Source: Synechococcus sp. CO36386bin_37 (lineage in GTDB: Bacteria > Cyanobacteriota > Cyanobacteriia > PCC-6307 > Cyanobiaceae). From it: a DNA stretch of 5,226 bases. The DNA is taken from assembly GCA_011525445.1 (NCBI GenBank), contig WTGE01000378.1, positions 1-5,226 of the forward strand, read 5' to 3'. The translations under genes and the position numbers were made by a program. Shown in pieces: positions 1 through 5,226 of this stretch. The number at the start of each line of letters is the position of its first letter. The first letter of the stretch is position 1. Below the pieces are notes generated by a model, which saw nothing but the letters and a program-made list of their open reading frames with translations, did not search any database and was not told the origin of the DNA.

Positions 1-90
1 GTTGTAGACCTATCTGACGTGCTTAGCGGATACTTCAATTGCGGCAGTAGCGGATCTGAAGTTTGTTCAGGTGGTTTCAATTTGCCGTAA
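1..90 (+). CDS. Possible RiPP precursor peptide, C-terminal end only (5' cut by window edge)
   Basis: The frame is open from the first base and ends at TAA (88-90), giving 29 visible residues. The first ten (VVDLSDVLSG) are acidic and hydrophobic and end in Gly, like the end of a RiPP leader. The rest is YFNCGSSGSEVCSGGFNLP, rich in Gly and Ser with two Cys (visible residues 14 and 22). Such a tail would offer Cys and Ser for azoline/azole or lanthionine formation. The facing neighbour is a ThcOx-like azoline dehydrogenase, which makes a precursor role attractive. This rests on composition and context only. The start and any leader are outside the window, 29 open codons can arise by chance, and a minus-strand frame is also open here. 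It could equally be the tail of an ordinary protein. Confidence 0.4.
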   Translation, partial: VVDLSDVLSGYFNCGSSGSEVCSGGFNLP

Positions 91-164
91 TACCTCTTGA
101 AGGAACATTGGTTCAAGAAGGATTCGGCAGGCACCAACAATGCTCGGCAGGAAATGCTTTGATC

Positions 165-206
165 CTCGGCTTTTCCCCAATCGCAATCAAGTCTCAAAAA
201 GCCGAG
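165..206. repeat. Perfect 10-bp inverted repeat between the dehydrogenase and the left-edge frame
   Basis: The arms CTCGGCTTTT (165-174) and AAAAGCCGAG (197-206) are exact reverse complements separated by 22 bases. The repeat begins 8 bases beyond the dehydrogenase stop codon, inside the 124-base gap (91-214) between it and the left-edge plus-strand frame. In RNA from either strand it would form a stem with the U/A pairs on the loop side. It therefore lacks the U-tract after the stem that defines an intrinsic terminator. It may still be a 3'-end or processing hairpin for one or both convergent transcripts, or the remnant of a small repeat element. CGGCAGG also occurs twice nearby (125-131 and 145-151). 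Confidence 0.55.
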
Positions 207-214
207 AGTTCATG

Positions 215-1693
215 TCATGGATTGAATGTTGAATTCGGGTTTCCGATCATGAATTCACCAACGGAGCATTCCACTGTGCCTGAGATGCCCGATGCTTGCT
301 CCAATAACTCACTACTTCCAAAACTCAACCCGCAAGGAGCGAGTTCCAGTGCCGTAGCCACCAGATAAAGTTGTTGGTAAATCGAACCTGCATCTTTCAG
401 GATCAGCGCATAAGCCAGTCCGGTGTTGAAATGAAGGCTTGCCTGCCTTTCGTAGCGCGCTGCCATCACGATTAAGACATCGGGATGCTGGCCTTGGCTT
501 GGAGACACAGAGTCGGCTTGAGGCGGCCGGCATGTTGTATTGACTGCCAGAGCAAGCATGTTTTCGCAGGCTTCATTGAAATCGCTGATCCTGCCCAGTG
601 AGTGTTCAAAAGAGTCGTAATGATAAAAACCTGGGCTGATGCCGGTGCATTGCTTAATGCACAAATAAAACTCAATGGAATGGATGGCGCCAGCACTGGC
701 GACAGGTCTCAGTAGACCTTCATAGGCGCGGGGTAAGCCAGGGTCGCAGAGAATTTCCTCTCGTGTGTGCATCGAATACCAGAGAAGATTTCCCAAGGCC
801 TCAATATTGATAGGCCTCGTTTGATATGCACGAATGGTCTGGCGTTTCTGAATGATTTGGTAGAAGTTTGCGTTGTGAAGATGGATCGATGGTTTTGGCA
901 GTGTCAATCTGCTGAGAATGATGCGTTGATGCTTGGCGGGCGGTCCTTGACGTGTGACCGGCTTTGTCCATGAGTCTTCGTTATCAAGATCAACGCTGTT
1001 GCAACGGGTGTTGTGGTGAAATGTCAGATCTTGCCTGCTCCAGCCAGCTTTGATGGGCTCCAGGTCGATTTCGATGTTTTGATTGGTGTTGCTGATCCCA
1101 GCAATGCCAGAATTTAATAAAAGGGAGATCAGGTCTTGATAGTGGATTTGTAAATCTTCTGGTAGGAATGCCCGGAATTGTTCGATCGGGCAGGGAGTTG
1201 CGAGCTTTGGGATTAATCCATAGAGCCGATCATCCTGGATTTGCAATCTTGCTGCCGAAAGGGGTGATGTAATCTCGAATCCCTTTTCGTAAATATGGAT
1301 GTTTGCGAATCTTGAGAGTTTGACCTCATGATTCAGACCTGGGAAGGGATGCAGTTTGAGTCCTGGCTTCTTAGGCAAAGTCCGAAGAGCTATGCCATTG
1401 CATCCTTCGATTGTGCATATGATTAATCCCCGTTTGTAAAGCTTCTCAAGTGTTTGTTTGCAGCAGGAGTGCTTCATCTTGGAATCTTTTTTGTTCGGTT
1501 TTTTGATAAGTGGATTGCCATTTATTCCAGTTTGTGAGAGTTTGTTTAAAAGATCTTTGACGGAGGATTCCGCGTATTTAATGCGTACTTTCTGGCGATT
1601 TGGGTTTGACCTGGTGGCGTAAGGGGTTGTGATAATGGCGTCAGAATCGCCGAGATCGAGTTGCACTCCATCTCGGAAAAGGTAATTGGTCAT
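215..1693 (-). CDS. SagB/ThcOx-family FMN-dependent peptide dehydrogenase (azoline oxidase-like)
   Basis: The 492-residue protein has the full ThcOx-type layout, and its length fits the two-part members. Residues about 1-110 and 115-215 look like the two winged-helix peptide-recognition domains: LEKLYKRGLI (82-91), then LSRF (126-129) and ITSPLSAARL (141-150). A linker with W218 and DLTFHH (222-227) matches the family's W..hDLlFH segment. The oxidase domain (about 275-492) shows the FMN-phosphate region KRQTIRAY (283-290), RPVASAGAIHSIEFYL (329-344), GFYHYD (355-360), YQQLYLVATALELAPCGLS (439-457) and VGEFMIGNP (478-486). Known relatives oxidise thiazolines/oxazolines to azoles in RiPPs, using FMN in the cytoplasm. 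Two oddities: the family's Lys-Tyr pair before AYALILKDAG is replaced by Phe-Asn (422-423), and the N-domain carries C77, C78, C93 and C98. ATG 1693 is the first start after an in-frame stop at 1742-1744; no Shine-Dalgarno is visible. The family call is firm; the substrate is unknown. Confidence 0.9.
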   Translation of the reverse strand: MTNYLFRDGVQLDLGDSDAIITTPYATRSNPNRQKVRIKYAESSVKDLLNKLSQTGINGNPLIKKPNKKDSKMKHSCCKQTLEKLYKRGLIICTIEGCNGIALRTLPKKPGLKLHPFPGLNHEVKLSRFANIHIYEKGFEITSPLSAARLQIQDDRLYGLIPKLATPCPIEQFRAFLPEDLQIHYQDLISLLLNSGIAGISNTNQNIEIDLEPIKAGWSRQDLTFHHNTRCNSVDLDNEDSWTKPVTRQGPPAKHQRIILSRLTLPKPSIHLHNANFYQIIQKRQTIRAYQTRPINIEALGNLLWYSMHTREEILCDPGLPRAYEGLLRPVASAGAIHSIEFYLCIKQCTGISPGFYHYDSFEHSLGRISDFNEACENMLALAVNTTCRPPQADSVSPSQGQHPDVLIVMAARYERQASLHFNTGLAYALILKDAGSIYQQLYLVATALELAPCGLSFGSSELLEQASGISGTVECSVGEFMIGNPNSTFNP

Positions 1694-1893
1694 TGTTAGT
1701 ATTTTGTAGTAAAGTTGAGCCCATTGATTGAATTCAGTGTCTTAATCTGAGCGTTTTAACTTGAGATTTGGCACTGTCTTCCTCAGTGATATTGATCTTT
1801 CTTGTGCCAGTATTTTTGATTTCATTTTTGCTGTAACCACATTGCGTCTGTGCAGCGTTCTGCTGAAAGAAGTCATCTGTCCCGTAACCAGAG
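1694..1893. other. 200-base spacer upstream of the dehydrogenase and downstream of ald
   Basis: This stretch separates the ald stop from the dehydrogenase start, both on the minus strand, and should hold the dehydrogenase promoter if that gene is transcribed on its own. It is AT-rich close to the start, but I cannot pick a convincing -35/-10 pair. No U-tailed terminator hairpin follows ald; only short stems are seen (CAGC/GCTG around 1853-1865; CACTG/CAGTG at 1772-1788). A small minus-strand frame (ATG 1876 to TAA 1742-1744, 44 residues, basic, no Cys) lies inside it and is in frame with the dehydrogenase. It is not annotated as a gene because nothing beyond its openness supports it. Confidence 0.6.
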
Positions 1894-3033
1894 TTAGCGC
1901 AGGCAAGCCATGGGATGTCGAGGCGGAACTTCCAATGCTTTGGCCACTCCGGGGTGGCACACGGCCCCTTGCACGGTGTTCAACCCAGACAGCAATTCAG
2001 GGCGTTCCGTCACAGCTTCCTCCAGGCCCCTCCCAGCGATGCCAAGGATGTAAGGCAGCGTCACGCTCACAAGAGCTTCGGTTGACGTGAACGGCACAGC
2101 TCCAGGCATGTTTCCAACTGCGTAGTGCTGCACCCCATGAATGGCCACGGTGGGATTGGTATGGGTAGTTTCACGGCTTGTGGCGATGCAGCCTCCCTGA
2201 TCGATGGCGACATCGACGATCGCTGACCCCTGTTTCATCCCTTTCACCATGGCTTCGTCCACCAATGTTGGTGCTCTTCCACCAGGAGTCAGAACAGCAC
2301 CAATCAGCAGGTCAGTCGTGGGGATCAGCCTTTCAAGGAGTCCACGGCTGCTGACGACGCTCATCAACCGTCCACTGCGACAGGCCTCCAGACTTCGCAA
2401 ACGTTCTGGAGACCGATCCAGCAGCATCACTTCTGCATCCATTGCTGCCGCCAGCCTTGCCGCATTCCAGCCCACGGTGCCTGCACCGAGCACCACAACG
2501 CGAGCCGGTTGAACGCCTGTGCACCCTCCAATCAGAACACCCCTGCCCCCTTGAGGGCGTTCCAGCAATCGGGCGCCAACTTGTGCAGCCAGTCGTCCCG
2601 CGATTTCGCTCATGGGTGCCAGCAGTGGAAGGGTGCCGTTCTCCAATTGCACCGTCTCGTAGGCCACACCGGTGGTGCCAGCTGCAAGCAGGGCTTCTCC
2701 CACTTCTGGATAGGCCGCTAGGTGCAGATAGGTGAACAGCACCATGTCTTCCCGTAGAAAGCGGAATTCCTCAGGCTGTGGTTCCTTCACCTTCACGACC
2801 AGGTGAGCGGCCCAGGCCTGGTCTTGGTCAACGATCTGTGCTCCTGCAGCGGCAAAGGCTTCGTCATTGATTCCGGCACCGGCGCCGGCTCCGCTTTGAA
2901 TGCGAACCTCCAGGCCGTGAGAGGCAAGCTCCTTCACGGCATCAGGTGTGAGCGCGATGCGTTGCTCATCAACCTTGAGCTCTGTGGGAACTCCGATGGT
3001 GGCCATGGGAGCCGTCAGTACGGATGGAGCCAT
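1894..3033 (-). CDS. ald: Alanine dehydrogenase (NAD-dependent)
   Basis: Catalyses reversible oxidative deamination of L-alanine to pyruvate and ammonium with NAD+; a soluble cytoplasmic oligomer. From ATG 3033 it has 379 residues, close to the family norm of about 370. Family landmarks: IGVPTELKVDEQRIALTP (13-30) with pyruvate-binding R25; KVKEP (81-85) with the substrate Lys (K83); TYLHLAA (101-107) with catalytic H104; the Rossmann loop GAGTVG (183-188) with D206 as the adenosine-ribose acidic residue; VDVAIDQGG (273-281) with catalytic D278; and HYAVGNMPGAVPFTST (303-318). The frame stays open to 3141, but that extension overlaps nadE and is unlike the family. ATG 3006 (residue 10) is an alternative start that would give the canonical N-terminus. 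No strong ribosome site precedes either. It lies 70 nt after nadE on the same strand, so co-transcription is plausible. All catalytic residues are present. Confidence 0.95.
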   Translation of the reverse strand: MAPSVLTAPMATIGVPTELKVDEQRIALTPDAVKELASHGLEVRIQSGAGAGAGINDEAFAAAGAQIVDQDQAWAAHLVVKVKEPQPEEFRFLREDMVLFTYLHLAAYPEVGEALLAAGTTGVAYETVQLENGTLPLLAPMSEIAGRLAAQVGARLLERPQGGRGVLIGGCTGVQPARVVVLGAGTVGWNAARLAAAMDAEVMLLDRSPERLRSLEACRSGRLMSVVSSRGLLERLIPTTDLLIGAVLTPGGRAPTLVDEAMVKGMKQGSAIVDVAIDQGGCIATSRETTHTNPTVAIHGVQHYAVGNMPGAVPFTSTEALVSVTLPYILGIAGRGLEEAVTERPELLSGLNTVQGAVCHPGVAKALEVPPRHPMACLR

Positions 3034-3103
3034 GACTGCCGAAGACGTTGCTTCAATCTGACCCCGTCGAGCCAGATTCGCCAGTGGTTTATGTGAGTTG
3101 AAA

Positions 3104-4861
3104 TCAGCGGGCGGCGATGGGGAGCCTCCATCCGCTCCCAAAGGCCTGGCAACTCACTTTCAGGACAGGTGGCGCCTGTCGTCGCTTGAATTCGGCACGT
3201 CGGAAGAGTTGCTCAATCCGTTTCACATCGCCAGGCTCGTGGCCGGTCGCGATCAATTGAGCACCAGAGCTGCGCTTCTCGATCAGCTCATGCAGAAGGG
3301 GGTCGAGGATTGCGTAATCGGGAAGCGAATCGGTGTCCTGCTGGTCGGGGCGCAGTTCAGCACTCGGTGGTTTGTTCAGGATCTCTGGTCCGATCAGCTT
3401 TCCTTGATCTGGCAGACCGAGTGCTTGCCGGCTGACCAAGGCGGCAGGGCTGTCCAGCCAACGGCAAAGGGAAAACACTGTGGATTTATAGAGATCACCG
3501 ATGACCGCCAGACCTCCGTTCATGTCGCCGTAAAGGGTGCAATACCCCACTGCAAGCTCGGACTTATTGCCCGTTGAAAGCAGCAGTTGACCCTGTTGAT
3601 TGGCCACAGCCATAAGCAGGGTGCCGCGGATACGGGACTGCAGGTTTTCCGCTGTTAAACCTGATGGTGCTTGATCCAGCGCCGAGGTGAGGGTGGATTC
3701 AAAGCCAGCCATCAAGGTTTGAATCGGCAGGATTGTCGTGCTCAGGCCAAGGCGCTTCGCCAGCGCCTCAGCATCGTCAACAGACCCTTTTGAGCTCCAG
3801 GGGGAAGGCATCAACAGGGCTTGGACCCGGTCGCTTCCGAGCGCTGCTGCCGCGACAACAGCCACAAGCGCTGAATCAATGCCACCACTCAGTCCCAGCA
3901 GAGCGCGATCAAAGCCGCATTTGCCGGCGTAATCACGTACCCCGAGCACGAGAGCCTGAAACAGTTGGGCGAGATCATCTCCATCGGAGTTGCCGTAAGG
4001 GTTGCCGTCAGCATTGGCTTGACAGCAGTTGGTTGGGGGTGATGGTGCTGTGGTGGTTTTGGCAGCGTGGTTCCAGATGGCAACCGCCTCTTGGCAGAAG
4101 GGGAGTTGCAGTTCCACCTCGCCAGAGGCGGCCATCACGAAACTGCCACCATCAAAGACAAGTTCGTCATTGCCTCCAACCTGGTTCACATACACAACAG
4201 GACAATTGAGCCTTGAAGCAGCTCGTTTGGCCAGCTGATGGCGGACTGAAGCTTTGGTTCGTCCGAAGGGCGAGGCAGAAAGGTTCAGCAACATATCCAC
4301 CTGTTCGGGAATGAGGTTGGCGATCGGATCCGGCCCAACCAGACGCTGCTTTTGAAGCGCATCTTCAACCCATAGGTCTTCGCAGATGGTCAGGCCCAGC
4401 CGCCAATGCCGCCCTTCAGCTTCAAAGTTCAGAACCCAGGGATGGGTCGACGGTCTGAAGTAACGCGATTCATCAAAGACGTCATAGGTGGGAAGGAGTT
4501 GTTTGCGGGCGACGATTCGCCATCCGTTTGCTTCAACGTGTGCAGCCGCATTGAAAAGCCGCGGGTGTTGCTGATCTGGTGCAGGCTCCACCACGCCCAC
4601 CAGCAGCGAAGTATTCGGCCGAGTCTGGCTGAGGCCCTTTTGGATCTGGGTCAGGGCCTGGTGTTGTTGCTGAAGGTGCTCGGAGCTGAACAGCAGGTCT
4701 CGAGGTGGGTAGCCCCAGATGGATAGTTCTGGGCTCACGACCAAAATCGGAGAGTTTTGGTCATCCTGTTCGGTGATCGCGAAGCAGGCGTCCAGTAAGC
4801 CTGCGGCGTTTCCGGAGAGATCGCCTACCAGAGGATTGGTCTGGGCCAGGGCGATGCGCAT
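3104..4861 (-). CDS. nadE: Glutamine-dependent NAD+ synthetase
   Basis: Last step of NAD+ biosynthesis: ATP-dependent amidation of nicotinate adenine dinucleotide, with ammonia taken from glutamine. The 585-residue protein is the two-domain form. The N-terminal nitrilase-fold glutaminase (about 1-265) has the triad E45 (in SPELSIWGYPPRDLL), K120 (in ARKQLLPTYD) and C160 (in LTICEDLW). A less conserved linker (about 265-295, Thr/Pro/Asn-rich) leads to the synthetase domain, with the PP-loop LSGGIDS (324-330), STGNKSELAVGYCTLYGD (429-446), GDLYKS (455-460) and the C-terminal KRRQAPPVLKVS (559-570). ATG 4861 gives the expected start (MRIALAQTNPLVGDL) and lies 6 nt beyond the nadD stop, with no clear Shine-Dalgarno, so translation may be coupled to nadD. 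Every catalytic element is intact. Being next to nadD, the enzyme one step earlier, supports the assignment. Confidence 0.97.
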   Translation of the reverse strand: MRIALAQTNPLVGDLSGNAAGLLDACFAITEQDDQNSPILVVSPELSIWGYPPRDLLFSSEHLQQQHQALTQIQKGLSQTRPNTSLLVGVVEPAPDQQHPRLFNAAAHVEANGWRIVARKQLLPTYDVFDESRYFRPSTHPWVLNFEAEGRHWRLGLTICEDLWVEDALQKQRLVGPDPIANLIPEQVDMLLNLSASPFGRTKASVRHQLAKRAASRLNCPVVYVNQVGGNDELVFDGGSFVMAASGEVELQLPFCQEAVAIWNHAAKTTTAPSPPTNCCQANADGNPYGNSDGDDLAQLFQALVLGVRDYAGKCGFDRALLGLSGGIDSALVAVVAAAALGSDRVQALLMPSPWSSKGSVDDAEALAKRLGLSTTILPIQTLMAGFESTLTSALDQAPSGLTAENLQSRIRGTLLMAVANQQGQLLLSTGNKSELAVGYCTLYGDMNGGLAVIGDLYKSTVFSLCRWLDSPAALVSRQALGLPDQGKLIGPEILNKPPSAELRPDQQDTDSLPDYAILDPLLHELIEKRSSGAQLIATGHEPGDVKRIEQLFRRAEFKRRQAPPVLKVSCQAFGSGWRLPIAAR

Positions 4862-4867
4862 GGCGAT

Positions 4868-5226
4868 TCAGGAACGAACGTGTTGGAGTCCATAGAGATT
4901 GTGCTGCAACAAGAGTGGCAAGAGCGATTGGGGAATCTGATCGGCAGCGTGGGTTGTGCGGATGCTGGAGCTTGCTGTTTCAGGAATCTGCAGAGGGAGT
5001 TCCCTGATCTCTGCACCGATCTGCCTCAGGTGCTCGAGGTGTTTGCGCTCTAATGGCCATCCTTCTCGAGGCACGATTCCAAGCTTGCAGCGCTTTAGCC
5101 AGAGCTCACTTTGCTTCCAATGAGGGATCTGAGCTGCAAGATCGCTTCCGACTACAAAACAGAGCTCGTGATCGGGCCACCGTTGAGCTGCCCGCTCAAC
5201 GGTGATCATGGTGTAAGGGCTGCTGA
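4868..5226 (-). CDS. nadD: Nicotinate-nucleotide adenylyltransferase, C-terminal part (5' end outside window)
   Basis: Adenylates nicotinate mononucleotide with ATP to give nicotinate adenine dinucleotide, the substrate of NadE. The frame runs off the right edge, leaving 118 codons. The N-terminal nucleotidyltransferase motif (GxFDPxHxGH type) is not visible. What remains fits the family: SSPYTMITVERAAQ at the edge (the conserved SYT..T segment), CFVVGSDLAAQIPHWKQSELW (the GsD...l..W motif), CKLGIVPREGW, then TASSSIR (the ISSxxIR nucleotide-binding motif) and a C-terminal LLPLLLQHNLYGL helix and tail. The internal ATG at 5209 is not the start, since conserved residues precede it. The TGA (4868-4870) is 6 nt before nadE, consistent with an NAD-biosynthesis operon. 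Cyanobacterial NadD is divergent, so the call leans on both motifs and position. Confidence 0.9.
   Translation of the reverse strand, partial: SSPYTMITVERAAQRWPDHELCFVVGSDLAAQIPHWKQSELWLKRCKLGIVPREGWPLERKHLEHLRQIGAEIRELPLQIPETASSSIRTTHAADQIPQSLLPLLLQHNLYGLQHVRS

Follow-up and report, generated by a model that had tools for sequence, protein, structure and literature searches.

A conserved SagB/ThcOx-family gene of marine Synechococcus with Leu/Ile-His in place of the Lys-Tyr motif

The window, i.e. the whole stretch of DNA that was analysed, comprises 5,226 nucleotides of contig WTGE01000378.1 (assembly GCA_011525445.1) from Synechococcus sp. CO36386bin_37. It carries a sagB gene and, upstream of it, the host genes ald, nadE and nadD (Table 1). 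The nadD frame is cut by the window end and scored below the NF000842 cut-off of 167 bits. A 65-aa ORF at 3-197 (-) gave no Pfam or NCBIfam match, and no gene was recognised in the 214 bases 3' of sagB in the window. The original prediction, made from the letters of the window, had described sagB as a complete two-part gene, AT-richer than its neighbours, in a window devoid of YcaO, transporter and protease genes, and was borne out in these respects. The open frame carries both PF22767 and PF00881, and its G+C content (0.474) is lower than that of ald (0.598), nadE (0.579) and the nadD part (0.549). The same was observed in 18 of 18 loci compared, where sagB was below every neighbour measured. 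Among the five window ORFs scanned, no match to YcaO, ThiF-like, ABC-transporter or protease families was obtained.

Table 1. Features of the sagB locus. Positions refer to the window, except for the SMP pair, which is located in loci of relatives (prefix L).
Feature	Position	Strand	Remarks
sagB, SagB/ThcOx-type enzyme	215..1693	-	492 aa, ATG start, complete, no internal stops
First peptide-clamp (RRE-like wHTH) domain, predicted	1364..1693	-	residues 1-110; structure match to ThcOx
Second peptide-clamp domain, predicted	998..1363	-	residues 111-232 (PF22767 at 124-231); Pfam and structure match to ThcOx
FMN nitroreductase-like catalytic domain	236..868	-	residues 276-486 (PF00881 at 281-475); Pfam; R284 and R288 kept
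Clade-specific 11-residue insert	500..532	-	residues 388-398, starts at invariant C388; alignment
L420-H421 codons	431..436	-	position equivalent to Lys-Tyr in TOMM dehydrogenases; alignment
ald-sagB spacer	1694..1893	.	near side of presumed insertion between ald and ychJ
ald, alanine dehydrogenase	1894..3033	-	host gene outside module; TIGR00518, 454.4 bits
nadE, NAD+ synthase	3104..4861	-	host gene; NF010588, 618.3 bits
nadD, nicotinate-nucleotide adenylyltransferase, partial	4868..5224	-	host gene; NF000842, 134.2 bits
SMP1 (~79 aa) and SMP2 (73-74 aa), membrane-protein-like pair	L004:9284-9744		equivalents in L005, L006, L007, L060

Membership of the SagB/ThcOx family, as first proposed, was confirmed by profile and structure searches. 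The window protein matched TIGR03605 (SagB, NCBIfam) over residues 297-484 with 115.5 bits (cut-off 78.4), and two relatives scored 119.9 and 120.9 bits. In Pfam, PF22767 (ThcOx) was matched with 38.5 bits (cut-off 27.7) and PF00881 (Nitroreductase) with 33.7 bits (cut-off 23.5); three of three relatives scanned fell below the PF22767 cut-off. The match to TIGR04511 (SagB_rel_DH_2, putative peptide maturation dehydrogenase) was partial and, at 81.8 bits, far below its cut-off of 240. The closest solved structure was ThcOx (8pz5/5lq4, phmmer E 1.4e-34).

The fold was predicted from a 100-row alignment (mean pLDDT 88.8, pTM 0.83); this model superseded a poor one from a shallow alignment (pLDDT 69.8). 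Using Foldseek and VIA-align, ThcOx was the top match by a wide margin, over residues 1-488. In the VIA lists it was the sole full-length match, the lack of others carrying no evidential weight. Since the model matches ThcOx along the whole length, both clamp domains described for that enzyme (PMC5108345, in part) are present in the predicted fold. A plain nitroreductase would have a single FMN domain and be nearest to nitroreductases; here, the model contains the clamps and ThcOx is the best match. Across the 60 clade rows R284 and R288 never vary, which suggests that FMN may be bound. BmdC (7ly4), an FMN oxidase that makes thiazole on an NRPS rather than with a YcaO, likewise combines an FMN fold with an RRE-like domain (one in BmdC). 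It differs by a conserved active-site Tyr260, and its alignment to the model was poor outside the FMN domain (rmsd 11.8). The cyclodipeptide oxidase AlbA (8uc3) is a nitroreductase-like dehydrogenase too, and acts on cyclic dipeptides according to passages of PMC11055893.

In TOMM dehydrogenases a Lys-Tyr motif is reported to be important for catalysis (passages of PMC11055893, a paper on another enzyme). The corresponding columns were read in 147 sequences, i.e. 120 listed protein matches (best 120 of 819), 18 loci (window included) and 9 YcaO-linked Synechococcus proteins. The 60 rows of the clade include near-copies of the same loci, and one lacks the motif region. All 59 readable rows had Leu-His (57) or Ile-His (2); with one row per locus, Leu-His was found in 17/18 and Ile-His in 1/18. 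In the non-clade SagBs (78 among the matches listed and the 9 YcaO-linked proteins), Tyr was present in 87/87 and Lys in 81/87, Lys thus being absent from six of these as well. ThcOx, a cyanobactin oxidase (5lq4, 8pz5), keeps Lys-Tyr, which phmmer's own alignment paired with the same window residues.

Compared with ThcOx, which comes from a cyanobactin pathway (PMC5108345, in part), the clade additionally has a 2-residue insert, the 11-residue insert and specific cysteines. The 11-residue insert was found in 0/87 non-clade SagBs (same set), and its first residue, C388, in 59/59 clade rows. C316 (57/60 rows) and C345 (60/60) are specific to the clade or nearly so. C376 (59/59) also occurs in 8/87 non-clade SagBs and C476 (57/57) in one, and C349 and C454 are family-wide. 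The clade is derived from azoline dehydrogenases or has a near common ancestor with them; lacking their Lys-Tyr pair, it no longer fits their definition. It is assigned by sequence to the SagB/ThcOx family and not called a TOMM azoline dehydrogenase. With the motif gone, the proposal that this copy serves azole-containing peptides is unsupported.

The protein search gave 819 matches, of which the best 120 were used; 42 of the 120 listed formed a close set (43-98% identity), with Synechococcus MIT S9504, MIT S9508 and UW179A as named sources among the matches listed. For the distribution in genomes, an even sample of 400 whole genomes was taken from the larger taxonomic family to which one carrier belongs. 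A scan with one single sequence gave zero matches, and carriers were counted with the SagB alignment instead. It matched 24/400 genomes to some degree; 17/400 matched at E below 1e-230 and are referred to as carriers. The remaining seven matched more weakly and include Lys-Tyr fragments in genomes G343 and G348. All 17 carriers belong to one genus, represented by 31 genomes. So far, the clade has been seen in Synechococcus only (400 family genomes and the protein matches listed), and no description of it turned up in literature searches, which covered open-licence PMC papers in part. Phage carriage was rejected, as no relative was found in IMG/VR (one scan, two short patterns); anti-phage defence was rejected for lack of a PADLOC model.

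The gene occupies two chromosomal sites, A (ald/ychJ, nine genomes) and B (yedK/small gene, eight genomes), both of which are mostly empty in other genomes of the genus. Gene calls in the relatives' loci were naive longest ORFs. At site A, sagB lies downstream of ald in the nine genomes and in the window, where the far side of the presumed insertion falls beyond the window. A convergent ychJ-like gene was present on the far side in 6/9 loci; the rest end too soon or have a longer insert. Of 30 ald loci read (31 genomes), 21 lack sagB; ychJ was nearby in 17 of these, and within ~14 bases of the ald end in 14/21. The ald/ychJ junction without sagB in other genomes agrees with the acquired module that had been suspected. 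At site B, the order yedK-SMP1-SMP2-sagB was found in 8/8 genomes. None of SMP1, SMP2 and sagB was found within 1.5 kb in 22 other yedK loci (one genome gave no locus), and in 17/22 yedK was followed by the next site-B neighbours.

The far side of site A in the relatives carries genes for a high-light-inducible-like protein (PF00504 just below cut-off), a YchJ-like protein, DUF3326, a ferredoxin, a 2OG oxygenase and ATP-synthase subunits. In two site-A genomes, 7-8 kb of mostly small uncharacterised ORFs lie downstream of sagB (L002:11467-19255 and L055:11244-18049). The high-light-inducible-like protein was considered as substrate and dropped: its 45-aa form follows sagB in five site-A loci only, and in six site-B loci longer relatives occur at a distance of a few kb.

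A tree of 58 SagB proteins, built rapidly, rooted at the midpoint and with SH-aLRT as its only support measure, included several rows of unusual composition. In it, the 19 rows of the clade group together (support 100), with seven of the nine YcaO-linked Synechococcus SagBs as sister (97). In the ald tree, the site-A hosts (with the window) and the site-B hosts each form one clade (100/100). For site B, the sagB and ald trees branch alike. For site A they differ in part, G003 grouping with G082 and G246 in the sagB tree, and with G130 in the ald tree. These trees suggest that the gene was passed on mostly vertically within each site group. It is under purifying selection among the window's relatives, with dN/dS of 0.135-0.26 in 47/73 within-group pairs (dS < 1.2; pairs of the window, L001 and L005 exceed dS 1.2 and are left out). 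The values for ald were far lower, at 0.008-0.049 in 26 of those pairs. Internal stops were found in none of the 17 carrier copies, two of which run off contig ends. The gene is real, conserved and acquired; it occurs singly or accompanied by two small genes.

SagB-type genes serve as markers of RiPP clusters (e.g. PMC12710340, in part), and the window had been taken for the edge of a RiPP locus with its remainder to the left, or alternatively for the site of an orphan oxidase acting on an unknown peptide. A RiPP cluster on the left was rejected, as the flanks of relatives with the same arrangement look like housekeeping regions. Such flanks had been named beforehand as evidence against the RiPP proposal; the other findings named, i.e. 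clustering with plain nitroreductases and universal conservation beside ald, were not observed, sagB being there in 9/31 genomes only. The orphan oxidase is the best fit.

A YcaO protein is always present in TOMM production, as stated in passages of PMC4603692. PF02624 (YcaO) matched 17/400 genomes; in eight of these 17, weaker matches were seen (E 1e-30 to 1e-65; e.g. G355:C58:10969-11922), one with an internal stop. YcaO, the mark of a TOMM/LAP cluster, was found in three of the 17 carriers (G284, G301 and G006) and not found in the other 14 assemblies. Nine of 17 carriers are multi-contig and genes may be missed. Failure to find YcaO counts for little when the assembly is fragmentary: G343 (1.6 Mb) gave no YcaO match although a Lys-Tyr SagB fragment sits at the end of one of its contigs (L031, G343:C16:2-601). 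In the eight carriers with a chromosome-size single contig, YcaO was not found in seven, and neither YcaO nor LanM was over cut-off in six. Within the genus, YcaO was no commoner with the gene (3/17 carriers) than without it (2/14 non-carriers; p=1). In G284, G301 and G006, YcaO lies within ~1 kb of a different, Lys-Tyr sagB, on another contig or far along the chromosome; the one of G284 is a distant protein on the sagB tree.

SagB-like enzymes in YcaO clusters of Synechococcus KORDI-100, UW179A, BIOS-E4-1 and others are described in parts of PMC10783134, where the UW179A cluster is discussed; SagB-type dehydrogenases that it names near prochlorosins (Fig. S7B) might include the present clade. 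The YcaO-linked Synechococcus SagBs come from related hosts. They adjoin YcaO and have Lys-Tyr in 9/9 read, whereas the clade sits elsewhere, mostly in genomes where YcaO was not found.

Other RiPP partners were sought as well. A LanM partnership was rejected (LanM in 6/17 carriers and 6/14 non-carriers of the genus). No precursor-like ORF was recognised near site-A sagB. Nif11-like matches occurred in site-B loci only, two strong ones in one genome at 4-5 kb distance; since Nif11 was found in 388/400 genomes, it is uninformative and was rejected as a marker. A Nif11-like short protein without a clear core, detected only by a home-made HMM, lies ~1.6-2.1 kb from site-B sagB (L006:9482-10006 and equivalents in L061-L064).

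The Leu/Ile-His exchange, the predicted ThcOx-like fold and the lack of a YcaO match in 14/17 carriers point to a different oxidation. With a probability of roughly 0.6, these intact Leu/Ile-His enzymes with a predicted ThcOx-like fold no longer make azoles and would oxidise another peptide or protein via FMN. The best reading is a neofunctionalised FMN enzyme, not a YcaO-dependent azoline dehydrogenase, and we infer that its oxidation is His-based. The two N-terminal clamp domains would hold the leader or tail of the substrate, and the FMN domain would take two electrons from the bound residue. Invariant His421, in place of the usual Tyr, may act as base. The insert with Cys388 and the other clade-specific cysteines may shape a new active site, and FMN would be re-oxidised by oxygen or a carrier. 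More speculatively, these proteins might form a new class of YcaO-independent, His-based FMN peptide/protein oxidase that arose from a RiPP azoline dehydrogenase and was drawn into marine Synechococcus core physiology. The enzyme would then work with an iron/light-stress-related two-gene membrane-protein module on a cellular peptide or small membrane protein, not an antibiotic-like RiPP; this extended form is doubtful.

The clade represents a SagB-type enzyme of marine Synechococcus that is conserved mostly without its partner and in which a second fixed pair has taken the place of the catalytic one. It would be a well-defined example of a RiPP enzyme redirected to a different function, and genome-mining pipelines should not score such loci as LAP clusters. 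With two chromosomal sites, eight single-contig genomes and Lys-Tyr sister enzymes available, the question can be tested directly.

An ordinary azoline dehydrogenase that acts in trans, on peptides whose rings are closed by an unlinked YcaO or an NRPS, is unlikely. Family membership and predicted fold would suit this, as would the YcaO elsewhere in three carriers and the precedent of BmdC, and His in place of Tyr could in principle still serve azoline oxidation. However, YcaO was not found in most carriers, single-contig ones included, is not associated with the gene, and where present has its own Lys-Tyr sagB beside it; no readable clade row retains Lys-Tyr.

Slightly less probable still is a pseudo-enzyme, in which clamps and FMN fold would persist as a peptide- or flavin-binding sensor with no redox catalysis. 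The lost Lys-Tyr pair and the clamps retained in the model are compatible with it. Against it, constraint on the protein is strongest in the FMN domain (median dN/dS 0.083, versus 0.292 for the first and 0.241 for the second clamp; same dS cut, codons placed on the large alignment), the Tyr position holds one unvarying His instead of a mixture of residues, and both arginines are invariant.

An oxidising peptide/protein enzyme is also preferred over a flavin oxidoreductase of the iron/light response, no longer peptide-acting and partnered by SMP1-SMP2, which we consider improbable. SMP1 and SMP2 match no Pfam family and overlap in site-B loci, where they lie directly upstream of sagB in 8/8 genomes. 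SMP2 was searched in 400 genomes (24 positive), SMP1 being read in loci only. Within the genus, SMP2 was found in 14/17 carriers and 2/14 others (p=2.4e-4, uncorrected for relatedness), and the pair lies beside sagB or within 8 kb in 11/17 carriers. At site A, SMP2 is downstream of sagB at 0.8 kb in G108 and at 7-8 kb in G229 and G002, and an antenna-like gene follows SMP2 in 6/6 loci (TIGR03041 in L060). In ten non-carrier SMP2 loci, flavodoxin and ferredoxin adjoin in three and flavodoxin in a fourth; these redox families were checked for some members only. Such neighbours are a lead towards iron or light stress. On the other hand, neither redox gene occurs in six of the ten loci, and the model retains both clamp domains. 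Among carriers, SMP2 was not found in G041, G082 and G246, is on a separate contig in G001 and G003, and lies ~1 Mb from sagB in G130.

The lack of recognised cluster partners around sagB could be cited for a gene left behind by a lost RiPP cluster and now decaying, but this is hardly credible given the stop-free copies, the dN/dS values and the long co-inheritance with the host.

The public UW179A protein P0041 is 312 aa long, compared with a 511-aa open frame in L062 (G284), and its annotated start is probably too far in.
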